A stretch of DNA of 64,000 bases from a virus, in IMG/VR virus record IMGVR_UViG_3300030117_001886, positions 1-64,000 of that record, one strand, 5' to 3'. The position numbers and the translations under genes were made by a program. Under the pieces are notes generated by a model that was given only the letters and a program-made list of their open reading frames with translations, ran no database searches and was not told the DNA's origin. Of this stretch, positions 1 to 64,000 are shown piece after piece; positions within the stretch are counted from its first letter, which is position 1, and every line of letters begins with the position of its first letter.

Positions 1-2
1 AA

Positions 3-3000
3 AAAGAGGCTGATAATATTATAGGAGGCATAGAGTTAGACTATAGGGATAACAACAGCGGCCTAAAAGGTGAGAAGATTACTAGACAGAAAGCACTAAA
101 TTTACTAAAGAAACTTTTACCAGACATGTTTGATAAGAGTGGTAAAATTATACCAAGCATGCTTTCTATGTTAAACTTTGCAGAGATGGAAAGAATGACT
201 GGTAGGACAGATGTTCTTGGTAGATTCTCAAAAGGAGTTATATTCTTACTGGAAGATAAGACAGGCGTATATGAGAATGTAGTACGTCACGAAGCATTAC
301 ATAAAGTAATATGGAACTATCTTACGCCTGCAGAACGTACAGCCTTATACAAGGCAGCTAGACAAAGATATAAAATGCCTGAAGGCATATTCAGTAATAA
401 AGAGGTAGAAGAGAAATTAGCTGATGAGTTTATGACTTACAGGCAAAAGCCTGAATCATTCAAGGATGCTATAGGTAGATTCTTCAAGAAGCTTCTTAAA
501 CTATTTGGGTTCTATCAAAAGAATGTAAACAATATAGATGCATTCTTTGCTAATGTAGAAAGCGGATACTTCTCTGGTAAAATGTATACACCAACAGATG
601 TAACAGGACTTAACTATATAGATATAGAAAAAACATTTGGGACTGTTCAGGTGTACAGAGACTCGTCTAAGATATTTAAAAGTCTTATGGCGAATAACAT
701 GGACACAAATAACAAGAAGGCTGCTATAGACAAAGAGTCTAAGAAAGTTTTGCGTCCGCCAGTAAGTAGAGATGAGGCTCTTAGAATGACAGCTCAGCAA
801 GTTTTAAATAATCTTGCAAAGATGGAGCAGATAGCTAACCCTACTGTAGATCAGAAGAGACTTATAGCGGCAACTAGAAAACTTTCACAAGAGAAAGTAC
901 TAAGAACATTATTTAAAGAATACTACGAGAGAGACTATAAGTCCTTAGGGGTTGACCTTGAGATAGAAGAAGATGTAGATGCAGTAAACTTAAAAGAGAT
1001 TATTGAAAGAGCTTTTGAAAAGGACCACAGTCTTAGTCTATCAGAAGAGGTTGTTGACTTTTTATCTGGTTTAACTTATCAGCAAAAAGGTACAGATACT
1101 ATCAATCGTATAAATATAAAACACGGCTATTTTATCTTATTACAATTATTTGCTGGATTAGATTCTAGCCTTGGTTTCAATGGTATGCAGGAGGAACTTC
1201 TTAAGAGAGGTAACAAACTAGGATTTAAACCTGGTACTGCAGGCCAGGCCGTGTTGAATAAACTAACAGATCCTAAACAAGGAATTTTAGTCCAAGGTTT
1301 AGTAGATAGATTGCCGGGTAGAAAAACTATACCTGGTAATGCTAGATTTATATCGGACAGCCTATTCATATTTGCAGAGGATAAAGGTAGAGATATATAC
1401 AATATCAACTCTGATATTGATCTAAATCCTGAAGGAATAAAAAGAGTAGTAAGGAAGAAAGACGAACTGTCTGAAGATTTCTTCTACAGAGTGTGGGAGG
1501 CTATGCAGGAGAATGGACAAGAGTTAAACTCTAACCAGCTTAAAGCGCTGTATGTAAAAGAGACATCACTCAAGACGCTTAAGAATATCTTTGTAAATGC
1601 TGCTAACCTAAGAAAAGAAAACTTTAAGATAGGTGAGTACGGTTTTGAGGGGGAAAGAAAAACTGTATCGTATTATACGCATAGATCATTTGGCACAGAC
1701 GCAGTACAAAGGTCCTCTGTAAAAGATGGTATGACAACTAATGCCAAGAGACTTGTAGGAAACATACCTGGTATTGTACAAAAATTAAAAGCAGGTAAGG
1801 TAGAGGATGGAGTTATACAGTTCTTAGATGTTATAGGATATGATAGATCTCTTATATCTCTAGACTTTAGAAATGAAGCTGAGCTTAAGCAGAAGCTTAT
1901 AAACATGCTAGAAGAGGTTAAGAACAATTATAACAAAGATGTAAACGTTTTATCTGAAACAGAGTTTGATTCTAATAACAAGCCGGTAGTAACTGGTAAG
2001 AGAAAGATTACTATGGAGGAGATAGTAGACAATGAAAGAAGTACTATCAATCTATTAGGGGGAGCATTACAGTTTATAGGGCAGGGACAGAAGCCACAGT
2101 CAATTAGAAATGCTGACGGTAAAAATATATACATATATCATAATAGTTCGTTTGGTGTAGACGCAATACTATCTCTACGCCCTAGCGTTAAGAAAAAAGA
2201 CAGAAAAGAATACTTACAAGAGGGTAGTCCTGCATACGAATCAACTTATCAATACAACATCTTTGCCAATGGTGATAGTAGAATATACAATATATCAGAT
2301 CACGATGCCATAATATCTTCATCAGGATTTGGTAGAGCTAAAGTATACAGAAGAGAAGAGGAGGCTAACTGGTCAGATAGAATATTTAACTATATGTTCT
2401 TAGCAGATATGTCTGCTATAGATAAAGGTAAAGGCATCTACAAGTACTCACAGCAGATACACACTGTAGCAGATGCGCCTACACTAAAAGCAGCTGAAGT
2501 TAGATTCTTAATGCCTGATCAACAAGATGCAGCTATTAGAAATATTATAAGACAATACAAATCTAAGCCTAAGAAAGGTAGTCCTACCGCATTTACTAGT
2601 ATACTAGAATCTAATATGAGTGAGTCTCAAAAGCTAGCTGCTATAAAGAAAGAGTTTAAGGACAGAGCTAAGAAGTTTGAGCAGGATTTAAAAGATAATA
2701 ATGTAAACTATAACACAAATGCCATGGATGGCATGATCAAAGTTCTACAGGACAATGGTGTTATAGCTAAGTTTGAAGGTGATGAGGTACAAAGAGAGGA
2801 GCAAAAAGAAAAAGCTAGATCTCAAGTTATAGAGCAGTTTGTAGCTAATTATGCAATTAATGGATTTTTCTTAAATCAGATTGTATTAGGAGATGAGGCA
2901 CAGTTTGGTAACTCATTTAAAGTAATTAAGCGTACTAAGATTGCATTTGCACCTGGATATAAAGGGTTTGTGAATGACAAGTATGGAATGCAGAAAGAGT

Positions 3001-6000
3001 TTAGAGTTATAGTTGCTAATGATCCAGTAGCTTCTCCATTTGATTACATGAGTGATAAAGAGAAAGCTGAGCTCCGTGATGATATGAAGGCTATAATGGG
3101 TACAGAGTTTGAGAACTTTGACATGGCAGATGCACAAGGGTTTATCCTACCCGAGCGTTTAGCTGACATACGTCGTGGTTTTGGTGGAGGTATAAAAATT
3201 AGTACTGTACTAAAACCTGTATACTTTGGTGTTGATAAGGACGGCCAAACGCATGCACTTAAGTATTCTGCAGTTGTATTAAGTGATGATTTAGTATCTA
3301 AACACCCAAAGCTTGAACAACTTAGAGCTGCAATGCGCGCTATAAAAGCAGATGAATATGTATTTAAAACCGCCAACAAGGTAGGTGGCCCTAAGACTCT
3401 TGCAGGAAATGGCTATGCAAATAATAAAGTAACTGTAGATGGTAAGTTTAATGAAGAGCTTAACTTTACAGAAGACAATGTTGTAGTACTAGACAACAAG
3501 AACTATAGAATACAGCTAGATCCAAAAGCTGCGTTAGATAAGGTAGTATCTAATCCTACACAGCTAGCGTATTTTATTGACTCAAATGGTTTGAACTTTG
3601 ATGCTGCATTGGAGTACTATCAGTTAATGGCTGATGAGTTTGGTATGGGGCTAGAAGACTTCTTAAGATCCGTAGACTCATTGTCAAGTAATAAAAAGAA
3701 TGCAATAGAATCTCCTGAAAAGTCTCGTATAAATAACATGCGTCACAGAGCTAGACAGATGGCTAAAGAGTCGGCTAGTAAACTTGCATCCTCTCAGAAG
3801 GAAGCCGAGGTTCTTAGTACAAAAGCTAAAGTTGTAGAGCAAGACAAGGATGGTAATAATATAGAAAGAGAAAGGTTTGCAATTGATATAAACTTCCCAG
3901 GTGTTGCGCAAAAGGTGTTCTCTCTAATGTTGTCTAAGTTAAAGAGTCACACTGTAAAAGTTAAGTTCCCGGGTTACAAAATGGTGTTACAATCATCATA
4001 CGGTATAGATGTGTACGAAGAGAATGGCGTAGCTAGAACAAAAGATCAAATAGAAAACTTTGATGAGAAGCTTGCTAACGGCACTATAAAGGAAAGACCT
4101 CTAAAACACATAACAGCTGATAAACCTTATGTAGAAGTACTTATGCCTTCTATACATCAAGATAGATTTCAGATAGGTGACACCATACTTAATGAAAACA
4201 TGATGGGCTTCCGTATACCATCTACAGAGCTACACTCTGCGGTTGCAATAAAGGTTGTAGGTTTTTACGATGCATTCCAAACTAATGTACTAGTTGCACC
4301 TAAAGAGCTCACACCGCTGCATGGTAGTGACTTTGACGTCGACTCATTATTTGTTATACGTAAAGCTACAATGTTTGATAACAAGAACGGTAAGAAGTTG
4401 TATGCAAACACTGAGAGAGGATTAGAGTATGATGGAGAATTAATACTAAGCATGGCTGACTCTTTAGATGTAGCCTTTTTAGACTTAGTGCAAGAAAGAT
4501 ACGATAAAGCTAGTGATAGATTTAGTGAGTTAATGGTAATGCAAAGACAGGAACTAGCAAAAGAAAGTCCTGTAAAAGAAGCGCTTGATGCCATTAAGGA
4601 TGAGATGTCTGCTATAAATAAATTTAGAGATATGGCAAGAGTTGCTATGAGCGCTATGCGTAAAAATAGAATGCTTGACATTTATCTAGAAGTTATAGAA
4701 GCTAAGAAGAACAGAGCTTCAATGCTTACGCCTATTGACATGAATAACTTTAAGGGTGTAAATAGAAAGGGCTCACCATCTGTGTTTGATGCTCTTAGCC
4801 AGGCTCTTGGCGTAGAGATACAAGATGGGCATGAGCAGTTATATAGAGACATAGACTTAACTGATCCTCTTGGAGAGAGATATATGCATCAAAGTAACAG
4901 ACAAGGCGCTATCCTTACAGGTGTATTTGCAAATGCAATGAAAGTTCTTATCTATGCTAGAAAAGGTAAAGAAGTACAAGGTAATAAAGAAGAGTCTAAA
5001 GTATTCTACGGATCGGGTGATAATATATTATCGTATGAAATAGATGGAACAAACTATGCAGAGCTAGCTATTAATGCAAGAGGTAAAGATATTAATGGTG
5101 AGATTGCAGATGAGTATGTATATGGTACACTTGACTCTGCAGTGAACGCTTCTATTGATAATGCTAATGAGCAGATACTAAATATAATTAATCTAAATGG
5201 AGATACCTCAGCTATATTTACAGTAATGACTAGTCAAGGTGTACCTCTAAACAAGGTTGCATTCTTTATAAACCAGCCTATTATACGAGCTGCTTCTAAA
5301 AGTCTAGGATTTAGAATGACTAACAAACTGACTAAGATGGAAGAGATTGTAGCAAATAAGCTAGGACTTAACATGGATCAGCTGCAGGAAAGATTAAACA
5401 GTGTAGAGATTACCACAGAAGCTCTTAGGGATGGCGTTCGTAGATCTGACATACTAGAAGATAAAAGTTTAGATGACATGCTTGGATCTTCAGCCAAAGA
5501 AATACTATTCCAATTAAAAGTAGCACAGCTTGCTAAGCAGATACTTAAGTATGATGACACTCTTAGAGATATGAGTAAAGCACTGAGTGTGTTACAATCT
5601 ATGCCATCTTCACTAGCTGAGTTTGAAGATATAAAACAAGCAGTTGCTAAAATTGTTACTAGAAATGAGGACGGCGAGCTAGAGTTTAACAGTAATTTTG
5701 GAATGCAAATTCCTGATATAACTAAAAACTTAGCACACTTTAGAGCTGCTATGGAAGTAGTAGAAGCGTTTGATGTGTACTCTGAAAATGCATTCCACAT
5801 TGCGCACCCAGAAATGAAAGCTTTTGCAGCTGAAATAGGTAAGCAGTTTACTACAGACAAGGAAGAAAAAGAAACTGCAAACGAAAAGAATGTAAAGATA
5901 CGTACTGAGTTTATCAAGTACATAGCATCTGGTATGCCGCAGTTTACTACGATTAATGAGCCTCTATATACATACAAAGGTACATTTGGTGAAATACAGT

Positions 6001-7025
6001 TTGGAGGTACTAGAGCATTTATTTCAGGACTAGTAGACGATATAGCTGCCTTGCCTAAATCTGAAAGATTCAACAACAAGTTCTTAGCAGGGCTAGAGAT
6101 TAGAAGACAGGCTGGTAGACCGTCGGGCGTGAAGTTCCAAGGCGCATCTAGTCTTACTCAGGAAGATTTAATAGAGTTATACAACGATTTTGAAAAGATA
6201 GATAGCGCTCTTAAGAATAAACTTGTTAAGTATGCTGTAGTTGCTGAGGGTATGTCGTTTGGTGCTGGCAATATTTCACTAGTAATAAATCCAAAATATT
6301 TTGCAGAGGTAGAGAAAGAGAGAACTAAGTTGATGGATAAAATATTCCCAGCTAAGTCTGCAGGAAAAGCAGCTATAGCCAAAGCGCAAACTATGCGGGA
6401 CAATATCCTAGAGCACTTTGAGATACAGTTTGCTTTAAATAATATTGGTAATGTAAAAAGAATATACGGTAAAGAAACAGGAGAGGTTCTAACTGAGAAT
6501 GGTAAGACTATAAGCAGAAAGGTAAAAGATGGAAGAGCTTACTATTTTAAGATGGAAAATGGTCCTAAGTATCTTAAGAATAACTTTACTGGTGACTTAT
6601 ACATAAGAACTTACCAGGAGACTAAGGATGATTTAATAGTTGCGTACTATGATAAGGTAGGAAAAAGTAATAATGCAGCATCCATATATTCGTCTTCAGA
6701 ATTTGTAATGGACAATGGTTATCTTATAAACCAAGCATTTAATAGTCAGCATCCTGTATTTGCAGTAAATAATTTAGATAGCAACACTGTAGATATTATT
6801 GGTAAGTATGAAGGATTAGAGCCTGGAATGATGGTAGGACTAGTGTTGAGAGGAGATGAGGTTAGAAGTAACATGCAGTTAGCAGAGATTGACTCTATAG
6901 ACACTTCCAAAGAAAATATAATTTCACTATCTTTGAAGCCTGGTAGATCAGTTGTTACTGGTAAGGCTGCTACAACTGAGGCATATAAAAGAGTGCATAA
7001 CGTGAAACCAAGTCAAGAGTGTTAA
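3..7025 (+). CDS. giant crAss-like phage RNA polymerase polypeptide (5' end missing)
   Basis: This reading frame is open to the left edge, so the ATG at 126 is internal and the gene begins before the window. The visible part exceeds 2330 residues. At 4200-4343 it shows a double-psi beta-barrel signature: GFRIPSTELHSAVAIK followed by HGSDFDVDSLF. The DFDVD triad (4329-4343) matches the metal-binding loop of YonO-like and crAss-like phage RNA polymerases, such as that of Cellulophaga phage phi14:2, which is packaged in the virion and transcribes early genes. Near the visible N-terminus HEALH (288-302), followed by a downstream EEKLADEF segment, resembles a zincin-type metallopeptidase site. The stop is one base from the next start, so both genes share the late transcript. 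I infer a virion RNA polymerase ejected with the DNA. The polymerase call is strong and the peptidase call tentative. Confidence 0.88.
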   Translation, partial: KEADNIIGGIELDYRDNNSGLKGEKITRQKALNLLKKLLPDMFDKSGKIIPSMLSMLNFAEMERMTGRTDVLGRFSKGVIFLLEDKTGVYENVVRHEALHKVIWNYLTPAERTALYKAARQRYKMPEGIFSNKEVEEKLADEFMTYRQKPESFKDAIGRFFKKLLKLFGFYQKNVNNIDAFFANVESGYFSGKMYTPTDVTGLNYIDIEKTFGTVQVYRDSSKIFKSLMANNMDTNNKKAAIDKESKKVLRPPVSRDEALRMTAQQVLNNLAKMEQIANPTVDQKRLIAATRKLSQEKVLRTLFKEYYERDYKSLGVDLEIEEDVDAVNLKEIIERAFEKDHSLSLSEEVVDFLSGLTYQQKGTDTINRINIKHGYFILLQLFAGLDSSLGFNGMQEELLKRGNKLGFKPGTAGQAVLNKLTDPKQGILVQGLVDRLPGRKTIPGNARFISDSLFIFAEDKGRDIYNINSDIDLNPEGIKRVVRKKDELSEDFFYRVWEAMQENGQELNSNQLKALYVKETSLKTLKNIFVNAANLRKENFKIGEYGFEGERKTVSYYTHRSFGTDAVQRSSVKDGMTTNAKRLVGNIPGIVQKLKAGKVEDGVIQFLDVIGYDRSLISLDFRNEAELKQKLINMLEEVKNNYNKDVNVLSETEFDSNNKPVVTGKRKITMEEIVDNERSTINLLGGALQFIGQGQKPQSIRNADGKNIYIYHNSSFGVDAILSLRPSVKKKDRKEYLQEGSPAYESTYQYNIFANGDSRIYNISDHDAIISSSGFGRAKVYRREEEANWSDRIFNYMFLADMSAIDKGKGIYKYSQQIHTVADAPTLKAAEVRFLMPDQQDAAIRNIIRQYKSKPKKGSPTAFTSILESNMSESQKLAAIKKEFKDRAKKFEQDLKDNNVNYNTNAMDGMIKVLQDNGVIAKFEGDEVQREEQKEKARSQVIEQFVANYAINGFFLNQIVLGDEAQFGNSFKVIKRTKIAFAPGYKGFVNDKYGMQKEFRVIVANDPVASPFDYMSDKEKAELRDDMKAIMGTEFENFDMADAQGFILPERLADIRRGFGGGIKISTVLKPVYFGVDKDGQTHALKYSAVVLSDDLVSKHPKLEQLRAAMRAIKADEYVFKTANKVGGPKTLAGNGYANNKVTVDGKFNEELNFTEDNVVVLDNKNYRIQLDPKAALDKVVSNPTQLAYFIDSNGLNFDAALEYYQLMADEFGMGLEDFLRSVDSLSSNKKNAIESPEKSRINNMRHRARQMAKESASKLASSQKEAEVLSTKAKVVEQDKDGNNIERERFAIDINFPGVAQKVFSLMLSKLKSHTVKVKFPGYKMVLQSSYGIDVYEENGVARTKDQIENFDEKLANGTIKERPLKHITADKPYVEVLMPSIHQDRFQIGDTILNENMMGFRIPSTELHSAVAIKVVGFYDAFQTNVLVAPKELTPLHGSDFDVDSLFVIRKATMFDNKNGKKLYANTERGLEYDGELILSMADSLDVAFLDLVQERYDKASDRFSELMVMQRQELAKESPVKEALDAIKDEMSAINKFRDMARVAMSAMRKNRMLDIYLEVIEAKKNRASMLTPIDMNNFKGVNRKGSPSVFDALSQALGVEIQDGHEQLYRDIDLTDPLGERYMHQSNRQGAILTGVFANAMKVLIYARKGKEVQGNKEESKVFYGSGDNILSYEIDGTNYAELAINARGKDINGEIADEYVYGTLDSAVNASIDNANEQILNIINLNGDTSAIFTVMTSQGVPLNKVAFFINQPIIRAASKSLGFRMTNKLTKMEEIVANKLGLNMDQLQERLNSVEITTEALRDGVRRSDILEDKSLDDMLGSSAKEILFQLKVAQLAKQILKYDDTLRDMSKALSVLQSMPSSLAEFEDIKQAVAKIVTRNEDGELEFNSNFGMQIPDITKNLAHFRAAMEVVEAFDVYSENAFHIAHPEMKAFAAEIGKQFTTDKEEKETANEKNVKIRTEFIKYIASGMPQFTTINEPLYTYKGTFGEIQFGGTRAFISGLVDDIAALPKSERFNNKFLAGLEIRRQAGRPSGVKFQGASSLTQEDLIELYNDFEKIDSALKNKLVKYAVVAEGMSFGAGNISLVINPKYFAEVEKERTKLMDKIFPAKSAGKAAIAKAQTMRDNILEHFEIQFALNNIGNVKRIYGKETGEVLTENGKTISRKVKDGRAYYFKMENGPKYLKNNFTGDLYIRTYQETKDDLIVAYYDKVGKSNNAASIYSSSEFVMDNGYLINQAFNSQHPVFAVNNLDSNTVDIIGKYEGLEPGMMVGLVLRGDEVRSNMQLAEIDSIDTSKENIISLSLKPGRSVVTGKAATTEAYKRVHNVKPSQEC

Positions 7026-7026
7026 T

Positions 7027-10000
7027 ATGGCGTGTACAATAAACATAACTCCAAAGTTTGGACCTAATACAGGTAAAGAAGTTCAGAGCAGTCTGTTTGA
7101 TCAAATAATAGAACTGATAAAAGATCCTAAATTAGCGCAGGATGCGTATGAGCAGGTCAGAACTCCTGAGTTTATAGAGAAGTTTGGTGATTGGATAAAT
7201 GATCCAGCGTCTTATGCGGCTAAGCTAGATGATAATGGTGAACCAATATTAGTAGAAAGAGATACAGAAGCAGTGTTCCCTGGTTTAGATGAACCTATTG
7301 TACTAAAACATTTTAAGAGAGAATCTACTGCTCCAACTGCAGAGAAATCTGTAGGCACAGATAATCTTAACGAGACACCTAACACAAAAGCACAGGCTAG
7401 GTTAGCTAACGTGATTAGAGAACTAAATCAAAAGAAAAATGAGGAGGGTCTTACCCTTGAAAATCCTGGTGACTCTGAGTATAAAGGTAATACAAGAAAC
7501 TATAAAAGATTAACCTCTGAGGTAAAGAAAATTGTTGGTAAAGATGTGGAGCTAGAGCGAGCCCGTAATGCAGCTGAAACTCTATACAACAACCTGCGCA
7601 AGGACCAACAAAAAGATACCATTACAATTGAAAACAAAGAGTTAAGTTTTGAGGAACTAGTAGAACACTACGAAAGAAAATTTAATACAGCAGCTGCATA
7701 CGGGCGAGCTATCCACAAGTATCTAGAATACCACATTACAAAAGATAGAGCTTTACTCACAGAGCTAGCATATATACGAGCAGCAAAAACAAAAGAAAAA
7801 GACGGCGTTGTACAAGACAAGATAGATGCCAAAGCTACTAACTGGGTAACAAATGAAAATGTTGCCAATCTATTGACAGCTAGGTCAGGATACACATCTA
7901 GTGATCAGATGGCTGCTGAGGTTATGATACATAGTGATATACTTGGTATAGCTACACAGGTAGATGGTTTATATTCACATGATGATAACACTATAAGTCT
8001 TGTTGATTGGAAGTCTGGTGCTGCTTTTCTTAATGACAAGTCAACTATACAACCCATGCCGTATGCTAGGGGTAAAGATTATATTGGTAACAGCAGATTA
8101 AATCAGGCTAAGCTTGAGCTTGCATTGCGTGCACTTATTATAAAAGAACAAGTACCTGATGCTAAGTTTAGAAACTTAACTGTACACCACATAGAAAGAA
8201 ACAACCTCGGTAAAAATCCATACAGAGTAGACCTGCAAGAGTTCTTAGGTATACTAAAAGAATACTTTAAAGCCACTGCACCAGAAAAATTTAGAGAGCT
8301 GGATGCAAAAGGATTGTTTGATTACAAAAACTACAAAGACTTTGAGGCTGAAGCTGACATGGTTCTTACTAAATATAAGCACCTACCTACTAAGGATCAG
8401 ATTCCTGCTCTTGAAAACGAAGCAATACTTCTAAGAAATAGAATTAATACAAACAATTCTAGAAATATTATAGAAGATAAAAGAAAGCTAGGCGAGATAA
8501 CAGCAGAAATATTAATGCTAAAGGATCATACTAAAGGTGAATTAGACCCTGATACTATTGCTGATAGCACTAACTCTACAGAAGGAATGCTTAAGGCCTA
8601 CTTTGGTACACTAGCTAATATGTCTAACAAACATATACAGCAATACAATGCACTGTTTCAAAGATCTAGAAAAGCATTTTTAGAAGATAAACAAAAAGAA
8701 AGAAGAAAGGCAGACAAACTATTTAAAGCTGTACAGGATGAATACTATAGAAAGAATCCTTTGAAAGGTATAACTAGAGATGTAGTATCATTTTATGATT
8801 ACAAAGATGTCTATGGTTTTGCATTTAAATTTAGAGAAGATGAGTCAGTATCCATGTCCGGGTTTTATAGAAAAACCATGGCGGAAGCAAAGAAAGAGTT
8901 AGCAAATGGTGAGATGACTCAAGCTCAATATAACTTATTAGAATATCTAGACAATACATGGAGAGGCACTTGGTCTGATGTTATGCTTAACACTGCATAT
9001 ACAGATAGATATGGTAAAGAAGTTTCTTATGCTAGAAGCATTGGCTTGATAGATGATGGTTCTAGAAGAGGAGTTGTAAATGATAATGGTAGTCTATCTG
9101 AAATGTTTGTACCAAGATTACCAAAAGAAATGTCTGAAACCGGTGAAGAGTATTCAGGTTTATTAAAGCCTCTTAAATCTCTATATCAAAAAGTAAAGAT
9201 GTTTGCACGTAGAAACTTTACATTCTTTGAAGAGGAGAATTATTACGCATACGGGGAAGATCAGTCTACATTCAATGCAGTGAAAGTAAGATACATGGGT
9301 AGTGAGTACTCTATTGCAGGACAGCAACATTCATTTAATTTAGAAAAAATGCATGCTGACTTTATGGTTAATATGTATCAAAAGAAATACATGGATAATG
9401 CGCTAGCAATGGCGGACGGCCTTAAGAGTTTTTATGAAGCTAAAGCAGAAGTAGGTCAAACAGCTAGATATGCTCCAGTAATTGAAATGTTAGATAAGCA
9501 TATTGTAAATACACTACTACAAGAGTTAGGATATAGACAGGCAGTGTTAACAAAAAAACAAATTACAATACCTGCCTTATACCCAGGAGGTAAAGTACAA
9601 ACAATAAATCTTTGGAAAGGTCTTATGGCATTAAAAAATCTTGCAACAGCAAAAGCATTATGGTTAAAAGCTGTAGCAGGTACATTTAATGGTTTACTTA
9701 TTACATTTCAAACTGCAGTTAATGCAGCTTCAGGTAGTATATCAAAACGTGTACTAAGAGCACAAGGTTTATCTACAGATGATATTGACTTTACTATATC
9801 TGATTTACTATTTGGTGTAGGTGAAATGACAAAGTATTATGCAGATATTTTAAATCCTCTTGCAGATAAGAGAGATAACAAAATGTATAACTTATTACAG
9901 AAGTTTAACTATCTACCTGATAACTATGATTATGCATCTGATCCAAAAGAACTGCGCATGACTAAAAATAGTTTGTTTAGATATTCTAATCTATTTTTCT

Positions 10001-10962
10001 TTCACTCAATACACGAGGAGTGGGGGCATGGTGTGTTATTAGCTGCTCAAATGAGAAAGATAAAAATGGCTGACGGATCAAATATATGGGATAGTTATAA
10101 TGATGATGGGTCGTTCAAAGAGTTTAAGGAAGATGGTTCTAGAAATGTTAGGGGATTAAGAAAAGGTAGAACAAAAGCTCAGGATGAAGTTATTAGTGAT
10201 CTTACAGCGGAAGAGTTAAATAGAATGTATAAAGCTAGTACACTTATACATGGTGCGTATAGATCTTGGGAAAGAGCTGCAATAGAAAGTTATGTACTTG
10301 GGCAATGGTTCTTACAGTTTAAAAAATATTTACCTGCCATACTATTTAGAGAGTGGGAAGGTAGACATGAGGATTTCAATCTTGGATATTTTAAATATGC
10401 AGATGAAAATGGTAATAGAAAAACTGAAATTGTAGATGGTGTAGAGTTAGATGTTATGGAATGGCATTCTGCTATGCATGAAGGAAGGGCTAGAGTTATG
10501 GGAGGAGTTTTGCTAGCAGGTCTAGGAATGAAATCATTTAGAAGTCCTGCAGGTAGAGGAGACTATAGATTTAGTCAGCTAAGCGGAAGAGATAAAGTAG
10601 GTGTAGTAGGATTAACAACTAGTTTATTTTTTAGTCTTTTGTTTTGGATTGCACTTGGTGCATACTTTGAAGATGATGAAGATAATCCATATGCAAAAAG
10701 ATTTGGATTCCTTGCAGCGGATGGGTTACAAGGTTTTAACCCGCGTGAGGTATTACGTACAGTTAAGAATCCACTTGCAGTAATTACACAATTAAATAAT
10801 TTAGCTGATGGGCTATCACAGATGATAGTATCAGGAGTATCCGGTGACTTTACTGGGGAAGGAAAGTTAAAAGGTCAGAATCAAGTTATGAAAGAAGTAC
10901 CGTTCTTATCTATACAAGCAGAACTAGAACGTTACGAACTTGTAGGAGGAACAGAAAGGTAA
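7027..10962 (+). CDS. large virion-type protein with PD-(D/E)XK (Cas4/RecB-like) nuclease motif and a membrane segment
   Basis: This 1311-residue protein is encoded directly behind the RNA polymerase gene. The N-terminus has TPEFIEKFGDWIND followed by DDNGEP, a segment typical of large polyvalent phage proteins. At residues about 225-330 it has a Cas4/RecB-like nuclease pattern: AYGRAIHKYLEYH, then QVDGL, then LVDWKSG with D327 and K329 as candidate metal-site residues. The C-terminal third is helical and has one strongly hydrophobic stretch near residues 1191-1213 that could span a membrane. crAss-like phages encode very large proteins beside the RNA polymerase that are packaged and ejected, so I infer an ejected protein. 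Whether the nuclease is active and on what substrate is unknown. It is the last gene of the rightward block. Confidence 0.7.
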   Translation: MACTINITPKFGPNTGKEVQSSLFDQIIELIKDPKLAQDAYEQVRTPEFIEKFGDWINDPASYAAKLDDNGEPILVERDTEAVFPGLDEPIVLKHFKRESTAPTAEKSVGTDNLNETPNTKAQARLANVIRELNQKKNEEGLTLENPGDSEYKGNTRNYKRLTSEVKKIVGKDVELERARNAAETLYNNLRKDQQKDTITIENKELSFEELVEHYERKFNTAAAYGRAIHKYLEYHITKDRALLTELAYIRAAKTKEKDGVVQDKIDAKATNWVTNENVANLLTARSGYTSSDQMAAEVMIHSDILGIATQVDGLYSHDDNTISLVDWKSGAAFLNDKSTIQPMPYARGKDYIGNSRLNQAKLELALRALIIKEQVPDAKFRNLTVHHIERNNLGKNPYRVDLQEFLGILKEYFKATAPEKFRELDAKGLFDYKNYKDFEAEADMVLTKYKHLPTKDQIPALENEAILLRNRINTNNSRNIIEDKRKLGEITAEILMLKDHTKGELDPDTIADSTNSTEGMLKAYFGTLANMSNKHIQQYNALFQRSRKAFLEDKQKERRKADKLFKAVQDEYYRKNPLKGITRDVVSFYDYKDVYGFAFKFREDESVSMSGFYRKTMAEAKKELANGEMTQAQYNLLEYLDNTWRGTWSDVMLNTAYTDRYGKEVSYARSIGLIDDGSRRGVVNDNGSLSEMFVPRLPKEMSETGEEYSGLLKPLKSLYQKVKMFARRNFTFFEEENYYAYGEDQSTFNAVKVRYMGSEYSIAGQQHSFNLEKMHADFMVNMYQKKYMDNALAMADGLKSFYEAKAEVGQTARYAPVIEMLDKHIVNTLLQELGYRQAVLTKKQITIPALYPGGKVQTINLWKGLMALKNLATAKALWLKAVAGTFNGLLITFQTAVNAASGSISKRVLRAQGLSTDDIDFTISDLLFGVGEMTKYYADILNPLADKRDNKMYNLLQKFNYLPDNYDYASDPKELRMTKNSLFRYSNLFFFHSIHEEWGHGVLLAAQMRKIKMADGSNIWDSYNDDGSFKEFKEDGSRNVRGLRKGRTKAQDEVISDLTAEELNRMYKASTLIHGAYRSWERAAIESYVLGQWFLQFKKYLPAILFREWEGRHEDFNLGYFKYADENGNRKTEIVDGVELDVMEWHSAMHEGRARVMGGVLLAGLGMKSFRSPAGRGDYRFSQLSGRDKVGVVGLTTSLFFSLLFWIALGAYFEDDEDNPYAKRFGFLAADGLQGFNPREVLRTVKNPLAVITQLNNLADGLSQMIVSGVSGDFTGEGKLKGQNQVMKEVPFLSIQAELERYELVGGTER

Positions 10963-10966
10963 TGAA

Positions 10967-10981
10967 GGGGCACAAGGCCCC
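10967..10981. terminator. hairpin between convergent blocks
   Basis: GGGGC-ACAAG-GCCCC forms a 5-bp stem in the 41 bases between the rightward polymerase block and the leftward replication block. There is no good U-tract on either strand, so it may be a weak or factor-assisted bidirectional terminator. Its position at the convergence point is the main support. Confidence 0.5.
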
Positions 10982-11003
10982 CTATTACCACACACAAATT
11001 TAG

Positions 11004-11546
11004 CTATGATTCTTGCTCCATAGCCATGAGCAACAACAAGAGGTATCCTATAAGATCTCTTGCTGTATCCTCGGTATCATCATTCAATCCCTTGTTAGCT
11101 ATCCTTGCTAACTTATCATCTATCCTAGCTTTGATAGCCTCTGCGGGCCCAAGCTTACTAAAGATACCAAGAGGTTTGAGCGCTGTGTTTCCATACGCAG
11201 CATTCTTCTCTTTCAACAAACTAGTGATGGATTCAGTAACCTTGTCTAAGTGCCATGCAAAATCTGCACTCTGAGGAACCTTCCACTTGTTTAGACTCAG
11301 ACCGGTAGCAATCTCATCTAAAGCTTTTACCTTTTCTTCCCATGATACAGAATCAGTAGTAGGCACAGTGCATGCACCAGGCTCAACTTTTTCTACACAA
11401 TCTTTTGGGTACCAAAAACTATACTGAGTTTCTCCAGGCATTATAAGTCTAAATCCTTCTCTAGGGTTTGTTTCTATTACTTCATATACATGACCTACCT
11501 TACCGCGGTGGCCACAATTTTTTATTATTCTTGCTAATTGTTTCAT
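11004..11546 (-). CDS. nucleotide-modification-associated domain 1 (DUF1599-like) protein
   Basis: This 180-residue protein is the last gene of the leftward block. The C-terminal half has the DUF1599/Nmad1 pattern: KNAAYGN, an ARIDDKLARI helix with the paired charged residues, and EDTARDLIGYL. This all-alpha family resembles MazG-type nucleotide pyrophosphohydrolases and is common in phages with altered nucleotide pools. The N-terminal 60 residues (GKVGHVYEVIE, FRLIMPGETQYSFW) look like a small beta domain of unknown role. It begins 2 bases after the stop of the uracil-DNA glycosylase gene, which suggests a shared nucleotide or uracil-management unit. The enzymatic substrate cannot be read from the sequence. 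Confidence 0.65.
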   Translation of the reverse strand: MKQLARIIKNCGHRGKVGHVYEVIETNPREGFRLIMPGETQYSFWYPKDCVEKVEPGACTVPTTDSVSWEEKVKALDEIATGLSLNKWKVPQSADFAWHLDKVTESITSLLKEKNAAYGNTALKPLGIFSKLGPAEAIKARIDDKLARIANKGLNDDTEDTARDLIGYLLLLLMAMEQES

Positions 11547-11548
11547 AT

Positions 11549-12268
11549 TTAAAAAGGTGCTTCGTTAAGCTGTCTAGGCAATGGCTCGCCGCAGTATGTA
11601 TTCCATTTAATAGGTATATCAAGAAACTCGTTAATTCTACTAAAACTATGGCTAGTATGGAAACCTGCACGACCAGCAGTATACGAATCAGCTGCGGGAT
11701 GAGGTGCTTTAACAATCTTGTTATTTCCTTGTATAAATTTTTCATACTCTTGTGCTTTTTTGCCCCATAGAACATAGACAATATTGTCCTTGTTCTTTGA
11801 CAGACTGGTTAATAATTGTTTTGTAAATTCAAACCACAGTGCGGTATGTGATCCGGCCTTGCCTTTCTCTACAGTCAAAGCAGTGTTAAGTAATAACACG
11901 CCTTGTTCTGCCCAGCTAGTTAGATCATAGTCAAAGTCTAAGCAAAGAGTATCATATTCATACTCTAATGCTTTTTTAATCCAAGCAAGGCTAGGACTAA
12001 CTTTGAATCCGTTATGACTATTAGCAAAAGCTAAACCGGTTGCACTACCGTCGTGGTATGGATCTTGTCCAAGTATAACTACTCTAGTATCTTTCAGTTG
12101 GCAAAGTTTAAAAGCACGAAACGTAAGTTTGGTATCAGGATACACAATCTTACGCTCTGCTTTATTCTTTTTCAATACTGTAATTAGATTCTTAAAGTAA
12201 TTAGATTTAATTATAGGATCAAATAAGGGAAGCCAGTCCCCTACTTGATTTTCTATTGCTTTACTCAT
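11549..12268 (-). CDS. ung: uracil-DNA glycosylase (family 1)
   Basis: The protein has 239 residues, the normal size for family 1 UDG. GQDPYH at residues 67-72 is the catalytic water-activating loop, with the expected Asp. SPSLAWIKKAL follows, then LLLNTALTV, and near residue 190 a leucine-loop equivalent, HPAADSYTAGRAGF, ahead of HSFSRINEFL. The loop is a few residues longer than the usual HPSPLS. The enzyme removes uracil from DNA and would protect or edit the phage genome during replication. The start overlaps the upstream gene by 8 bases (ATGAGTAA), a coupling arrangement repeated elsewhere in this genome. The family assignment is secure. Confidence 0.93.
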   Translation of the reverse strand: MSKAIENQVGDWLPLFDPIIKSNYFKNLITVLKKNKAERKIVYPDTKLTFRAFKLCQLKDTRVVILGQDPYHDGSATGLAFANSHNGFKVSPSLAWIKKALEYEYDTLCLDFDYDLTSWAEQGVLLLNTALTVEKGKAGSHTALWFEFTKQLLTSLSKNKDNIVYVLWGKKAQEYEKFIQGNNKIVKAPHPAADSYTAGRAGFHTSHSFSRINEFLDIPIKWNTYCGEPLPRQLNEAPF

Positions 12269-12776
12269 AAGTATTTTCTTTTAGATTAAACATTTCAAAC
12301 AGTTCAGAATCATTTCCTAGTTCTACACCTAGTTTATCTTCTAGGTATCGTCTTCTCTCAGGATACTTGTATAGTATACTACAAAGAGGAGACTCAATAA
12401 CTAGCTCATGAAACTTTCTAATACGACTTTTTAATAAGCTAGATACTTTAGAATATTTACCATCCAAGATTAGAAAGATGTCATCTTCATATACTCCTGG
12501 TATAGCAAATTTTACAAGTGTTGTATCATTTGTATCAAGCACTTCTTGAAAAGTTCTAAATAAATGAAATGCAGCAATCATATCTTTAAACTTAGGATCA
12601 TTAGTTTTCCTGTACAGTATAGCAATACAAAAGTCATTCTTATGTTTACAATATACGTTTACAATTTGTTTTGGCATATATTGAAACTTATGTCCAGGCA
12701 TCATTGGTAATATTAAATGATACGAAAGACTATACTTTTGTCCTGTTATCTGTTTTAACGTTAGGCCCTTAGACAT
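12261..12776 (-). CDS. unknown protein between exonuclease and UDG genes
   Basis: I do not recognise this 171-residue protein. It is basic at the N-terminus and has a mixed alpha/beta pattern with several short hydrophobic strands (FCIAILYRK, DDIFLILDG), but no catalytic motif stands out. Two upstream in-frame starts exist (GTG at 12818, ATG at 12809). I prefer the ATG at 12776 because it overlaps the preceding stop by 8 bases (ATGTCTAA), exactly as the next gene does. The tight linkage to FEN-type exonuclease and UDG genes suggests a role in DNA metabolism, which is inference only. Confidence 0.75.
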   Translation of the reverse strand: MSKGLTLKQITGQKYSLSYHLILPMMPGHKFQYMPKQIVNVYCKHKNDFCIAILYRKTNDPKFKDMIAAFHLFRTFQEVLDTNDTTLVKFAIPGVYEDDIFLILDGKYSKVSSLLKSRIRKFHELVIESPLCSILYKYPERRRYLEDKLGVELGNDSELFEMFNLKENTYE

Positions 12777-13494
12777 CAGCTTCAATGTTAAATGCTTCTT
12801 CACTGCCATCAAACTCACTTACCTTTTTAAGTATGTATACAAGTTTAAATGTTTCTGCAAATTTTTCAACTGCCTCAGGCGTATCAAATTTAGCCATGTA
12901 CTGACTTAAAACAACTTGGTGATGATTTAAAACATTAGGCATATTATCAATAATAGCATCAGCAGTTTTAGGGCCAAGGCCAGGTATGCCAGGAATACCA
13001 TCAGTACTATCGCCCATAAGGACCTGCTTCCAAAGAAAGTCTTTAGCATGTTGCTCACTTGTTTCATAAAATTCTGCTTTTTGATAGTTATAATGTTTAC
13101 CAGGCATTTGTTGAAGAACGTCCTTATCAGGACTAGATATTACAGCTTCATAGCCTTTAGATGTAAAATAATCTTTTGCTATGCCAACCATATCATCTGC
13201 TTCATAACCAGACACGCCTCTAAACTTATGAACCTGTTGTACATGCGCACGAAGCGCATAAAATATTGGAGGCTTCATGGCCCCCTTTCTATTATATTTA
13301 TAAGGCTTAGTCTTAGCTACATCGTATCTAAAACATTTACCTAGTGTTAAGTATCCTATATAGCTTTCAGCTCCCGTCTCTAGTATTATTTGTTCTATTC
13401 TTTGATCTATTCCTTGTATTGCCTCTTCTAAGGTATCTCTACCCATTTCAAAATACAGTAGGCTATCTGCATCTATAAGTACTATCTTACTCAT
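12769..13494 (-). CDS. 5'-3' exonuclease / flap endonuclease (PIN/FEN family)
   Basis: This 241-residue protein matches the FEN domain that is fused to PolA in bacteria and stands alone in T5- and T7-like phages. Visible active-site groups are D8 and D10 (LIDADSLLY), E99-D100-D101 (GYEADDM), D123 and D125 (SSPDKDVL), and D162 and D165 (MGDSTDGIPGI). The helix-hairpin-helix that grips the DNA follows at residues about 167-180 (GIPGIPGLGPKTA). It would remove RNA primers or degrade 5' ends, complementing the DNA polymerase encoded at 24771, which lacks this domain. A hairpin terminator of the rIIB gene lies just upstream, so it probably has its own promoter. TTAACTTTA upstream of the start is only an imperfect -10 match. 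Confidence 0.92.
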   Translation of the reverse strand: MSKIVLIDADSLLYFEMGRDTLEEAIQGIDQRIEQIILETGAESYIGYLTLGKCFRYDVAKTKPYKYNRKGAMKPPIFYALRAHVQQVHKFRGVSGYEADDMVGIAKDYFTSKGYEAVISSPDKDVLQQMPGKHYNYQKAEFYETSEQHAKDFLWKQVLMGDSTDGIPGIPGLGPKTADAIIDNMPNVLNHHQVVLSQYMAKFDTPEAVEKFAETFKLVYILKKVSEFDGSEEAFNIEADV

Positions 13495-13521
13495 GTTAAT
13501 AGGATTTAAAGTTAAGACACC

Positions 13522-13547
13522 AATAAGGGGACCTTCGTCCCCTTATT
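13522..13547 (-). terminator. hairpin terminator after rIIB-like gene
   Basis: AATAAGGGGAC-CTTC-GTCCCCTTATT is a perfect 11-bp stem with a 4-base loop, lying between the rIIB-like stop (13567) and the exonuclease start (13494). The flanking A/T pairs stand in for a U-tract on both strands. Confidence 0.8.
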
Positions 13548-13566
13548 AGAATCATGATCAAACAAA

Positions 13567-14736
13567 TTACAGAGCGTTGATCTCTGCAATGTCTTTATCG
13601 CAAGAAGCTTTGCATTCTGTGTATGCTTCGACTGCTTCTTTGCGCATCTCTTCCCACTCTTCGTCAGTCTTAGCTGCATAAGTAGAACTATGATATATAG
13701 AACCATTTACACCAGCTAGTGAAGAATGTACAAAATACTGTAGGCATCTGATTGCACCAGTCTCATCGTCAGGCACTGCACCAATATGCATAGGATCAAC
13801 AAAGATGTTGTGAATCTCACCGCTGTAGTATGCAATGTACTTAAGACCACCGAAGTGTAAACCCTTAACACAAGATGCATTGTCGTTTGTATTCACATAA
13901 GACCAATCTGGCAATCTGTGTGTACAACCAACTTTGATAAAGTGTCCTGCATTAGGGTATCCGTTAGGTCCTTCGCAGTAAAATGCATCACCGCTGTTAC
14001 CCATAACAGCTGGCTCAAACAATCTATCTTCTACAAACTCAGGCAATCCACCTTCCTCAATCTCACCTGTATCAGGATTGAATGTACGCTTGTAACGATC
14101 TATCATCTCACCAGTTTCTGTGTCATACGCATGCATAATCTCACTAGATACCTTGTAGCCATTAAGTAAACCTTCTTGAGTAATCTTCATCTGATACATA
14201 GTAGCTCTACGCTCAGCAACTTCTTCACTCAAGCCGTGATCCTCTAGCAACTCTGTTTTAAGTTTAGGATGTACATACTGCAAGTTTACAAAGTTAAAGA
14301 ACTTCTCAGCAAATTTGTCTCCTCTATTAGCATCCATCTTCTTCTTTAAGATAGGGTTACGTAAGAATCTAATCCACATCTTAACAAGAGGCATAAAGTC
14401 TACACCTTTGTCAAGTGATTCAAAGATACGGTCAACCAAAGCTTGTGGCATAGGTATACTAGATACTACACCTTCGTGCTTCAAAAAGAACTCACCGGTT
14501 CCCTCATTGACATGAATCCATTGGCATTCAGTTTCTACAGTTGTTTTGTAGTCTTGGACTGTAAGCTTAGCAAACTCTTCCATGAGTGCATTGTACTCGT
14601 CCATAGTTGTAACAGACTCCTGTCTGTCAGATAACTCCATCATCTTTTTATAAGTGTCCTCGGAGTAGTTAACACTAAACGGCGTGTCGCCGTACGAACC
14701 AGATATTTGGTTCTCAATAACATTAATTGTAATCAT
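13567..14736 (-). CDS. rIIB: rIIB-like protein
   Basis: The 389-residue product resembles T4 RIIB over most of its length. It has a LVDRIFESLDKGVDF helix, a PLVKMWIRFLRNP segment, ITQEGLLNGYKVSSE ahead of a TGE turn, and a conserved region with NASCVKGLHFGG followed by IFVDPMHIGAVP. T4 RIIB has NDDPTQTCSSGLHVCS and VHPRDVVSIP at the corresponding places. RIIA and RIIB act together at the membrane in T4 and counter exclusion by lambda RexAB; the biochemical mechanism is unresolved. Here the two genes are neighbours, as in T4. This copy is longer than the roughly 312-residue T4 protein, mainly at the N-terminus. It has its own well-formed promoter. Confidence 0.82.
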   Translation of the reverse strand: MITINVIENQISGSYGDTPFSVNYSEDTYKKMMELSDRQESVTTMDEYNALMEEFAKLTVQDYKTTVETECQWIHVNEGTGEFFLKHEGVVSSIPMPQALVDRIFESLDKGVDFMPLVKMWIRFLRNPILKKKMDANRGDKFAEKFFNFVNLQYVHPKLKTELLEDHGLSEEVAERRATMYQMKITQEGLLNGYKVSSEIMHAYDTETGEMIDRYKRTFNPDTGEIEEGGLPEFVEDRLFEPAVMGNSGDAFYCEGPNGYPNAGHFIKVGCTHRLPDWSYVNTNDNASCVKGLHFGGLKYIAYYSGEIHNIFVDPMHIGAVPDDETGAIRCLQYFVHSSLAGVNGSIYHSSTYAAKTDEEWEEMRKEAVEAYTECKASCDKDIAEINAL

Positions 14737-14755
14737 GATTTAATTAATTTAGTTA

Positions 14756-14787
14756 CAAAGTTAATATAAAAATTTTGTTTATACAAA
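14756..14787 (-). promoter_or_regulatory. Bacteroidota-type promoter for rIIB
   Basis: On the minus strand TTTG (14787-14784), 20 bases, then TAACTTTG (14763-14756) fits the flavobacterial sigma-A consensus TTTG-N19/20-TAnnTTTG. Transcription would begin about 15 bases before the rIIB start codon. The -33 box abuts the structured element at 14789-14880. Confidence 0.75.
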
Positions 14788-14788
14788 T

Positions 14789-14880
14789 AATTAGGGCTGA
14801 GAATGAGCGACGCAACCGTCTGATTCTCAATTAAGTACATATTGCCTCGTCAGGACTTACGCTCTTGCACACCCATAATT
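14789..14880 (-). ncRNA. predicted structured RNA element between rIIA and rIIB
   Basis: This GC-richer island begins 3 bases after the rIIA stop. A closing helix joins AATTAGGG (14789-14796) with CCC-A-TAATT (14872-14880). Inside is a hairpin, TGAGAAT/ATTCTCA (14798-14804 with 14823-14829), capped by GACG-CAAC-CGTC. A second small hairpin pairs AAGT with ACTT and CCT with AGG (14833-14858). GAGCG (14805-14809), in the internal loop of the first hairpin, can pair with CGCTC (14860-14864), giving a pseudoknot. There is no U-tract, so it is not a plain terminator. It could be a processed 3' UTR structure, a small RNA or a ribozyme. The strand is taken from the gene context. Confidence 0.5.
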
Positions 14881-14883
14881 ATT

Positions 14884-17619
14884 TTACCAATCTAGTCTAC
14901 CTTTAGCATCCAGGTAAACCTTGATTTCTTTGATAAGATCCTGGTCCAAATTCTCATCACTATTGGGACTATATGATATATACTCAATAGAATTCAATAG
15001 CGTATGCACGCCTTCAGACCACTCTTCAAGTTCATCAAACTTATCCATCAACTCTTGGTCTTGCCCAACAGCTTCTGGTATATCTAACACAAATAACTCA
15101 CGACTTTTCTGCTGTATGGCAGCGGCGTCATCGTTATCTTTGCAGAAGTTATGCATTTCTACAATCTTCTCGACCATAGGAAATATATCAGTATCTTTCA
15201 TCCACTGACTTGTTCTTACATCTACATCAGCCGCATTGTATACAGCCTCATACTTTTCAAACAAGTCTGGATTAATATCCTTAAGACAATATAAATATGT
15301 CTTACCTGTAATACTATTCATCTTATCTGCAGTGTACCATTTTATTGCGTATTCATCCATAGTATATCCTCCATTAGGTGTTAATTGTAAAAAGAATTCA
15401 TCAATGTGTTTAACATTAGGGTTCATACTAATGTGTTTAACATTGCTCTGTGAGACTCTGATAATCTGTGGCGTATCCCAATCAAAGTTAGTATTGTGAT
15501 ATACCGTACCATCTTCTTTAGTCTCAGTTCTTGGTATTACCGCAGAACTATTACTAAATCTAACAGGTGGTGTATCAAAGAAAAACACTCTATCGTCATC
15601 TCCAAGTTGCCATCTCAGTATATCTTTATATACTTCATTCATTGTAGGAGCAAAAGGATGTATCATACCACAAGCTACCATCAACTTGTCATCATCAGCT
15701 GCAGTACCATAGTAGGTAGTACGCTGAGTCTTCATAAGATCTTTTACCTTTGGTTCAATCTTATCTCTGATGTAGCGATTGTTACTACCTGATGCATGCC
15801 AATGCTTTTCGTTGTATCTAAAAGTGTATGCAACCATACGCTCTTCTATCTTACGACGTTCAGCTGGCGTGATGTTCTCGAACTGTGCAACCTCCTTAGC
15901 CTTAGCAATCTCGTCTTTGTATTCTTCTAGCCACTCTTCGTCTACCTCCATGTCATCATAATAACGACTATGTGTAGACTGTTCAATTAGCTCAAGAACT
16001 CTAGCACGTTTAGCTACACGCTTAGCATGTCTCTTCTTGTTCTCAGCAGAGTCAAGAACATAATTGTGGTTAAAATCGCCAAGCTTGATACAAATGATAG
16101 GACCATCACACTCGTGTATAAGATACATATCTTTGTACTTGCTATGATTCTCGTCACCCATTATAAAGATATTGTTATCTCTTAATTGGCTATAATCATT
16201 AATAGCAACTCTCTCTATAGTATCATCACCACTGCGGTAGTCTCTATTTTTAGTTATTACCTCAACCTTCATACCTTGGAACAAAGTTTTTACAGACTCA
16301 TTCTTAAGTCTAGGGTCTGGGCCAAACTTAGGCTTGAGTTGTTCTTGATCAATAATGTTAGACAATCTACCAAGTACACTACCGCTATCAGCTTTAGTCA
16401 AGACTTGCTTACAAGCTATCAACCAAGACACAAAGTCTGTTTGCTTTAGCTCTTCTTGTACAATCTCACTAGCCTCATCAGCAGCTGCTTCAATTACAGA
16501 CTTGATGTATGCTTTAGTGTTCTCATTCCATATCACCTTCTCACGCGACGGCGTAACATCTACACCCTCTTGCAATACAATCTCTTCACCAGTATCTGGG
16601 TCATTGATTACTTGTCTTGCAGGACATTTGAAAGCAATAGGTCCCCACATCTGCTGCATCTCCAACTCACGAAAATCAACAAAGCCATAGTTAACACCAG
16701 TTGGTGCGCCTACATCTTTAGTTAATACAATATGCGGTTTACTAAACATATATGTATCAGAGATAATCAAGTTATCAGAGTTATGCATAATTTTTGGGTG
16801 AATGTTTTCTTCCCTTTCATAGCCATCTTCTGCAATACGCTTAAATTTAATGCTAGGCATATACATCAGCTGCTCTTCAACTGCATCACGATAGTCACGT
16901 CTGTTGTGTTTCTTCACACCAAACGATACTATAGTCTGATTCTTTGCATCAGTAGGTACATAGTGCACTTTCGTTCCATCGCTAAGTACAACATGCGGGT
17001 TAGGCTTACCAGCCTCTGGGTTGAATGCAGGTACAATAAAGTCTGTCTTGTAGTTGTAGCAATTCATCTTGAACCTTTTACCATTGTGTACAGTCTCTAT
17101 AGTATAGAAATCTACACCAGTTGACAATGCAACCTTGGCACCAAGGCCAAATGCACCGAAGTTCTCAGCTGTGTTACGCTTAGTTGAATAACCAAGCTCA
17201 AGCACACCTTCCAAACGACGTGCACCAATACCAACACCATGATCATGTATACTAACTACATCGCAGTATCCTGTTCCTTCATTCTCTTTGTATGTAATTA
17301 GTACGTCATTGTTCTCTGTGTCTAGATGATCTAGATCGTAGTAACTTATATCAAAGTTACTATCACTATATTGTTCGCCGTGGCGTTCAATATAATAATC
17401 TTCAGCTTTTGCTTGACCAGTTAGTATCTCTATAGCTATCTCTTTCTCACGTTGCGCGTCAGCGCCGTTGGTAGCCAACTCTCTCACTGTGGATGGGATA
17501 GGTGTAGAGTACTGCGTAGATTGCAAAATGTCAAAGACCATTTTTTCTGCGCCCTTGTTAATCTTCTTAGCAAGGCCTTCAGATCCTTTGATCTGTTTGT
17601 CAATTGTTTTTATACTCAT
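14884..17619 (-). CDS. rIIA: rIIA-like protein with GHKL ATPase domain
   Basis: The protein has 911 residues, longer than T4 RIIA (about 725). The N-terminal domain has the GHKL ATP-binding signatures: N-box RELATNGADAQ (residues 46-56), G1 box DHGVGIG (126-132) and G2 box GAFGLGAKVA (154-163). This is the fold seen in gyrase B, Hsp90, MutL and RIIA. The long C-terminal part has no motif I recognise. The neighbouring rIIB-like gene makes the RIIA assignment firm. In T4 the pair controls lysis behaviour and resistance to host exclusion. It starts 14 bases after the A-run of the terminator of the upstream nuclease gene. Confidence 0.85.
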   Translation of the reverse strand: MSIKTIDKQIKGSEGLAKKINKGAEKMVFDILQSTQYSTPIPSTVRELATNGADAQREKEIAIEILTGQAKAEDYYIERHGEQYSDSNFDISYYDLDHLDTENNDVLITYKENEGTGYCDVVSIHDHGVGIGARRLEGVLELGYSTKRNTAENFGAFGLGAKVALSTGVDFYTIETVHNGKRFKMNCYNYKTDFIVPAFNPEAGKPNPHVVLSDGTKVHYVPTDAKNQTIVSFGVKKHNRRDYRDAVEEQLMYMPSIKFKRIAEDGYEREENIHPKIMHNSDNLIISDTYMFSKPHIVLTKDVGAPTGVNYGFVDFRELEMQQMWGPIAFKCPARQVINDPDTGEEIVLQEGVDVTPSREKVIWNENTKAYIKSVIEAAADEASEIVQEELKQTDFVSWLIACKQVLTKADSGSVLGRLSNIIDQEQLKPKFGPDPRLKNESVKTLFQGMKVEVITKNRDYRSGDDTIERVAINDYSQLRDNNIFIMGDENHSKYKDMYLIHECDGPIICIKLGDFNHNYVLDSAENKKRHAKRVAKRARVLELIEQSTHSRYYDDMEVDEEWLEEYKDEIAKAKEVAQFENITPAERRKIEERMVAYTFRYNEKHWHASGSNNRYIRDKIEPKVKDLMKTQRTTYYGTAADDDKLMVACGMIHPFAPTMNEVYKDILRWQLGDDDRVFFFDTPPVRFSNSSAVIPRTETKEDGTVYHNTNFDWDTPQIIRVSQSNVKHISMNPNVKHIDEFFLQLTPNGGYTMDEYAIKWYTADKMNSITGKTYLYCLKDINPDLFEKYEAVYNAADVDVRTSQWMKDTDIFPMVEKIVEMHNFCKDNDDAAAIQQKSRELFVLDIPEAVGQDQELMDKFDELEEWSEGVHTLLNSIEYISYSPNSDENLDQDLIKEIKVYLDAKGRLDW

Positions 17620-17630
17620 AATTTTACAAT

Positions 17631-17660
17631 AAAAAAGGGAGCTATTTGCTCCCTAAGTTT
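17631..17660 (-). terminator. rho-independent terminator after DUF1064 nuclease gene
   Basis: Read on the minus strand, GGGAGC-AAATA-GCTCCC is followed by TTTTTT. The stop codon of the nuclease gene (17644-17642) sits in the hairpin loop, so the terminator overlaps the coding end. Confidence 0.88.
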
Positions 17661-18094
17661 TTAATTAATTCTATGGTTTTTAGTACCTGGCCCTGATTCT
17701 TGGGCAGGTATAGTACTGGTGGATCTTCCAGTTGCATCAAATGATTTTTAAACATCTTCCATTTGATGGGAAAAACGTCGTTAGCGTAACCCTTGACCTC
17801 TATAATCCATTTACCATTAGGGTCAACAAAGTCAGGTGTGTATGTTATATCTCTAACTTTTTTAGTATTATCTACATATCCTTTTCTTTTATCAGGCTCA
17901 TAACATTCTGCCTCATAATGAAATCCTTGTAGTAGTATATACTTTTTCTTTTCGTATAGAGATTTTATACCTGCATCCTCTAGTTTCATATACGTAAAAA
18001 GTTCAAGCTTAGACCTGAACTTAATACCTTTATAAACCTTAGCGGTAGCATTTTGTACCTTTTTGTTTTTTGATTTACGCGTTCTTCGTTTCAC
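17642..18094 (-). CDS. DUF1064-type PD-(D/E)XK endonuclease
   Basis: This 150-residue basic protein matches the phage DUF1064 family of Holliday-junction-resolvase-like nucleases. Visible motifs are YKGIKFRSKLE (the first acidic residue), RDITYTPDFV with the key Asp, and KWIIEVKG (the E-x-K pair), followed by PIKWKMFKNHL. It would cut branched DNA during recombination or packaging preparation. The start is a GTG that shares one base with the TAG stop of the primase gene (TAGTG), indicating translational coupling. Its stop codon lies in the loop of the terminator. Confidence 0.85.
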   Translation of the reverse strand: MKRRTRKSKNKKVQNATAKVYKGIKFRSKLELFTYMKLEDAGIKSLYEKKKYILLQGFHYEAECYEPDKRKGYVDNTKKVRDITYTPDFVDPNGKWIIEVKGYANDVFPIKWKMFKNHLMQLEDPPVLYLPKNQGQVLKTIELIKNLGSK

Positions 18095-19086
18095 TATAAT
18101 TGTATGTCTATCAATGTTTTTAATCCTCCTGTTTCCTTAAATTTAGCAATATAATCTGACAAATCTTTTACTCCATAATCCTCTGGTAAATAAATATTTC
18201 TTATTGGATAATATTTTTTACATATCTTAGCAGCCATGGTCTGACCAGGATTGCTTGGATTAGTAAAATCGTTATCATAAAATACTGCTAGCTTTTCAAA
18301 TCGTTGTTTGAGTTCTTCTATTATTTCCCTGCTTGGCAACTGCATTTCTGATTGCATGGCGACAGCGGGGATACCCATCTCGAAGAGGCACATAACGTCT
18401 TTGAGACTAGATGTAATAATACAGAGATTCCCTGTTTTAGGTAATTGATCATATCCTTGAATTTGTTTAGAGTTAGTGTTACTCATCCACTTTACCTCAT
18501 CACGAGGTGAGTAGATTTTGTATTTAGTTCCTATCTTATATGCATAGCTGAGGTTACAACTAAATCTACTTTCATTTATCCAGTAGTGCGAGATAGGGCT
18601 AACTGCAAACTTAATCAAAGTTTTCTTACTAATCAAGTACTGAGACCAAAATTCTGCATCTTTTCTCATCCAGGGCCTAGTTTTCTTACGTATTACAACA
18701 ACTCGTTTGTTTTCTACACGCATAGAAGACTTGTATCCAAGATAGCCTTTAGTAAAAGCCATCTCTTCTTTGTATGAAGAAAGATTCAAACCAAAATCGT
18801 TATCAATAATTCTAAGAGCTGAATAAAAACTACAATTATATACAGCCATTACATATCCAAAGCAGTCAAATGTATGATCGGGATGGGCCCAATCTTTGTA
18901 GAGAAGTTTGCCGCGCCATAGTACAATACTAACGCCGGGTCTATCATCCTTTCTAAGTTCACTACAAAACTTAACTCCTATTTCTTTAAAAGAAGAACAG
19001 TAATAGCTAAAAATATCTATCTCTCTGATTTTACTCAGAACCATTTCTTTGGACAGATGATCTTCACTGCTTCTATTCTTAATCAT
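18094..19086 (-). CDS. DNA primase (DnaG-type, Toprim domain)
   Basis: The protein has 330 residues. The N-terminal part resembles a primase CHC2-like domain that has lost its zinc ligands (ELRKDDRPGVSIVLW, LLYKDWAHPDHTFDCFGYV). The C-terminal part is a Toprim domain: LCIITSSLKDVMCLFEMG carries the glutamate-region equivalent and AVFYDNDFTNPSNPG carries the D-x-D motif. It would make RNA primers for the replisome together with the nearby DnaB-type helicase. The classic Toprim glutamate is replaced by the SSLKD arrangement common in phage primases. A -10 motif (TACATTTG) lies 7 bases upstream of the start. Confidence 0.82.
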   Translation of the reverse strand: MIKNRSSEDHLSKEMVLSKIREIDIFSYYCSSFKEIGVKFCSELRKDDRPGVSIVLWRGKLLYKDWAHPDHTFDCFGYVMAVYNCSFYSALRIIDNDFGLNLSSYKEEMAFTKGYLGYKSSMRVENKRVVVIRKKTRPWMRKDAEFWSQYLISKKTLIKFAVSPISHYWINESRFSCNLSYAYKIGTKYKIYSPRDEVKWMSNTNSKQIQGYDQLPKTGNLCIITSSLKDVMCLFEMGIPAVAMQSEMQLPSREIIEELKQRFEKLAVFYDNDFTNPSNPGQTMAAKICKKYYPIRNIYLPEDYGVKDLSDYIAKFKETGGLKTLIDIQL

Positions 19087-19093
19087 AGGGCTA

Positions 19094-19101
19094 CAAATGT
19101 A
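19094..19101 (-). promoter_or_regulatory. promoter -10 motif for primase gene
   Basis: TACATTTG on the minus strand fits TAnnTTTG and directly follows the U-tract of the SSB terminator. No clear TTTG -33 box is present, so the call is tentative. Confidence 0.45.
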
Positions 19102-19102
19102 A

Positions 19103-19136
19103 TAAAAAATGGGGAGCTATTACACTCCCCACTTTT
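19103..19136 (-). terminator. rho-independent terminator after SSB-like gene
   Basis: On the minus strand GGGGAG-TGTAATAG-CTCCCC is followed by ATTTTTTATT. It lies between the stop of the SSB-like gene (19158) and the primase start (19086). Confidence 0.88.
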
Positions 19137-19157
19137 TATGGCCATATTACTATAATT

Positions 19158-19910
19158 TTATGATACCCAGTCATCATCTTCTGAGATAGTATCAGTCTCT
19201 GCATCTGGTGTTACAACAGCTAGTTGAGGACTAAATACTCCCCATGCTAGTGTAGTATCAAACTCTGCATTGAAAGCTCCATACTCATCGTTAATCTTCT
19301 TAACAAACAAGTCGTCTCTCTGAGGCTTAACTCTACCAAAGAACTTAGTGTATACAGATTGATACTTACCATCTTTTACACCAACTAATAGTCTTATTTC
19401 ATTGTTAGAAAGTAATCCAACCAAAGCACGAACTTCAGTTACATCACCTTTTGCAATCTTTTCTATAGTTTCAAAGTAAGCTTCGTCGCCATTAGCAACA
19501 TTAGCCCACGCTTTAGTAAAGTCTACCAAAGTATCCTCACCAATGCGCGCCTTGCGTAACCCTTCTTTCTTAAACCATTCGTATGTTGGTTCTCCATCAG
19601 AGTAACATGTTTGACCAATAGCATTAATCCATTGATTCTTTCCAGACTGAGATACACGCTCAGTTGGGTTCATAAGAATATCAAATCTAGTAGTTAGATC
19701 ATCATTCTTAACCCAAAAGGTTAATTTAAAATATTCAGTACCATTTAAGTCTGCGTAATAGTTAGGCTCACTTTTTACCATGATACCCAATTCATGCAAT
19801 TGATCCATAGTAGGATTAACTGCAATCACTTTAAAATTTGCCAGGCCAGAGTATAATTTTATACCACCACCTGATACTTCGACATTGCTGTCATTGCTTT
19901 TAATTGCCAT
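19158..19910 (-). CDS. probable single-stranded DNA-binding protein
   Basis: The protein has 250 residues, a beta-rich body and a strongly acidic C-terminal tail (ETDTISEDDDWVS), the hallmark of SSB proteins that recruit partners through the tail. The central part (EYFKLTFWVKNDDLTTRFDILM) could be an OB-fold strand pair. It lies beside the primase, the Sak4-like ATPase and the helicase, and crAss-like phages encode SSBs of this size in that setting. No strict SSB sequence signature is visible, so the call combines tail, size and context. It is followed by a strong terminator, so it may be highly expressed from its own transcript. Confidence 0.62.
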   Translation of the reverse strand: MAIKSNDSNVEVSGGGIKLYSGLANFKVIAVNPTMDQLHELGIMVKSEPNYYADLNGTEYFKLTFWVKNDDLTTRFDILMNPTERVSQSGKNQWINAIGQTCYSDGEPTYEWFKKEGLRKARIGEDTLVDFTKAWANVANGDEAYFETIEKIAKGDVTEVRALVGLLSNNEIRLLVGVKDGKYQSVYTKFFGRVKPQRDDLFVKKINDEYGAFNAEFDTTLAWGVFSPQLAVVTPDAETDTISEDDDWVS

Positions 19911-19928
19911 AATAAACTAGTTTAATAA

Positions 19929-20309
19929 TTAAAATTCATCTTCTTCACCAAACTCACCTATAAAAGGATCTTCTTCTTGTAGTTCTGGTGTAGCTTCTAC
20001 AGTCATAGATGCTTCTGTGTGTACATCTACATCTGGTGCAGTTTCTACAGGGATACTAGTCTGGTTAGGATCTACAGCTGTATCATCTACAAAGTTGAAA
20101 GAAAGTTTTCTTACCTTCTTAGCTTTTTTGCCTTTCAATGTTGGGTGTTCAAACATTTGTTTTACTTCCCAAGCTTGTAAGCCATACTTGTCTTTGATAC
20201 CGTTACGATCAATACCATTGTCTAGATCTTCCAAGATCATAGATACTGTAATAGTGTTTGGTGTTTCGTTTTTTTGCGTCTCCTCGCCAGGCGTTCTTGC
20301 TTCAATCAT
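19929..20309 (-). CDS. unknown protein with HTH-like basic segment and acidic tail
   Basis: The protein has 126 residues. The middle holds a compact helical segment (ILEDLDNGIDRNGIKDKYG) that reads like a small helix-turn-helix. LKGKKAKKVRKLSFNFVDD follows, and then an acidic, low-complexity tail ending in EFGEEDEF. Related small proteins accompany replication genes in Bacteroidota phages, and I infer a DNA-binding accessory factor. The acidic tail parallels that of the adjacent SSB-like gene. The function is unknown. Confidence 0.72.
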   Translation of the reverse strand: MIEARTPGEETQKNETPNTITVSMILEDLDNGIDRNGIKDKYGLQAWEVKQMFEHPTLKGKKAKKVRKLSFNFVDDTAVDPNQTSIPVETAPDVDVHTEASMTVEATPELQEEDPFIGEFGEEDEF

Positions 20310-20328
20310 GATTTTTTAATTTAAGCGG

Positions 20329-21027
20329 TTAATCAATAAATATTTCTGACCATTTTAAAGGCATGGTCTTACCTTTTAAGTGGTGACAACGTGAGCCAGC
20401 AGTTACATCATCCATAGAGTTGAAAGAAACCATAGTCTCATCATCCTCTCTGTAGATGTAGCCAACAGCGTCAGCGTTAGCACATGTTATCTGCTTGATC
20501 TTACCAGTCAAATCAAGGTCCTTTACAGCAACCTCTTTGCCTTTCTTCTCAAGCATTTTGTCCTTTAGGTGACCAACTAAGATAACATGATCTGCTAGTG
20601 TATTCAATCTATCTATCCATTTCTTGTAGGCTATACGTAAATATAAATAGCCAGCACCATTTGGCAATGATAGGACTGATGCACCAGGGTTCTTTTGTTC
20701 AAAGTTTTTACCCATAGGTGTTTTCATATAAATTTGTTTAGCTTCTGCTTCACACCATTCCTCAAGTTTTGAGATAGTGTCAATAGCAACATACTTATAT
20801 GGTTTGCCATCTTTTACAATAGCTTTACCAACCTCAGCAAGTTCTTTCAAGTTACTAACTTTGATCTTCAAAGCATCAACCATGTCTGAACCTTCTTCAA
20901 GGTCAATAATCAAACAGTCTTTCAACTGCGATAATACTGTAGTCTTACCTATCTTAGGTGGACCATAGATTATCATGTTCTTAGGCGATTTACGGCTCGC
21001 CTTAACCACAGTTTTTGGTAATTCCAT
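20329..21027 (-). CDS. Sak4-like RecA-family ATPase (recombination mediator)
   Basis: This 232-residue P-loop ATPase has Walker A GPPKIGKTT (residues 22-30), DLEEGSDM (37-44) and a Walker B strand YVAIDTISKLEEW. HVILVGHLKD completes the RecA-type core. This pattern is that of phage Sak4 single-strand annealing or recombination ATPases, usually encoded beside SSB. It would promote homologous recombination of replicating phage DNA. The stop of the helicase gene abuts its start. The ATPase call is secure; the Sak4 assignment is likely. Confidence 0.82.
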   Translation of the reverse strand: MELPKTVVKASRKSPKNMIIYGPPKIGKTTVLSQLKDCLIIDLEEGSDMVDALKIKVSNLKELAEVGKAIVKDGKPYKYVAIDTISKLEEWCEAEAKQIYMKTPMGKNFEQKNPGASVLSLPNGAGYLYLRIAYKKWIDRLNTLADHVILVGHLKDKMLEKKGKEVAVKDLDLTGKIKQITCANADAVGYIYREDDETMVSFNSMDDVTAGSRCHHLKGKTMPLKWSEIFID

Positions 21028-21974
21028 TATGTACGTTCTTTAATAGTGAATGTATTTAGTTCTGCTTCATAGCCTATCATACCAAGTAACCCATCACGGT
21101 TCTTCTCTACATGACATGCTAGCAAGCCTTTAGGATTTTCACCACAATACTCTGCCGTTATACCGTATAGATCATGCGGGCGTTGTAACATCATAACAAC
21201 ATGTGCATCTTGACCAATACTGTCACCACCAAATAGATCTGACAGCATAGGTTGGTATTGATTCTTTGCACGATGTTCTTGCTCAATGTTACGATTGAGT
21301 TGTGATAATAGTATGTTGACTGCGCCCATAGTAGACTGCATCCACATACATCCTTTTGATATAGTATTTAGTTTCTTTAGTTCTGTATCTTCGCTTCCTC
21401 GTATTAGTCTTGAATGATCAAATATGTTTATTATTGTAGTTGTAGGTTTACTTAGTTGTATCTCTTCGTTTGCGTTCATTATATATTCCATTGTCCTCGG
21501 CACATTATTAAAGTATATAGGATAGTTCCCATACTTCATAACTTTCTTTGCGTAGCTTTGAAAGTCCATGTCTGAAAGTCTTTTGTTTATTGACAGTAAA
21601 TCTGCCATCTCTTTCTTTACATCTTTTGATGCGGACCTCATCACTTGCTGATAACCAGGCATCTCAAATGTCCAATAAAGAACAACAATATTTTTATCCT
21701 TATTGTTGTCTAGTACATCAAAGATTAACTGATTACTAAATGCGGACTTACCCACACCGGGGCGCCCTGCTATAACATACATCTTACCACGTTGTAGACC
21801 ACCAAGAAGATTGCGATTGAGTCTAGGCCATAGAGTTGGTAATACATCACGTTTACCAAGTTTAGCTTCTTTGACTATTGCGATTGATTGCTTTACAGCT
21901 TTGTCTATCTTCTGGAACCCACGGGTAGAGAATACGTCATAGCTTTCTGCTGATACGTTCTCTTTTTTCTCCAT
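21027..21974 (-). CDS. replicative DNA helicase, DnaB type (C-terminal RecA domain only)
   Basis: The protein has 315 residues. Walker A is AGRPGVGKSAFSNQ (residues 69-82), then VLYWTFEMPG, a Walker B strand IINIFDHSRLIRG, and SQLNRNIEQEHRAKNQ with the DnaB family arginines, followed by DLFGGDSIGQDAHVVMMLQRP. It lacks the N-terminal domain of bacterial DnaB, as is common in phages. It unwinds the fork and is expected to work with the primase (18094) and polymerase (24771). Its start overlaps the upstream gene by 38 bases. Confidence 0.92.
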   Translation of the reverse strand: MEKKENVSAESYDVFSTRGFQKIDKAVKQSIAIVKEAKLGKRDVLPTLWPRLNRNLLGGLQRGKMYVIAGRPGVGKSAFSNQLIFDVLDNNKDKNIVVLYWTFEMPGYQQVMRSASKDVKKEMADLLSINKRLSDMDFQSYAKKVMKYGNYPIYFNNVPRTMEYIMNANEEIQLSKPTTTIINIFDHSRLIRGSEDTELKKLNTISKGCMWMQSTMGAVNILLSQLNRNIEQEHRAKNQYQPMLSDLFGGDSIGQDAHVVMMLQRPHDLYGITAEYCGENPKGLLACHVEKNRDGLLGMIGYEAELNTFTIKERT

Positions 21975-22449
21975 CTTCTACATTTTCATACTTTTCCCAA
22001 GTATAATTATTTAACCAAGTTTCTATGTTCTGCATATACGCTATGTCTTGAACCTTTAGCTGATTGTTTAAGCATTTGATAATATACTTATGTACATGTG
22101 GTTTGTTTGCCACAAGTTTTGAGTATCTTTTCTTTGCTTTTTTGTTGCTAGCAGCGTCTGGATTTTTTGCACAGAGTACACGCACATTACCTGATGACGT
22201 TGTAACTCTATTAGGGTAAATACTTATTAGTTCTGCAAACATTGCATCTACATCGGATACAAACAAATCAAGAAACTTTTCAGTAACTGTATTTTCATTT
22301 ACCCATCCGCGTAGTTGCAAGTCTGCTGGATCATATTTAAGTTTTACTTTGTCTAAGAGATTTTGTGCATTCTTATACACAATATACAAGTATACATACT
22401 CATCAGGAGATAAATTATTTTCTGATATTAGTCTGATATTCAGGTCCAT
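21937..22449 (-). CDS. unknown replication-module protein upstream of DnaB-type helicase
   Basis: This 170-residue protein is mostly helical, with a basic patch (NKKAKKRYSKLVANK) and an aromatic C-terminal region (IETWLNNYTWEKYEN). I do not recognise the family. It overlaps the helicase start by 38 bases, so its synthesis is probably coupled to the helicase. Phage helicase loaders and replisome organisers often sit at this position and have similar helical, basic character, but no loader motif is visible. Confidence 0.72.
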   Translation of the reverse strand: MDLNIRLISENNLSPDEYVYLYIVYKNAQNLLDKVKLKYDPADLQLRGWVNENTVTEKFLDLFVSDVDAMFAELISIYPNRVTTSSGNVRVLCAKNPDAASNKKAKKRYSKLVANKPHVHKYIIKCLNNQLKVQDIAYMQNIETWLNNYTWEKYENVEDGEKRERISRKL

Positions 22450-22469
22450 AGCATATAAATTTACGAAAA

Positions 22470-22697
22470 TTAATATTCAATTCCAAGATTTTTTGCTTGC
22501 AATCTTCTATCTTCTTCTTCAATTACAACTGCATACAAATTCATAATATCATCCAAAGTACAATCACAATTAAACTCTTTAGCCACAAGATCTGGCAACT
22601 CAGTTAAACATCTTGTTTCGTATTTTTCATGAACTAGCAGCACTGCTATTTCTAACATCTCTTTAGGTAATTTACCTTGTGTAACTTCTATAACCAT
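22470..22697 (-). CDS. small acidic helical protein, unknown
   Basis: This 75-residue protein is rich in Leu, Glu and Val and appears all-helical. It contains two cysteines (FNCDCTLDD) but no full metal site. It overlaps the SF2 helicase gene end by 10 bases and precedes the helicase-associated gene at 21937. The coding call rests on that spacing and on normal composition. The function is unknown. Confidence 0.68.
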   Translation of the reverse strand: MVIEVTQGKLPKEMLEIAVLLVHEKYETRCLTELPDLVAKEFNCDCTLDDIMNLYAVVIEEEDRRLQAKNLGIEY

Positions 22698-23854
22698 TTT
22701 ACATTATTTAAGGATTTAACACTACTTTTTAACCACTTCTCTTCCTGACTATCTTTTACATATAGTACATATATCTTACCAATCTTACCTTCTTGGTACC
22801 TGATAATCCTACCCACTCTCTGTATCATAGTTAGCCCTTTGCTGGTTAATCCACATATTACAGCCATTGTTGCATCTGCTACATCAAACCCTTGATTCAA
22901 AGCCTTAGTAGAGCATAGCACAGGTTTATCACCTGATCTAAAATCTGCTAGCGCTTGTTCTTTTGCTTTCTTACGTATACCGCTATGGTATATAGTAGAA
23001 AAAGGTTCTGTAGCATCTGCAAGTTTATTTGTAAACTCATTGTCACCACCAAACACAAGTATTTTTTCACCTATGTTCTTGATAACAATCTTTTGCAATG
23101 CAGCAATCTTACCATCGGCATGGTCTACTACAGCTTTACGTTGTCTAATAGCTCTGTAAAACTGTGCGGCTGCTGCTTTTTGTTCGTTTGTAGCTGTATT
23201 CTTGCCTGGCCCCATAATGTACTTTGCCTGATCAAACGCATCAAATTGTCCAAGAATATATTTAGAGTAAACAAAAGTATTGTTTGCTTTCTTATAATCT
23301 TTTTGTTCTGAATCTGTTAGTTTGATAGGTACGCAATGTACTACATAGGGAGACACTAATCCCAACTCAACACATTTGTCAAGTGAGATTCTATACACCA
23401 CAGGAGACATTTCATACAATACCTCTTTGTATTCTATATCTTCTGGCGGTGTTGCAGTCATACATAATAATCTATCCCAAGTATTGTTCTCAAAAAACTT
23501 ACGATACTCAGGAGACAAGCCTAGATGTATTTCATCACAAACCACCACGGTGTAATGATTACTCTCTAACTTATATGCAGACTGATAACATACTATATCA
23601 ACACGATCTAAAACGTGTTCATAGTTCCATTTTATAAACTCTTGTTTAAATTGTTCTTGAAGCTGATGTGTAGGCACTAGCACAAGACCCTTGCCAGACT
23701 CAGTACTATCCAAAGTTTTACCAACGGCAATAACTCCACATCTAGACTTACCAAAACCGGTACCAGCAATAATGCTGCCACTAAACTTATGTTTAGCCCA
23801 ATTATTAAGAGCTCTCTTTTGTTCTTCATCTTTTATTTTAATTAGCTTAGACAT
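22688..23854 (-). CDS. superfamily 2 helicase (DEAD/DEAH-like)
   Basis: The protein has 388 residues from the preferred start. It shows motif I AGTGFGKSR (residues 30-38), motif Ia VLVPTHQLQEQF, motif II VVVCDEIHLG, motif III CMTATPPED, a motif V region CSTKALNQGFDVADA and motif VI MIQRVGRIIRYQEG. It is a double-stranded DNA translocase or helicase of the UvsW/Res-type group, probably used in replication restart or recombination. A GTG/ATG start 15 bases upstream is possible, but the ATG at 23854 shares one base with the preceding stop (TAATG), which I take as the true start. Confidence 0.9.
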   Translation of the reverse strand: MSKLIKIKDEEQKRALNNWAKHKFSGSIIAGTGFGKSRCGVIAVGKTLDSTESGKGLVLVPTHQLQEQFKQEFIKWNYEHVLDRVDIVCYQSAYKLESNHYTVVVCDEIHLGLSPEYRKFFENNTWDRLLCMTATPPEDIEYKEVLYEMSPVVYRISLDKCVELGLVSPYVVHCVPIKLTDSEQKDYKKANNTFVYSKYILGQFDAFDQAKYIMGPGKNTATNEQKAAAAQFYRAIRQRKAVVDHADGKIAALQKIVIKNIGEKILVFGGDNEFTNKLADATEPFSTIYHSGIRKKAKEQALADFRSGDKPVLCSTKALNQGFDVADATMAVICGLTSKGLTMIQRVGRIIRYQEGKIGKIYVLYVKDSQEEKWLKSSVKSLNNVKWL

Positions 23855-24117
23855 TATTTGCACTTCCATAAGTTTACCGTCCTTTCTGTTTGAGTATCAT
23901 AAAAATCACCAGCATGTTCTACCAATCCCTTCTCACGAAGCTCTGATACACGTCCTGTAACTCTGTTAATATCCCAATCTAGTTTTTTAGCAATCATTCT
24001 GTTAGTGGCCTGCCCAAGATCTACATGTAATACTTTTAAAACTTGTGCCTGTCTTTTACTAATTGTACCCTCGTCAAATAACTTTTGATAGGAGGATACT
24101 GATTTATCATTTACCAT
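23854..24117 (-). CDS. small winged-helix DNA-binding protein
   Basis: The protein has 87 residues. The pattern KRQAQVLKVLH, TNRMIAKKLDWDINRVTGRVSELREKGLVEHAGD and a final beta hairpin (TERTVNLWK) is a MarR-like winged helix, with the recognition helix at NRVTGRVSELRE. Such proteins are common in phage replication blocks, and this one may be a regulator or a replication accessory factor. Coupling to the SF2 helicase is shown by the one-base TAATG overlap. Its binding site is unknown. Confidence 0.75.
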   Translation of the reverse strand: MVNDKSVSSYQKLFDEGTISKRQAQVLKVLHVDLGQATNRMIAKKLDWDINRVTGRVSELREKGLVEHAGDFYDTQTERTVNLWKCK

Positions 24118-24349
24118 ATATGTTTTCTTCTATTTCTTCACTAATATGTTCAGAGCAAGCTATACCAGTCTTTTCTAAGAAAGGTAGTATATCTACAGTT
24201 CTATAGCTTGAAGAGTCCTTTTCCATAGCATGTATAAATACACGATGAACGATCACTCCACCTACATACCCTGTAGTATCATCTGCTTCTGAATAGTCAT
24301 ACTCAGCTTGAAGACTATAATCTTGTATTTCAAACTCATATAAATTCAT
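24107..24349 (-). CDS. small acidic unknown protein
   Basis: This 80-residue protein is acidic, with a beta-rich beginning (MNLYEFEIQDYSLQAEYDYSE) and a Cys-containing helical end. It overlaps the winged-helix gene by 11 bases and the DnaA-like gene by 4 bases (ATGA), which supports its reality. No family is recognised. Confidence 0.72.
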   Translation of the reverse strand: MNLYEFEIQDYSLQAEYDYSEADDTTGYVGGVIVHRVFIHAMEKDSSSYRTVDILPFLEKTGIACSEHISEEIEENIYGK

Positions 24350-24783
24350 GTTAGTAATTCTTTTACGTTAATAATTTGTTCTTTTAGTTCCTTATTTTCA
24401 TGTTCGAGATATTCTACACGAGCTGCAAACTTTGCAATCATGTCATCTTTATCATTACAATCAGACATGCCTTTAATACCTACAGCTACTTCACATATAC
24501 CAAAAAATTCTGCATATGGTTTATCTACATCCATAAGATCAGCGTGTACCTTGAATGCATGTAACACAGTAGAGTGATCTCTATGAAACACGCCAGCATT
24601 TACAGTCGTACTATAATGCAACTTATCATTGATAAGAACCATGCATATACGTCTTGCTGCAACTACCTCGCCTTGTCTTGTTTTACCTCTAATTTTACTA
24701 ATAGGAACTTCAGTTAGCCTAGATACTGTAGCAAGTATTCTTGCAACGTTTGCATCTAGTTTATATAATTTTACTTTTCCCAT
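24346..24783 (-). CDS. stand-alone DnaA domain IV (DnaA-box-binding) protein with coiled coil
   Basis: The protein has 145 residues. Residues about 10-90 match the DNA-binding domain IV of DnaA: a VSRLTEVPISKIRGKTRQ segment, EVVAARRICMVLIND, and HRDHSTVLHAFKV, which corresponds to the DnaA signature GRDHTTVLHA that contacts the DnaA box. The AAA+ ATPase domain of bacterial DnaA is absent. A heptad-rich C-terminus (ARVEYLEHENKELKEQI) probably dimerises it. I infer an origin-binding or DnaA-competing factor of the phage. It directly follows the DNA polymerase gene, which it overlaps by 13 bases. Confidence 0.83.
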   Translation of the reverse strand: MGKVKLYKLDANVARILATVSRLTEVPISKIRGKTRQGEVVAARRICMVLINDKLHYSTTVNAGVFHRDHSTVLHAFKVHADLMDVDKPYAEFFGICEVAVGIKGMSDCNDKDDMIAKFAARVEYLEHENKELKEQIINVKELLT

Positions 24784-26675
24784 GATTTACTAATATTTGT
24801 GTCTGCTTTTAACAAACCGTTAGTTACTACTTTTAATGCCGCATCCTCCATGTGTCTAGTCATAATATCTACCCATTGTTCTGCAAATTCTATCTTACAA
24901 ATAGTATCAATCTGATCATGAACTGTCATTACAATCTTCACAGGATAGTTATTCTTCTTGATAGCTTGACGAATATATATAAGAGCAAGTTTAGTCATGT
25001 CAGCTGATGCGCCTTGTATAGGTGTATTTTTACTAGCACGTTCTATACTACCAAGCTCAAAGGCTTGACTCTTGTCTTTGTATATGCGGGGATACCATGT
25101 AGGAAACCAGCGTCTTCTATTGAAAGGGGGAAAGGTTTTTATATATCCAAACTTTTTACCAAACGAACCAAGCTTATCAAGGAATCCACCGATAGCTGGG
25201 AATGCTGCAAAATATTTTTGAATAAGTATCTCTGCTTCTTTAATAGTAATGTTAAGAGTATCTGCAAGTTTATGTGGGCCCATACCGTAAGCAAGACCAA
25301 AGTTAATTGTCTTAACATTTGTTCTTAACTTACCGTGTTTAGGACATTTACATTTACTCTTATTCTTCATATAACTACAATTCTCTTCAGCTGTATCTAT
25401 CCACTCTTGGCCATAAACAAGATCTGCACATACACTGTGCAAGTCCTGTCCTTGTTCAAGAGCATTTATCCATACAGGATCTTTAGAACCAAATGCTATT
25501 ACATTTAGCTCTTGAGAAGAATAATCACTAGATACAAAGCACCAACCTCCAGGAGCAAGAAAACAATTACGGAACTTATTATCCGCAGGTATCTGTTGCA
25601 TGTTTGGCTTCTTGGATGCGACGCGTCCAGTGTCAAGTATTTGATTGAATTGTGTATGTATTTTACCATCGCTTGAAACAAATTTAAAGAAGTCTTTACC
25701 ATAAGAAGTAGCAAGCTTCATCTTTTCTTTGTACTTAACATACAAATCAATGATTTCATACTTGTGTCTGTATTTATACATCTTCTTACCGTTAACGTCT
25801 TCTAGATCAGGGACCAATTTTTTAAATACTTTAAGTACTTGTGTAGGGCTGGTCCACTTAATCCCCACTTTACGTAAATCTTCTTTAGGAGTAAACAAGT
25901 CACCTTGAATATGAGATGGGACAAATTCAGACAGTTGATGATTATTAACTACAAATTCGTCTAGTTTATCCCTCATAGTCAAGGCTTCTTGTTCGCTAGC
26001 TCGTGCGATGACCTCCCAAGCCTCTCTATCAATATCAATACCATTGTATTCAATATCAGAGAATGCTAACACCGCTCGATTTTCAAGTTCTACTACCTTG
26101 TTTAGTTTAAATTCATCTATCTTAGGTAGTTGTAGATTACGTAGTTTACATAAATACTCTACATCTTTAGCACCGTATTGTATTTGATCATCACGATAGG
26201 CCTGACCTTGTAGACCTATAAACTGATTTCTGGTTTCTTTGTTAAGTTCTACATTTAAGTATCTCTTACAAAGGTCTTTCAATCCATAGCCTATGTGACG
26301 ACCACAAGATAACACACGTTCCACCAAAAACGTATCATATACGTTATCACACTCTATGTTTGCCCATTTCTTAATAAATTTATAGTCAAACTTAGCATTG
26401 TGAAATATTTTAATAATCTTTTTACTTTCTAGTATTTGTCTAAGAGGTTCTATACTGATATGTCTAGTATCAATTACATACTGGTTGTTCTCATCACCTA
26501 TCTGAAACATAATCATTTTCTTACAGGTAAAGTCAAAGCCTTCAGTCTCAGTGTCAACACCGAGGACTTCCTGTCTTCCGCAATAAGCTACAGCTTGATT
26601 GATAGTAGCTAGTTCATATAAATCACTATTAAAGTCGTCTCCTAGAGCAGTACTATTTGTTATCAGCTTTATCAT
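24771..26675 (-). CDS. DNA polymerase family A with 3'-5' exonuclease
   Basis: The protein has 634 residues. The proofreading domain shows ExoI VDTETEG (D41, E43), ExoII FHNAKFDYKF and ExoIII YGAKDVEYL. The polymerase domain has motif A SSDYSSQELNVIA (near residue 382), motif B RTNVKTINFGLAYG and motif C VMTVHDQID (near residue 583). Motif C reads HDQ where HDE is usual. A Cys/His-rich insertion (CSYMKNKSKCKCPKHGK) sits immediately before motif B and could bind zinc. The 5' nuclease function is provided by the separate FEN gene at 12769. It is the replicative polymerase of the phage. The start overlaps the upstream small gene by 23 bases. Confidence 0.95.
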   Translation of the reverse strand: MIKLITNSTALGDDFNSDLYELATINQAVAYCGRQEVLGVDTETEGFDFTCKKMIMFQIGDENNQYVIDTRHISIEPLRQILESKKIIKIFHNAKFDYKFIKKWANIECDNVYDTFLVERVLSCGRHIGYGLKDLCKRYLNVELNKETRNQFIGLQGQAYRDDQIQYGAKDVEYLCKLRNLQLPKIDEFKLNKVVELENRAVLAFSDIEYNGIDIDREAWEVIARASEQEALTMRDKLDEFVVNNHQLSEFVPSHIQGDLFTPKEDLRKVGIKWTSPTQVLKVFKKLVPDLEDVNGKKMYKYRHKYEIIDLYVKYKEKMKLATSYGKDFFKFVSSDGKIHTQFNQILDTGRVASKKPNMQQIPADNKFRNCFLAPGGWCFVSSDYSSQELNVIAFGSKDPVWINALEQGQDLHSVCADLVYGQEWIDTAEENCSYMKNKSKCKCPKHGKLRTNVKTINFGLAYGMGPHKLADTLNITIKEAEILIQKYFAAFPAIGGFLDKLGSFGKKFGYIKTFPPFNRRRWFPTWYPRIYKDKSQAFELGSIERASKNTPIQGASADMTKLALIYIRQAIKKNNYPVKIVMTVHDQIDTICKIEFAEQWVDIMTRHMEDAALKVVTNGLLKADTNISKSWEK

Positions 26676-26871
26676 TTGGCATAATTTTTCTTAAAGAATC
26701 GTGAAATGTTTCATCAAATTCTAATAAATATTTTGCATATGTAAGGCTAATATTTTTACCTTGAAACGATACAGTTTCTTCATTATTCTTCTCAGCTATG
26801 AAATATGCACGTCGTAAATCTTCCATATAGCCTTGTTGTATAGCCATATATACTTCTTTCATTTTACCCAT
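26653..26871 (-). CDS. small unknown protein upstream of DNA polymerase
   Basis: This 72-residue, probably helical protein has no motif I recognise. An upstream in-frame start at 26895 exists. The ATG at 26871 is preferred because it overlaps the preceding stop by 8 bases (ATGGGTAA), the same coupling layout seen at 12268 and 12776. Its end overlaps the polymerase start by 23 bases. Confidence 0.68.
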   Translation of the reverse strand: MGKMKEVYMAIQQGYMEDLRRAYFIAEKNNEETVSFQGKNISLTYAKYLLEFDETFHDSLRKIMPNDKADNK

Positions 26872-27091
26872 TGTAATAATCTTTAATGTTGACATTTTGT
26901 TCTTCCATAATTACACGTTCGTTAGATTTTTCGTAAGGAAAAGTCATCCCAAACATCAGTTGAAAGGAAATATCAGAGTTAATAATTTTTGGTATTTCTA
27001 ACCATTTTTCTGTTGTAACATATTCACCAGCTTCATCGTATATATGTCTGGTTCTCAGTATGTTCTGGTGGTGTCCGTTATTATTTGCCAT
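26864..27091 (-). CDS. small unknown protein
   Basis: This 75-residue polar protein has a His/Asn-rich start and the segment EKWLEIPKIINSDISFQLMF. It is the first gene after the terminator at 27114-27146. A plausible promoter is not evident, so read-through or an unrecognised promoter is required. The function is unknown. Confidence 0.68.
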   Translation of the reverse strand: MANNNGHHQNILRTRHIYDEAGEYVTTEKWLEIPKIINSDISFQLMFGMTFPYEKSNERVIMEEQNVNIKDYYNG

Positions 27092-27113
27092 CTTGTTTTT
27101 GGAGTTTTAAAGC

Positions 27114-27146
27114 ATAAAAAAGGTAGAGGATTGCTCCCCTACCTTC
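27114..27146 (-). terminator. rho-independent terminator of a short transcription unit
   Basis: On the minus strand AAGGTAG and CTACCTT (27120-27126 with 27139-27145) enclose an inner GGA/TCC helix and are followed by TTTTTT. It ends the short unit that begins at the promoter at 27285-27315. Confidence 0.88.
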
Positions 27147-27166
27147 AAATTAATTAATTTTAATTA

Positions 27167-27232
27167 CTAGTCGAATATTATGGCCTTAATAACTATAACA
27201 ATAATTAGTATAATAGCTATGTATAAGGCCAT
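27167..27232 (-). CDS. 21-residue hydrophobic mini-protein (or structured small RNA)
   Basis: ATG at 27232 opens a 21-codon frame ending in TAG: MALYIAIILIIVIVIKAIIF plus a final Asp. It is almost entirely hydrophobic, with one Lys, so it could be a single-pass membrane peptide. The frame is bracketed by a consensus promoter (27285-27315) and a strong terminator (27114-27146) with nothing else between them. The A-rich upstream context suits a Bacteroidota start. However, TATGGCCTTA (27179-27188) and TAAGGCCATA (27224-27233) form a 10-bp inverted repeat across the frame, so the product could be a small RNA. AT-rich DNA also yields Ile/Leu runs by chance. Confidence 0.42.
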   Translation of the reverse strand: MALYIAIILIIVIVIKAIIFD

Positions 27233-27284
27233 AAATTTGGTTTCTTGAAATGAGGTTATAAAATTTCTTATTACAATTTGATAA

Positions 27285-27315
27285 CAAATATACAATAAAA
27301 ATCTATACCTCCAAA
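27285..27315 (-). promoter_or_regulatory. consensus Bacteroidota promoter of a short unit
   Basis: On the minus strand TTTG (27315-27312), exactly 19 bases, then TATATTTG (27292-27285). It is the best promoter match noted in the window. It drives only the roughly 150-base segment up to the terminator at 27114. Confidence 0.8.
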
Positions 27316-27316
27316 C

Positions 27317-27946
27317 TTATTCTTCTAATAATTTTTTCAGATCTTCCCATGACATGTGTCTAGGAGCATTACGAAGTTTATTTAAGACTGAATCTTCTTT
27401 TAATTCTGTCCCATATTCTTCTACAAATGCAGTAAAATCTGATTTGACAAAAGTATGTTCTGGTTTATTGTTAGTTAAGACACATTCTGTATTACTAAAT
27501 ACATAATCTCCTTTACTTTTAACAAAGTCTCCATTTCTACCTTTACGTTTTGCATACTTCTCAGGATGCAGTACATGTTCTAGTCTAGTTGGTGTAGTAG
27601 TTTCTGTAACTTGTACTCTTAATCTAACACCTTTGTATGTAGGATTTAAATAATTAAGTTCTACATAATCCTCAAGGTCATCATTAAGTTCCCAGTTAAG
27701 TTGTTCTACATCAATACCAAGACCAACAAGTATATCATAGGGTTCAGCAGGAAACTTAGCACATCTAATACCAGGAGTGTATTTAGAATCAGATTGATTC
27801 ATAACTACAATAGCTCTAGTATTATTTATAACTCTCTCTCCAACCTCTATCATAATCTTTCCTTCATTTGTCCGAGTCATGGATGTAAGGATAGTATCTC
27901 CTATGCGTAAGTCCTGTTTATCTATAACTTCATAGTCCATCAACAT
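27317..27946 (-). CDS. unknown protein, 209 residues
   Basis: This is a soluble alpha/beta protein without recognised motifs. It begins with a beta-rich stretch (IGDTILTSMTRTNEGKIMIE), has a central KYAKRKGRNGDFVKSKGDYV region and ends with a helical tail (HMSWEDLKKLLEE). Starts at 27946 and 27940 are both possible; they overlap the upstream gene by 17 or 11 bases. It belongs to the early cluster of small genes downstream of the strand switch, a region where phages keep host-takeover genes. Confidence 0.78.
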   Translation of the reverse strand: MLMDYEVIDKQDLRIGDTILTSMTRTNEGKIMIEVGERVINNTRAIVVMNQSDSKYTPGIRCAKFPAEPYDILVGLGIDVEQLNWELNDDLEDYVELNYLNPTYKGVRLRVQVTETTTPTRLEHVLHPEKYAKRKGRNGDFVKSKGDYVFSNTECVLTNNKPEHTFVKSDFTAFVEEYGTELKEDSVLNKLRNAPRHMSWEDLKKLLEE

Positions 27947-28172
27947 AATCGTTTTCTATTTGCCCTTGTAGCTCTTCATTGAACGGAACGGAGTCATCGT
28001 TCACTGACTCAACCACAAAGATGTTCTTAATTGCAGATGTACACTCCGACATAAAGTGAAGCGCATCTATTTTGTCTGTAAATGTAATGTCTTTTACATC
28101 ACATAAAGCGTTTTCGTCGCATGCATGATCTCCGTACATGTCACACTCGTATCTTATAACATATAATCTCAT
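27930..28172 (-). CDS. small acidic unknown protein
   Basis: This acidic 80-residue protein contains CDMYGDHACDENALC; the three cysteines and one histidine could form a small metal site, but the spacing fits no family I know. Its ATG overlaps the stop of the 41-residue gene upstream by 4 bases (ATGA), indicating coupling. Confidence 0.72.
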   Translation of the reverse strand: MRLYVIRYECDMYGDHACDENALCDVKDITFTDKIDALHFMSECTSAIKNIFVVESVNDDSVPFNEELQGQIENDYVDGL

Positions 28173-28294
28173 TGGTCTCTTTTTTGTACGGATTTAACGT
28201 AATCTAACCAATCAAGCTTATCTGTGTAATAAGCATTTTTAAATATGGCATTGTATAAGCCATACTTGATAACTACTCTAATGAATTGTTTCAT
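28169..28294 (-). CDS. 41-residue small basic protein
   Basis: ATG at 28294 opens a 41-codon frame: MKQFIRVVIKYGLYNAIFKN followed by a polar helix ending in VKSVQKRDQ. The stop TGA overlaps the next ATG by 4 bases, the classic coupling arrangement, which is the best evidence that this short frame is translated. It is basic and amphipathic. Its leader contains the hairpin at 28327-28345. The function is unknown. Confidence 0.66.
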   Translation of the reverse strand: MKQFIRVVIKYGLYNAIFKNAYYTDKLDWLDYVKSVQKRDQ

Positions 28295-28326
28295 GATAAT
28301 AAATGAATTAAGTGAATAAAAATGAT

Positions 28327-28345
28327 GAGACATTTCAGCTGTCTC
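28327..28345 (-). promoter_or_regulatory. leader hairpin before the 41-residue gene
   Basis: GAGACA-TTTCAGC-TGTCTC forms a 6-bp stem 33 bases upstream of the start codon at 28294. It could be an attenuator or an operator. There is no U-run strong enough for a full terminator. Confidence 0.4.
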
Positions 28346-28371
28346 TTTGCTGTAAATTTTGTTAGATAATT

Positions 28372-28470
28372 AACTTATGCTATCCAGAGCGTTCCTCTCT
28401 TGCCTGATCAACAACTGGCCCTCCTAATGTCTACCCCCTCTCGAGGAACATCGCAGCCATGGCATAAGTT
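28372..28470 (-). ncRNA. predicted structured RNA element (99 bases)
   Basis: A perfect 9-bp closing helix joins AACTTATGC (28372-28380) and GCATAAGTT (28462-28470). Inside it GTTCCTC (28391-28397) pairs with GAGGAAC (28443-28449). The enclosed 45 bases are GC-rich in an AT-rich genome (CCTGATCAACAACTGG, CTACCCCCTC). No coding frame fits. The same plan of terminal helix plus nested helix is seen in the element at 14789-14880. It lies in a gene-free stretch (28295-28633), so a small RNA is likely. Strand and function are unknown. Confidence 0.5.
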
Positions 28471-28605
28471 ATTATCTTACTTAATGTGTTCATATAATAC
28501 TTTTCAAAGATGCATAATCTAAGCGCTTAGTTATACACACAGAGCAGGACCAGTTTGTTTCTGGAATTATTGGTTAATACTAATTCGATTACTCCTGAAT
28601 AATCT
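28471..28605. other. gene-free stretch with a 12-base palindrome
   Basis: These 135 bases between the structured element and a terminator hold no convincing frame. The only clear signal is CTAAGCGCTTAG, a perfect 12-base palindrome near 28530, which could be a protein-binding site. Together with the element at 28372-28470 and the leader hairpin it makes up the 339-base gap 28295-28633. Confidence 0.35.
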
Positions 28606-28624
28606 AAAAGTGAGCTCCACTTTT
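28606..28624 (-). terminator. hairpin terminator
   Basis: AAAAGTG-AGCTC-CACTTTT lies just after the stop of the gene at 28634. It carries A/T tails on both sides and can work in either direction. Confidence 0.72.
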
Positions 28625-28633
28625 TATTAAGGA

Positions 28634-28861
28634 CTACCTCTCGTATGCAAGTCTTCTTAGACCAGCAACAGTAGTACCAACTTGTTGTGCTTTCAAAAGA
28701 GTGTACTTTTCAGTCACAATGTCTGAGTACATATCTACAAATTGTTTAACACTTTTAATTCCGGTTAACTCTTCACACAAACTATTAAGTTTATCAATAG
28801 TTTCTTTGTGCTCTAATTGTAACTTGTGTAACTCTTCAAGTCTTTGTTTTTCTTTGTCCAT
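28634..28861 (-). CDS. small coiled-coil protein, unknown
   Basis: This 75-residue protein is highly charged, with a heptad-like N-terminal helix (EKQRLEELHKLQLEHKE) that probably forms a coiled coil. It overlaps the next upstream gene by 26 bases. It is one of three small early genes (28634-29400) transcribed together. No family is recognised. Confidence 0.72.
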   Translation of the reverse strand: MDKEKQRLEELHKLQLEHKETIDKLNSLCEELTGIKSVKQFVDMYSDIVTEKYTLLKAQQVGTTVAGLRRLAYER

Positions 28862-29090
28862 CTTTTTCCTGTAACTTTTTTTCTAATACTTTAATTGTAT
28901 TTACACAATGATAGATTGTCTCTATCAAATGTTGTTTGTCCATTCTGACTAATAGATCTCCAAAAGGAGAGTAAAAAGAGGAAGAGTAATAACTCTCCCA
29001 CTCTCTTGTTTCTCCTAACCATTTACCTATAATCTCTTTGTACTCTATTGACCTGTGAAAGTCAGACGCATACTTTTTATCTTTCATCAT
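28836..29090 (-). CDS. small unknown protein
   Basis: This 84-residue protein has an aromatic central segment (EWESYYSSSFYSPFGDLLVRM) and a basic C-terminus (KKLQEKDGQRKTKT). It overlaps its neighbours by 26 and 14 bases, which supports co-translation. The function is unknown. Confidence 0.7.
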   Translation of the reverse strand: MMKDKKYASDFHRSIEYKEIIGKWLGETREWESYYSSSFYSPFGDLLVRMDKQHLIETIYHCVNTIKVLEKKLQEKDGQRKTKT

Positions 29091-29400
29091 CTTCTATACG
29101 TTTTTTAAAATCAAAAAGATCTAATCTTTCATACCTAGCACCAGAAGATAATCTCTCATCAGCATCTAAATACTGTAGTACATTTTTGTAGAACTGTGTC
29201 TCTTTATCTTCTCCTATTCGTAGAATATTAAGAGCTCTTTCTATACTATCGTTAAGAAAGGCAGCATAAGTTTCATTTATGTCATTGTCTCTTAGCTTAC
29301 CCTCATAAGTAACTATGAGCATTTGTAAGGCATTCATCATAAGGTTGTGATCATCATCACCTAAGTAGTCCTTTGCCTTTTTGTTGGATAAATTTTCCAT
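29077..29400 (-). CDS. small acidic helical protein, unknown
   Basis: This 107-residue, mostly helical and acidic protein has a repeated ALNILRIGEDKE / YLDADERL pattern. It heads the three-gene unit 28634-29400. The 120-base upstream gap has no clear promoter beyond a weak CTACTTTG. The function is unknown. Confidence 0.72.
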   Translation of the reverse strand: MENLSNKKAKDYLGDDDHNLMMNALQMLIVTYEGKLRDNDINETYAAFLNDSIERALNILRIGEDKETQFYKNVLQYLDADERLSSGARYERLDLFDFKKRIEDDER

Positions 29401-29523
29401 AATGTTATATAATTTAATGATAATAATTGATTACAATATCAAAGTAGTGTGAAATGTAGGGTGTGAGGCCTACAACACGTACACACAAATTGACATAATC
29501 CCTGATCCTGAAATAAAAAAAAG

Positions 29524-29553
29524 AAAAAAGGGGGGACATAAGTCCCCCTTTTA
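29524..29553 (-). terminator. strong rho-independent terminator
   Basis: GGGGGAC-ATAA-GTCCCCC (29531-29548) is followed on the minus strand by a long T-run (TTTTTTCTTTTTTTT). It ends directly at the stop of the gene at 29554 and isolates that gene as a one-gene unit. Confidence 0.92.
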
Positions 29554-29934
29554 TTAAGCCCTAGAAATGATGTTACGCATTTTTCCGTTAATCACTTTTG
29601 CTTCAACTTCTACTTGTTGATTGGTTAAACTGATACCTTGTAGAATATCGTTTTCCCATTCTTCAAGATTCAATGTTCCCTCTTGTATTAAAGTTTTATC
29701 TCCAAAGTTTACATTGAATTTACCTAAGTTTAGAATAAATTCTCCTTTGTCTGTTTTAACACAGATAGTTTTAAAAGGTCGTACTCCACCTACCAAAGTA
29801 GCATTGTATGTTCCCTCGTCTAGTTTTGATTCACTAGAACCTCCAGCAATTACTGAAGCGTTTGGATTTAGTTCTTGCATTTGCATAGCTTTTTTGTAAG
29901 CTACCATTTCTGCTGTTTCTGTTAATGTTGCCAT
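29554..29934 (-). CDS. first leftward early gene, unknown beta-rich protein
   Basis: The protein has 126 residues: a helical N-terminus (LTETAEMVAYKKAMQMQELN) and a beta-rich body (GTYNATLVGGVRPFKTICVK) ending in NGKMRNIISRA. It is the gene closest to the strand switch on the leftward side and has its own strong terminator, suggesting separate and high early expression. No family is recognised. No good TAnnTTTG box was found upstream; CCATTTTG within the upstream hairpin region is the nearest match. Confidence 0.75.
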   Translation of the reverse strand: MATLTETAEMVAYKKAMQMQELNPNASVIAGGSSESKLDEGTYNATLVGGVRPFKTICVKTDKGEFILNLGKFNVNFGDKTLIQEGTLNLEEWENDILQGISLTNQQVEVEAKVINGKMRNIISRA

Positions 29935-29972
29935 AACGATTTAATAAATTAAGTTAATAAAATTTGTGTGTA

Positions 29973-30036
29973 CTTGGGCAAAATGGGGTGTACCCCATGC
30001 ACCAAGACCCACAGGGGCTACATTATGGGGAGGTCT
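29973..30036. other. GC-rich hairpin pair at the divergent strand switch
   Basis: CTTGG (29973-29977) and CCAAG (30002-30006) enclose the near-perfect palindrome ATGGGGT-GT-ACCCCAT (29983-29998). AGACC (30005-30009) can pair with GGTCT (30032-30036) around a G-rich loop. The block is followed on the plus strand by AT-only DNA (about 30045-30090). It could be an origin, an operator controlling both directions, or a small RNA. Confidence 0.45.
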
Positions 30037-30083
30037 GCGCACTCAAAAATTTTCCAAAAATTTTTTTTATTTTATTTTTTATA

Positions 30084-30091
30084 TATATTTG
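30084..30091 (+). promoter_or_regulatory. promoter -10 motif at the strand switch
   Basis: TATATTTG, followed by CAC, fits TAnnTTTG, and nearly the same sequence recurs at 30288. It lies 49 bases before the 44-residue gene and only 3 bases before an ATG (30095) that opens an overlapping 42-residue frame. No good -33 box is visible in the T-rich stretch upstream. Confidence 0.6.
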
Positions 30092-30140
30092 CACATGACC
30101 TTCAAAGAAATATTGAGAAACTGTAAACGAAAATTAATAG

Positions 30141-30275
30141 ATGGCGACAAGAAATACATTTACAAGAGTAGACACACCGAAGAAAAAAAGACCAGGGATA
30201 CATGCAAAAAGCAAAACAAGTAAGCTTACAAGTTCTAAGAACTACCGCAAAAAGTACAAAGGTCAAGGAAGATAA
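30141..30275 (+). CDS. 44-residue basic protein (KRPGIHAK type)
   Basis: This short frame encodes a very basic protein with KKKRPGIHAKSKTSK in the middle and the ending YRKKYKGQGR. I recall this small protein pattern (KRPG-HAK, NYKK-Y-GQGR) from other Bacteroidota and crAss-like phages, where its function is unknown. It is the first rightward gene after the strand switch. An overlapping 42-residue frame (30095-30223) begins next to the promoter but has a less ordered composition, so I prefer this one. Nucleic-acid or virion binding is a guess from its charge. Confidence 0.7.
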   Translation: MATRNTFTRVDTPKKKRPGIHAKSKTSKLTSSKNYRKKYKGQGR

Positions 30276-30287
30276 GAATAATTTGTG

Positions 30288-30295
30288 TATATTTG
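30288..30295 (+). promoter_or_regulatory. promoter -10 motif of a structured leader
   Basis: TATATTTG followed by CAC matches the motif at 30084. Downstream, ATTCCT-TAAT-AGGAAT (30309-30324) and ACCCC...GGGGT (30328-30358, with an inner CC-GAAA-GG) form two hairpins. The transcript would therefore start with a folded leader or be a small RNA. Confidence 0.5.
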
Positions 30296-30299
30296 CACA

Positions 30300-30362
30300 A
30301 GCAGAGGCATTCCTTAATAGGAATATCACCCCTGAGGACCGAAAGGGCAGTAGGGGGTCAGA
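30300..30362 (+). ncRNA. predicted folded leader or small RNA
   Basis: Two successive hairpins directly follow the promoter motif at 30288: a 6-bp stem with a TAAT loop, then a longer one closed by ACCCC(T)/AGGGG(T) and carrying a GAAA tetraloop on CC/GG. The segment is GC-rich against its surroundings and has no coding frame. A role as a leader for the small basic genes or as a separate RNA is inferred. Confidence 0.4.
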
Positions 30363-30414
30363 CGTGGGATTTATACCTAGTAACATAATAGTAATATGGC
30401 CCTAGGCAAATACG

Positions 30415-30600
30415 CTAGAAAAAACGCTGTGACAGCGAATCATCAGTAGGAAATTTTCTCCCATAGCCTCGAAAAGGAAAGATATAGAACCTAGTTGGGA
30501 TAGAATACATATTAGGTAAGTGTGGTGAATTAACACCGTGATAATTATCCCTTGGTCTTCTCAAAGAAGAAAGCACTGCTAGGTTTGAAATTCTAACCAT
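30415..30600 (-). CDS. possible 61-residue basic protein on the leftward strand
   Basis: This frame gives a basic, Arg/Pro/Tyr-rich product (SSLRRPRDNYHGVN, FYIFPFRGYGRKFP) with reasonable codon use. It is the only candidate filling 30363-30655. It would be an extra early gene, transcribed leftward from within the switch region. No -10 motif of the usual type precedes it. Several short inverted repeats in the same stretch (CGCTGT-G-ACAGCG, GGTG-AATTAA-CACC) could instead mean structured or regulatory DNA. On the other strand a 17-codon frame (30396-30449) also exists. Confidence 0.35.
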   Translation of the reverse strand: MVRISNLAVLSSLRRPRDNYHGVNSPHLPNMYSIPTRFYIFPFRGYGRKFPTDDSLSQRFF

Positions 30601-30655
30601 AATTACAAAACTCCTAGGGGGAACCTATATCTAGACTGCACATATAATTATAATT

Positions 30656-30871
30656 ATGGGAAAATCAAAACCAAATAATCCTAGCTTGTGGTCACGAGCA
30701 AAAGCTGCGGCCAGAAAGAAGTTTAAGGTGTATCCATCTGCATATGCTAATGCGTGGGCATCTAAATGGTACAAATCAAAAGGTGGCACATGGCGAGGAG
30801 CTGACAATAGAGTAAAGAAATCTATGAAAGGTGGATTTACTATGGAGAAAGGACCTGCTAAATTAGACTAA
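30656..30871 (+). CDS. small basic phage protein (PSAYANAWASKWY type)
   Basis: This 71-residue basic protein has LWSRAKAAARKKFKVYPSAYANAW-type sequence followed by a WYKSKGGTW turn. Similar small proteins are frequent in marine and gut phages, often next to the DUF5872-like protein, as here. The function is unknown. The high charge and the place at the head of the late block suggest a DNA-associated or virion component. It is separated by 2 bases from the next gene. Confidence 0.8.
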   Translation: MGKSKPNNPSLWSRAKAAARKKFKVYPSAYANAWASKWYKSKGGTWRGADNRVKKSMKGGFTMEKGPAKLD

Positions 30872-30873
30872 TC

Positions 30874-31143
30874 ATGGCAAAAGGCGGATTAGGTAAATGG
30901 TTTGGTGAGAAATGGGTAGACGTAAAGACAGGTAAACCTTGTGGTAGATCTGGTAAGAAAGATAAACGTCGTGGATACCCGGCATGTAGACCATCAAAAG
31001 TAGCAGGTAGTATATCTAAAAGAGAAGCAGCTAAGAAAACAGGACCAGGAAGAGTAAACTGGTCAACCACTGCATCTGGTAGAAAGCGTAAAACAAGCAG
31101 AGCTATGCAGGGTGGATATAAGACTTTACCAAAACTTTATTAA
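30874..31143 (+). CDS. DUF5872-like small basic protein
   Basis: The protein has 89 residues. The pattern GLGKWFGEKWVDVKTGKPCG, then YPACRP and SKREAAKKTGPGRVNW, is that of the DUF5872 family, a widespread small phage protein with two conserved cysteines and no established function. It is strongly basic throughout. It ends 3 bases before a gap that contains the promoter of the GroES-like gene. Confidence 0.82.
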   Translation: MAKGGLGKWFGEKWVDVKTGKPCGRSGKKDKRRGYPACRPSKVAGSISKREAAKKTGPGRVNWSTTASGRKRKTSRAMQGGYKTLPKLY

Positions 31144-31150
31144 TTTTTTC

Positions 31151-31182
31151 TTGGAACTATAAATTATTTTGTTATAACTTTG
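31151..31182 (+). promoter_or_regulatory. promoter of the GroES-like gene
   Basis: TTG (31151-31153), 21 bases, then TAACTTTG (31175-31182) with a following CA. The start codon at 31199 is about 10 bases from the expected transcription start, giving a very short leader. Confidence 0.65.
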
Positions 31183-31198
31183 CATTATTAAATTTAAA

Positions 31199-31486
31199 AT
31201 GATGGCAAAGAAAACAGAATTTAGACCGTACGGTAACTGGTTAGTTCTACCAGACCCTACTACAACAGAAACAGAATCAGGGTTAATCTTAGATGACTCA
31301 ACTGCAAAGAAGATGGCAACTAATGTACTAGAAGTATTAGCTGCAGGTCCTCAATGCATCATGGCAGAGGTAGGAGACACAGTTCTTGTGAATCCTTTAT
31401 CAGAAGCTATGCGTATGAGTATTAATGATAAGCCTTGTGTATTAATTAATGAGCATAATATATTAGGGAAGTTTGATAAGAACTAA
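31199..31486 (+). CDS. GroES-like co-chaperonin (Cpn10 fold)
   Basis: This 95-residue protein follows the Cpn10 plan: FRPYGNWLVLPDP, the SGLIL turn that begins the mobile loop, VLEVLAAGP, VGDTVLVNP and a C-terminal INEHNILGKF. Phage GroES analogues such as T4 gp31 pair with host GroEL to fold the large capsid protein. No GroEL gene is visible, so the host chaperonin would be the partner. The gene has its own promoter. A second ATG follows at 31202. Confidence 0.85.
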   Translation: MMAKKTEFRPYGNWLVLPDPTTTETESGLILDDSTAKKMATNVLEVLAAGPQCIMAEVGDTVLVNPLSEAMRMSINDKPCVLINEHNILGKFDKN

Positions 31487-31655
31487 ATTTTTAACTCACG
31501 AATTTGATGAGCTCTTTGAATTATACAGAGAGTTTGAAGATAAACTTACTATGTGGTCAGAAAACAACATAAACTCTACATGGGATATAGAGGTACTTAT
31601 AGGAGAATACGAATATATAATTATAGTAACTGTAGACAATGAAAATAACGATTAA
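31473..31655 (+). CDS. small acidic unknown protein
   Basis: The protein has 60 residues and begins with TTG, overlapping the GroES-like gene by 14 bases and the next gene by 17. It is acidic (FDELFELYREFEDK) with a beta-strand-rich end (YEYIIIVTVDNEN). The unusual start codon makes the 5' boundary uncertain. The function is unknown. Confidence 0.55.
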   Translation: MIRTKFLTHEFDELFELYREFEDKLTMWSENNINSTWDIEVLIGEYEYIIIVTVDNENND

Positions 31656-31995
31656 CGCAGATACAACTACAAAACAGATAAGCATTTGGAATGGTATATT
31701 TGATCTAACTAAAAAAGAGATACAAGTTATATCTAATCTTATAGATGCAGAAGCCGTAACTAGAACAGGTAATATAGCAGATGTAAAAAACAAAAGAGCA
31801 GCTGCTAGAAATATGGGTATATCTGATTACAATACTTTAAATAACTATATAAAAAGATTGAAAGATAAAAAAGCCTTGATAGTTAAAAATAATAATTATA
31901 CCTTACATCCACTATTAAATGCAGATACTACATATGTTGAGATACTTATCAAAAACGGAGGAGATAAAACCAATAATAACCCTATGGACGAATGA
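31639..31995 (+). CDS. probable winged-helix protein
   Basis: The protein has 118 residues. DLTKKEIQVISNLIDAEAV, then AAARNMGISDYNTLNNYIKR and LKDKKALIVKNNNYTLHPLL, reads as a winged-helix DNA-binding domain with a recognition helix and wing. It could regulate the late block or bind packaging DNA, since it lies a few genes before the terminase. The family is not identified. Confidence 0.68.
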   Translation: MKITINADTTTKQISIWNGIFDLTKKEIQVISNLIDAEAVTRTGNIADVKNKRAAARNMGISDYNTLNNYIKRLKDKKALIVKNNNYTLHPLLNADTTYVEILIKNGGDKTNNNPMDE

Positions 31996-32149
31996 GTATA
32001 ATGTAGATTTTGACATAGTTCAAGATCCACATGGTATATGCTTAGAAATAACAGTAAACGATGGAAGACAACAAACTACCTACTGCATTACAGATGATGA
32101 AGAACTTCAGCAAGGAGCTCGTTACTTTTGTGCAGAAGGGAATGCCTAA
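31919..32149 (+). CDS. overlapping small unknown protein
   Basis: This 76-residue frame overlaps the winged-helix gene by 77 bases and the zinc-ribbon gene by more than 50. The part not shared with either neighbour (VDFDIVQDPHGICLEIT) is beta-rich and resembles the end of the protein at 31473 in character. The start may be the ATG at 31934. Its stop fits the ATGNNTAA pattern with an internal ATG of the next gene. The overlaps make it uncertain, but without it about 65 bases would be unused. Confidence 0.42.
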   Translation: MQILHMLRYLSKTEEIKPIITLWTNEYNVDFDIVQDPHGICLEITVNDGRQQTTYCITDDEELQQGARYFCAEGNA

Positions 32150-32402
32150 TGTAAGTGAAGAAGATTATCAAGAAAGATTAGACGATTGTTTTAATTGTGA
32201 GCATTTTCTAGAAAACTTAAATAGGTGTGGTAAGTGTGGCTGTTTGGTTGAATATAAAGCTAGATGGAAAACAACTAAATGTCCTATAGGTGTTTGGAAA
32301 CAACAGATAGTTGGAGAGGGTGGTACATCCCTTGAAGGCAAGATTAAACGCAATGAAGAAAACAAAGAAGGAGATAATACAGAGACTAGCGACAAAGTAT
32401 AA
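32094..32402 (+). CDS. small zinc-ribbon protein (C-x2-C ... C-x2-C-G-C)
   Basis: The protein has 102 residues. After a helical lead (NFSKELVTFVQKGMPNVSEE) comes CFNCEHF, then RCGKCGCLVEYKARW and KCPIGVW, giving four to five cysteines arranged as a zinc ribbon. This short protein type is common in Bacteroidota and marine phages and has no known function. Starts at 32061, 32094 and 32142 are possible. I chose 32094 because related proteins carry about 30 residues before the first Cys pair. The tail after CPIGVW is charged and overlaps the HU-like gene. Confidence 0.72.
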   Translation: MMKNFSKELVTFVQKGMPNVSEEDYQERLDDCFNCEHFLENLNRCGKCGCLVEYKARWKTTKCPIGVWKQQIVGEGGTSLEGKIKRNEENKEGDNTETSDKV

Positions 32403-32583
32403 TTTACCTCTTAGTACAATAGAGAATATAGTTATGCACCAGTTTAAATTTGTGGCTAAGATTATGGAAGAGGGCAAGTTTGAATCTATAAGAATACCAT
32501 ACTTTGGAAAGTTTTCTTCAAACAAGAAACGACGAGATTATATAACTGCATTAAAAAATGGATCTAATAACGATAGACAATAA
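32353..32583 (+). CDS. HU/IHF-like DNA-binding protein
   Basis: The protein has 76 residues from ATG 32353. KKTKKEIIQRLATKYNLP, an amphipathic helix (STIENIVMHQFKFVAKIME) and the beta segment IRIPYFGKFSSNKKRR match the HU/IHF plan, with a shortened DNA-grip arm. crAss-like phages carry IHF-like subunits near the packaging genes. It may bend DNA for packaging or transcription. A longer frame from 32311 exists, but the MKKTKKE start fits the family. Confidence 0.66.
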   Translation: MKKTKKEIIQRLATKYNLPLSTIENIVMHQFKFVAKIMEEGKFESIRIPYFGKFSSNKKRRDYITALKNGSNNDRQ

Positions 32584-33100
32584 CGTAGCTATACCTAATG
32601 CATATACTCTTACAGTAGAAGCATTCAAAGCTATAGTAGATAGAGATAAGACTGCAAATAAGAAAAAAGCAACTCAAGAGCTAGCCTATGTCTATTTTAA
32701 ATGTGATCACCGATCTCCTTTTGCAGTATATGGAGAAGAAGAAAGGGGATCTGAAGTCAAACTAAATGTATTTGGTTTGGATAGCAAGTGGGAAGAAGAT
32801 GAAAAAGTAAAAGCCGCTTGCGATAAGTACAGAGAGTTAAACGAGACCTCAGCAGTTAGGCTACTGAAGTCTGCTAGAAACTCTGTGCTTAAATTACAGA
32901 AATATTTTGATACCGTAGATTTAACAATGATGGATGATAATGGTAGACCAATATTTCACGCAAAAGATCTAGTAGCCAACTTATCCAAGATGGGGGATGT
33001 AGTAGATGGCTTATCAAAACTAGAAGAACAAGTAAAGAAAGAAGAACAAGCTAACAATCCTAACAGAGGTGGGGTTGTAGTTAACAAATATAGTTCGTAG
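32558..33100 (+). CDS. conserved protein upstream of terminase (candidate small terminase subunit)
   Basis: The protein has 180 residues and is mostly helical. ELAYVYFKCDHRSPFAVYGEEER and ETSAVRLLKSARNSVLKLQKY are conserved-looking segments that I associate with a protein found just before TerL in crAss-like phages. It ends with a long charged helix (GLSKLEEQVKKEEQ) that could form a coiled coil. Position, size and helical make-up fit a TerS-like DNA-recognition subunit, but no HTH is obvious, so this is inference. Confidence 0.55.
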   Translation: MDLITIDNNVAIPNAYTLTVEAFKAIVDRDKTANKKKATQELAYVYFKCDHRSPFAVYGEEERGSEVKLNVFGLDSKWEEDEKVKAACDKYRELNETSAVRLLKSARNSVLKLQKYFDTVDLTMMDDNGRPIFHAKDLVANLSKMGDVVDGLSKLEEQVKKEEQANNPNRGGVVVNKYSS

Positions 33101-33109
33101 ATTTGAAGT

Positions 33110-33364
33110 ATGGATTTTCTAAAAGACATAGAGGACTATCATACTGCAATGCAAAATGCTTATCTATTTGTTACAAAAAAGATAACAGTAGATGATGTCT
33201 ACAGCGATTTGGAATCTGGGGAAGTTACAGAATTTTATTTACCATTTGATCCATTAGTAAATGATGGAAGAGATATTGGTACTCTAGATTTACTCATTGA
33301 GCATTTTACAGAACTAGAAGAGTATGAAAAATGTCAGGAGTTAGTAAAAATAAAAGATTTATAG
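33110..33364 (+). CDS. small acidic unknown protein before terminase
   Basis: This 84-residue acidic protein (DDVYSDLESGEVTEFYLPFDP) overlaps the TerL start by 34 bases, so the two are translationally linked. Proteins of this size are seen between the TerS-like and TerL genes in related phages. The function is unknown. Confidence 0.7.
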   Translation: MDFLKDIEDYHTAMQNAYLFVTKKITVDDVYSDLESGEVTEFYLPFDPLVNDGRDIGTLDLLIEHFTELEEYEKCQELVKIKDL

Positions 33365-35319
33365 ATACACATCTATTTAGTCCAGCAGCTAGCCACTTTC
33401 TAGAATATGGCTACTATACAAACGCTTTGCCTGGAACTAAGTCATACTATGATTATTGGGATTTAGAAAAACAAAGATGTCTGTACGGATATGAGGTTGA
33501 TAGTGTAAGCATTACTGGCTTTCACTATTTTTATTTAAACTACTGTCGTATGGAAAGAGCAGTAGAAGAAATACAACCTGATGGCAGCATGTTAAACAGG
33601 CGTGAGAACAGCTTCCCATCTTTCTATGATGGAGATTACGAATACTTTCATGCAGTAGATCAAGCAAGAAAAGAAGATAAACATTTAGCAGTACTAAAAG
33701 CTAGACGTAAAGGATTCTCATACAAGGCTGCAGCTATGTTAGTAAGAAACTATTATTTTCAAAGAGGTAGTAGAGGTTATGTATTTGCTAGTCAGAAAGA
33801 ATATCTGATCGGTGATGGCCTGTTATCAAAGGCCTGGGACATCATATCATTTGTAGATGATAATACAGCATGGACACAACCACGTCTTAGAGACCGTGAG
33901 ATGCACAAACAGTCAGGCTATAAAAAGAATATAAACGGTGCACTAGTTGAGCTTGGTATGAAGGCTCAGATAATAGGCGTATCATTGAAAGACGATCCCG
34001 ACAAGGTTCGTGGTAAGGCGGGTGATCTAGTTTTCTTTGAGGAAGCTGGGTCATTCCCTGGCCTTTTGAAAGCTTGGGAGGTAGCTATGCCAACAATGCG
34101 TCAAGGTAGCAAGACCTTGGGTACAATGATAGCATTTGGTACAGGTGGTGCTGAAGGTTCTGACTTTCATGCATTGGAAGAATTATTCTATAGTCCAGAT
34201 GCATACGATTGTTTAGCGTTTGAGAATATATGGGATGATGGTGCACAGGGTAGTACATGTGGTTACTTTGTACCTATATATCAGAACTTAGAAGGATTTA
34301 TAGATAAGGATGGTAACTCTGATATACAGTCTGCAAAAGCATACGAAATGGATCAAAGGGAGAAGAAAAAATTAGCAGCTGATACAAAAACATTTGATCA
34401 ATATATAGCTGAACATCCTATGAATCCAGGTGAGGCAACTCTACAGATTACAGCAAATCTGTTTGATGTATCATCACTGCAAGCTCAGTATAATACAGTA
34501 AAAGTTAACAACCTGACTTCCAAGGCAATACCAGGAAGACTGCATTATGGTAAGGGGGAGACTATAAAATTTACACCGGACTACACACTAAAACCTATAT
34601 TTAAGTTCCCACATAACAAGACTGATAACAACGCAGGTTGTGTAACTATGTGGGAAGCTCCATATAAAGATAAGAAAGGAGTAGTGCCTCATAATTTATA
34701 TATTATTGGGCATGACCCTTATGGACAAAACAGGTCAGCAGATTCTACATCACTTGGATCTGCATATGTACTTAAGAGAGTAAATAATCTATCACAACCA
34801 GATGATATACTTGTAGCTAGTTATGTAGGTAGACCTGAAACTCAAGATGAATTTAATCGTAACTTATTTATGTTGGCTGATTATTACAATGCCAGGATAG
34901 GATTTGAGAATGATCGTGGTGAAGTTATAGCATACGCAAAACGACATAGAAAGTTACACAGATTGCAGCCAGAGTTTGAAATGCTAGATAAAAAAGAGTT
35001 ACAATCTAGACGTGTAAGACGTAGTTATGGCATGCATATGACCCAAGCTAGAAAGCAGCAAGGTGAGATATATATAAGAGACTGGCTAAATTCAGCACGA
35101 GGGGTTGAAAGTGAAGGCAAAGAATCGTTAAATTTGCATAAGATCTATGACCCAGCACTGTTGCAAGAATTAATTAAATTTAATCATAAAGGTAACTTTG
35201 ACCGAGTTATGTCTCTTATGATAGCAATGTACCATTCCAGAGAGTTGTACAATGCTGAAGTAAAGAATATATATGAAGATAGATCTACGGATGATTTCTT
35301 CAATAGACAAATGTTTTAA
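33331..35319 (+). CDS. terL: terminase large subunit
   Basis: The protein has 662 residues. The ATPase domain has a Walker A variant LKARRKGFSYKAA (residues 122-134), Walker B GDLVFFEEAG (near residue 232) with the catalytic glutamates, and a coupling motif region MIAFGTGGAEG. The nuclease domain has IGHDPYGQ (near 459) and GFENDRGEVIAY (near 523), with acidic metal ligands of the RNase H-like fold. It cuts and pumps DNA through the portal encoded next. The gene order TerL, portal, scaffold, capsid is typical of crAss-like phages. Confidence 0.95.
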   Translation: MSGVSKNKRFIDTHLFSPAASHFLEYGYYTNALPGTKSYYDYWDLEKQRCLYGYEVDSVSITGFHYFYLNYCRMERAVEEIQPDGSMLNRRENSFPSFYDGDYEYFHAVDQARKEDKHLAVLKARRKGFSYKAAAMLVRNYYFQRGSRGYVFASQKEYLIGDGLLSKAWDIISFVDDNTAWTQPRLRDREMHKQSGYKKNINGALVELGMKAQIIGVSLKDDPDKVRGKAGDLVFFEEAGSFPGLLKAWEVAMPTMRQGSKTLGTMIAFGTGGAEGSDFHALEELFYSPDAYDCLAFENIWDDGAQGSTCGYFVPIYQNLEGFIDKDGNSDIQSAKAYEMDQREKKKLAADTKTFDQYIAEHPMNPGEATLQITANLFDVSSLQAQYNTVKVNNLTSKAIPGRLHYGKGETIKFTPDYTLKPIFKFPHNKTDNNAGCVTMWEAPYKDKKGVVPHNLYIIGHDPYGQNRSADSTSLGSAYVLKRVNNLSQPDDILVASYVGRPETQDEFNRNLFMLADYYNARIGFENDRGEVIAYAKRHRKLHRLQPEFEMLDKKELQSRRVRRSYGMHMTQARKQQGEIYIRDWLNSARGVESEGKESLNLHKIYDPALLQELIKFNHKGNFDRVMSLMIAMYHSRELYNAEVKNIYEDRSTDDFFNRQMF

Positions 35320-35322
35320 TAT

Positions 35323-37560
35323 ATGTACGCAGCAAATCATAGTATACCCAAACAAAAACTTGCAGATTCTAAAAAGAATGACAAGTGGGGAAAAGAATGC
35401 GTAGAAGCTTTTATAGGCTTATCAAATACAAATGGATATGGTAACCGCAAGAGTAAACTACAGCAACTGTATGACTATTATAATGGTCACGTAGAGGAAG
35501 AAGATTATAAATACGTAACAAAACCTTACGGTAAAAGCCGTAGTAACTTTCCTTCCAAAATACGTAATTATCCTATTATCAAACCCATCATAGATCTTTT
35601 ATTAGGAGAAAAATCTAAACGACCTCTTAATTACAGTGTTGTAGTTAAAAATGCGGATACCGTGTCTATTAAAGAGGAGGCTAAGAAAGCTACTCTAATG
35701 CAGGTTATGCAACAAAAATTTATCAACCGTCTTAATCAGATGGGAATGCAAACTGGTATGCCCACAGAAGAGGTACAGATGCCAAAGCAAGTAGCAGAAT
35801 TATTTGAAAAGAGTTATGTAGATGCTAGAGCAATCATGGGTCAGCAGGCTGTAAACTATATTATGCAAGAACAAGAGATGTATGATAAGTTTCAGAAAGC
35901 TTGGTTTCATTTCTTAGTATCAGGTGAGTGCTACACACATAGAGGGGTAAGACATAATGAACCATTTTACGAGGTACTAAATCCTGTAGATATTGACTAT
36001 GATAAAGATCCTGACTGTGAGTTTGTGGAAGATGGAGACTGGGCATTGATTCGTAAATATGCACATGCATCTACAATCGTAGATATGTTTAGAGAAGAAC
36101 TTACAGATGCTCAGATAGACAGATTAGAGAGACCTGAAGAGTTTTCTAATGATGCACACTTAAGTCAAGGTTATTCTATGCATAATGTAGAAATGTACAG
36201 AAGCAGACTTATTGAGGTAAATACTGTTTACTGGAAGTCAATGAAACAGGTTGGATTCTTAACATACCCAAATCCTATTACAGGAGAAATGGAAGAGCAG
36301 GTAGTAGAAGGAAAAACAAAACTTACAGATGAACTAAAAGAGGCAGGTGCTAAGATTTCATATGAATGGGTAACAGAAGTGTGGCAAGGTACAAAGATTG
36401 CTGATGATATGTACGTAGATGTTCGTCCAGTAGAAAATCAAAGATTTACACTTGACAACCCATCAAACGGTAAGCTACCAATCAATGGTAGAAAGTATTC
36501 TGAAATAAACTCAGAGAATATATCACTTGTAGGATTAGGTATTCCTTACCAAATAAATTACAATATCTACAAGTACAGATTAGAAATTGCTATTGCAAAA
36601 TCAAAAGATATTATTGCACAGTTTGACATCAACATGATTCCTAAAAAGTGGGACATGGATAAGTTTATGTACTATGTTGATGCAACTGGTATTGCATGGG
36701 TAGACTATAACAAAGAAGGTATGCAGCTGAATCCTCAACATCAAGCTGTAATGGACATGTCTATCAAAACTATAGAACAGTATGTTGTATTACTAGAATC
36801 TATCATACAAGAATGGGAAAGAATCTCAGGAGTAAATAGACAAAGACAGGGTAGTATTGGAACATATGCAGGTAAAGGAACAAGTCAGCAAGCTATTGTA
36901 CAATCTTCACACATTACAGAAGATATGTTCCGTAAATTTGCTAGACTAGAGCAAAGAGATATACAAGCTATTTTAGATTATTCTAAAGATGCTTGGAATG
37001 GTAGTAAGAGTGCAATGTTTTATATGCCTGACGGAACATCTGAGTTCTTTAGCATTGATGGTACTGACTACTCTGAAACTAACTATGGTATATTTGCTAG
37101 TAACTCAGCTTCTGATATTGAGAAGAAAATGAAGGTAGAGCAACTAGCACAAGCTATGATACAGAATGGTACACCAGCATCTATTGTAGCAGAAGCTATA
37201 GATCAAGAAAGCTTTACAGCTATCAAAGATAAGATTAGAGCTGCTGAGAAAGCACAGCAAGAATTGCAACAAGCACAGCAGCAAGCTCAGATGGAGATGC
37301 AAGAAAAACAAATCCAAGCAGCTAATCAACAAAAAGCAATGGAGATGGACAACTCTGAGAAGAACAGACAGACTCAGATTGAAGTTGCACTAATCAATGC
37401 AGAAGCAAATCAAGAACTAAAACGTCAAGAGTTAGAACTTAAAGCTCAAGAGCTAAAAGATAAAGCTGACAATATGGATGACAAGATTAGACTTGAAGAG
37501 AAAAGAATAAATTCACAAGAACGAGTAGCAAAGGATAGCAAACGAAATGCCTCTAAATAA
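35323..37560 (+). CDS. portal protein
   Basis: The protein has 745 residues and directly follows TerL. It has a portal-like core (NYPIIKPIIDLLLGEKSKRP, YEVLNPVDIDYDKDPD, WERISGVNRQRQGSIGTYAG) and a very long Gln/Glu/Lys-rich C-terminal helix (about residues 640-745). That helix probably forms the barrel or a coiled coil reaching into the head. It forms the DNA entry ring and the docking site for the terminase. The size matches crAss-like portals. The next gene overlaps it by 14 bases. Confidence 0.9.
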   Translation: MYAANHSIPKQKLADSKKNDKWGKECVEAFIGLSNTNGYGNRKSKLQQLYDYYNGHVEEEDYKYVTKPYGKSRSNFPSKIRNYPIIKPIIDLLLGEKSKRPLNYSVVVKNADTVSIKEEAKKATLMQVMQQKFINRLNQMGMQTGMPTEEVQMPKQVAELFEKSYVDARAIMGQQAVNYIMQEQEMYDKFQKAWFHFLVSGECYTHRGVRHNEPFYEVLNPVDIDYDKDPDCEFVEDGDWALIRKYAHASTIVDMFREELTDAQIDRLERPEEFSNDAHLSQGYSMHNVEMYRSRLIEVNTVYWKSMKQVGFLTYPNPITGEMEEQVVEGKTKLTDELKEAGAKISYEWVTEVWQGTKIADDMYVDVRPVENQRFTLDNPSNGKLPINGRKYSEINSENISLVGLGIPYQINYNIYKYRLEIAIAKSKDIIAQFDINMIPKKWDMDKFMYYVDATGIAWVDYNKEGMQLNPQHQAVMDMSIKTIEQYVVLLESIIQEWERISGVNRQRQGSIGTYAGKGTSQQAIVQSSHITEDMFRKFARLEQRDIQAILDYSKDAWNGSKSAMFYMPDGTSEFFSIDGTDYSETNYGIFASNSASDIEKKMKVEQLAQAMIQNGTPASIVAEAIDQESFTAIKDKIRAAEKAQQELQQAQQQAQMEMQEKQIQAANQQKAMEMDNSEKNRQTQIEVALINAEANQELKRQELELKAQELKDKADNMDDKIRLEEKRINSQERVAKDSKRNASK

Positions 37561-39382
37561 CAGGGAAAAATTAGAAATTATAACTAGGGCTAAGAAGGAT
37601 GGGTATAAAGGTGATTACCTAGAACTATTCAGAATGGCTGAACAGCAGATGCGTCAAGATATGCCTGAACCTCAGTTTAGGGGTGGTGGTTTTGCTAATG
37701 ATATAAATAAACCAAAGAAGTCTACATACGTAGATGCTAGATCTGGTTATGGTTTTCCTACTACTTATGAACATGGTGGTCCTCATACACCTGCTACAGT
37801 TGTTCCAACTTTTCCTGATGTAGACATAACAGCACTTACGGATGAAACTTATGCGTCCTTAACCCCAGCACAGCAACAGTTATATGATGCTTATATAACT
37901 CCAGCGGGTGTTTCACAGTCTATTCCTATTACGGTTGGGGAAGAAAATCAAGTTACAAAAGACATACATTTCATAGATGCTTTAAATTTAGCTGGTAATA
38001 ATCCTGCTACTGATATAATAAATCAGCCAATCCTGAACATGACTGAGAAAGAAAAGATTATATTTAGACAAAAAGGACAGTTTAGAGCTCATGCTAATTC
38101 TGGCTTGCTTGGTAGAGATATTTATATTCCATCTCGAGATGCTTATATGCATGGTCCAAACTTTATGAGAAACAGGAGAACACTTCAGATACCGGAGGGT
38201 ACTTATTTTCATCCTGAAACAAACCCAGGAACAGAAATTGATCTAAATTTAACAGACCCTAAAGATTATGAAAAATATCAGGCTGGTGTAAAAGCAGGTA
38301 TATATATTCCCGATCCTTACGGAAGAGAGAGTGAGTTTGGTCCTGGAAGGACTATTCATCCATCAATGTACCAAAAACCACAATCACAATATCTGGAAAA
38401 AGCTTTTCAGGAGTACGCTCATGTTGACCCTACTCTTACCGGCCCCTTCTCTATGCATGGTCCTGGTGGACGGATTATTACAGACATTGATAGATTACGT
38501 AGAACTGTTGAGGAAGGAGAGTATCCTGATGCTTCTAACTATCAGTCTCCTTATGATCTGGAATATCATACCCATACTGCACCAGACAGTAATGTAAATA
38601 TACTAGCTAACCAATATAGTATGGATAAGTATGATATGATTAATACAAAGCCTACATTAAATTTACCCAAAAAACCAAACCCGCTTCCCTTGATTCAGCA
38701 AAAACACGGCGGCTTCGCTGCATTCTTTGCTAGTGATTATGATAAGTATGTACAGAAGAAAGAGGATGGAGGTAAAAAGGTTGAGTATACAAAACCTAAA
38801 CGTGAGTCTGGTGTGTTTGTTAGTCCATTTGTACAATCATTTAAAACTTCAGACTTACAAAAGCAGCAGGATATTCAAAATATGGATTATGATTTTGATG
38901 CATTTGCAGCAGGTATTGCAGATGTAGAATCTGTAGGAGGAGCACTTATGATTAATGATCAATCTAGTGCTACTGGTTTGTATCAAAGAAGGTTTAGTGA
39001 GATAAAAGATATATACCCTGGAACACGTGAAGAGTTCTCTAAAGATATAGCCGCACAAAAAAGATTTTTTAAAGAAAGGTTTGATAAAGACATAATGAAA
39101 GATGGTATAGAATTATTTAAAGAATATGATCCTCAGATGAATCTTTCTAGATACGGCTTAGATCCTGTAAAAATATCTGCTCTGTCTAATATGTTAGGAA
39201 GACAGGGTACAAGAAAATATTTAGGAAACGTGTTAAGAGATGGTAAATCTCTGGAAGAAGTATTCCCTACTAAATATGGACCTAATAGACAGTTAGGGCG
39301 GGATGGTAAACCTTTAGAAAATAAAACACCAGAAGAATACATAGAACAATTCTATAAGGTGTATTCAGAAAGAGCTAAGTAA
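37547..39382 (+). CDS. virion protein with C-terminal lytic-transglycosylase-like domain
   Basis: The protein has 611 residues. The N-terminal 400 residues are Pro/Gly/Tyr-rich and of low regularity, with FRGGGFAND and YEHGGPHTPATV. The C-terminal 150 residues resemble a transglycosylase core: AGIADVESVGGALMINDQSS with the candidate catalytic Glu (near residue 461), then ATGLYQRRFSEI, the position of the conserved A-x-G-x-x-Q motif. Such domains open the peptidoglycan during DNA entry. Placement right after the portal supports a virion protein. Catalytic activity is inferred. Confidence 0.72.
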   Translation: MPLNNREKLEIITRAKKDGYKGDYLELFRMAEQQMRQDMPEPQFRGGGFANDINKPKKSTYVDARSGYGFPTTYEHGGPHTPATVVPTFPDVDITALTDETYASLTPAQQQLYDAYITPAGVSQSIPITVGEENQVTKDIHFIDALNLAGNNPATDIINQPILNMTEKEKIIFRQKGQFRAHANSGLLGRDIYIPSRDAYMHGPNFMRNRRTLQIPEGTYFHPETNPGTEIDLNLTDPKDYEKYQAGVKAGIYIPDPYGRESEFGPGRTIHPSMYQKPQSQYLEKAFQEYAHVDPTLTGPFSMHGPGGRIITDIDRLRRTVEEGEYPDASNYQSPYDLEYHTHTAPDSNVNILANQYSMDKYDMINTKPTLNLPKKPNPLPLIQQKHGGFAAFFASDYDKYVQKKEDGGKKVEYTKPKRESGVFVSPFVQSFKTSDLQKQQDIQNMDYDFDAFAAGIADVESVGGALMINDQSSATGLYQRRFSEIKDIYPGTREEFSKDIAAQKRFFKERFDKDIMKDGIELFKEYDPQMNLSRYGLDPVKISALSNMLGRQGTRKYLGNVLRDGKSLEEVFPTKYGPNRQLGRDGKPLENKTPEEYIEQFYKVYSERAK

Positions 39383-39451
39383 TATGAAGTGTTATATTAT
39401 AAAAGATATAGTAAAAGATATATACTAGATAAAAACTATAATAATTAATAT

Positions 39452-39459
39452 TAAATTTG
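39452..39459 (+). promoter_or_regulatory. promoter -10 motif before the scaffold gene (near-leaderless)
   Basis: TAAATTTG followed by CAC lies only 6 bases before the ATG at 39466, so a transcript starting from it would be leaderless or nearly so. It shares the TTTGCAC core with 30084 and 30288. The -33 region is AT-rich without a clear TTTG. Confidence 0.5.
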
Positions 39460-39465
39460 CACAAT

Positions 39466-40605
39466 ATGGACAATAAAGAGAAACTAAACTTAGACGACAT
39501 TTCTTTCGATGATTTCATTGATGGAGGTGTAGCAACAGCGGGTGAAGAAGCAGTAGCCAGTGAGCTTGCGGTAGAAGAAACAAAAGAAGAACCAACTAAT
39601 GAACTTGATGAAGATGCAGCAGTCAAAGAATCAGGAGAAGAAGTTGAAGACATCGACACAGACGACGAGGAAGAAGAGGAAGTTGAAGAAACTTCAAATG
39701 ACTCAGCAGCAGATGATGGCGTGGAGGCTACGGAGTCTGCAGAAGATGGAGAAATAGATAACACCGTAATTGGTGAAGTTCTTACAAATCTTGGATATGA
39801 ATTGGAAGGAGACTATGCAGACACTGTAGAAGGTCTTACTCAAATGACACAGGATGTAGCACAAACAATGGCTGAAGATCAGTTGGATAATTTGTTTGAG
39901 CAGTTTCCTGAGATACAACAACATTTAGAGTTTGTCCTAAACGGTGGTGATTCTTCAGAGTTTTACAGTCAAGGCAATAGGCTAAATACAGTAGCAAATG
40001 TTAATCTTACAGAGAATAATGTAAATGCTCAACAAGCTGTACTTGTAGAATACTTCCGAGTAAAAGGACACGATGATTCTTTTATTGCAGAATTATTAGA
40101 AGATTATGCATCTACTGATAAATTATATGATAAGTCTGTAAAAGCAAAAGAAGCATTATTAAAATACGAACAAGCACAGAGAGCTCATCAAATGGAAGCA
40201 CAGAAACAAGCTTCAGCCCAGCAAAGACAGGAGGCACAAAATTTTTGGAGCAATGTAAGTGAAACTATTGAGGAGTCTAGAGAGTTCTCAGGAATAGTAG
40301 TACAACAAAAAGATAAGAAAAAGTTCTTTGACTATATATCTCAGCCAGTTGACAAACAAGGCAACACACAACGTGATCTAGATCATGAGGGTGCTGAGAT
40401 GGATGTTAGGTTAGCAATTGACTATCTAATGTTCAAAGGCTTTAAATTAGAAGATATGATCAAGGCAAAAGCTAAAACAGAAACAGCTAAAACCTTGAGA
40501 AAGCAGATCAAAAGAAGTACGAGATCTGTAAAAGGTGCAAAAGGTAAAGGAGGATCTAAATCATTTGATGTAGATAATCTAGACCTTAGCTTAACAAGTC
40601 TATAG
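39466..40605 (+). CDS. scaffold-type protein upstream of the capsid gene
   Basis: The protein has 379 residues. The first 110 residues are extremely acidic (runs of DDE, EEE), the middle is helical with a long Gln/Ala/Lys coiled coil (EQAQRAHQMEAQKQASAQQR), and the C-terminus is basic (KQIKRSTRSVKGAKGKG). This charge layout and the place immediately before the major capsid gene are typical of phage scaffolding proteins, whose basic end binds the capsid subunit. A TTG nine bases upstream is a possible but less likely start. Confidence 0.72.
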   Translation: MDNKEKLNLDDISFDDFIDGGVATAGEEAVASELAVEETKEEPTNELDEDAAVKESGEEVEDIDTDDEEEEEVEETSNDSAADDGVEATESAEDGEIDNTVIGEVLTNLGYELEGDYADTVEGLTQMTQDVAQTMAEDQLDNLFEQFPEIQQHLEFVLNGGDSSEFYSQGNRLNTVANVNLTENNVNAQQAVLVEYFRVKGHDDSFIAELLEDYASTDKLYDKSVKAKEALLKYEQAQRAHQMEAQKQASAQQRQEAQNFWSNVSETIEESREFSGIVVQQKDKKKFFDYISQPVDKQGNTQRDLDHEGAEMDVRLAIDYLMFKGFKLEDMIKAKAKTETAKTLRKQIKRSTRSVKGAKGKGGSKSFDVDNLDLSLTSL

Positions 40606-40619
40606 GAAGGAACCTATAG
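40600..40619 (+). promoter_or_regulatory. hairpin between scaffold and capsid genes
   Basis: CTATAGG-AAGGAA-CCTATAG is a perfect 7-bp stem overlapping the scaffold stop codon. It could be an RNA-processing or stabilising structure that separates the weakly needed scaffold from the abundant capsid message. There is no U-tract. Confidence 0.45.
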
Positions 40620-40637
40620 CATTAAATTTAAATTGAA

Positions 40638-42059
40638 ATGCGAGTATTAAAAACTTATTACAATGATTCGCAAATGACTGACACTAATTCGTTGGTTAAT
40701 GCGTTGATGGAAAAGCCAACTGAGCTTTCTCCTATCATTACTCATCTCGCAGGACGTGAGGATAGAAAATTTCCTTTGACTATGTTGACAGAAGGTGTAG
40801 GTAACACTGTATCTATTGATCGCTTTGAATACGAGTATCGTGTTAAATCACACACTCAACATATTCGTCCTGTATTAGGCAGCCTTGGTGCAGATCAAGG
40901 ACAAGGTGGAGCAATCTTCACCGTAACATTCCCAGACAAATGGTTTGTTTTCCCATATACATTAGTTTCTCAATCAGGAGTACTATGTAGAATTATGGCT
41001 GAACCACGCGCGGTGAATGGTGCTTATGAGTACGACTTAAAATTAGTTAATCCAAGTACAACTTTAGTTGTTCCTCAAGCAGACGTTACTAACGGTGCTA
41101 TGTGGGGTCAATTGTACGCTAACGTAGGAGTTGACTTCTCAAGAGGTAACGCTTCTAACTGGTCTGCGCCAGGTTTAATCCGTAACAAAATTGGTACGGT
41201 ACGTAAATCTTACCACATGTCTGGTAACGCAAAAGACTATGTTGCTGAGTTTGAATTACCAACTAAAGAAGGTTCAACTACTAAATTATGGATGGACTAT
41301 GAAGAATATCAGCACATGTTACACTTTAAACAAGAGTGTGAGTTGATGTATATGTATGGTGAGAAGACTTATGATGATAATGGTGTAACTACTATGACAG
41401 ACGAAAACGGACAACCTGTTATCGCTGGTCCTGGTTTATTACAACAAATCATTAACAAGGATACTTACTCTACTTTAACTGAAAACAAGTTGAAGAATAT
41501 TATTGGTGACTTATTCTACGGAATGACTGATGCTTCTCAAAAGCAAATTACTCTTTACACTGGAACAGGTGGTATGAGAGAATTTGATGAGGCGTTAAAG
41601 AATCATTTCGGAGCAACTGCTAACTCATTTAAGGTTGGTGGCGAGAATAGATTCATCACAGGTACTGGTCGTTCATTAGGATTGACTGGTTACTTTACAA
41701 CATACGAGCACGTGGATGGACACGTAGTAAATGTAGTTAAACATGATATGTTTGACCACGGCCCAGTTGCACAAGCTCGTTCAAAACACCCTGTTACAGG
41801 ATATTCACTAGAATCTTACCGTATGGTATTTGTTGATAACTCTAACTATGATGGCCAAGCCAACATTCAGATGATCAACAAGAAAGGTCGTGAGTATTTA
41901 AGATGGGCAGTAGCTGGATCTGTAGTACCTAAAGGGTTTGCAGAATCAGATTTACGTGCATCTGATGTAGACGGGGCGTCTGTACACATGTTGAAAACTG
42001 GTGGTATTGTATTGAAGAGATTTGATACTTCACTAGACATTGAGTGTGTACGTTCGTAA
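40638..42059 (+). CDS. major capsid protein (crAss-like, HK97 fold expected)
   Basis: The protein has 473 residues. The start MRVLKTYYNDSQMTD, the segments KPTELSPIITHLAGREDRKFPL and DRFEYEYRVKSHTQ, and the size match crAss-like major capsid proteins. Codon use is visibly richer in C-ending codons than in neighbouring genes, as expected for a very highly expressed gene. It follows the scaffold-type gene and is followed by a strong GC hairpin. About 415 copies would form the shell if the T=9 architecture known for crAss-like phages applies. Confidence 0.92.
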   Translation: MRVLKTYYNDSQMTDTNSLVNALMEKPTELSPIITHLAGREDRKFPLTMLTEGVGNTVSIDRFEYEYRVKSHTQHIRPVLGSLGADQGQGGAIFTVTFPDKWFVFPYTLVSQSGVLCRIMAEPRAVNGAYEYDLKLVNPSTTLVVPQADVTNGAMWGQLYANVGVDFSRGNASNWSAPGLIRNKIGTVRKSYHMSGNAKDYVAEFELPTKEGSTTKLWMDYEEYQHMLHFKQECELMYMYGEKTYDDNGVTTMTDENGQPVIAGPGLLQQIINKDTYSTLTENKLKNIIGDLFYGMTDASQKQITLYTGTGGMREFDEALKNHFGATANSFKVGGENRFITGTGRSLGLTGYFTTYEHVDGHVVNVVKHDMFDHGPVAQARSKHPVTGYSLESYRMVFVDNSNYDGQANIQMINKKGREYLRWAVAGSVVPKGFAESDLRASDVDGASVHMLKTGGIVLKRFDTSLDIECVRS

Positions 42060-42094
42060 GAGGCGTTAATCGCAGTCTATATATCTGGTTTCTC

Positions 42095-42129
42095 GAGATG
42101 AGGGGGGTGTCAAAGCCCCCCGTAATCTC
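42095..42129 (+). terminator. strong GC hairpin after the capsid gene
   Basis: GAGAT and ATCTC flank GGGGGG-TGTCAAAG-CCCCCC, giving an 11-bp stem with a small internal loop. It lacks a T-run, so it may protect the 3' end of the capsid message or cause partial termination that lowers expression of the downstream genes. Confidence 0.6.
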
Positions 42130-42199
42130 ATAACTATAAGAAAGTAGGGTTGAGTATTCTTACAGACCCGAATGGAAATTTAATTTAAAGAACTTAAAA

Positions 42200-43012
42200 A
42201 TGATAAAAAAAGTAATTTTAAGGCGTAAAGAGACTAAGAGTTTCTTGCCTAAAGAGATTCAATTAGAATCAAGAATGTACCTTAGTAGTGTTTATAAAGA
42301 TAGACAACCTCTAAGGGCTTTTAGCGCAGACGAGTGCAAAAAGCATTTAAATGGCCTACTTGATGTAGGTGCTGATCATGTAGATTGGCCTAAGCATGAA
42401 AAGAAATATTGGGCAGAACTATCTATCAATGTTCCTTTTGCAGGAGTAGAGTTAGATATTTCAACAGACGAGGATGGAAGACCAGTTAATCAGGAAGACT
42501 GGATTCGTTACAAGTGGGCACAAAGACACCCACATGTAGCAAACAGTAAGAAAGAAATGGATTCTCAGTTTGGTAAAAGATTTTACATCCTTGACCCAGG
42601 GCAAGAAGTTAGAACTAAGAATAATAAAATTCAAGTTTTAAAAGATGCCGACAAAGAATTTATTAAAGCTTCAGGAAGCGTAGATAAAATGAAACATATT
42701 GTAAAACTTATGTCAAATACTACAAATCCTGATACTCTAACAAAAGAAGAATTAGAGAACTTGCTTTATGAATTAAAGAACGCTGAGCCTGCTAAATTCT
42801 TAAAATTTGCAACTGACAAAGATTTAGAATTAAAAGCTCAGATAGAAGAAATGGTTAGTCTGGAGATATTGCGTAAGATTGGTAATCAAATAATTTATAT
42901 TGATGAGATCTTAGGAGATACAATGAAGGACGCTGTTATACAGTTGAATGATAAAAAGAACTCAGGAAAACTGATGGAACTTAGAGCAAAACTAAAAGAA
43001 GCTAAAAGTTAA
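42200..43012 (+). CDS. conserved virion-region protein, unknown
   Basis: The protein has 270 residues, is highly charged and is largely helical in its C-terminal half (EELENLLYELKNAEPAKFLKF, KLMELRAKLKEAKS). The N-terminal part contains KYWAELSINVPFAGVELDIS and DWIRYKWAQRHPHV. It lies between the capsid and connector-like genes, where crAss-like phages encode head-completion or vertex proteins. It shares one base with the next start (TAATG). No specific family is identified. Confidence 0.72.
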   Translation: MIKKVILRRKETKSFLPKEIQLESRMYLSSVYKDRQPLRAFSADECKKHLNGLLDVGADHVDWPKHEKKYWAELSINVPFAGVELDISTDEDGRPVNQEDWIRYKWAQRHPHVANSKKEMDSQFGKRFYILDPGQEVRTKNNKIQVLKDADKEFIKASGSVDKMKHIVKLMSNTTNPDTLTKEELENLLYELKNAEPAKFLKFATDKDLELKAQIEEMVSLEILRKIGNQIIYIDEILGDTMKDAVIQLNDKKNSGKLMELRAKLKEAKS

Positions 43013-44091
43013 TGAACATAAATGAAATGCATATAGCGGTGAACCAGGGAGTGGACAAGATCCACTCTCTGCAAGCCGATGTATTATTAAGCGAGGAGAT
43101 AGATCTAGAGCTTAATAAAAATATCATGAGATTTATAAACCAAAGGTTTAATCCTATGGGTAATAAGTATCGTCAAGGTTTTGAGCAAAGTCAAAAAAGA
43201 ATTGATGATCTTAGAACTCTTTTAACGGAATCAAACCTGACTGTAACTTTCAAAGAAAATTTACTTAATGGTAAAATATTTGTAGATGTAGCAGAATTAC
43301 CAGATGATTATTTATATCTAATTAGACAAAGTTCTAAAGTAAATATAAATAATTGTAAACCTATTAATTTTGGGTTTAGTGATGCTGGGGCAACAGTGTT
43401 TAATGCAACAATACCAGAATCTGCTTTTAATACTATTGCAGGTGATGGTATTAACCTGTATGATTCTTTATTGTTTTTTTCTGACCCGGCTGTTAACTCT
43501 AGTATTAGTTTATATAGTGGTGCTGTTAATGATGAAAATCTTAGTGATTTTATTATGCATATTATTCCACAGAGTGTTACTGCAGGGTTTTCTATGGGAG
43601 GTATTGGTAATAATCTGTTAATAACAATTGATGGGTTTCCAGGATTTGTTGATGGACAAAGTCAAGTTCAATTAACTGTAAATGGTGTAACATCTGTATA
43701 TGATTTTACAGCTAGTAGTGTAGGAACACATAGAATTCCTACAAGTGTTTTTACTAGAGAAATGCATCCTAACAAGTTTATACAACATGATGATATTTTC
43801 AAACTGTTAACAGACCCATTTAACAAAACAAAACATACAGCTCCTTTATCAACGATACAAGGAGATAATATAGAAATATATACTGATGATACATTTCTCA
43901 TAGAGGAAGTAAAATTATTATATTTAAGGCAACCTGCAAAGGTTGATAATACTTCTACAGTTCCTGTAAACTGTGATCTTCCAGACCACACTCATCAGGA
44001 AATTGTAGATATGACTGTATCAACGATCTTAGGTAATATTTCAGATCCAAGATATAGTATCTCTGTAACAGAAAAAATGCAGAGCGAATAA
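43012..44091 (+). CDS. connector/head-completion-type structural protein
   Basis: The protein has 359 residues. The first 110 residues resemble short phage connector proteins (NINEMHIAVNQGVDKIHS, NKYRQGFEQSQKRIDDLRTLL, VDVAELPDDYLYLIRQSSKV), and the C-terminus (EVKLLYLRQPAKVDNT, LPDHTHQEIVDMTV) resumes that pattern. The middle (about residues 115-300) is a Gly/Ser/Thr-rich beta insert. I infer a ring or vertex protein with an inserted beta domain. The connector assignment is moderate and the insert is unusual. Confidence 0.62.
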   Translation: MNINEMHIAVNQGVDKIHSLQADVLLSEEIDLELNKNIMRFINQRFNPMGNKYRQGFEQSQKRIDDLRTLLTESNLTVTFKENLLNGKIFVDVAELPDDYLYLIRQSSKVNINNCKPINFGFSDAGATVFNATIPESAFNTIAGDGINLYDSLLFFSDPAVNSSISLYSGAVNDENLSDFIMHIIPQSVTAGFSMGGIGNNLLITIDGFPGFVDGQSQVQLTVNGVTSVYDFTASSVGTHRIPTSVFTREMHPNKFIQHDDIFKLLTDPFNKTKHTAPLSTIQGDNIEIYTDDTFLIEEVKLLYLRQPAKVDNTSTVPVNCDLPDHTHQEIVDMTVSTILGNISDPRYSISVTEKMQSE

Positions 44092-44103
44092 TTATTTATT
44101 AAC

Positions 44104-44119
44104 GTGATATTTATATCAC
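44104..44119 (+). promoter_or_regulatory. short palindromic hairpin in an intergenic gap
   Basis: GTGATATTTATATCAC is a 16-base near-perfect palindrome in the 43-base gap before the gene at 44135. It could be an RNA hairpin for processing or a protein-binding site. Confidence 0.4.
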
Positions 44120-44134
44120 ACAAATTTTAGAAAA

Positions 44135-45154
44135 ATGAGCGGAATTTATAGAGCTACATTTGTAACAGAGGCTGACTTATCAGCAGATGGATCTGATTTT
44201 GATGGAATCGCATCAGGAGAGGTAGGAATTTTTAACGTAGATACAGGAGCTTATTTAAGTGCAAATGAAGCATTCTTGTCAACAGAGTTTGCAGATGACA
44301 CTAGTGGCGCTGGAGCAACAGACCAACAGTTAGATACTAGAATCATACCTAGACGTTTTCAAATTGTACAAGGTCGTGATGTTGGTAACCCTTGGTGTTC
44401 ACCAATCATCCAAAAAGAAGATGTATTGAGAATTGACTGTAGTCCAAAATCATCTGCAGCAGCAGCTACATCATCAATTGATTTAAGTGGTGCTTCAATT
44501 GCAGTAGGCGAAACTTATTCAATTAAGTTTGTAATTACATCTATTGACTTTCACTATGAAAACTTTGTTAATCCAAATGATTCAAAGAATGTATCATATG
44601 TGGGACAAGTATTACAGTATGAGCGTACAGCTACTTCAGCAACATTAGATACTGAATTAGCTGCTATGGTAGTTGAGTTTAATGCTAAAGATGGCTTCCC
44701 ATTCACAGCTGGTTATACTTCTGGTACTGATGTATTATTATTTACTTGTGACAACGAGTTTGTTAGCTTTGAGGCTAAGTATGATTTTAGCAGTATTACT
44801 ACAGCACCTACAGTAACTACAGTAACTGATACTAAGCATGTAGTAGGTTTTGGTGATGGTAGAATAGTTAGAGGTATGGAAAAACAAACACAAGCTTTGT
44901 TTGGATACCAAAACAGAATTTACTTACCACAAAGTCCAACATTATATTCAGTAGCATCTAATGACTACGATATGATCTCTCTTACTTTTGATCAAGGGAG
45001 AAAAGGACATGCTAATCCATGGTTATTCACAGGAGAAAATGTTGTAAACATTGCTATTAAGGATGGTACTACACACACTGCCTTTGATAACGCATTTGGC
45101 GCTAACATTGACGGTGGAGCAGCTACTCTTTACTCTAAGTACGGAGCAGCATAA
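44135..45154 (+). CDS. abundant structural protein (head decoration or tail type)
   Basis: The protein has 339 residues and is beta-rich, with many Thr/Ser/Gly and few Lys. It begins SGIYRATFVTEADLSADGSDF and ends DNAFGANIDGGAATLYSKYG. It has codon use similar to the capsid gene, its own flanking hairpin upstream and a perfect intrinsic terminator downstream, all pointing to high expression. I cannot assign it to a fold by eye; a major head-auxiliary or tail-tube component is likely. Confidence 0.65.
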   Translation: MSGIYRATFVTEADLSADGSDFDGIASGEVGIFNVDTGAYLSANEAFLSTEFADDTSGAGATDQQLDTRIIPRRFQIVQGRDVGNPWCSPIIQKEDVLRIDCSPKSSAAAATSSIDLSGASIAVGETYSIKFVITSIDFHYENFVNPNDSKNVSYVGQVLQYERTATSATLDTELAAMVVEFNAKDGFPFTAGYTSGTDVLLFTCDNEFVSFEAKYDFSSITTAPTVTTVTDTKHVVGFGDGRIVRGMEKQTQALFGYQNRIYLPQSPTLYSVASNDYDMISLTFDQGRKGHANPWLFTGENVVNIAIKDGTTHTAFDNAFGANIDGGAATLYSKYGAA

Positions 45155-45166
45155 TCATTAACTTTA

Positions 45167-45200
45167 TTCATCCCCTGAAATATGGGGATGAATTTTTTTT
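45167..45200 (+). terminator. rho-independent terminator
   Basis: TTCATCCCC-TGAAATAT-GGGGATGAA is a perfect 9-bp stem followed by eight T residues. It ends the unit containing the structural gene at 44135 and separates the head genes from the fibre genes. Confidence 0.93.
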
Positions 45201-45209
45201 ATTTAAAAC

Positions 45210-45719
45210 ATGTCACAAAATAATATTTCAGTAACAATAAGTAAAGACTGTGAGGTTATTACATTAAAAGTTTTACCTATAGATCCAGGAGGAGGAGTTT
45301 TAACTTTAACAGGAGCTCACAATGGAGCTGCTTTAAATTTTACACCAAATACTTTTCCAAATCCTATAGCAGGACAAATGATAAGTTTAACATTTACTGC
45401 AGATCAATTGAATAGTGCAGGCTCAGAGCTTTCAGGTATATATATATTTACAGCTCACCAAGGAACTTTTAAAGTTTCAGGAGGTGTAGTAGCAGCTTGT
45501 AGTTTACAGTGTTGTATTGCTAATGAAATAAATGAATACATGGCATGTCCTTGTGATCCAACAAAATCTCCTAAACTAGAAAAAGCTACAAAAGTATTTT
45601 TATTAGCAGAGGGAGCTCAAGCTGATTTATCAGCTACTATACCAAACCCAGATAATGCGATAGCAAAATTTAATAAAGCAGTATCACTGTGTAATTCATC
45701 TTGCGGCTGTGGCTGCTAA
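45210..45719 (+). CDS. Cys-rich virion-region protein sharing a C-terminal domain with the next gene
   Basis: The protein has 169 residues. The N-terminal 90 residues are beta-rich (ISVTISKDCEVITLKVLPID). The C-terminal part is helical with many cysteines (CSLQCCIANEINEYMACPCD, then SLCNSSCGCGC at the end). That helical Cys domain resembles the last 120 residues of the 1201-residue protein encoded next (CLSKAL, CDDD, KLLKNMQIDCLF, SYCDDC). The pairing suggests related assembly modules. Cysteines of this density in a cytoplasmic phage product hint at metal binding or disulfides formed outside the cell. Confidence 0.65.
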   Translation: MSQNNISVTISKDCEVITLKVLPIDPGGGVLTLTGAHNGAALNFTPNTFPNPIAGQMISLTFTADQLNSAGSELSGIYIFTAHQGTFKVSGGVVAACSLQCCIANEINEYMACPCDPTKSPKLEKATKVFLLAEGAQADLSATIPNPDNAIAKFNKAVSLCNSSCGCGC

Positions 45720-45730
45720 AATAAAAGCAT

Positions 45731-48700
45731 ATGCCTAAGTATTCTATATCTGCTTCTATAATATCTCCAAGAAAACAAGCTGCAACTTTAATAATGGGTG
45801 TAGGGGGTGGAGATTATTACTTTCCTGCTACCATTTATGGAACTAGTGATTTTGGTGTAATAATTTCTGACTTACTAGTAATTGATGATTTAGGTACACC
45901 TACATCACCACCTACTGATCAAGCGCTTTCATCAATAGATGCGGTAAAGATTGAAGGAAATAACTATTCTAGTGGTGGTTTTCTAACCAGTACTTCAGGA
46001 CAGTGGCAAGCAGAAGTTTATCAAGTTCCTCAAAATGCAGCTTCAGGTTCCGGAGGTTCAAGAGTTCTCCTAAAAGGAGCCATGTTTGACGCCTGTTGGG
46101 ATGCAAACCAAGCAGGAACAGGATCTTCTACAGGGTTTGAGCCTATAAGAATAGAAATACAATGGTCCATACCAGATCCAACAGATCCAACCCAATTTCT
46201 TCAAGCTCCTAATAATATACAACTATTTCATCCAGGAGGTGCTATTTATCCAGGACCTATTGTTGGTCAAATTGTAGGTTGTGGTGGTTTTAGAGATCCT
46301 GTTTCAAACCAATTAGTGGATGCAAATTATGCACTAGATCTTAAAGAGTTAGGTACTAATGCAGCAGAATATTCAGACCCAGGTAATGGTGTTGATGTTT
46401 ATGCAATGGATATACCTAATGTAGCATACTTTACGGATGGTACTATAGGGGATGTATTTGTACAAGAGTTCGGAGCTATTGCTCCTAATCAATATAATGG
46501 TCAGGGAAATAGTATAAAGATAGGAGATTTTACTATGAGTGGGAATGGGTATGATACACATTTTCTAGTATCAGATCCAGATAATCCTAATACTAGTATC
46601 TTAGGTGTTTCTCAAACTCCAGGAGGAACTAATCTTCAAGATTTTTTAAAGAGACCTTTGAGTACTGACGAGTGGGGAATTTTTGTTATTAATGATATAG
46701 GAAACTCTCAATTAGGTGGTGGCACAAGTCCTGCAAAAATAACAACTGCAAATGACTGGAATAATGCTGCAGAATGGTGTTCTATGTCATACTTCTCAGT
46801 TAGTGACTTTTGTCAGTTTCAGGTAACTAATCAATATATTCCAGGATGTACAGATCCTCTAGCATGTAATTATGACGCAGCTGCTGAAATAAATGATGGT
46901 ACATGTACATACGATAATTATTGTGTGATTGCTGGTTCAGATAATAATGATACTTCAAATCCTACATATTTTACAATAGACGCAACTACTGGAACTATTA
47001 CAATGGATCGACAAGATCTTATTATAGATTTTGGTAATGATCAGACTGTAAATTCATGTGGCCAAACTTTTTCACCTGCTACAAATCCATTTGGTTCAGA
47101 TTTTGCAGATGGAAATAGTTCTACTACAAGTATTGATAGAATATCATTTGCCATGGATATTAATGATGGTAATGGTATGCAGATTATTGATGAGCATATA
47201 GGTTTTAATGGTGGTGGAACCCCTGTCGTCTCTGATGCACTTCGACCTGATTTTGTGGGAGCGGATAACGATGGAGATGGAGTGCCAGATAGCGCAAGCT
47301 CTCTTGGTGCTTTCACAAATTTAGGGCAGGTATTACCAGCAGGACAAACAATCACTTGTAAGTTTATAGTTTTTGGTAATGGTGAATATCCTGGAGGGTG
47401 TTCAGTTCAAAGTACAACATATTCTATAACTACTCCAAATATTTCAATAGTAGGATGTACAGATTCTACAGCATATAATTACAATGCAAATGCTACTGTA
47501 GATGATGGAACATGTAGTATTTGTAACAGTGGTGCTGATTTTGCTCCCAACTTAAACATAGATAATCAAGCTGCACCAGCTTCACAATCAGGAGCTGCTG
47601 ATGGTGCTACAACTTTTAACATAAATGCAGTAGGTAGCGCATTTGCGGGGGGAGTTCAGACTGGTAATTTAATAGCAATTTTTGCTGGAAATCTAAGCGA
47701 AGCAGATATTGTAGCACATGCTCAAGGAACAAACTCTAGTATAGCGCCAATCATGTCTCAGTCTTGGGTAGGTAATCAACAAAATCCAGGTAGTCCCTCA
47801 GTAACATTTATAGGGTTAACGGGTAATGTTACATATAATTACTTAGTATATAATCCTAGCCTTATAGTAAATGATCCTGCAAATAATTTAAATGGTAACT
47901 GTTACAACTTTGGGTTTTTTACACAAAGCTATTATGCTTGTACAAATCCTAGTAATGATCCTTATATTACAAATGGTGTACCCGCTACTAGTTTAACTGT
48001 AGATGATCCTTCTTTATGTACTTTAGTTTCGACATGTGCAGCACTAAACCAAACTTTAGGTGCAAGCTATCAGGTTCTATCTACTAATCCATGTGATCCT
48101 CCTCTCATAAGTATAACATATAGTAATGCTGTATTCTATAATGGTAGTATGTTAACTAGTATGCTTATTCAGGAGCCTACTGGGTCATCACACGACTTAA
48201 CGGCGCAACTTCAAGCAGGATCTAGTACCCTTAATTATAATTTAAATGCTAGTGATATTCCAGGAGATTATATAATTAGTATGGAAACCCAACTTCCTGG
48301 TTCATTAACTCTATGCTTGTTAGAAGAAACGGTAAATGTTCCTCAATCAGCATTTGAAGTTTGTGGGTGTACAGATCAGGGGGCAGATAACTATAATCCT
48401 AATTCTACTCAAGATGATGGATCATGTGAATATTCTGGGTGTACAGATCCAACAGCAACAAACTTTAATCCACAAGCAACAATTGATAACGGAACATGTA
48501 TATTCCCAGTATTTGGATGTACTGATCCAAATGCTACCAATTACAATCCAGCCGCAGATACAGATGACGGTTCGTGTAATTATATTTTAATAGAAGTAGG
48601 ATGTACCGATCCCCAGGCATCAAACTTTTCTCCAACTGCCACTCAAGATAGTGGTAACTGTATATATCCTGGATGTACTGATCTTAATGCAGCAAATCCT

Positions 48701-49336
48701 ACATATTATACTGATCCAAATGATCCTAGTCAACAAATTTTAGCAAATCAAAGTGATGGATCATGTATATATACTATAATTGATATACCAGGATGTACTG
48801 ATGTTGCTGCTGATAATTACAGTATAGCGGCAACTGTAGATGATGGTTCTTGTACATATGGAGGAAACAATGGTACGACAGGGCCAACAGGTCCAACAAC
48901 AGCAATAACAGCTTTAGCAGATGGTCCTGCAGGGTATGGTGCTTTTTTACATCATATGACTGATTGTCTTTCTAAAGCATTAACAAGGTATCATAATAAA
49001 ATGATTGCAGGTGTTACCTGTGATGATGATACTCTTGTGCACCTCGCATTAGCTAGTAAACTTCTAAAAAACATGCAAATAGATTGTTTATTTGATGTTG
49101 AAAGTGATGTAGCTATGGGAAAATTAAATAATTTGATTAAATTTGTACTTTCGTATTGTGATGATTGTGAGTATGATTTAGCTGAGAGCGGTGCAATAGT
49201 AGCATTTGAAGAAGATCAAATTATAGACCTAGACACAGAGTCTATATTAATAGATACGAATAATAATGGTGTAAATACCGCAAATCAAAGTAGTTTTATA
49301 TTTGATAACGGAACAACCAACATAACAATTTTATAA
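45731..49336 (+). CDS. giant repeat protein with eight GCTD-type cysteine repeats (fibre/adhesin candidate)
   Basis: The protein has 1201 residues and no signal peptide. The first 370 residues are beta-rich with no known family. GCTD repeats follow, each about 24 residues with the plan G-C-T-D-x2-A-x-N-Y-N-x2-A-x2-D-D-G-S-C. One lies near residue 375, one near 576 and six in tandem at about 878-1040. Collagen-like GTTGPTGPTT follows, then a helical Cys-containing C-terminal domain shared with the previous gene. The Asp-rich repeats resemble calcium-binding, disulfide-closed modules of Bacteroidota surface proteins. The location in the late block suggests a virion appendage, which is inference. 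Confidence 0.68.
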   Translation: MPKYSISASIISPRKQAATLIMGVGGGDYYFPATIYGTSDFGVIISDLLVIDDLGTPTSPPTDQALSSIDAVKIEGNNYSSGGFLTSTSGQWQAEVYQVPQNAASGSGGSRVLLKGAMFDACWDANQAGTGSSTGFEPIRIEIQWSIPDPTDPTQFLQAPNNIQLFHPGGAIYPGPIVGQIVGCGGFRDPVSNQLVDANYALDLKELGTNAAEYSDPGNGVDVYAMDIPNVAYFTDGTIGDVFVQEFGAIAPNQYNGQGNSIKIGDFTMSGNGYDTHFLVSDPDNPNTSILGVSQTPGGTNLQDFLKRPLSTDEWGIFVINDIGNSQLGGGTSPAKITTANDWNNAAEWCSMSYFSVSDFCQFQVTNQYIPGCTDPLACNYDAAAEINDGTCTYDNYCVIAGSDNNDTSNPTYFTIDATTGTITMDRQDLIIDFGNDQTVNSCGQTFSPATNPFGSDFADGNSSTTSIDRISFAMDINDGNGMQIIDEHIGFNGGGTPVVSDALRPDFVGADNDGDGVPDSASSLGAFTNLGQVLPAGQTITCKFIVFGNGEYPGGCSVQSTTYSITTPNISIVGCTDSTAYNYNANATVDDGTCSICNSGADFAPNLNIDNQAAPASQSGAADGATTFNINAVGSAFAGGVQTGNLIAIFAGNLSEADIVAHAQGTNSSIAPIMSQSWVGNQQNPGSPSVTFIGLTGNVTYNYLVYNPSLIVNDPANNLNGNCYNFGFFTQSYYACTNPSNDPYITNGVPATSLTVDDPSLCTLVSTCAALNQTLGASYQVLSTNPCDPPLISITYSNAVFYNGSMLTSMLIQEPTGSSHDLTAQLQAGSSTLNYNLNASDIPGDYIISMETQLPGSLTLCLLEETVNVPQSAFEVCGCTDQGADNYNPNSTQDDGSCEYSGCTDPTATNFNPQATIDNGTCIFPVFGCTDPNATNYNPAADTDDGSCNYILIEVGCTDPQASNFSPTATQDSGNCIYPGCTDLNAANPTYYTDPNDPSQQILANQSDGSCIYTIIDIPGCTDVAADNYSIAATVDDGSCTYGGNNGTTGPTGPTTAITALADGPAGYGAFLHHMTDCLSKALTRYHNKMIAGVTCDDDTLVHLALASKLLKNMQIDCLFDVESDVAMGKLNNLIKFVLSYCDDCEYDLAESGAIVAFEEDQIIDLDTESILIDTNNNGVNTANQSSFIFDNGTTNITIL
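48361..48860 (+). repeat. tandem run of six GCTD repeats
   Basis: Six repeat units of 23-35 codons encode GCTDxxAxNYNPxAxxDDGSC variants; two more lie apart near 46852 and 47453. The nucleotide sequences differ between units, so the array is old and kept at the protein level. Confidence 0.85.
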
Positions 49337-49337
49337 A

Positions 49338-51008
49338 ATGGCAAAAGTAGAAAGCTTCCCAGTAATAACCCCAACTAGTATTACCACAGATCATATGATG
49401 TATGTGGTTAATCAAACTTTAGATACTGACCACAAACTGCAAGTAAAAGGACTTCTTCCTGTTATTGCAGATGTTGGTAGTGCGGGGCAGGCAATACATA
49501 ATAATTTAACAAACGCAGTGCAGTTTAATTTAAGAAAACTTGCAAGCGCTGATTCAAAACTAACTGTTACAACACACTCTGATGGTCATTTGTTGTTGAC
49601 TGTAGTAGAAGCACAGATTAATTTAGCTAACTGTAATAACAGTTCTGGATTTTTAACTACAGTAAACTTAGCATCTAATGTGGGGTCAACTATACTACCT
49701 GTTGCAAACGGGGGTACAGGAGCGTCAACTCTTACTGCTAATGGAGCGTTGATTGGTAATGGAACGGGGGCAGTTACAGCTGTAGATATGTCTACTAAAG
49801 GGCATTTACTAGTTGGAGATGGATCAGGAAACCCTCAAACTTTAGCTGTTGGAACAGATGGATATATTTTAAAAGCTGATTCTGGAGCAGCAACAGGTTT
49901 ATCATATTTACAAACCTTACCAGTTGCTAATGGTGGTACTGGTGCTACTTCTCTTACAGCAAACGGAGTGCTTATAGGAAATGGTACTGGAGCGGTAACT
50001 ACTGTAGATCTATCAACTAAAGGTACTCTACTTGTTGGTGATGGTAGTGGTAATCCTCAAGGACTAGCTGTAGGTGCAAATGGATATTGGTTAGTTGCAG
50101 ACACTAGTGCAGCTACTGGACTTTCTTATGCTGAAAGGGCATTAGTTAATTTAACTGAATTTAGAATGCCATCATCAACATTTCTAGACATGAACCAGAA
50201 TAATATTGATATGGGTACTGGGTGGATAAATGGTGATGGAAGTAGTAATGAGGGTCTTAATTTCGATACTACTGGTAAAGCATTCTTTGGACAATCGAGT
50301 GCTACAGCATATTTTACTAGCACTCTTAACTTAGATAGTGGTGGTATTAATATGAACGGTAATAGTACTATTGGTATGACTTCTGCTGCTACAGGAACTA
50401 CATTAACTATCAACTCAGGTGCGGGTAGTAGTGGTAATGGAGGTATTCTAACTTTAGAAGCTGGATCAAGTAGTGGTGGTAATGGTGATGGTGGAGATTT
50501 AATACTTACCGCAGGAGATAAGAATGGTTCTGGAGATGAAGGAGATGTTTTAGTAAAAACTTATATAAGTGGATCTGCAGCAACAGCTCTTACAATAAAT
50601 GGAACAAATAGACATGTAACTGTAGAACAGGCTAATTTAGTAATGGCTAATGGAGCGGCAAGTTTAACATTTACAGGATCTACTAATGTTACTCAAGCTA
50701 CAAATCATAGTACTGCAGTAACAAATAACTCGGCTGTAGGTGTAATTACATTGGCAGGTGTAGCATTAGCAAGTGGAGCAGAGGCTACCTTTACAGTAAA
50801 CAACTCAGTTTGTAAAACTGATTCAATAATATTGGTAACTGTAGAAAGCCCTGCTATAGCAAGTAGTACAGATGATTCTGTAATAATAGCACAAACAGGA
50901 TCAATAGGTGCAGGATCATTTAGAATAGCATTAAAAAATGTTGGTGATGCTGATACAGATACAAATGCAAGAAAAATACATTACATGGTAATGAATAAAA
51001 CTTTATAA
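49338..51008 (+). CDS. tail or head fibre protein with VANGGTGATS repeats
   Basis: The protein has 556 residues. Two adjacent 74-residue copies (49695-49916 and 49917-50138) begin LPVANGGTGA and contain GNGTGAVT and LLVGDGSGNP, a repeat well known from phage fibre shafts. A Gly/Ser-rich beta region follows (GGNGDGGDLILTAGDKNGSG), typical of trimeric beta-helices. The C-terminal 110 residues (VTLAGVALASGAEATFTVNN-like, ending in KIHYMVMNKTL) would be the receptor-facing or trimerisation head. It starts one base after the previous stop. Receptor binding is inferred from the repeat class. Confidence 0.82.
   Translation: MAKVESFPVITPTSITTDHMMYVVNQTLDTDHKLQVKGLLPVIADVGSAGQAIHNNLTNAVQFNLRKLASADSKLTVTTHSDGHLLLTVVEAQINLANCNNSSGFLTTVNLASNVGSTILPVANGGTGASTLTANGALIGNGTGAVTAVDMSTKGHLLVGDGSGNPQTLAVGTDGYILKADSGAATGLSYLQTLPVANGGTGATSLTANGVLIGNGTGAVTTVDLSTKGTLLVGDGSGNPQGLAVGANGYWLVADTSAATGLSYAERALVNLTEFRMPSSTFLDMNQNNIDMGTGWINGDGSSNEGLNFDTTGKAFFGQSSATAYFTSTLNLDSGGINMNGNSTIGMTSAATGTTLTINSGAGSSGNGGILTLEAGSSSGGNGDGGDLILTAGDKNGSGDEGDVLVKTYISGSAATALTINGTNRHVTVEQANLVMANGAASLTFTGSTNVTQATNHSTAVTNNSAVGVITLAGVALASGAEATFTVNNSVCKTDSIILVTVESPAIASSTDDSVIIAQTGSIGAGSFRIALKNVGDADTDTNARKIHYMVMNKTL
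49695..50138 (+). repeat. two-copy 74-residue fibre repeat
   Basis: The two 222-base copies encode proteins identical at 58 of 74 positions by my count, while many codons differ at third positions. Confidence 0.85.
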
Positions 51009-51029
51009 TAATTTTAAATAAAAACCGAT

Positions 51030-51446
51030 ATGACTAAAATTAAAGCAACTAACAAAGATTTGTTAGATTTATTACACAGCTTATACGCTGTACAGGATTT
51101 GAAAGGATTGCAATTTGCAATAGGAGTAAGTAAAAACATTGATAGACTAAAAGCAGATCTAGAATATGTTAATGAAGCTTCTATTCCTACGGATGATTTT
51201 CAAAAACTAATAACTGAAGTTCAAATGATTGAAAACTCAAACCCTTCAGAGGAGGCGGGAAAATTAATTGCAGAACTAGAAGATAAAAACCAGAAACTAA
51301 TAGACGAAAGAAAATCGCAACTAAAAGAGTTAGATGAGCTTTTAAAAGAAGAGGCAGAGATTGAATTGGTTCAAATACCAGAAAAAGCTTTACCTTCTGA
51401 TATTTCAGCCAAACAGCTCGGAGGAATAATGAAACTAATTAAATAA
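51030..51446 (+). CDS. helical coiled-coil protein of the fibre region
   Basis: This 138-residue protein is nearly all helical, with a long charged segment (AELEDKNQKLIDERKSQLKE) that should form a coiled coil. It lies between the fibre gene and a small beta-rich protein gene. It could be a fibre chaperone or attachment rod. No family is recognised. Confidence 0.7.
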   Translation: MTKIKATNKDLLDLLHSLYAVQDLKGLQFAIGVSKNIDRLKADLEYVNEASIPTDDFQKLITEVQMIENSNPSEEAGKLIAELEDKNQKLIDERKSQLKELDELLKEEAEIELVQIPEKALPSDISAKQLGGIMKLIK

Positions 51447-51458
51447 TTAAATAATACT

Positions 51459-51854
51459 ATGGCAACATTAAGCAAAAAAATAACATTAACAGTTGCATCA
51501 GGAGCTTTAACAAGTGGTAGCATAAATATATCAGAAGGTAAAAATCTTACGGTATCTAATTATAAAGCTGGTGTTATTGCAGTAACTGGCACTAGTAAAG
51601 CTGGTACAAATGAAATTGTATATGAAGCAAATGATTTTACAGCTCCTGCATATTTGTATTTAAAAAATACAGATACTACAGCTACAGATTATATTTACAT
51701 ATATGATGATACTTCTTCAGGAGATCCTGGAGTACTAAAGCTAGCGGGTGGAGACTTTGCGTTTTTACCATTAATTGCAGATAACACTTTAAGAACATAT
51801 GCAACTACGGCTAATACTGTATTAGAATATGCGTTATTTGGAACTGATCAATAA
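51459..51854 (+). CDS. small beta-rich structural protein
   Basis: The protein has 131 residues rich in Thr, Ala, Ser and Tyr. It has alternating hydrophobic strands (KKITLTVASGALTSGSINIS, PAYLYLKNTDTTATDYIYIY) and is very likely a beta-sandwich. Small proteins like this decorate heads or fibres. The function is inferred from composition and neighbours only. Confidence 0.65.
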   Translation: MATLSKKITLTVASGALTSGSINISEGKNLTVSNYKAGVIAVTGTSKAGTNEIVYEANDFTAPAYLYLKNTDTTATDYIYIYDDTSSGDPGVLKLAGGDFAFLPLIADNTLRTYATTANTVLEYALFGTDQ

Positions 51855-51871
51855 TATTAAAATAAATTAAA

Positions 51872-52216
51872 ATGGATATTCGTAATACTACAGAAAAGCT
51901 AATAGATAAAACTAACAGAAATTTGGAACACCAGTTAGGTGACGTGGTTGTTGTACATATTAATGATACAGTGCAACATGCTGGTCCGTTTTTTGCACTA
52001 ACAGCGCTTGAGGCAGCTGTTGTTGATGTTAGTGAATGTACAACAAACATTATAGAAAACGGTGGCAGTGGAAACATTCAAAACATAGCTACTAATTTTA
52101 CAATTCCTATAGGTGTAACTATTTATGGAAACTTTAGAAGTATAGAGTTAGATAGTGGAGTTGTATTAGCTTATGCTAAGGCCGGAAGAACTAATGTAGA
52201 AGTTGATGCATCATAA
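51872..52216 (+). CDS. small structural protein, decoration-type candidate
   Basis: The protein has 114 residues, with a helical start (NTTEKLIDKTNRNLEHQLG) and a beta-rich remainder (NFTIPIGVTIYGNFRSIELD, VVLAYAKAGRTNVEV). The ending resembles small phage proteins that report a fitted beta-roll. It shares one base with the next gene (TAATG), linking it to the exported protein gene downstream. Confidence 0.62.
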   Translation: MDIRNTTEKLIDKTNRNLEHQLGDVVVVHINDTVQHAGPFFALTALEAAVVDVSECTTNIIENGGSGNIQNIATNFTIPIGVTIYGNFRSIELDSGVVLAYAKAGRTNVEVDAS

Positions 52217-53241
52217 TGAGATTATTAATTGTTGTTATACTTTTAACAGCTACTACTGCAAGTGCGCAGTTTAAAAAAGCTGTAAAGTTTTCTACATTTT
52301 ATGTAGCGGCTAATGGCGGGACATCTCTGGCTGACCAGGATGTTTTTGCTGTTAATAATAGTTTGTTATCTAAAGATGTAGTAGAAACTCCGTATGACTA
52401 TTCTCTTACTGCTGGTATTAGAAAGATACAAAGATTTCAATACGAAGGCAGTACGCCATTCAAAGATGGTACAGAGTCAGCATACGGGGATGAAGCAACA
52501 GTTGGTAGAAATGCATTTGAATATCTGTTTGAAATAGACTATAGAAGACAAGAAGGTGTAGAATATATTGATCAAAATCATTTTTTACGATATGTTAGAG
52601 ACAGGTGGCTTGCTAAGGTTGCCTATGTAAAAGATGGTTTTGCTGATATAGAATATTACCAGGCTTCTCAAAGAATTAGAATAAATGGTAAAAAGAAACT
52701 TTCTTTTAATGTAGGAGCATTACAAAGGCTTGCTGAGCCTTATGGATATAATCCATTAGAAGAATGGGTGTTACAAACAGGGCATATACACTATACACAG
52801 CTTGCAATAGAAGAGGGGTATAGTGTAGATGTATATAACAACGAATATAAAGACCCTAGTGGTAATGTAGTAGCTACAAGCGCTGATGTTTGGAATCAAG
52901 TTATAATACCTGAGGTTATCTCTAACTATGTAGAAAAGAAGAAAAATGAGTTGCCTAATGTTACACAACATTCTTTAGTAGTAGGATTTGACTTCTACTA
53001 TTATAAAAAAGATTTTTGGGTACATAGTTGGGGTAACTTTTTACCATACCATTATGATCAAGGAGATCAGTATTCTTACCACAATTTTGTAGGAGGACAG
53101 TGGTACGACTACTCAGGTGGATTAATATTTGGTCATAAGATTACAAAGAAAATTGGATATTTTATAGAAGGTAAATATAATAAATATTGGAACAGAGAAT
53201 GGTACGACTTTAAATTTGGAATAAACTATATAATACTATAA
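52216..53241 (+). CDS. exported outer-membrane-barrel-like protein
   Basis: The protein has 341 residues. It starts with a clear signal peptide, MRLLIVVILLTATTASAQF, cleaved after AxA. The rest alternates charged and aromatic residues in strand-like stretches (LVVGFDFYYYKKDFWVHSWG, GLIFGHKITKKIGYFIEG). It ends with KFGINYIIL, a C-terminal strand with alternating hydrophobic residues as in Gram-negative outer-membrane proteins. I infer a phage-encoded protein sent to the host outer membrane. A role in blocking receptors, in lysis or in surface change is possible. The export signal is clear; the barrel is probable. Confidence 0.68.
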   Translation: MRLLIVVILLTATTASAQFKKAVKFSTFYVAANGGTSLADQDVFAVNNSLLSKDVVETPYDYSLTAGIRKIQRFQYEGSTPFKDGTESAYGDEATVGRNAFEYLFEIDYRRQEGVEYIDQNHFLRYVRDRWLAKVAYVKDGFADIEYYQASQRIRINGKKKLSFNVGALQRLAEPYGYNPLEEWVLQTGHIHYTQLAIEEGYSVDVYNNEYKDPSGNVVATSADVWNQVIIPEVISNYVEKKKNELPNVTQHSLVVGFDFYYYKKDFWVHSWGNFLPYHYDQGDQYSYHNFVGGQWYDYSGGLIFGHKITKKIGYFIEGKYNKYWNREWYDFKFGINYIIL

Positions 53242-53243
53242 TA

Positions 53244-53519
53244 ATGGCAAAAGAATTAAACGAAGATACTAGTTTTAAAATAAGCATAAAAACATTAGCT
53301 GGCATAGCTGCTCTTATTTTTACACTAGTAGGTATGTGGTTTACACTACAAGCTGACATATCAGAAGCAAAAGAACTTCCAAAGCCTGAGGTATCAAAAA
53401 TGGAATTTGATATGAAGGATATAAACATTCGTAATACAATAATAGAAACACGTGATGATGTTAAAAAATTAGAAGAGCGAATGATTAGAATGGAAGATAA
53501 GATTGATGAATTAAGATAA
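53244..53519 (+). CDS. small membrane protein with coiled-coil tail
   Basis: The protein has 91 residues. A transmembrane helix at about residues 16-34 (LAGIAALIFTLVGMWFTL) is followed by a charged linker and a heptad-rich helix (DDVKKLEERMIRMEDKIDEL). Similar one-helix proteins are common near lysis genes of flavobacterial phages. It could be a holin accessory, a spanin-like spacer or a membrane anchor. It lies between two genes for exported proteins. Confidence 0.7.
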   Translation: MAKELNEDTSFKISIKTLAGIAALIFTLVGMWFTLQADISEAKELPKPEVSKMEFDMKDINIRNTIIETRDDVKKLEERMIRMEDKIDELR

Positions 53520-53876
53520 ATGAAAAAACTAAATTTAATATGGAAAACATTTGCGACATACTTGCTAGTATTGCCATTATTGCTGGTTTGTGTTACGTGC
53601 TCAGCTCAGGTGACCGCGATGCAGTTTAACGCTAGTTGGAATGAACAAAATAACGTAGAGTGGTTTAAAAAACTAGGAGACTGTGATAAAGAATCACATA
53701 TGATAGACAACAATGATTTACAAAAGAAATATCAAATAGCTGTAGTACCAACTATTATAATATTTGATGATGGCGAAGAAGTAAAAAGATTTCAAGCAGA
53801 TCTTAGTTTTGCCATGCAAGCAACAAGAAAAGAGGTACAAGACTACATTGATGAACTAATAATGAGTAAGTTTTAA
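53520..53876 (+). CDS. exported thioredoxin-fold protein without CxxC
   Basis: The protein has 118 residues. The N-terminal 30 residues form a signal sequence (WKTFATYLLVLPLLLVCVTC, then SAQ). The mature part follows the thioredoxin plan: VTAMQFNASWNEQNN, where the catalytic loop should be, then YQIAVVPTIIIFDDGEEVKRF with the cis-proline region VPT. The usual CGPC is absent; the loop reads SWNEQNN and only one Cys lies nearby. It is therefore probably a binding or adaptor protein, not a disulfide exchanger. The signal context (CVTCSAQ) may also allow lipoprotein processing, though the lipobox is not canonical. Confidence 0.68.
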   Translation: MKKLNLIWKTFATYLLVLPLLLVCVTCSAQVTAMQFNASWNEQNNVEWFKKLGDCDKESHMIDNNDLQKKYQIAVVPTIIIFDDGEEVKRFQADLSFAMQATRKEVQDYIDELIMSKF

Positions 53877-53878
53877 TT

Positions 53879-54571
53879 ATGAAATTAGGATTAGGAATAG
53901 CATTAGGAGCACCAGCATTTGTGCCAGTAGCATTTGACATAAATGATTTAAGCCCACAACTGTGGCTAAAGTTTAATGAAGGTCAAGGTGCAATTACTGA
54001 TGGTATACAATGGGATGATCAGTCTGGTAATAATAGACACGCTTCACAAACTACAGATGCTCAAGAGGGTAGTGGTTTCAGTGGTGGTGCTTTTGTTACT
54101 GATGCAGGTTCTCAAGATAACTTAGACCTAGCTAGCACATTTAATCTAACAGGAGCTTATCATATATTTGTAGTATTGAATTTGTCAGAGCAAAGTAATG
54201 AGACATTTGTGTCTAGCGTAGACAACTCAAGTTTTATAAGATTTGCTCAAGGAGGTACTGCTGCCAGCTATCGTATGAAAAACGGAGGTACCACTGTAAA
54301 TATAACTTTAACCGGAGGTTTTGGAACAGAAAAAGCTATAGCTGAAGTATCTAGAGATAGTAGCAATAACATAAGAGTATTAAGAAACGGTACTGCAGTA
54401 GGTTCAGGAACAGGATCTGGTACTTTTGCTTTTGAGCAAATAGGTACCTCATCTAACAGTATTACTTCTGGTGAGATACACGAAGTAGTTGTATTTAATA
54501 GCGCTTTAAGTAGTGAAAATGCAGCAGATGTAAGAAATGATATTGCTGACAGAAATAGTTTAAGTATATAA
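53879..54571 (+). CDS. LamG/concanavalin A-like lectin-fold protein
   Basis: The protein has 230 residues. After a short hydrophobic start it shows the jelly-roll pattern LSPQLWLKFNEGQGAITDGI, WDDQSGNNRHASQ, AYHIFVVLNLSEQ, a Gly/Thr-rich strand set and GEIHEVVVFNSALSSENAAD, which closes LamG-like domains. Such domains bind carbohydrate, which fits a role in adsorption or in binding the surface protein encoded next. It has no clear signal peptide, so it could be virion-borne. Confidence 0.75.
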   Translation: MKLGLGIALGAPAFVPVAFDINDLSPQLWLKFNEGQGAITDGIQWDDQSGNNRHASQTTDAQEGSGFSGGAFVTDAGSQDNLDLASTFNLTGAYHIFVVLNLSEQSNETFVSSVDNSSFIRFAQGGTAASYRMKNGGTTVNITLTGGFGTEKAIAEVSRDSSNNIRVLRNGTAVGSGTGSGTFAFEQIGTSSNSITSGEIHEVVVFNSALSSENAADVRNDIADRNSLSI

Positions 54572-54573
54572 TT

Positions 54574-57111
54574 ATGAATAATTTTACAAAAATATTATAT
54601 GCAGTGTTAATGATAGTTGTATTTGCTACAGCTACAGCATTCGGGCAGGCTTCATATATGGTTATAGAGGCACAATACGACTCGTGGGGACCACAAGAGT
54701 CTAGCTTTGAAATATTAGATGTAAATGGAAATCAAGTATATTTTAATCAGCCTACAATCCAAGACGAATATTTACTGGATACATTATGGATAGGGGCTGG
54801 TTCTTATACAGCTATATTGTATGATCAGTATGGAGATGCATGGCAAGATACAGATCTACAAGGATACTTTAGAATATGGAATGCGTGTCAAGATACAATG
54901 GTAGAGTTTTTATGTAGTCAAACTAATTACTTTGCTACAGAAACAATACCTTTTATGTTAGGACCTTGTAATCCAAATGCACCTCCACCTCCACCATGTT
55001 TACAAGCAACAGTTATTATCAACCTAGATCAGTATCAGTCAGAAACATCTTGGCAGATAGCTGATACTAATGGTATGGTAGTTGCTTCAGGAAGTGGGTA
55101 TGGAGCTGAACCTGATTATGGAACAGTTGTAATACCAGTCTGTTTACCACAAGGACCGCTAGAGTTTACTATAATGGATACATACGGTGATGGCTTACAA
55201 GGGTCATTGTGGCAAGGACAAGATGGTTCTTATTTTATTAAACAATGTAATGATACACTAGTATTTGGTACAGATCCAGCATTTGGGAATGATACAATAC
55301 ATCCTTTTGTAATTGATAGTTGTCCACCAATACCTGGTTGTACAGACCCAGATTACTTAGAGTATAACCCATTTGCAGATGTAGATGATGGTAGCTGTTT
55401 GACAGTAGCTGTATATGGATGTATTGATAGTACAATGTATAACTACGACCCTAATGCTAACGCAATGCTTGTAACACCTGTTTGTGAGTATAAATTAACT
55501 TTACATGACTTGGTTGGTAATGGTTGGATAGCGTCAAACTTAAAAATAGTTACACCTGATACTATGATGAATTTTACTCATACAGGTGGTTTTACAGACA
55601 CTTACTATTTTTATTTACCTACAGGAACACCTGTAACAAGTATATTTACTATAAGTAATCAGGCATCACTTACAACAATAGAATGTGGATTTACTTTAAC
55701 AAATCCAGAAGGTGACACAGTTATACATGTACCTGCACCATTTGTACAACCTATATTCCCGTATCAAGGAGTAAGTGTTTGTCCTAATGAGTGTATAGAT
55801 AAAATATTTGGATGTACAGATACATTAGCATTAAACTATCAAGACACTGTAAATACAGATGATGGCAGTTGTTATTATGTAGCTGGGTGTATGAATCCAT
55901 TATATTTAGAGTATAATAATCTAGCTGATTATGATGATGGGTCATGCTCTACTTTGATTGTAGTAGGTTGTATGGACAGTACAGCATATAATTATGATCC
56001 TGCAGCAAATGTAGAATTAGCTGGTTCTTGCATACCTTTTGTATATGGATGTATGGACCCAATGATGTTTAACTATGATCCACTAGCAACAGCAGCTGAT
56101 ACATGTATACCTTATATATATGGTTGTACAGACGCTAGTATGTTTAATTATAATATAAATGCTAATACAGATAACGGAAGTTGTATTGAATTTGTCTATG
56201 GTTGTACAGATAGCACAATGTTTAATTATAACCCTCTAGCTAATACAGATAATGGATCTTGTACGCCTTATGTGTACGGATGTATGGATATTGATGCACT
56301 TAATTATAATGCATTAGCTAACACAGATGATGGAACTTGTATAGATGTTGTTTTAGGTTGTACTGATTCAACAGCGTTTAACTATAATATTTTAGCGAAT
56401 ACAGATGACGGCTCATGCATATCCGTTGTTTGGGGCTGTACTGATGGTGCGGCCTTTAATTACAATTCATTAGCCAATACGGATGATGGGTCTTGTGTTC
56501 CTGTTATTTTTGGATGTATAGATCCAACTATGTGGAATTATTGTGATACTTGTAATACTGATAATGGAAATTGTATACCTTACTACTATGGATGCACAGA
56601 CAGCACAGCACTTAATTATGACGATAATGCAAATACTGATAATGGTAGCTGTATTTATCCTCTGTCTGGCTGCACTGATGCGACCGCTATTAATTACAAT
56701 CCGCTTGCTAACGTGGCAGACAGTTCGTGTTATTATAGTGCTGGGTGTAACTCTGGTGATGTATATTATATTCCTGACGCTTGTTTTGAGTGGGTAATAC
56801 AAGTAGATCCATATTGCTGTGATGATACTTGGGATGGTACATGTGACGCATTATATGCATATTGTGAAGATGGTTGGTCAGGGCCAACAGATGTTGCAAT
56901 GTATGAAAGGTCAGCACTTATACCATATCCTAATCCAACAAAAGATTACATAAACTTTAAAGAAGAGGTGGATGTATTAGTAATAGACAATTTAGGCAAA
57001 GATCATGTTCTTTATAAGAACACTAGAAGAATAAAACTAGATAAAGGGATAAACTATTTAAGGGTTACTAAAGATAAAGTAAACTTTACAACAATAATAA
57101 TTGTACAATGA
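54574..57111 (+). CDS. secreted surface protein: signal peptide, 14 GCTD repeats, T9SS C-terminal sorting domain
   Basis: The protein has 845 residues. A signal peptide is visible (TKILYAVLMIVVFATATAFG, then Q). Two beta domains of about 110 residues follow (SYMVIEAQYDSWGPQESSFE and a related QATVIINLDQYQSETSWQ). Then come 14 units of about 25 residues of the type GCTDSTAFNYNILANTDDGSC (55335-56745). The C-terminal 63 residues match a type A T9SS sorting domain: PYPNPTKDYINF, VLVIDNLGKD, LDKGINYLRV and a final VNFTTIIIVQ. That domain directs export through the Bacteroidota type IX system to the cell surface, where it is normally cleaved and the protein anchored or released. This is unexpected in a phage. 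Confidence 0.85.
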   Translation: MNNFTKILYAVLMIVVFATATAFGQASYMVIEAQYDSWGPQESSFEILDVNGNQVYFNQPTIQDEYLLDTLWIGAGSYTAILYDQYGDAWQDTDLQGYFRIWNACQDTMVEFLCSQTNYFATETIPFMLGPCNPNAPPPPPCLQATVIINLDQYQSETSWQIADTNGMVVASGSGYGAEPDYGTVVIPVCLPQGPLEFTIMDTYGDGLQGSLWQGQDGSYFIKQCNDTLVFGTDPAFGNDTIHPFVIDSCPPIPGCTDPDYLEYNPFADVDDGSCLTVAVYGCIDSTMYNYDPNANAMLVTPVCEYKLTLHDLVGNGWIASNLKIVTPDTMMNFTHTGGFTDTYYFYLPTGTPVTSIFTISNQASLTTIECGFTLTNPEGDTVIHVPAPFVQPIFPYQGVSVCPNECIDKIFGCTDTLALNYQDTVNTDDGSCYYVAGCMNPLYLEYNNLADYDDGSCSTLIVVGCMDSTAYNYDPAANVELAGSCIPFVYGCMDPMMFNYDPLATAADTCIPYIYGCTDASMFNYNINANTDNGSCIEFVYGCTDSTMFNYNPLANTDNGSCTPYVYGCMDIDALNYNALANTDDGTCIDVVLGCTDSTAFNYNILANTDDGSCISVVWGCTDGAAFNYNSLANTDDGSCVPVIFGCIDPTMWNYCDTCNTDNGNCIPYYYGCTDSTALNYDDNANTDNGSCIYPLSGCTDATAINYNPLANVADSSCYYSAGCNSGDVYYIPDACFEWVIQVDPYCCDDTWDGTCDALYAYCEDGWSGPTDVAMYERSALIPYPNPTKDYINFKEEVDVLVIDNLGKDHVLYKNTRRIKLDKGINYLRVTKDKVNFTTIIIVQ
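55335..56745 (+). repeat. array of 14 GCTD-type repeats
   Basis: The units are about 75 bases and encode GC(T/M/I)D-x3-x-NY-x5-N-T-D-(D/N)-G-S-C patterns. The first six, including the two before and after the large spacer at about 55490-55800, are degenerate; the last eight are regular. The third-position bases vary between units. Confidence 0.88.
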
Positions 57112-57575
57112 AACTAAAAGTATTAAGATTTAGCTCAGAGGTAGACTCAAGTTCAGGCCTATTGTTTGAAGAGACTGCTATGGGAAATAAATTTTTATGC
57201 TATACACTAGAAGACGAGCGTAGAGCATTAAAAGTAAAAGGAGAAACGAGAGTTCCTGCTGGTACGTACAAAATAGAATTAAGAAAAGAAGGTGGATTTC
57301 ATGAAAGATATACTAAAAAATATCCTGGTATACACCGTGGTATGTTACATGTCACTGACGTTCCTAACTTTGAGTATATTCTTATACACACTGGAAACAC
57401 TGACGAGCACACTGCTGGGTGTCTTATCGTTGGGGATGCTCAAGAAAATAACCAATTATTACCCGATGGTTTTGTTGGTAAAAGTGTTAACGCTTACAAA
57501 AGGATTTACCCTAGTATTGCAAAAGCAATAGCTGAGGGGCAAGAGGTAACAATAGAATATATAGATTTTGATTAA
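57108..57575 (+). CDS. DUF5675 family protein (lysis-module type)
   Basis: The protein has 155 residues. KGETRVPAGTYKIELRKEGG, PGIHRGMLHVTDVPNFEYI and LIHTGNTDEHTAGCLIVGD carry the DUF5675 signature. The H-T-G-N and A-G-C-L-I-V-G elements resemble L,D-transpeptidase-like catalytic geometry. The family occurs in phage lysis regions and probably acts on peptidoglycan, but the chemistry is not proven. The start overlaps the T9SS protein stop by 4 bases (ATGA). Confidence 0.82.
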   Translation: MKLKVLRFSSEVDSSSGLLFEETAMGNKFLCYTLEDERRALKVKGETRVPAGTYKIELRKEGGFHERYTKKYPGIHRGMLHVTDVPNFEYILIHTGNTDEHTAGCLIVGDAQENNQLLPDGFVGKSVNAYKRIYPSIAKAIAEGQEVTIEYIDFD

Positions 57576-57967
57576 TGTCATTAGTAGTACAAAATATAAC
57601 ATCAACAGCATCTAAATTATATGGTGTAAAAGGGTTTAAGAAGATAAATGCTGCAAATACAGGCTCAGGTGCCGCAACTTTGTCTTTATACTATACTGGA
57701 GTAGCTAGAAGAAATACTTCGCATGATTACTCTGAGGCGGTAACTGTTGTAGAGAGAGATTATACTTTTTACATAGTAAAAGATTTAAGTATTGATGCTG
57801 CAAAGTCTACTATAATATTAGAAGAAGGATTAGACTTTAGAGATATGAAGTACTATGACTCTGATGGAGTTTTATACAATTTGTTTGATGTTCAACTAAA
57901 CGCATCAACAGGGACAGAAGGACAGACTGTAGATTTAATAATAGAATTAAGTTACGATTATGATTAA
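57575..57967 (+). CDS. small beta-rich structural protein
   Basis: This 130-residue beta-rich protein (TLSLYYTGVARRNTSHDYSE, DYTFYIVKDLSID) resembles small phage proteins that sit on tails or heads. It shares one base with the DUF5675 stop (TAATG) and overlaps the holin start by 8 bases (ATGATTAA). No family is recognised. Confidence 0.66.
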   Translation: MSLVVQNITSTASKLYGVKGFKKINAANTGSGAATLSLYYTGVARRNTSHDYSEAVTVVERDYTFYIVKDLSIDAAKSTIILEEGLDFRDMKYYDSDGVLYNLFDVQLNASTGTEGQTVDLIIELSYDYD

Positions 57968-58379
57968 TAATTTATTAGGAGGAATATTAGGTAAGGTTGT
58001 AGATAATGCTGAAGGCATATTAGATAAAGTAATTACAACAGATAAAGAAAGGGATGAAGCAAAGTTGCAACTGCGTAAAATATTACTTGATGCAGAAAAA
58101 GAAGCTTTTGCTAAGGAAGTAGAGGATAGAAAGAGCGCAAGAGACATGTATAAAGATGATGCTATCATTCAAAAAGTGTTAGCAACTTTGTTTACTGTAG
58201 CTTACTTTGGTATTAGTTTTGTTATGTTTAACCATTTCGTTCTGGGCGACATTGACTTAGGGGAATTTGAAATTAGTTTTATTTCCACTATCTTTGGGGC
58301 CATGAGTGCAAAAGTTAATACAATTGTTGATTTCTTTTTTGGAGGTAGTTCCAAGAAAAATGATACAGAGAAAAAGTAA
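57960..58379 (+). CDS. holin-like membrane protein (3TM type)
   Basis: The protein has 139 residues. The charged helical N-terminal half (KERDEAKLQLRKILLDAEKE, EDRKSARDMYKDD) precedes hydrophobic helices at about residues 72-94 (VLATLFTVAYFGISFVMFNH) and 105-125. This is the layout of the phage 3TM holin family, in which the R-D-x-A/S-R-x-M segment precedes the membrane part. It would permeabilise the inner membrane at lysis, next to the DUF5675 protein. The charged tail (GGSSKKNDTEKK) is typical. Confidence 0.76.
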   Translation: MINNLLGGILGKVVDNAEGILDKVITTDKERDEAKLQLRKILLDAEKEAFAKEVEDRKSARDMYKDDAIIQKVLATLFTVAYFGISFVMFNHFVLGDIDLGEFEISFISTIFGAMSAKVNTIVDFFFGGSSKKNDTEKK

Positions 58380-58395
58380 CCAACTAACTAGATAT

Positions 58396-59526
58396 ATGAC
58401 TAAAGATGAAATTAAGGTTTTTTTACAAGAGAAACCTGGCTACCTGAAAGAAGGTGCCGAACGATTGTCTGAGAGACTAAACTGCAGTGTTGAAACCTGT
58501 AGACATGCTTTGAAAGAAGCTAGACTTGAAGCAAAAGGATCTGACTTTGATTTAGATAATATAAATGAATCTGAAATAAGTGAGTTCAAGAAGTTCTTAA
58601 AAAATAATGAAATAGAAGAAACAGATGTCAAGTCTGTTAAGTTTTGGCAAAACATGCAAGGGGATAACAGATTCTCTGTTGTAGTAAAAGGAGAAGACGA
58701 TCTAATGAAGCAAGCAAAGGAAGAGATGATTGCACTTCTAGAGTCTTACAGCCCAAAGGTTGAAAAGGACTACAACTCTGTCAAAGACCCAGTAGTATAT
58801 GAAATATCCTTACCAGACATTCACTATGGTAAGTATACTGGACAGACACTTGACCAAGCTGAGGAAGAGTATATGAATACTGTAAAAGATTTACTAGCTA
58901 AAGCAGAAGGCTTAGATATAGAAAAAATCTTATTACCAATAGGTAATGATGGTATGAACTCTGAGGGATACTCCCGTGCTACTACAAAAGGTACACCTCA
59001 GCAAGATTCAGCAGAATGGCAAGAAACATTTGTAGGATATTGTAACTTAATGGTAAGAGCAATAAACTACTTAGCTAATACTGCACCAGTAGATGTGGTT
59101 GTTGTGCAAGGTAATCACGACTATGAAAGAATGTTTTACGCAGGTGAATACCTAAGAGCATTCTTTAAAAACGATGAAAGAGTTGATGTTGATAATAACT
59201 TTGACTCTAGAAAATATTATAAATACGGAGTTAACTTAATTATGTTTACACACGGAGATAAAGAAAAAACTGCAGAGATGCCACTAATAATGGCGACGGA
59301 ACAACCTATGTTGTTTGCACAAACTAAATTTAGAGAAGTGCACTGTGGACATAAACATAAAGAAAGAGTTGATGAGTTTAGAGGAATAAAAGTAAGATTT
59401 ATACCATCTATTTGTGCTAATGACGCTTGGCATAAGATGATGGGGTATGAAGCAAAGAGAACAGGGCAAGCACATATATGGAGTAAAAAACGCGGTTATG
59501 AAGGGTATTTACAAACTAACATCTAA
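58396..59526 (+). CDS. calcineurin-like metallophosphoesterase
   Basis: The protein has 376 residues from ATG 58396, 16 bases after the holin stop; the longer frame from 58306 would overlap the holin gene. The N-terminus has an HTH-like stretch (LKEGAERLSERLNCSVETCR). The catalytic core shows LPDIHYGK (D-x-H), PIGNDGMNSEG (G-N-D), VVVVQGNHDYERM (G-N-H-D), TFTHGDKEK-type (H-G-D) and HCGHKHKE (G-H-x-H), the five metallophosphoesterase motifs. It may act as a nuclease or phosphatase. Related proteins are seen in Bacteroidota phages near tail genes. Confidence 0.88.
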   Translation: MTKDEIKVFLQEKPGYLKEGAERLSERLNCSVETCRHALKEARLEAKGSDFDLDNINESEISEFKKFLKNNEIEETDVKSVKFWQNMQGDNRFSVVVKGEDDLMKQAKEEMIALLESYSPKVEKDYNSVKDPVVYEISLPDIHYGKYTGQTLDQAEEEYMNTVKDLLAKAEGLDIEKILLPIGNDGMNSEGYSRATTKGTPQQDSAEWQETFVGYCNLMVRAINYLANTAPVDVVVVQGNHDYERMFYAGEYLRAFFKNDERVDVDNNFDSRKYYKYGVNLIMFTHGDKEKTAEMPLIMATEQPMLFAQTKFREVHCGHKHKERVDEFRGIKVRFIPSICANDAWHKMMGYEAKRTGQAHIWSKKRGYEGYLQTNI

Positions 59527-59531
59527 ATAAG

Positions 59532-60221
59532 ATGACATTAAATGAGATTGCATATAATATTTTAAACATTCTTAGAGGAGGACGTTCTAATAGTGACGAA
59601 CACATGTCTCTAAGTCAAATAAAATTTAACATTAAGTATTACAGAACCATGATGATACGTAGAGACATGGCTCGTAATAATTTTATGTCGAGACATCTAG
59701 AGCAAGATTTAGGATGTTTGAATCTCATTGAAGTAAATTCTTCAAAATGTTGCAATCTTGATTTGGATTGTACTGTTTTTAGAACACAAAGAAAGATACC
59801 TAAAACTGTAAGAGCTAATTTTAAAGAGCTGATAACATATGTAGGTGGAGCTGACGGTCTAACTAGAATACCTTTGATACAGTCTGACTATATTAAATAC
59901 TTACCATATGATAAGTATACAAAAGATCAGAGAAAAGCTTTTATGATTGAAGATTATTTGTATCTATATAATCCTCATGGTATGGAGATTGTAAATGTAC
60001 GAGGAGTTTTTGAAGATCCAGAAGAAGTTGCAAACTTTGATTGTGATGGAGTTGGATGCTATGATGATGATGCACCTTTCCCAATACCAGGAGATATGGT
60101 GCAAGCGATTACAAATGCTTTAATGAGGGGCGAGTTAATGCTTATGGCTAATACTGCAGGAGATACAACATTAGATAGAATGCAGGATATGCCAACAGCT
60201 CCAGCACCAAATCAAGAATAA
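59532..60221 (+). CDS. tail-ring / connector protein (crAss-like)
   Basis: The protein has 229 residues. TLNEIAYNILNILRGGRSNS, then SLSQIKFNIKYYRTMMIRRD and FMSRHLEQDLGCLNL, form a pattern I associate with a conserved crAss-like ring or adaptor protein that binds below the portal. The C-terminal half has an acidic, Asp-rich loop (FDCDGVGCYDDDAPFPIPG) and an AxAPNQE tail. The N-terminal helices resemble those of the connector-like protein at 43012, suggesting a duplication. Confidence 0.75.
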   Translation: MTLNEIAYNILNILRGGRSNSDEHMSLSQIKFNIKYYRTMMIRRDMARNNFMSRHLEQDLGCLNLIEVNSSKCCNLDLDCTVFRTQRKIPKTVRANFKELITYVGGADGLTRIPLIQSDYIKYLPYDKYTKDQRKAFMIEDYLYLYNPHGMEIVNVRGVFEDPEEVANFDCDGVGCYDDDAPFPIPGDMVQAITNALMRGELMLMANTAGDTTLDRMQDMPTAPAPNQE

Positions 60222-60223
60222 TT

Positions 60224-60532
60224 ATGACAGCAAAAGATATTTTAGAATACGCAAGAGGTGGGGCTAAATCACCAGCATGGACAAGAAAGGCAGGTAAGAA
60301 TCCAAAAGGAGGATTAAATGCAAAAGGTCGTGCGTCGTATAATAGAGAAACAGGAGGTAACCTAAAAGCTCCTTCCAAAAAGAAAGGTAATAAAAGGAGA
60401 TCAAGTTTTTGTAGTAGAATGTGCGGAATGAAAAGAAGACGTACTTCTGCTAAAACAGCAAGAGATCCACAATCTAGAATTAATAAATCATTACGTGCCT
60501 GGAACTGCGGGTCATGTAGCAATTGGAAATAA
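60224..60532 (+). CDS. small basic protein, DUF6321-like
   Basis: The protein has 102 residues. SPAWTRKAGKNPKGGLNAKG, RASYNRETGGNLKAPSKKKG and a C-terminal SLRAWNCG match a widespread family of small phage proteins of unknown function. Cysteines near the middle and the end (FCSRMCGM, CGSCSNW) could bind a metal; they are not usual for the family. It is strongly basic. Confidence 0.82.
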   Translation: MTAKDILEYARGGAKSPAWTRKAGKNPKGGLNAKGRASYNRETGGNLKAPSKKKGNKRRSSFCSRMCGMKRRRTSAKTARDPQSRINKSLRAWNCGSCSNWK

Positions 60533-60534
60533 AA

Positions 60535-60831
60535 ATGGGATACGGTAAAATTAAAATGAAAAAAGGTGGCGAAAAGAAAGTTGACATGGAAAAGGTCAAA
60601 AAAGACGCTAACAAGTTTATGAAAATGATGAAGTACAGATATGGTGACTTCAAAATGTCATATAAAGTAGGTGGAATGAAAGAAGTTGATGCAGAGAAAA
60701 ATCCTGGATTAGCTAAACTACCTACAAAAGTACGTAACAAAATGGGTTACAAAAAAGAAGGCGGCATGAAAAAGAAGATGATGGGTGGCACCAAAAAGAA
60801 AATGGACGGCGGCTATAAGATGAAAAAATAG
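60535..60831 (+). CDS. very Lys-rich small protein
   Basis: The protein has 98 residues, about a third of them Lys or Arg, with a Gly/Lys/Met repetitive end (GGMKKKMMGGTKKKMDGGYK). I prefer the ATG at 60535 over 60523, which would overlap the previous stop. Likely roles are nucleic-acid condensation or head filling, but no family is recognised. Its TAG stop shares one base with the GTG start of the next gene. Confidence 0.74.
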   Translation: MGYGKIKMKKGGEKKVDMEKVKKDANKFMKMMKYRYGDFKMSYKVGGMKEVDAEKNPGLAKLPTKVRNKMGYKKEGGMKKKMMGGTKKKMDGGYKMKK

Positions 60832-61313
60832 TGGCTTATACCATTACAGATATATATACAGACTATTGCGAGAACGTAGAGCAGATTGATAAAACTATGT
60901 TTAAAGACATATGCTTTGATTTTAATGAAGAAATCATAGAAATGTTATTAGATGGAAGTGAGTTTAACATGGGCAACAATCTATCAACTATATCTATAGT
61001 TAAAATGGACAGAGATCCTCGTAACAGAGTTATTGACTGGGCTGAGTCTAATAGATATAAAGAAGAGCTTAAGATGGCAGGAGAGATGCTCTATGACGCT
61101 AAAACAGGAGACGGAGTTCGTTGGCATATTTATTATACAGATGACTACTATTGTAAGTATTATTGGTACAAGGGTAGATGTAAAATAAAAAATAAATCAG
61201 TATACAGGTTTGATGCTACACGAGGTGTAAAAGGTAATAAAGAAAAATTAACAAGGCTGCTCAAGAAAGATGATCTAGCCTATTTAAGATTTAAAAAGCA
61301 TGGCAGTATATAA
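60831..61313 (+). CDS. conserved structural-module protein, unknown
   Basis: The 160-residue frame begins with GTG at 60831 (TAGTG overlap). ITDIYTDYCENVEQIDKTMF, DFNEEIIEMLLDGSEFNMGN, IDWAESNRYKEEL and RWHIYYTDDYYCKYYW form a pattern I recall from a conserved protein near the tail genes of Bacteroidota phages. The end (KLTRLLKKDDLAYLRFKKHG) is basic. It overlaps the next gene by 14 bases. The role is unknown; a tail-assembly protein is plausible. Confidence 0.75.
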   Translation: MAYTITDIYTDYCENVEQIDKTMFKDICFDFNEEIIEMLLDGSEFNMGNNLSTISIVKMDRDPRNRVIDWAESNRYKEELKMAGEMLYDAKTGDGVRWHIYYTDDYYCKYYWYKGRCKIKNKSVYRFDATRGVKGNKEKLTRLLKKDDLAYLRFKKHGSI

Positions 61314-62178
61314 TCAAATAACAAGTAGAGCAATCATTAGAAAGATAATGAGAGATCTACAGACTACTAGTGATAACTGGATTGATGATGCTATAGAGTG
61401 GATGGGTGAAGCTTTGGAGCACATAGGATCTTCTGCACAACTTCAAGAGAAAGGTTGTGTTCTTACTATAAAAAATTATAGAGCTGACTTACCTACTGAT
61501 TTGTATTATATAAACCAAGTTGCTATAAACAATAATGTACTACCTTCTGTTGAAAATGAATTAACTGAGATATTAGCTAAAATAGATGCTATAAAAGAAG
61601 ATCTTGATGCTAACCCTAATCAGAATGTTATTAGAGAACTTAGAGATCTTACTAATAGACTTGTGGTTCTAGAGAATATATATTTAGCAGATACTGCAGG
61701 ATTACAGCCCTTAGCGTACTCTACTACTAGTTTTCCTAAATCTATACACTGCACAGATTGTGTAAATGAGATGGCAAAACATAAAGAATCTTACTTTATA
61801 GATGCGGGCACAATAAAAACATCCTTTGTATCGGGTAAAGTATGCTTAAGTTATAAAGCATTCCCACTAGATGATATGGGGTATCCTATGGTGCCAGATG
61901 ATATAAGTTTTAAAGAGGCATTATTCTGGTATGTATATAAAAAATTATTATTAGGTAATAGTGTAAATGTACCAAATGGTATAAACTACACATTTGCAGA
62001 ACAGCAATGGAAGTATTATTGTACTCAAGCTAGAAACTCTGCTGTATTCCCAGATATTGATAAGTGGGAATCATTCTTAAACCAGTGGGTTAGAATGATA
62101 CCTAATATGAATAGGCATAATAATGCTTTTGAAAATTTAGGAACAAGAGAAATGTTAACGCGTAGTATTGACTATTAA
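61300..62178 (+). CDS. tail tubular/ring protein (gp4-like)
   Basis: The protein has 292 residues. It begins with TSRAIIRKIMRDLQTTSDNW and IDDAIEWMGEALEHIG, a helical domain like P22 gp4/T7 gp11-type adaptors. It then has a beta segment (GCVLTIKNYRADLPTDLYYI), an internal helical hairpin (ILAKIDAIKEDLDANPNQNV) and the C-terminal EALFWYVYKKLLLGNSVN segment. crAss-like phages encode such a ring protein just upstream of the stabilization-type protein, exactly as here. The stop shares one base with the next ATG (TAATG). Confidence 0.78.
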   Translation: MAVYNQITSRAIIRKIMRDLQTTSDNWIDDAIEWMGEALEHIGSSAQLQEKGCVLTIKNYRADLPTDLYYINQVAINNNVLPSVENELTEILAKIDAIKEDLDANPNQNVIRELRDLTNRLVVLENIYLADTAGLQPLAYSTTSFPKSIHCTDCVNEMAKHKESYFIDAGTIKTSFVSGKVCLSYKAFPLDDMGYPMVPDDISFKEALFWYVYKKLLLGNSVNVPNGINYTFAEQQWKYYCTQARNSAVFPDIDKWESFLNQWVRMIPNMNRHNNAFENLGTREMLTRSIDY

Positions 62179-64000
62179 TGAAAAGATTAAAAGGTTTAAG
62201 TAGAGATGCGAATCCAATAGATCAGCCTGTTGGAAGTTATAGATATGCTAAGAACATGGTTCTTGACATGGCTAAAAACGCTATTGTATCCGAGTCAGGA
62301 GATATTACAGTATCTGAATTAGGACAAAATGCAAATGCAAGTATTATTGGTTTTTGTGTGTTAGATTCTACAGAGATAGTTATATTCTTAGTAACGTCAT
62401 TTGGTGATTCTCAGATTGGGGTTGTAAATACTGACACTGGAAATCATAGTGTAATATTTAATGATAGCGCATGTACTGAAAAGTTAAATTTTAATTTAAA
62501 TCACCCGATAGAAGCTGAATATAAAATTAATGCTACTGACAATACTAGTGTATATTTTACAGATGATTTTAATCCACCAAGATTTATTAACCTTAACGAG
62601 CCTCCTATAGCAACTCCGAGTTTAAATATAGAGGTTGCATTCAATCTATTTCCAATTATTGAAAAATACCCTAAAGCAACTTTAGTAGAAGTTACTAATG
62701 GAGGTACTCTTAATGTTGGTACATATTGGATGACTTGCCAGTTGGTGTCAAGAGATGGAGCTACTACAAATGTTTTAGATGTTACTAGGCCTATATACAT
62801 TGGTCCAAATCCAGAGCCTCTAGCGCATCAACCTTTTGGTATTGGAGAAGCTTATGACAATGTAGATTTTCAAGGGGCAGATGCCGGTCAAACTAGTGGT
62901 AAAAAAATAATTGTAAATTTTGATAATTTAGATGATAGTTATACGTCTATACGTCCTATTGTTATAGCTCAGGTAGCAGGAGTTAGATCTGCTATAACTC
63001 TACCAGATCGCCCTTTATCACCAGGACAAACTGATATAACAATTCCATATACAGGATACGAAAGTTCTGCAACTTTTAATTTAGCTGAGATACAAGTAGG
63101 TAGAGCAAGTTATGAAAAAGCAAAAACTATTGCGCAGGTAGACGATGTATTATATTTAGGAAATCTTGTAAGAACTAAAGTAGATTTAGGTTATCAAAAA
63201 CATGCTAATAATATAAAAATAAGATCTAAACAACTAGATCCAAATGGAGGTGCAAATGATGTTATAGCAAATAATGTTAATGCAGCGTTTGGTATTAATC
63301 CACCCCTACATGCTGGTTCTGGTACTTTAAGTATATTTCATAATAATATTAACAGATCTACTCCAAATAACATAGCATTTGGTAGAAGTGCTTATGATAA
63401 TTACTATTTTAAAGGTTATCAAAGAGATGAAACATATGCTTTTTATATAACATGGATATTAAAAGATGGTACTGAATCTGTAGCATATCACATACCAGGC
63501 AGAGAAGCGGTTACACCTACTTTATCTGTAGAAGGAGGATATAAAGAAACAGAAGATTATATTACAGGCGGGTTAGGAAATCCAGGACCAGCAGATCTTG
63601 ATACAATGATGGGGCCGGTAGGGCCTGTTGCTGCTTCAGGTATAACTCCAAAACTTTTTCATTTAACAACATCTGGTTTTGATAAGACAGGAGGATTTAA
63701 TATGGGTTTTTGGCAAAATGAAAATGAAACCTATCCAACTGCTGCAGAAGATGTTAATGGAGATTTTGTAGGACTGCATGGACAAAAGGTTAGGCATCAT
63801 CATTTTCCAGCTGAAAGTCAAATTGATAATTCAAACCAACAAATTAATGGGGTCAATGGATCTCAAATAAGTGCCCATGCTGGAGCTAATTTTAATTCAA
63901 GAGGAGGAGGAATGATATGGGATGGTGGATATTCAGGACAAGGTACTAATTGTAGATTTAATCCTTTAGGATTTTATGCTACTGATATAGCATATCCTCA
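62178..64000 (+). CDS. large tail stabilization-type protein (3' end missing)
   Basis: The ATG at 62178 opens a frame that runs past the right edge, at least 607 residues. The beginning (MKRLKGLSRDANPIDQPVGS, YRYAKNMVLD, then IVSESGDITVSELG) is the pattern seen at the start of crAss-like 'stabilization' or muzzle-type tail proteins: G-L-x-R-D, P-x-G-x-Y-R-x-A-x-N and a first beta blade with N/S-E-x-G. Repeated beta strands such as YEKAKTIAQVDDVLYLGNLV and FYITWILKDGTESVAYHIPG continue the blade-like character. It would cap or stabilise the tail below the ring proteins. The rest lies outside the window. Confidence 0.75.
   Translation, partial: MKRLKGLSRDANPIDQPVGSYRYAKNMVLDMAKNAIVSESGDITVSELGQNANASIIGFCVLDSTEIVIFLVTSFGDSQIGVVNTDTGNHSVIFNDSACTEKLNFNLNHPIEAEYKINATDNTSVYFTDDFNPPRFINLNEPPIATPSLNIEVAFNLFPIIEKYPKATLVEVTNGGTLNVGTYWMTCQLVSRDGATTNVLDVTRPIYIGPNPEPLAHQPFGIGEAYDNVDFQGADAGQTSGKKIIVNFDNLDDSYTSIRPIVIAQVAGVRSAITLPDRPLSPGQTDITIPYTGYESSATFNLAEIQVGRASYEKAKTIAQVDDVLYLGNLVRTKVDLGYQKHANNIKIRSKQLDPNGGANDVIANNVNAAFGINPPLHAGSGTLSIFHNNINRSTPNNIAFGRSAYDNYYFKGYQRDETYAFYITWILKDGTESVAYHIPGREAVTPTLSVEGGYKETEDYITGGLGNPGPADLDTMMGPVGPVAASGITPKLFHLTTSGFDKTGGFNMGFWQNENETYPTAAEDVNGDFVGLHGQKVRHHHFPAESQIDNSNQQINGVNGSQISAHAGANFNSRGGGMIWDGGYSGQGTNCRFNPLGFYATDIAYP

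What the first reader, a model, noticed from the sequence alone, without database searches (positions are those of the whole stretch)
288..4343. HExxH peptidase-like motif on the RNA polymerase polypeptide
HEALH at 288-302, with a possible third ligand in EEKLADEF, lies about 1350 residues before the catalytic DFDVD of the same chain. A metallopeptidase fused to a virion RNA polymerase could process the polymerase or ejected proteins, or act on host proteins after entry. The exact loop (DFDVD, where phi14:2 is described with DFDID) also extends the known variation.
Basis: partly seen in the sequence, partly recalled or inferred. Interest (0 to 1): 0.58.

Follow-up and report, generated by a model that had tools for sequence, protein, structure and literature searches.

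The report
Zinc-protease domain beside crAss-phage RNA polymerase
A crAss-like phage carries, on the same giant protein as the RNA polymerase it is thought to inject into bacteria, a real and widely conserved zinc-protease-type domain, repeating in an unrelated polymerase the arrangement known from phage N4.

Summary
In detail: HEALH is at 288-302 and DFDVD at 4329-4343, 1347 residues apart in one frame. HEALH is not near the protein's start: the contig ends overlap in frame, so the polypeptide has about 4715 residues and HEALH is residue ~2471. The motif belongs to a true zincin domain. In 95 aligned relatives both His and the catalytic Glu are invariant and the third ligand (E137) is Glu in 92 of 94. 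AlphaFold gives a confident zincin core; the closest solved folds are HExxH metallopeptidases; it is homologous to the phage N4 vRNAP zincin (hhalign 95.7%). In an RNAP-centred scan 45 of 71 loci carry this type and 65 of 71 some zincin. It sits where the giant protein splits into two genes in other crassviruses, behind a Pro-rich linker. Most likely it is a packaged, ejected zinc peptidase acting on the giant polypeptide or co-ejected cargo; activity and substrate are inferred. Fused polypeptides without it, and three HExxE variants, argue against obligatory self-processing. DFDVD is common (52 of 169 loci). No held paper seen reports the domain, but two key crAss RNAP papers were not held.

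The parts
3..7025 (+). C-terminal 2340 residues of the giant polypeptide (about 4715 residues in all; the first ~2375 are encoded from record position 73020, i.e. L001:9020 onward, across the circular join)
1..108 (.). terminal overlap: same as the last 108 bases of the record (104 of 108 identical, same frame); the genome is circular or circularly permuted
75..587 (+). zincin domain (residues ~25-195; blocks of residues 21-150 modelled with mean pLDDT 88-96): helix 28-38, strands 71-76/79-83/88-90, HExxH helix 91-106, helix 109-122, E137 helix 132-148
288..302 (+). HEALH: zinc ligands H96 and H100, catalytic E97
408..431 (+). EEKLADEF: E137 (nt 411-413) is the conserved third ligand; A140 and F143 nearly invariant
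2820..5288 (+). two-barrel RNA polymerase region matching Cellulophaga phage phi14:2 g066 (query residues 940-1762, 22.4% identity, E 7e-19)
4329..4343 (+). DFDVD, catalytic metal-binding loop of the RNA polymerase
7027..10962 (+). next giant protein of the block (1311 residues), in the position of crAss001 gp49 / phi14:2 g065; no HExxH found in it

Best explanation
HEALH is the active-site motif of a zincin (gluzincin-type) zinc metallopeptidase domain that sits between the upstream module of a ~4715-residue virion polypeptide (which includes an SF1-helicase-type ATPase) and the two-barrel virion RNA polymerase. The polypeptide is packaged and ejected with the DNA. The zincin most likely acts as a peptidase on this giant polypeptide, or on co-ejected cargo, during or after ejection, for example by cutting the Pro-rich linker just in front of it and so freeing a zincin-RNAP module. 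Shown here: the domain, its conserved metal ligands, its modelled fold, its homology to the phage N4 vRNAP zincin, its fixed place before the RNAP, its position at natural gene splits, and the linker. Inferred: packaging (from relatives), zinc binding, proteolysis, substrate and timing. My odds: zincin fold and metal site ~0.95, catalytically active ~0.7, self- or cargo-directed rather than host-directed ~0.5.
For: Conservation: H96, E97, H100 in 95 of 95 and E137 in 92 of 94 rows. Of the 80 stored viral loci, 30 carry only the second-motif (E..A..F) pattern and not the HExxH pattern, and all 30 have HExxH with varied middle residues. RNAP-centred scan: 45 of 71 loci with at least 5.6 kb upstream carry this domain, 1310-1700 residues before the RNAP hit. 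Fold: AlphaFold model, residues 21-150 in blocks of pLDDT 88-96, helix-strands-HExxH helix-Glu helix; the top VIA-align rows are HExxH metallopeptidases (lethal factor catalytic domain Z 6.0 over 135 residues, PPEP-1/2/3 Z 4.8-5.5, MATCAP, VgrG2b, collagenases). Homology to the N4 gp50 zincin: hhalign 95.7%, E 9.4e-9, HExxH aligned on HExxH. Module border: the gene ends 147-277 residues after HExxH in 7 loci, and begins 81-221 residues before it in 4. Linker: residues -120 to -60 from HExxH are poor in hydrophobics (-0.089, se 0.008, at -100) and rich in Pro over up to 140 loci; no such dip follows the domain. Packaging in a relative: crAss001 gp47, which ends in this domain, is a detected virion protein (PMC10172136 and PMC6235969, passages).
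Against: No activity, zinc content or cleavage was measured. Foldseek alone found no significant PDB match (best E 0.62) and the VIA-align Z of 6.0 is below the tool's own level for a clear match. No Pfam family matches. 26 of 71 RNAP loci lack this type, several of them with fused giant ORFs (for example L114, L116, L117, L118, L126), and 6 of 71 have no zincin found at all, so it cannot be obligatory for maturing a fused polypeptide. Three loci (L150, L156, L161) keep the domain but read HExxE. crAss001 and Dulem virus 41 keep it though the two proteins are already separate genes. The crAss001 virion gel has bands at 270 and >300 kDa (PMC6235969 passage), so gp47 (262.5 kDa) may be largely uncut in the virion. 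N4 vRNAP is packaged unprocessed (PMC5512222 passage) and its recombinant full-length form was imaged (PMC12633501 passages).
Confidence: 0.5

Rival explanations
1. Host-directed effector: the zincin is ejected with the polymerase and cuts one or more host bacterial proteins early in infection (a defence, transcription or envelope protein).
For: Iyer et al. propose this as one role of zincins in ejected polyvalent proteins (PMC5512222 passages). Patchy presence (45 of 71) and complementarity with a second zincin type (type II in 20 of 26 loci lacking type I, against 10 of 45 having it; Fisher p 1.2e-5, uncorrected for phylogeny) could fit a target-driven arms race. The domain is kept where the neighbouring proteins are already separate genes.
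Against: Its place relative to the RNAP is nearly fixed (1310-1700 residues) across very distant relatives, whereas an effector could sit anywhere. No target is known.
Confidence: 0.25
2. Structural or regulatory domain: the zincin fold is kept as a folding, packaging or RNAP-clamping module, with zinc structural or absent.
For: Three loci keep the domain (110-112 bits) with HExxE. The N4 C-terminal region that contains its zincin lowers RNAP activity of the full-length enzyme (PMC12633501 passages), and the region with the N4 MPTase is needed for encapsidation (PMC5512222 passage).
Against: H, E and H are invariant in 95 of 95 rows, including the general-base Glu that a structural zinc site does not need. 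The HExxE cases are only 3 of 46 complete domains in the RNAP-centred set.
Confidence: 0.2
3. Non-peptidase HExxH enzyme, such as an alpha-ketoglutarate-dependent HExxH oxygenase.
For: HExxH is not exclusive to peptidases; the N4 structure paper points to radical-SAM-linked HExxH enzymes (PMC12633501 passage).
Against: The third ligand on a later helix and the element order match gluzincins; the best solved matches are peptidases.
Confidence: 0.04
4. Chance motif in a helical region of the polypeptide.
For: 88 of 5000 shuffles of the chain contain HExxH.
Against: Conservation of all four catalytic positions over distant relatives and a zincin model.
Confidence: 0.01

Closest known systems
Phage N4 virion RNA polymerase gp50 and its C1 zincin domain (Schitoviridae; polyvalent-protein MPTase, Iyer et al. 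2017, PMC5512222)
   Same: A giant ejected virion RNAP polypeptide with a HExxH zincin on the same chain; profile homology of the zincins (hhalign 95.7%).
   Different: The N4 polymerase is T7-like, this one is of the two-barrel type; N4's zincin follows the RNAP, this one precedes it; motif style HEA[FW]H..EExLAExF here against HELxHAATF..ALNEFMAW in N4.
Cellulophaga phage phi14:2 g066, structure 6VR4 (Crassvirales virion RNAP)
   Same: RNAP region of the same family, same gene block.
   Different: phi14:2 lacks this zincin in its whole genome (0 matches), has the upstream protein and RNAP as separate genes, and has an N4-style HEIMH motif in the neighbouring g065.
crAss001 gp47 (cargo protein) and gp50 (RNAP)
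   Same: gp47 ends in the same zincin domain (HEAFH, whole-record match E 1.7e-83).
   Different: gp47 and gp50 are separate genes on opposite strands.
Thermus phage P23-45 gp96, tail tape-measure protein fused to a two-barrel virion RNAP (PMC10770324)
   Same: Two-barrel vRNAP and a metallopeptidase domain on one giant protein (passages).
   Different: Tape-measure protein of a long-tailed phage, 5002 residues; relation of its peptidase to this domain was not tested.
M34-like metallopeptidases (lethal factor catalytic domain, PPEP-1/2/3); the family name M34 is recalled
   Same: Nearest solved folds (Z 4.8-6.0).
   Different: 10-19% identity over ~130 residues; no such sequence match in the PDB profile search.

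Membership tests
Zincin / gluzincin metallopeptidase | HExxH in a helix with an invariant general-base Glu | tested here: met
   95 of 95 rows H96, E97, H100; helix 91-106; 43 of 46 complete domains in the RNAP-centred set, the other 3 HExxE
Zincin / gluzincin metallopeptidase | third ligand Glu on a later helix | tested here: met
   E137 in 92 of 94 rows, helix 132-148
Zincin / gluzincin metallopeptidase | core of N-terminal helix, beta-sheet, active-site helix | tested here: met
   model helix 28-38, strands 71-76, 79-83, 88-90, helix 91-106
Zincin / gluzincin metallopeptidase | bound zinc and peptidase activity | not testable with these tools
   needs protein
Polyvalent-protein MPTase (N4-type) | sequence homology to the N4 gp50 zincin | tested here: met
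   hhalign A2 against A4: 95.7%, E 9.4e-9 for one pair
Polyvalent-protein MPTase (N4-type) | multidomain protein carried in the virion and ejected | not testable with these tools
   for this phage; the homologue crAss001 gp47 is a detected virion protein
MEROPS M34 (lethal factor / PPEP; name recalled) | family-level sequence similarity and catalytic Tyr before the third ligand (recalled) | tested here: inconclusive
   fold match Z 4.8-6.0; profile search of PDB sequences found no peptidase; column 130, seven residues before E137, is not a conserved Tyr, but no residue-level alignment to M34 was made
Crassvirales virion RNA polymerase | RNAP with DxDxD loop, homologous to phi14:2 g066 | tested here: met
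   tblastn E 7e-19; D61, D63, D65 invariant in 46 rows
Crassvirales | crAss-type structural genes | tested here: met
   portal protein matches 152 records, the listed best ones crassviruses, 33.1% to cr1_1, E 5e-97

The most novel reading that the evidence does not exclude
The zincin is the switch that starts infection transcription: carried silent in the virion between the ejection/helicase module and the RNA polymerase, it cuts the Pro-rich linker once refolded in the cell, releases the polymerase and so turns on early transcription. Phage N4, with an unrelated polymerase, would use a homologous zincin for the same step, and nearly all crAss-type RNAPs (65 of 71 loci) would carry one kind or another of such a protease.
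Probability: 0.15. Interest if true: 0.85.

Novelty: new variant of a known kind. Interest (0 to 1): 0.57.

Why it matters
Crassviruses are among the most abundant human-gut phages, and their giant cargo proteins are mostly unexplained. A conserved protease-type domain at the border between the upstream module and the polymerase gives a concrete, testable function for part of the gp47-type proteins. It also shows that two unrelated classes of virion RNA polymerase (T7-like in N4, two-barrel in crassviruses) are both coupled to homologous zincins, which suggests a shared need of ejected polymerases and reopens the question of what the N4 zincin does.

Tried and rejected
Single-sequence searches led nowhere: Pfam gave nothing above its cut-offs on the chain; PHROGs gave only phrog_15243 over residues 89-133/134 (E 0.046 and 0.019); tblastn of residues 1-832 at E 1e-5 found no phage; scans of viral contigs with the window's own zincin region or RNAP region alone found none. 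Progress came from a looser tblastn of the motif region and then from alignments.

HMM search of PDB sequences with the domain profile found only reovirus sigma-1, not peptidases, and the full chain found nothing. Foldseek against PDB had no hit below E 0.001. BFVD gave 11 matches below E 0.001, 8 named as crAss-like phages and 3 without names.

Rejected: chance motif; N-terminal location; DFDVD as new variation; obligatory polyprotein processing (fused ORFs without the domain). Not tested: whether type I and type II exchange along a tree (the Fisher test ignores phylogeny and near-duplicate loci).

One search counts 71 of 80 loci: 8 with under 5.6 kb upstream (4 of them with type II, L125 with a weak truncated type I, 3 with neither) and L111 (no RNAP hit at 1e-3, though it has the domain) were set apart. 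One search, with looser limits, had 48 of 73, including weak or truncated hits L101 and L125. In one search the strict pattern missed the third-ligand motif in 5 loci (L103, L104, L108, L110, L111); read by eye the printed sequences have an ExxA there. A2 uses 66 of 80 viral loci (near-duplicates, recoded ones and short ones left out); A1 leaves out L007, near-identical to L006. The 140 loci include overlaps between the two scans.
Full report
What is in the sequence. The window is the first 64,000 bases of an 80,250-base virus record. Frame 3..7025 is open from the window's first bases and reads HEALH at 288-302, EEKLADEF at 408-431 and DFDVD at 4329-4343. The record's last 108 bases equal the first 108 of the window at 104 positions, without gaps and in the same frame. 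The record is therefore best read as circular (or circularly permuted), and the polypeptide as about 2375 + 2340 = 4715 residues starting at L001:9020. HEALH is then residue ~2471, in the middle. The upstream part has an SF1-helicase-type ATPase region (AAA_30, E 1.3e-13, residues 1440-1559).

Which virus. The portal protein matches 152 phage records, the best being crassviruses (33.1% to cr1_1, E 5e-97). The RNAP region matches Crassvirales RNA polymerases, best phi14:2 g066 (22.4%, E 7e-19). The nearest portal identity is low, so this is a deep branch.

Is the motif real. A tblastn of the motif region alone at E up to 10 hit 16 records, 12 distinct phages: 9 named uncultured crassviruses, Dulem virus 41 and two unverified faecal phage clones. 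All 12 have HExxH there. Of five further crassviruses fetched through the RNAP, crAss001 and cr128_1 have it near the end of their gp47-type protein, while phi14:2, cr106_1 and cr111_1 do not; a profile search of whole records agrees for the four searched (crAss001 matches, those three do not). In the 14-row alignment the invariant columns are H96, E97, A98, H100, V102, E137, A140, F143 and G188 at 17-23% identity to the own sequence. With 80 environmental loci added, H96, E97 and H100 hold in 95 of 95 and E137 in 92 of 94. Thirty of the 80 carry only the second motif pattern, and all 30 have HExxH with changed neighbours.

A look that does not start from the motif. From the RNAP core (46-row alignment), 80 of 474 relatives were fetched. 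Of 71 with at least 5.6 kb upstream and an RNAP profile hit, 45 carry this domain, 1310-1700 residues before the RNAP hit. A second zincin style ([LF]HExxHAxT .. EF[VIL]AE, resembling N4's) is in 30 of 71, either 800-2230 residues after the RNAP hit or further upstream (1580-2750 residues before it). Sixty-five of 71 have at least one of the two, 10 both, 6 none. Among 46 complete domains of the first type, 43 read HExxH and three (L150, L156, L161) read HExxE.

Fold. An AlphaFold model from 67 sequences has residues 21-150 in ten-residue blocks of pLDDT 88-96 and the order helix, three strands, HExxH helix, helix, Glu helix, the zincin core as described by Iyer et al. (PMC5512222 passage). 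Foldseek alone found nothing significant in PDB. VIA-align of its best 516 chains put HExxH metallopeptidases on top, best Z 6.0 (4.4 A over 135 residues). That Z is modest, but the rows agree with each other and with the motif. Profile-profile comparison with 31 N4-type zincins gives 95.7% and E 9.4e-9 for one pair, aligning HExxH with HExxH; around the third ligand that alignment is shifted by five residues relative to the ExxA pattern, which I take as an alignment slip.

Where it sits. In most relatives the domain and the RNAP share one ORF. Where the giant gene is split, the break often falls beside the zincin: 147-277 residues after HExxH in L005 (Dulem virus 41), L013, L015 (crAss001), L016, L024, L037 and L058, or 81-221 residues before it in L032, L072, L073 and L089; other breaks lie further off (for example L050 and L063, L108). 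The 60 residues in front of the domain are poor in hydrophobic residues and rich in Pro (up to 140 loci); the window's own stretch, at the end of L001, is of that kind. No such stretch follows the domain. So the zincin looks like a separate module, loosely tied to the protein before it.

How it may work. The Glu that activates water is as conserved as the metal ligands, so I take the domain as catalytic in most lineages. gp47 of crAss001, which ends in it, is packaged. N4's vRNAP is packaged uncut and the region with its zincin is needed for encapsidation (PMC5512222 passage), and the C-terminal region holding it dampens the N4 polymerase (PMC12633501 passages). Together these favour action at or after ejection, on the polypeptide or its companions, with the linker as the most exposed site. 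Against a strict processing role stand fused polypeptides that lack it, HExxE variants, and split-gene phages that keep it. Host-protein cleavage remains a serious rival.

What is known. Iyer et al. 2017 describe zincins fused to N4-type RNAPs and propose self-processing; their text has no mention of crAss. P23-45 gp96 joins a two-barrel vRNAP to a metallopeptidase domain (PMC10770324 passages). For crassviruses, text searches for crAss-like + zincin + RNA polymerase gave no paper; crAss-like + metallopeptidase gave 8 and crAssphage + metalloprotease 7, of which only the P23-45 paper concerns a phage polymerase by its title; the broad search listed 12 of 960 papers, none on crassviruses by title. 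Term searches inside PMC7886860 (and part 1 of its section 7, read), PMC10172136, PMC12386605, PMC11054128 and PMC10136315 found no peptidase, protease or zincin (for PMC10172136 the terms were protease, peptidase, cleav and zinc). Yutin 2018 and Drobysheva 2021 were not held, and figures and supplements were not seen, so prior mention cannot be excluded.

Verdict. Novelty: a new variant of a known kind, the zincin-bearing ejected RNA polymerase.

Noticed in passing
L001:9020-16249 (record 73020-80249), residues 1440-1559: An SF1-helicase-type ATPase region (AAA_30, E 1.3e-13) lies on the same giant polypeptide, upstream of the zincin and RNAP.
   Followed up: partly
L103, L108, L110, L114, L116, L117, L119, L127, L130, L145, L164 and others; L004 ORF 18972-23240 residue 247: A second, N4-style zincin ([LF]HExxHAxT .. 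EF[VIL]AE) is widespread on crassvirus giant proteins, often C-terminal to the RNAP as in N4, and is commoner where the first type is missing (20 of 26 against 10 of 45).
   Followed up: partly
L150, L156, L161: A group of loci keeps the zincin domain but reads HE[IAV]FE, the second His replaced by Glu: natural active-site variants.
   Followed up: partly
window 1-108 and L001:16143-16250: Terminal overlap with 4 mismatches in 108 bases: probably strain variation within the assembly of a circular or permuted genome.
   Followed up: yes
L004:2099-3880 and L005:2089-9522 residue 143: Further HExxH motifs of other styles in crassvirus virion proteins: two HEFxHA in phi14:2 g070 (tail protein) and HELNHAYSD in Dulem virus 41.
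   Followed up: no
L002, L009, L010, L011, L012, L014: The giant RNAP genes of these crassviruses are open only if TAG is read as an amino acid, in line with published stop-codon reassignment.
   Followed up: no
L111 compared with L108: In L111 the zincin and RNAP hits fall in separate short ORFs (3919-5556 and 8209-9078), while the very similar L108 has longer ones: frame breaks, an intron or assembly errors.
   Followed up: no
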